Shown piece after piece: positions 1 to 5,101 of a DNA stretch of 5,101 bases. Made by a program: the position numbers and the translations under genes. How positions within the stretch are numbered: the stretch's first letter is position 1; the number at the start of each line of letters is the position of its first letter. Origin of the DNA: Actinomycetota bacterium (GTDB lineage Bacteria > Actinomycetota > Humimicrobiia > Humimicrobiales > Humimicrobiaceae); the NCBI GenBank assembly GCA_023379515.1, contig JAMCQQ010000411.1, positions 1 through 5,101 on the forward strand. Reading direction: 5' to 3'. The notes under the pieces were generated by a model, which did no database searches, was not told the origin of the DNA, and worked only from the letters and a program-made list of their open reading frames with translations.

Positions 1-2
1 AT

Positions 3-203
3 GATGAATCGTTTAATAATAGTTTTGTAAATAGCGGGTCAATGTATCAAACTGGAAATGGGAATACAAATCTCCCTCCACCCCCAACTGGTGATACGAC
101 TACTAATAAATCCGAAGTGTTCCCTAATCAATCGATGGCCACCAAGTCTCTTGTATCTAACAATTCTTTTTCAAAAAGTTTTAGGTTTGCATTTAATTTA
201 TGA
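3..203 (+). CDS. 3' end of an unrecognised gene (partial, disordered tail)
   Basis: The third forward frame is open from the window edge to a TGA at 201-203. It codes for about 66 residues rich in Asn, Ser, Thr and Gly, with a PPPP run near residue 24 and no hydrophobic segment. This looks like a disordered C-terminal tail. The overlapping frame starting at 58 is hydrophobic and T-driven, and is less protein-like before 185. The 3' end is uncertain. After 203 the first frame reads a plausible stretch (TPELIIQTWNCKLIK, 211-255) that could be joined in frame if 185-209 were a 25-base GT-AG intron, or if 91-184 were a 94-base intron. No domain is recognisable and the function is unknown. The start lies outside the window. 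Confidence 0.4.
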   Translation, partial: DESFNNSFVNSGSMYQTGNGNTNLPPPPTGDTTTNKSEVFPNQSMATKSLVSNNSFSKSFRFAFNL

Positions 204-392
204 TGATAGAACCCCTGAACTTATTATTCAAACCTGGAACTGCAAACTCATTAAAGTAAAATATTCATTTTCTTTTATTTATTTATTTTTTACTGTAGTT
301 TTTATTTTATTTTATCTTTATTCTCTCTCTTTTTGATATATATTGTGGTTTGATGTTCCTTATACCTGAGAAGAGATTCTTCTGGTTATCAA

Positions 393-398
393 AATAAA
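393..398 (+). terminator. Candidate poly(A) signal AATAAA of the upstream gene
   Basis: A canonical AATAAA hexamer lies about 190 bases after the TGA at 201-203, and 138 bases after the possible alternative coding end near 255. In AT-rich DNA this hexamer occurs often by chance, so position is its only support. Confidence 0.25.
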
Positions 399-484
399 AG
401 AAGAAATTCCTAAAATATCAAAACCCTAATAACACTTTCCCAATTGTGACATGATTTTAAGTGCATACACAACTTAAGTTTACA

Positions 485-535
485 GTAACTTACTGTATTT
501 GGTATCATGTTGGTAACTTTTATTATTTATTCCAG
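485..535 (+). other. Candidate 5' UTR intron (51 bases)
   Basis: The segment starts GTAACT and ends TTTATTCCAG. It is 51 bases long, close to the 53-56 bases of the three introns in this window that are supported by reading frame. No reading frame tests it because the flanking sequence contains stops, so it would lie in the untranslated leader of the gene starting at 628. Confidence 0.35.
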
Positions 536-560
536 ACTAGAGACCAACTTCTACTTCAAA

Positions 561-588
561 GTAAGAATTAATATCGCCTGAATTTCAG
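561..588 (+). other. Very short intron-like segment (28 bases) in the leader
   Basis: The segment begins with GTAAGA, the best donor match in the window, and ends in AATTTCAG. At 28 bases it would be half the length of the supported introns. Together with 485-535 it would leave a 25-base leader exon at 536-560. No coding frame supports it. Confidence 0.2.
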
Positions 589-627
589 ACCAGAGTGAAT
601 TTCATTTTTTAAATTTCCTTCTTAAAT

Positions 628-2351
628 ATGCAACTTATTGTTTCAATATCGGCGAATTTCGAAAAGGAGAATTTAATAAGTCAAGGGATTTTAAAGTTAT
701 ATCAACATTCTCTAATCCTCTATTCTGTTCAATTTGAGGATAAAAATACGTATATTACCACAGACATCGACAATGTTTCTCTTGATTCTCGAAATAGTTG
801 TGTCAAATTTATGGAGATTGATCAAAATAGTCAATATGAAACATATTATTTCAAAATTCAAGACCGAAGGCATTTTCAACTTTTCATTGAAACCTTAAAA
901 ACATGTCAAGAAACTACAAACCTGTCCTTAAACTTGAATTCGAATTTTAAATCTTTGTATTTCAATACAATTTATCCTGAAGGATCTTATGGTAATATTC
1001 AGCAAAGGTTAGATGACCGTTTAATTGTTTTTCAATCTCAAAGTTCAAAGCAATTAACAAATTTGATTAAAAAATTTGATAACCAGAAACAAATAACCAC
1101 AGAATCTAATGAAAAAAAGGACAAACCTCTTCCCAAAGAAGAATGTTTTTATTGCTCTAAAAAGGATACCTCTTCAAATGTCTCCATGATGATCCATCCT
1201 TTTGTTTCGGTGGATTTACATAACAATCCTATTTATATTTGCAATTCGTGTTATGATGCCTGGAATCTATACCGTACAATCGCCGAAAACGATAATTCTT
1301 TACTTCTCCCAGAAGAATCAAATGAAGAAATTTGTGCTCTTTGTTCTTGTTCTCCAGATTTTCTTACACTCTGCTCTGAATGTCCGAGATCTTATTGTGA
1401 TTTCTGTTTAAAAAGAATAATATCAGAGAACAATTTTCAAGAAATTAAACAGAATTCCGATTCAACTTGGAGCTGTATGGTTTGTGTTAATAAAATTAAT
1501 TTGAAACCTTTAATCATGAATAAGAATTGGCGAATGCAAAATTCCAGAGATTCATTGAATATTCTTTCGAATGTTGATAAGTGTAGTTCAAAAGGTTCTA
1601 ATAAATCCTATTCAACAAAAGAAACATTTAAACACGATAACCAGCTAGATTCATTTGTTTCTCCTAATAACAATAAAAGAAAACGCAAAAAGGAACTATC
1701 GGTTATTTTACCCAATCAAACTTCTACAGATAAATTGGATGAAGTCGATTATTTTGGTCAATATATTCAATCCCTTGAAGTTTATTTCTCAGGCTTGCTT
1801 GCAAAAAAAAGCAACAAATCGAAACAAAAATTTTCTTACCTGACAGAGGACGTATGTTTTCTATGTAAAGATGGAGGAGATTTAATTGAATGCGATTGGA
1901 CAAATCGTGCATATCACTCGGATGTTTCTAGTGTTGTATTTGAGTGTAACTGCTCTAAAGTTTATCATTCGTACTGTTTAAACTTTGAAGTAAAGGAAAA
2001 TGTTGATTGGACTTGTCCCAGACATTTTTGCAGCTCATGTGGCTCAAAGCAGTTAGAATATATGTGTCTCTTTTGTCCTATATCGTATTGTGCTGCTTGT
2101 CCATTGTTAAATGGGGAAAAGGTTTGTTGCTCTATTCTTCTTATCGTAATCTTAATTTTTATTCTTTCTTATAGTTTGGAGGTTCAAAATATTGTGAAAT
2201 TGAATTTGATCACTTAAATAGTACTGTGAAACAAATATGTTGTAGTAATTGCTTAAGACTTTACAATGAAGCATATAAGAGAAATAATTTGATTCCTAAA
2301 GAGCTAAAATACACTAAATTAGGAAGTCTAAAAGATTTTAGTAGCTCTTAA
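628..2351 (+). CDS. ADD and NSD-type PHD/C5HCH zinc-finger protein (chromatin reader), exons 628-2121 and 2175-2351
   Basis: The predicted product is a 556-residue nuclear protein that probably binds histone H3 tails. ATG 628 is the first in frame, after a TAA at 610-612. In order: a possible PH-like fold (about 17-97); an ADD-type zinc module (173-286) with a GATA-like half (CFYC 173/176, CNSC 205/208) and a PHD half (CALC 236/239, C249, C252, C257, C260, C283, C286); a polar linker with KRKRKK at 350-355, a likely nuclear-import signal; an NSD-like PHD (C410, C413, C422, C440 or C442, H447, C450, C463, H466); and a C5HCH finger (C468, C471, C480, C483, C488, C491, then C505, C520, C521, C524). 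Removing the intron at 2122-2174 joins AAG to TTT in phase 0 and restores the last finger. There is no SET, DNA methyltransferase or helicase domain. The zinc modules are clear; ligand specificity is inferred. Confidence 0.85.
676..918 (+). other. Possible PH-like domain of the reader protein
   Basis: Residues 17-97 alternate short hydrophobic strands with polar turns (GILKLYQHSLILYS, then TYYFKI). They end in an amphipathic helix, FQLFIETLKTCQ, like the strand-rich body and C-terminal helix of PH-fold domains. The sequence alone does not show which PH family it would belong to, and no phosphoinositide-binding basic pattern is evident. A histone- or protein-binding PH fold, as in some transcription and chaperone factors, is an alternative. 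The assignment rests on pattern only. Confidence 0.3.
1144..1485 (+). other. ADD-type zinc module (GATA-like plus PHD-like)
   Basis: Residues 173-286 show C-x2-C, then HPFVSVDL, then ICNSC-x3-W, followed by a PHD half with CALC, LCSECPRSYCDFC and WSCMVC. The order and spacing resemble the ADD domains of ATRX and DNMT3, where a GATA-like finger packs on a PHD finger. Those domains read the H3 tail with unmodified Lys4, in ATRX together with Lys9 methylation. The acidic residues that contact Lys4 cannot be assigned without an alignment. Confidence 0.75.
1675..1692 (+). other. Basic patch KRKRKK, likely nuclear localisation signal
   Basis: Residues 350-355 are six consecutive Lys/Arg residues following an Asn run, in a linker that otherwise looks disordered. 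This matches the monopartite nuclear-import pattern and fits the chromatin-reader call. Confidence 0.6.
1855..2252 (+). other. NSD-type PHD plus C5HCH double finger (spans the intron)
   Basis: Residues 410-524 follow the pattern CxxC-x-DGGDLIxC ... KVYHSYCL ... WTCPRHFCSSCG ... CLFCPISYC. This closely resembles the last PHD and its C5HCH partner in NSD methyltransferases and in plant EDM2-like proteins. Two differences are visible: an extra loop between C422 and C440/C442, and Cys (C491) where NSD proteins have His in the FCxxH part. The last ligands (C520, C521, C524) are coded by the second exon, so the finger is complete only after splicing. Confidence 0.75.
2122..2174 (+). other. Intron of the reader gene (53 bases)
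   Basis: The intron begins GTTTGT and ends TTCTTATAG, with a T-rich body. Removing it fuses complete codons (phase 0) and opens a 58-residue exon carrying the missing zinc ligands. If retained, the frame shifts into a hydrophobic tail that stops at 2217, giving a 529-residue product with a broken C-terminal finger. Confidence 0.85.
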
Positions 2352-2382
2352 TACTATAAATTTCATTAAGAATACAATTAAG

Positions 2383-2388
2383 AATAAA
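2383..2388 (+). terminator. Candidate poly(A) signal AATAAA, proximal
   Basis: A canonical hexamer 32 bases after the TAA at 2349-2351 of the reader gene. A second copy lies at 2412-2417. Either could direct 3' end formation, but chance matches are likely in such AT-rich DNA. Confidence 0.35.
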
Positions 2389-2411
2389 ATTAAATTCTAT
2401 AGTTTTGAAAA

Positions 2412-2417
2412 AATAAA
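2412..2417 (+). terminator. Candidate poly(A) signal AATAAA, distal
   Basis: A second AATAAA, 61 bases after the stop codon of the reader gene and about 100 bases before the stop codon of the convergent gene. Cleavage here would still leave the two transcripts barely overlapping or not at all. Confidence 0.35.
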
Positions 2418-2513
2418 TATAATTTGGAGAAGAAACTTTAAAAATGAATGATAAAAGAAAAACAAAAATGTTTGAAATGACAAGGAATCTATATTAAGTC
2501 TAATGCAATTAGA

Positions 2514-5101
2514 TTAATTCAATCGAGACGGATTGTCACTAAAAAGATCATCGTTATAAATATCAATGCCTTCAAATACATCAATGACACATCTTTTCCA
2601 AAATCTTTCTGAATAATTTTCCGGAGGGACAGCAGATAATCCATCTGAATCATTACATTTTAAAACTATTTTTGTCCATCTTTCTATAAATTTTGACCAA
2701 TTCCATTCTTGTAAAATATCAATAATACCAATATAATAACTTCCAGGCCCTTCAACGACTTGGGCTTTTATAGCACCATCGAGTTCCCTTTTAAACATAT
2801 CTTGTTCATTTATCATCTTACTTTGAAGTCTCCAAAGCCCATGATTAACGGTCGTATTATTTTTATCTATATCATCCTCATTCGCATTATTTGAAGTACT
2901 TACTGAACTTATCTTCGGTTGAATGTTTATGTCAGATAAATTTGTTTCGCTCATAATGAAGTTTTCTTTAGTGTTTTGGTCAATTGAGTTGGCTTTTTGA
3001 TAAATTAAGTCAATACCTTGAAGGTCAGATAAATTAAATTCGGGTTGAGATAAAGAGGAAAACTGTTGAGTTGGTAATACTCGAAACCTTTCTCTCTTGA
3101 CACCAACCAGAAGTGAATAATCCATAAACCCCATACCTAATAGATAAAAAATAATTTTAAAAGAAATTAAATAAAAACTAATGACAATTACTTTGAAGAA
3201 ATAAAATATCTCTCCGGATTTGTCCTGCAAGTGAATTAGCAGTATCAGGCTCAAGTTTTATTGAATGTTGTAAATCGTTATCTTGATATAAAGGGGACGA
3301 TTCGGACTCGTCTCTTTGAAATCTATGCCTTTTATTTAAACGATTGGCTTTAAACCCATATCTATTTACCCAAGAGCCTTTTAAATCATATCTCTCAGAT
3401 AATGAAGCAATAGGGAAAACATTAAGCATTACAACAAAATATATTTCAACTCCATACATTGTGATGCAATGACTTCCTAAAAAGCGCACTATCAGTGAAT
3501 TAGGATTCGATTCTAAATGACTGACATATTTTGACATGATGCGATGAAGGGTTTGCGATTCCTCTTTTTTTGTTGTCTTCACAATACAACGTTGATCAGA
3601 AGAATAAAACATGAATGCCCCGGACCTCCCTTCCGAAAACCTCTCGCGACAAGTAGTCTCAAAGGAATTAGAATATTCAGTAGCACTAATGTTATGCATC
3701 TCTCTAACTTTAGCAAATAACTTAGGACAAAAATCCTTAAATCGAAATTCACGAAATGCAGGAGAAAAAACATTTCTAGCATTTGACATCGCAGTTTGAA
3801 TCACTTTTTTAATAGAACTATTATTACTACTCTGAGAATCACTGCTTACATTACGAGCTTGCATATTTACCGAATCAATTCTTTTCCAACTAGGGAATTC
3901 TGAATTTTCATCTATACCTTTTACGGGACCTTGGGAATATCTAATACCGAATTCAACATCCATAGTGTCTCTCCATTTAACAGTACTGACAGAAGAAAAG
4001 GAGTTCTTTTCTTCATCAATAGATTTTTGGGATAATTGACTATTACGATCGTGCAATTCAATTAGTCCATTTGGAGTCGAGTGTTTATGAAGAGGATTAT
4101 TAGATATTTTAGTAGAATATGTAGAAGATAATTGATCGGAATTTTGAATATTGGTAGGAATTTCATTAGGTTTAAGACCTAAATTCTCAGCTTCTTCAAT
4201 TAAAGCAGCTTCAACATCTTTTGATATAATAGCATCCTATATAAATTCAATTAGAAAAAATATTTTTAAGATTTAAACACGACTAATTTTACTTGTTTTT
4301 TCTCAAGCTTTTCTATCTCAGAAAAAGTATTTCTAATGTCTTCTTCATTTTTATTTATTTGTTCAGTAATAGTACGTGATGTGGGATTTGTATTTCTGAT
4401 ACTTAAACGATGAAATAAGGATTTTGTTGATCCACCAGGTTCACTTTGAATTGATGGCCGTATTCCAATACTTGGATTTTCATCAAAAGAATACATTCGA
4501 ATTTCATCGGGATCATTTGATTCGTTGGGATTTGGACTAGATGCATTATGATTCGATGATTTAGAATTGTGTGGATTTTGATGATTAAGATAGTAGTCCA
4601 ATTCCCTCGAAGCATGAATAATACCTTGGGTCGTAAAATATAGTATTTCAGCTCGTAACGAAGTATTTAAATGTGGTTGCAATAAAAGTCGTTCTTGAGC
4701 GACATTAGCAACAAGATTTTTTGAAGTTTCGAATAAGAAAGGATTTAAATCAGAAAGAGAGAGTTCCGAATAATTTGAATAAATAATAGTTAAGAGTCCC
4801 CAAATTCCTCTCAGTGCATTAAAATATGCAGGCACGGGTCCAATATTATCGGGATTGCTTGCTGCTACAAAGGAAATAAATTCTACTAAAAACACAATAC
4901 ATCCATAAAATACATAAGCTGCGGTATATCTTTTAGACCTTTCCATAATTGAAAGTCTATTGCTAATTGTTCGAGTAAATCCCTTTTCATGCCCTTTATA
5001 AAATTGAAAATTGGCCCATAAACAATAGATAAAAATTAATATGCTAGGAAGATAATATAACAAGAATTTTGGATAATTAGGCGAAAGGCGTTTCCTTCTG
5101 C
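2514..5101 (-). CDS. GPCR-PIPK: seven-helix receptor fused to a PtdInsP kinase, 5' partial; exons 5101-4293, 4236-3192, 3136-2514
   Basis: The product is a membrane receptor with a built-in phosphatidylinositol phosphate kinase, as in Dictyostelium RpkA and the oomycete GPCR-PIPKs. Splicing two introns (4237-4292, phase 0; 3137-3191, phase 1) gives 824 residues, open at the window edge. Helices lie at about 12-34, 58-80 and 89-108, taken as TM5-TM7, with a basic loop (35-57) between the first two as expected for the cytosolic loop 3. A polar linker with charged helices follows (110-420). The kinase (about 422-796) has the glycine-rich GRSGAF, catalytic Lys489 (IVKTT), DLKGS (553-557), MDYSLL (622-627), IID with Asp757, and SERF near the C-terminus. 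Glu769 fits PI4P 5-kinases. TM1-TM4 and the start lie upstream. The bases at 5101-5098 read GCAG, so another acceptor may sit at the very edge. Ligand and G-protein coupling are unknown. Confidence 0.88.
2600..3780 (-). other. PIP kinase catalytic domain (spans one intron)
   Basis: Residues about 422-796 cover the whole PIPK fold. The N-lobe runs from FSPAFREFRFKDFCPKLFAKVRE through the glycine-rich loop to Lys489 and DLKGS. The C-lobe holds MDYSLLVGV, YYIGIIDILQEW and the activation-loop region ending PENYSERF. Between Asp623 and Asp757 lies a segment of about 134 residues, much of it Ser/Asn/Asp-rich. Metal- and ATP-binding residues are all present, so the kinase should be active, making PI(4,5)P2 at the membrane if the type I assignment holds. 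Confidence 0.88.
3137..3191 (-). other. Intron within the PIPK domain (55 bases)
   Basis: On the minus strand the intron begins GTAATT and ends TATCTATTAG, with an in-frame TAG after a few codons. Joining A (3192) to GT (3136-3135) makes Ser618 and gives FLQSMGFMDYSLL, which matches PIP kinases across this point. The reading frame and family motif support it directly. Confidence 0.92.
4237..4292 (-). other. Intron in the receptor-kinase linker (56 bases)
   Basis: On the minus strand the intron begins GTAAAA and ends AATTTATATAG, with TTCTAATTGA as a possible branch site. It joins EKLEKKQ to DAIISKD in phase 0, links the transmembrane exon to the kinase exon in one frame, and removes the TAA at 4268-4266. 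A donor slightly downstream (GTCGTG or GTGTTT) is possible but a weaker match. Confidence 0.82.
4620..4658 (-). other. LR(x)9GI hinge motif after the last membrane helix
   Basis: Residues 148-160 read Leu-Arg, nine residues, Gly-Ile, about 40 residues after the last predicted helix. From memory, GPCR-PIPKs of Dictyostelium and Phytophthora carry a conserved LR(x)3-9GL hinge motif at this place; Ile replaces Leu here. The match to a short motif is suggestive and should be confirmed by alignment. Confidence 0.5.
4776..5066 (-). other. Last three transmembrane helices of the receptor (TM5-TM7)
   Basis: Three hydrophobic stretches occur at residues 12-34 (FLLYYLPSILIFIYCLWANFQ), 58-80 (including VFYGCIVFLVEFISFVA) and 89-108 (including YFNALRGIWGLLTIIY). 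The connecting loop 35-57 carries eight Lys/Arg residues, fitting a cytosolic loop 3. The short loop 81-88 fits extracellular loop 3. A C-terminal cytosolic tail follows. The PSI, PxYF and WG features resemble the cAMP-receptor-like class, but four helices are missing. Confidence 0.75.

What the first reader, a model, noticed from the sequence alone, without database searches (positions are those of the whole stretch)
2514..5101. GPCR-PIPK fusion receptor that can be rejoined across two short introns
Seen: three minus-strand open segments join in frame by GT-AG introns of 56 and 55 bases, putting three membrane helices, a linker and a full PIP kinase in one chain. Known: such fusions are restricted to some protists (RpkA in Dictyostelium, a family in oomycetes). 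A receptor that directly produces PI(4,5)P2 could bypass heterotrimeric G proteins.
Basis: partly seen in the sequence, partly recalled or inferred. Interest (0 to 1): 0.75.

Follow-up and report, generated by a model that had tools for sequence, protein, structure and literature searches.

The report
Chrysophyte receptor fused to PIP kinase
An alga-like protist gene encodes a membrane receptor joined to a lipid kinase, a known but little understood kind of protein, and comparing it with relatives suggests that the conserved motif between the two halves is really the first helix of the kinase.

Summary
On the minus strand 5099-4293, 4236-3192 and 3136-2514 join through GT-AG introns of 56 and 55 bases into an open 824-residue chain cut at its N-terminus. 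Relatives align through both junctions without gaps (29 of 62 and 51 of 66), and 13 of 66 relatives' models break or carry an insertion at intron 2. The chain has three membrane helices, the LR(x)9GI hallmark of GPCR-PIPKs and a PIP kinase (PF01504, E 1.3e-69) with its catalytic residues. Named nearest relatives are chrysophytes; two modelled relatives have seven helices. It is a GPCR-PIPK, a known kind, in a lineage that my paper searches did not show as reported. New here: in both AlphaFold models the LRxGI helix superposes on helix alpha1 of crystallised PIP kinases in one register; in short-linker receptors its spacing to the kinase overlaps the canonical one; a canonical alpha1 profile fits LRxGI best among 509 columns. 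The kinase thus probably starts just after TM7. That profile signal rests mostly on the GI pair; no activity is shown.

The parts
5007..5075 (-). TM5 (chain residues 9-31); the window starts in the loop before it
   Evidence: hydropathy 12-30; aligns with P0007 220-242, in its model helix 220-250; coordinates
4854..4925 (-). TM6 (residues 59-82)
   Evidence: hydropathy 63-81; begins at P0007 270, in its model helix 260-295
4770..4832 (-). TM7 (residues 90-110)
   Evidence: aligns with P0007 331-351, model helix 324-349; below the hydropathy cut-off
4620..4658 (-). LR(x)9GI motif LRAEILYFTTQGI (residues 148-160); proposed alpha1 helix of the PIP kinase N-lobe
   Evidence: exact motif; structural register in relatives; profile and spacing tests
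4293..5099 (-). exon 1 (5' end cut by the window)
4237..4292 (-). intron 1, 56 bases, GT-AG, 16% GC
3192..4236 (-). exon 2: linker and first part of the kinase
3934..3987 (-). second conserved element of the linker (STVKWRDTMDVEFGIRYS, residues 353-370)
   Evidence: similar stretches in relatives P0001-P0004, by eye; coordinates; role unknown
2595..3660 (-). PF01504 PIP kinase domain (residues 462-798), interrupted by intron 2
   Evidence: structural matches of relatives
3577..3579 (-). ATP-site lysine K489 (IVK), equivalent of PIP5K1A Lys-171
   Evidence: role from PMC4570271
3373..3387 (-). DLKGS motif (553-557)
3137..3191 (-). intron 2, 55 bases, GT-AG, 13% GC; position probably shared with relatives
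2514..3136 (-). exon 3 with stop codon 2516-2514
3111..3125 (-). MDYSL catalytic motif (622-626)
2718..2726 (-). IID motif (755-757), equivalent of PIP5K1A Asp-378
2682..2693 (-). specificity-loop start K766-F767-I768-E769; E769 aligns with A381 of PIP4K2B
   Evidence: meaning of A381 recalled

Best explanation
The gene encodes a GPCR-PIPK (type IV PIP kinase) of a chrysophyte-like alga: a seven-helix receptor, of which the window holds TM5-TM7, followed by a PIP kinase with its catalytic residues. Shown by sequence: one chain across two introns, LR(x)9GI, catalytic motifs, and a place in the kinase tree among mostly receptor-bearing PIPKs. Inferred: the LRxGI helix is alpha1 of the kinase's own N-lobe, so the kinase begins about 37 residues after TM7, and the Ser/Asn-rich linker (about 250 residues) is an insertion between alpha1 and the rest of the kinase. 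A ligand-driven movement of TM7 or of receptor dimers would then act on alpha1 and the neighbouring loop, which in PIP5K1A is a dimer contact needed for activity, and would switch phosphorylation of PI4P to PI(4,5)P2 at the membrane. Not shown: activity, lipid product, ligand, dimerisation.
For: PF01504 E 1.3e-69. The named best relatives are chrysophytes. LR(x)9GI exact, found in 35 of 120 listed relatives. Kinase tree of 116 sequences puts the window inside a 67-tip clade (0.946) in which 50 tips have two or more predicted helices before the kinase, and a 48-tip subclade (0.999). AlphaFold of relative P0007 shows seven helices, the LRxGI helix (pLDDT 92-93) and the kinase. VIA-align: in the six PIP5K1A entries listed, P0007 has one offset that puts LRxGI Gly403 on Gly69 of the alpha1 QLGI sequence, and distant relative P0061 puts Gly315 on Gly69 (numbering). 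Of 51 receptors with a recognisable motif 10 have 40-57 residues from this glycine to the FxFKD site and 4 have 63-82; PIP5K1A has 48. A canonical alpha1 profile fits best at LRxGI among 509 columns, with 0 of 500 permuted profiles as good. E769 aligns with A381 of PIP4K2B. P0015, a transcriptome ORF marked complete, holds six predicted helices, LRxGI and kinase together.
Against: Four helices are outside the window. In the tree eight proteins with 6-8 predicted helices (P0061, P0063, P0107, P0112, P0113, P0116, P0117, P0120) lie outside the 67-tip clade, and 17 of its 67 tips have 0-1. A strict alpha1 HMM did not find LRxGI (no hit in 37 of 57, overlap in 4 of the other 20, not in the window). 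The profile's LRxGI register was the top position of its own protein in only 5 of 54, and rank 20 of 799 in the window. Without the G and I columns 29 of 500 permutations do as well; hhalign gives 17% probability locally and 0.1% globally. AlphaFold has been trained on PIP kinase structures, the two alignments share 17 sequences, the aligner prints range ends only, and PIP4K2 offsets vary by up to 2 residues. The animal dimer mode may not extend to other kinases (PMC4570271). The second dilysine residue is F767.
Confidence: 0.8

Rival explanations
1. LRxGI is a separate amphipathic 'helix 8'-like or PI4P-binding element outside the kinase, as PMC5784254 suggests; the kinase hangs on a long flexible tether.
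For: It lies near TM7 and is 159-529 residues before the kinase in 37 of 51 receptors with a recognisable motif; the strict HMM is negative. The paper argues this (discussion part 1 read).
Against: Two models put it on alpha1 in one register. Spacing in short-linker receptors overlaps the canonical range. Both models have another helix between TM7 and LRxGI that could be helix 8 (P0007 371-383; P0061 255-273).
Confidence: 0.2
2. The kinase is inactive or only a scaffold, and the receptor signals through heterotrimeric G proteins.
For: The passages read report no direct activity of a GPCR-PIPK; F767 replaces the second lysine of the dilysine.
Against: K489, DLKGS, MDYSL, IID and E769 are all kept. 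Loss of RpkA lowers PIP and PIP2 in Dictyostelium (PMC3206951, abstract and discussion).
Confidence: 0.12
3. Two separate genes (a membrane protein and a soluble PIP kinase) wrongly joined.
For: 2 of 11 proteins found with the membrane part stop in the linker.
Against: 9 of 11 carry the kinase; 29 of 62 relatives run through junction 1 without a gap; a transcriptome ORF marked complete spans both halves (P0015).
Confidence: 0.03

Closest known systems
GPCR-PIPKs / type IV PIPKs (oomycete D1-D12, RpkA of Dictyostelium; PMC5784254, PMC3206951)
   Same: Membrane part then C-terminal PIPK; LR(x)9GI; DLKGS and MDYSL; kinase groups with mostly receptor-bearing PIPKs
   Different: Chrysophyte-like lineage; 277 residues from the motif glycine to the FRFKD site against 40 in the Globisporangium relative P0049; Pfam finds no 7TM family in the relatives P0006, P0007, P0012 and P0020, whereas P0049 and P0061 match Dicty_CAR
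Type I PIP5K (PIP5K1A)
   Same: Catalytic residues; glutamate at the specificity position; alpha1 helix with a GI pair, if the LRxGI reading is right
   Different: The crystallised kinase domain has no membrane helices and 48 residues between the alpha1 glycine and the FKFK site
Frizzled receptors (fold only)
   Different: Low identity; no kinase in Frizzled (recalled); a shared GPCR fold shows no function

Membership tests
GPCR-PIPK (type IV PIPK) | seven membrane helices before the kinase | tested here: inconclusive
   Window holds TM5-TM7 only; AlphaFold models of relatives P0007 and P0061 have seven
GPCR-PIPK (type IV PIPK) | LR(x)9GI motif between 7TM and kinase | tested here: met
   LRAEILYFTTQGI, residues 148-160
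GPCR-PIPK (type IV PIPK) | PIPK domain with catalytic IVK, DLKGS, MDYSL, IID | tested here: met
GPCR-PIPK (type IV PIPK) | (di)lysine in the activation loop (in most members) | tested here: inconclusive
   K766 kept, second residue F767; the 52 relatives with a letter there have K, R, Q or W
GPCR-PIPK (type IV PIPK) | kinase groups with receptor-bearing PIPKs apart from other types | tested here: inconclusive
   inside a 67-tip clade with 50 tips of two or more predicted helices, but 8 receptor-like tips lie outside it, and no deliberate type II or III set was included
GPCR-PIPK (type IV PIPK) | 7TM part is homologous to other GPCR-PIPKs on its own | tested here: met
   9 of 11 hits to residues 1-180 carry PF01504
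GPCR-PIPK (type IV PIPK) | ligand sensing and coupling to lipid kinase activity | not testable with these tools
   needs experiments; not shown in the passages read either
Canonical type I PIP5K | soluble, no membrane helices | tested here: not met
   membrane helices in the same chain
PI4P 5-kinase specificity | glutamate at the position of PIP4K2B A381 | tested here: met
   E769 by the alignment; E in 51 of 53 rows with a letter, window included; link to specificity recalled (Kunz and co-workers)

The most novel reading that the evidence does not exclude
The family hallmark LR(x)9GI is the alpha1 helix of the PIP kinase itself. In GPCR-PIPKs the receptor is joined directly to alpha1, so TM7 can steer the kinase N-lobe and its dimer loop mechanically; in the lineage of this gene that loop has grown into a long insertion.
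Probability: 0.6. Interest if true: 0.65.

Novelty: new member of a known kind. Interest (0 to 1): 0.48.

Why it matters
How a GPCR-PIPK passes a signal from its receptor half to its kinase half is an open question (PMC6033456, passages read). If LRxGI is alpha1, the question becomes testable: the coupling point is one known helix of a crystallised kinase fold, next to the loop that forms part of the PIP5K1A dimer contact. The find also adds chrysophyte-like algae to the holders; PMC5784254 found only one non-oomycete stramenopile.

Tried and rejected
Own genome: none held. Exact match of one window stretch in viral contigs: 0. P0001 in viral contigs: 14 stretches matched a pattern, none encodes a relative. 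Rfam at gathering threshold and tRNA: nothing. A strict HMM of canonical alpha1 on 57 receptors failed; the softer profile worked, but mostly through the GI columns. Pfam finds no 7TM family in P0006, P0007, P0012 and P0020. Papers: none in the library holds both 'GPCR-PIPK' and 'chrysophyceae'; GPCR + phosphatidylinositol + Ochromonas gave 3 papers that look unrelated from the listing; of 112 papers with three of four terms, the 20 listed hold the word chrysophyte 0 times. 'LRxGI' occurs only in PMC5784254 among the 8 papers; one search listed 2 papers, neither of which I read further for this. PMC12716839 writes LR(x)9GI and says that stramenopile receptors with a PIPK cluster with its GPRch1 group (passages), so its supplements, which I did not read, may list chrysophytes. 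A search for the A381/E362 residues found no paper.

Full report
What is there. The minus strand of 2514-5099 carries a gene cut off at its 5' end by the window. Its three exons (5099-4293, 4236-3192, 3136-2514) are separated by GT-AG introns of 56 and 55 bases with 16% and 13% GC, against 32% for the whole region 2514-5101, and give an open chain of 824 residues. Pfam finds one strong domain, PIP5K (PF01504, E 1.3e-69), split over exons 2 and 3.

The introns are real. In an alignment with 66 relatives 29 of 62 with letters run through junction 1 (window residues 262-277) without a gap, among them P0001 (named Ochromonas danica); the other 33 have gaps there, in a linker that varies. Through junction 2 (610-629) 51 of 66 run without a gap, although one of these, P0010, is not homologous after the junction. 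At intron 2, 10 of 66 models lose homology at the same place (P0003, P0004, P0010, P0014, P0029, P0035, P0037, P0046, P0047, P0059) and 3 carry an extra stretch there (P0016, P0017, P0032), as unspliced gene models would; P0018 and P0056 end earlier (by eye). The intron position is thus probably shared.

What organism. The receptor gene's named best hits are Ochromonas danica (P0001, P0011) and Ochromonadaceae sp. CCMP2298 (P0009); the other top hits are EukProt models without a species name or uncultured. The neighbouring plus-strand gene has 26 relatives, one at 94% identity over 90% of the query from a source without a name and one from Ochromonadaceae CCMP2298. Both genes thus point to a chrysophyte-like alga; the window is AT-rich. 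No genome is held.

Is it a GPCR-PIPK. PMC5784254 (abstract, results part 1 and discussion part 1 read) takes proteins with a 7TM before a PIPK as GPCR-PIPKs and describes the hallmark LR(x)9GI, absent in 9 of its 60 non-oomycete members. The window has LRAEILYFTTQGI, an exact match; so have 35 of 120 listed relatives. In a FastTree of 116 kinase domains (265 columns) the window lies inside a 67-tip clade (support 0.946) and a 48-tip subclade (0.999). Of the 67 tips 17 have 0 or 1 predicted helix before the kinase; 3 of these keep LR(x)9GI, and I did not check which of the others are cut models. Eight proteins with 6-8 predicted helices lie outside that clade, so receptor-bearing kinases are not one group in this tree. 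The outgroup was what the search returned (mainly plant, Dictyostelium and animal PIPKs), so separation from types II and III was not tested.

Does the kinase look active. K489, D553LKGS, M622DYSL and the D757 of IID are present; PMC4570271 (results part 1 read) gives the roles of the equivalent residues in PIP5K1A. E769 aligns with A381 of PIP4K2B and is E in 51 of 53 rows with a letter there, the window included. That this position decides between PI4P and PI5P is recalled from Kunz and co-workers; PMC4310717 (passages read) speaks of one such residue without naming it in the text I saw. The second residue of the dilysine is F767, which none of the 52 relatives with a letter there has. PI4P 5-kinase activity is the best guess, not a result.

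Against that: the register is the top position of its own protein in only 5 of 54 and ranks 20 of 799 in the window; without the G and I columns 29 of 500 permutations do as well; a strict HMM fails, with no hit in 37 of 57 and overlap in 4 of the 20 with a hit; hhalign gives 17% locally (E 0.0014) and 0.1% globally; and AlphaFold knows PIP kinases. I put the alpha1 reading for this protein at about 0.75 and the bolder family-wide mechanism at 0.6.

Mechanism. If alpha1 follows TM7 after some 37 residues, the kinase N-lobe sits directly under the receptor, and the Ser/Asn-rich stretch of about 250 residues is an insertion after alpha1. In PIP5K1A the loop after alpha1 (Asp-84, Leu-86) is a dimer contact, and monomer mutants have very low basal activity (PMC4570271), although the authors think that this dimer mode may be limited to animals (discussion read). 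I infer that receptor movement or receptor pairing acts on this point. Loss of RpkA lowers PIP and PIP2 in Dictyostelium (PMC3206951, abstract and discussion), which fits an active kinase but does not prove it.

Known or new. The architecture is known. PMC5784254 found only Aureococcus among non-oomycete stramenopiles, and its main text does not hold the words chrysophy- or Ochromonas. My searches showed no paper on chrysophyte GPCR-PIPKs, and the listings showed none that equates LRxGI with a kinase helix; only open-licence papers are held, and supplements were not read.

Noticed in passing
window 628-2351, + strand, intron 2122-2174 (53 bases): Convergent neighbour gene: 556-residue Cys/His-rich (PHD/zinc-finger-like by eye) protein; its main exon has no Pfam match at E 1; 26 relatives, one 94% identical; by eye 17 of 26 relatives' models seem to read on into an intron at the same place.
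   Followed up: partly
P0002 and P0127 (relatives): EukProt names gene5506-3924_t (GPCR-PIPK) and gene5504-3923_t (zinc-finger-like neighbour) have consecutive numbers, which hints that this gene pair is adjacent in another genome; that both come from one species was not verified.
   Followed up: no
window 3-203, + strand: C-terminal end of another Asn/Ser-rich open frame entering from the left edge of the window; whether it is a gene was not tested.
   Followed up: no
window 3934-3987, - strand: Linker element STVKWRDTMDVEFGIRYS is similar in close relatives (P0001-P0004) although much of the linker around it is not; it aligns with P0007 616-633, where the model has a short helix and strand, and may be a displaced strand of the kinase N-lobe.
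   Followed up: partly
P0147, P0148: Two metagenome models hold the 7TM part and LRxGI but stop in the linker; cut models and kinase-less receptors could not be told apart.
   Followed up: partly
window 2682-2693, - strand: F767 at the second dilysine position is found in none of the 52 relatives with a letter there.
   Followed up: no
tree: Eight PIPKs with 6-8 predicted helices (P0061, P0063, P0107, P0112, P0113, P0116, P0117, P0120) fall outside the main receptor clade; a separate origin or a tree error was not tested.
   Followed up: no
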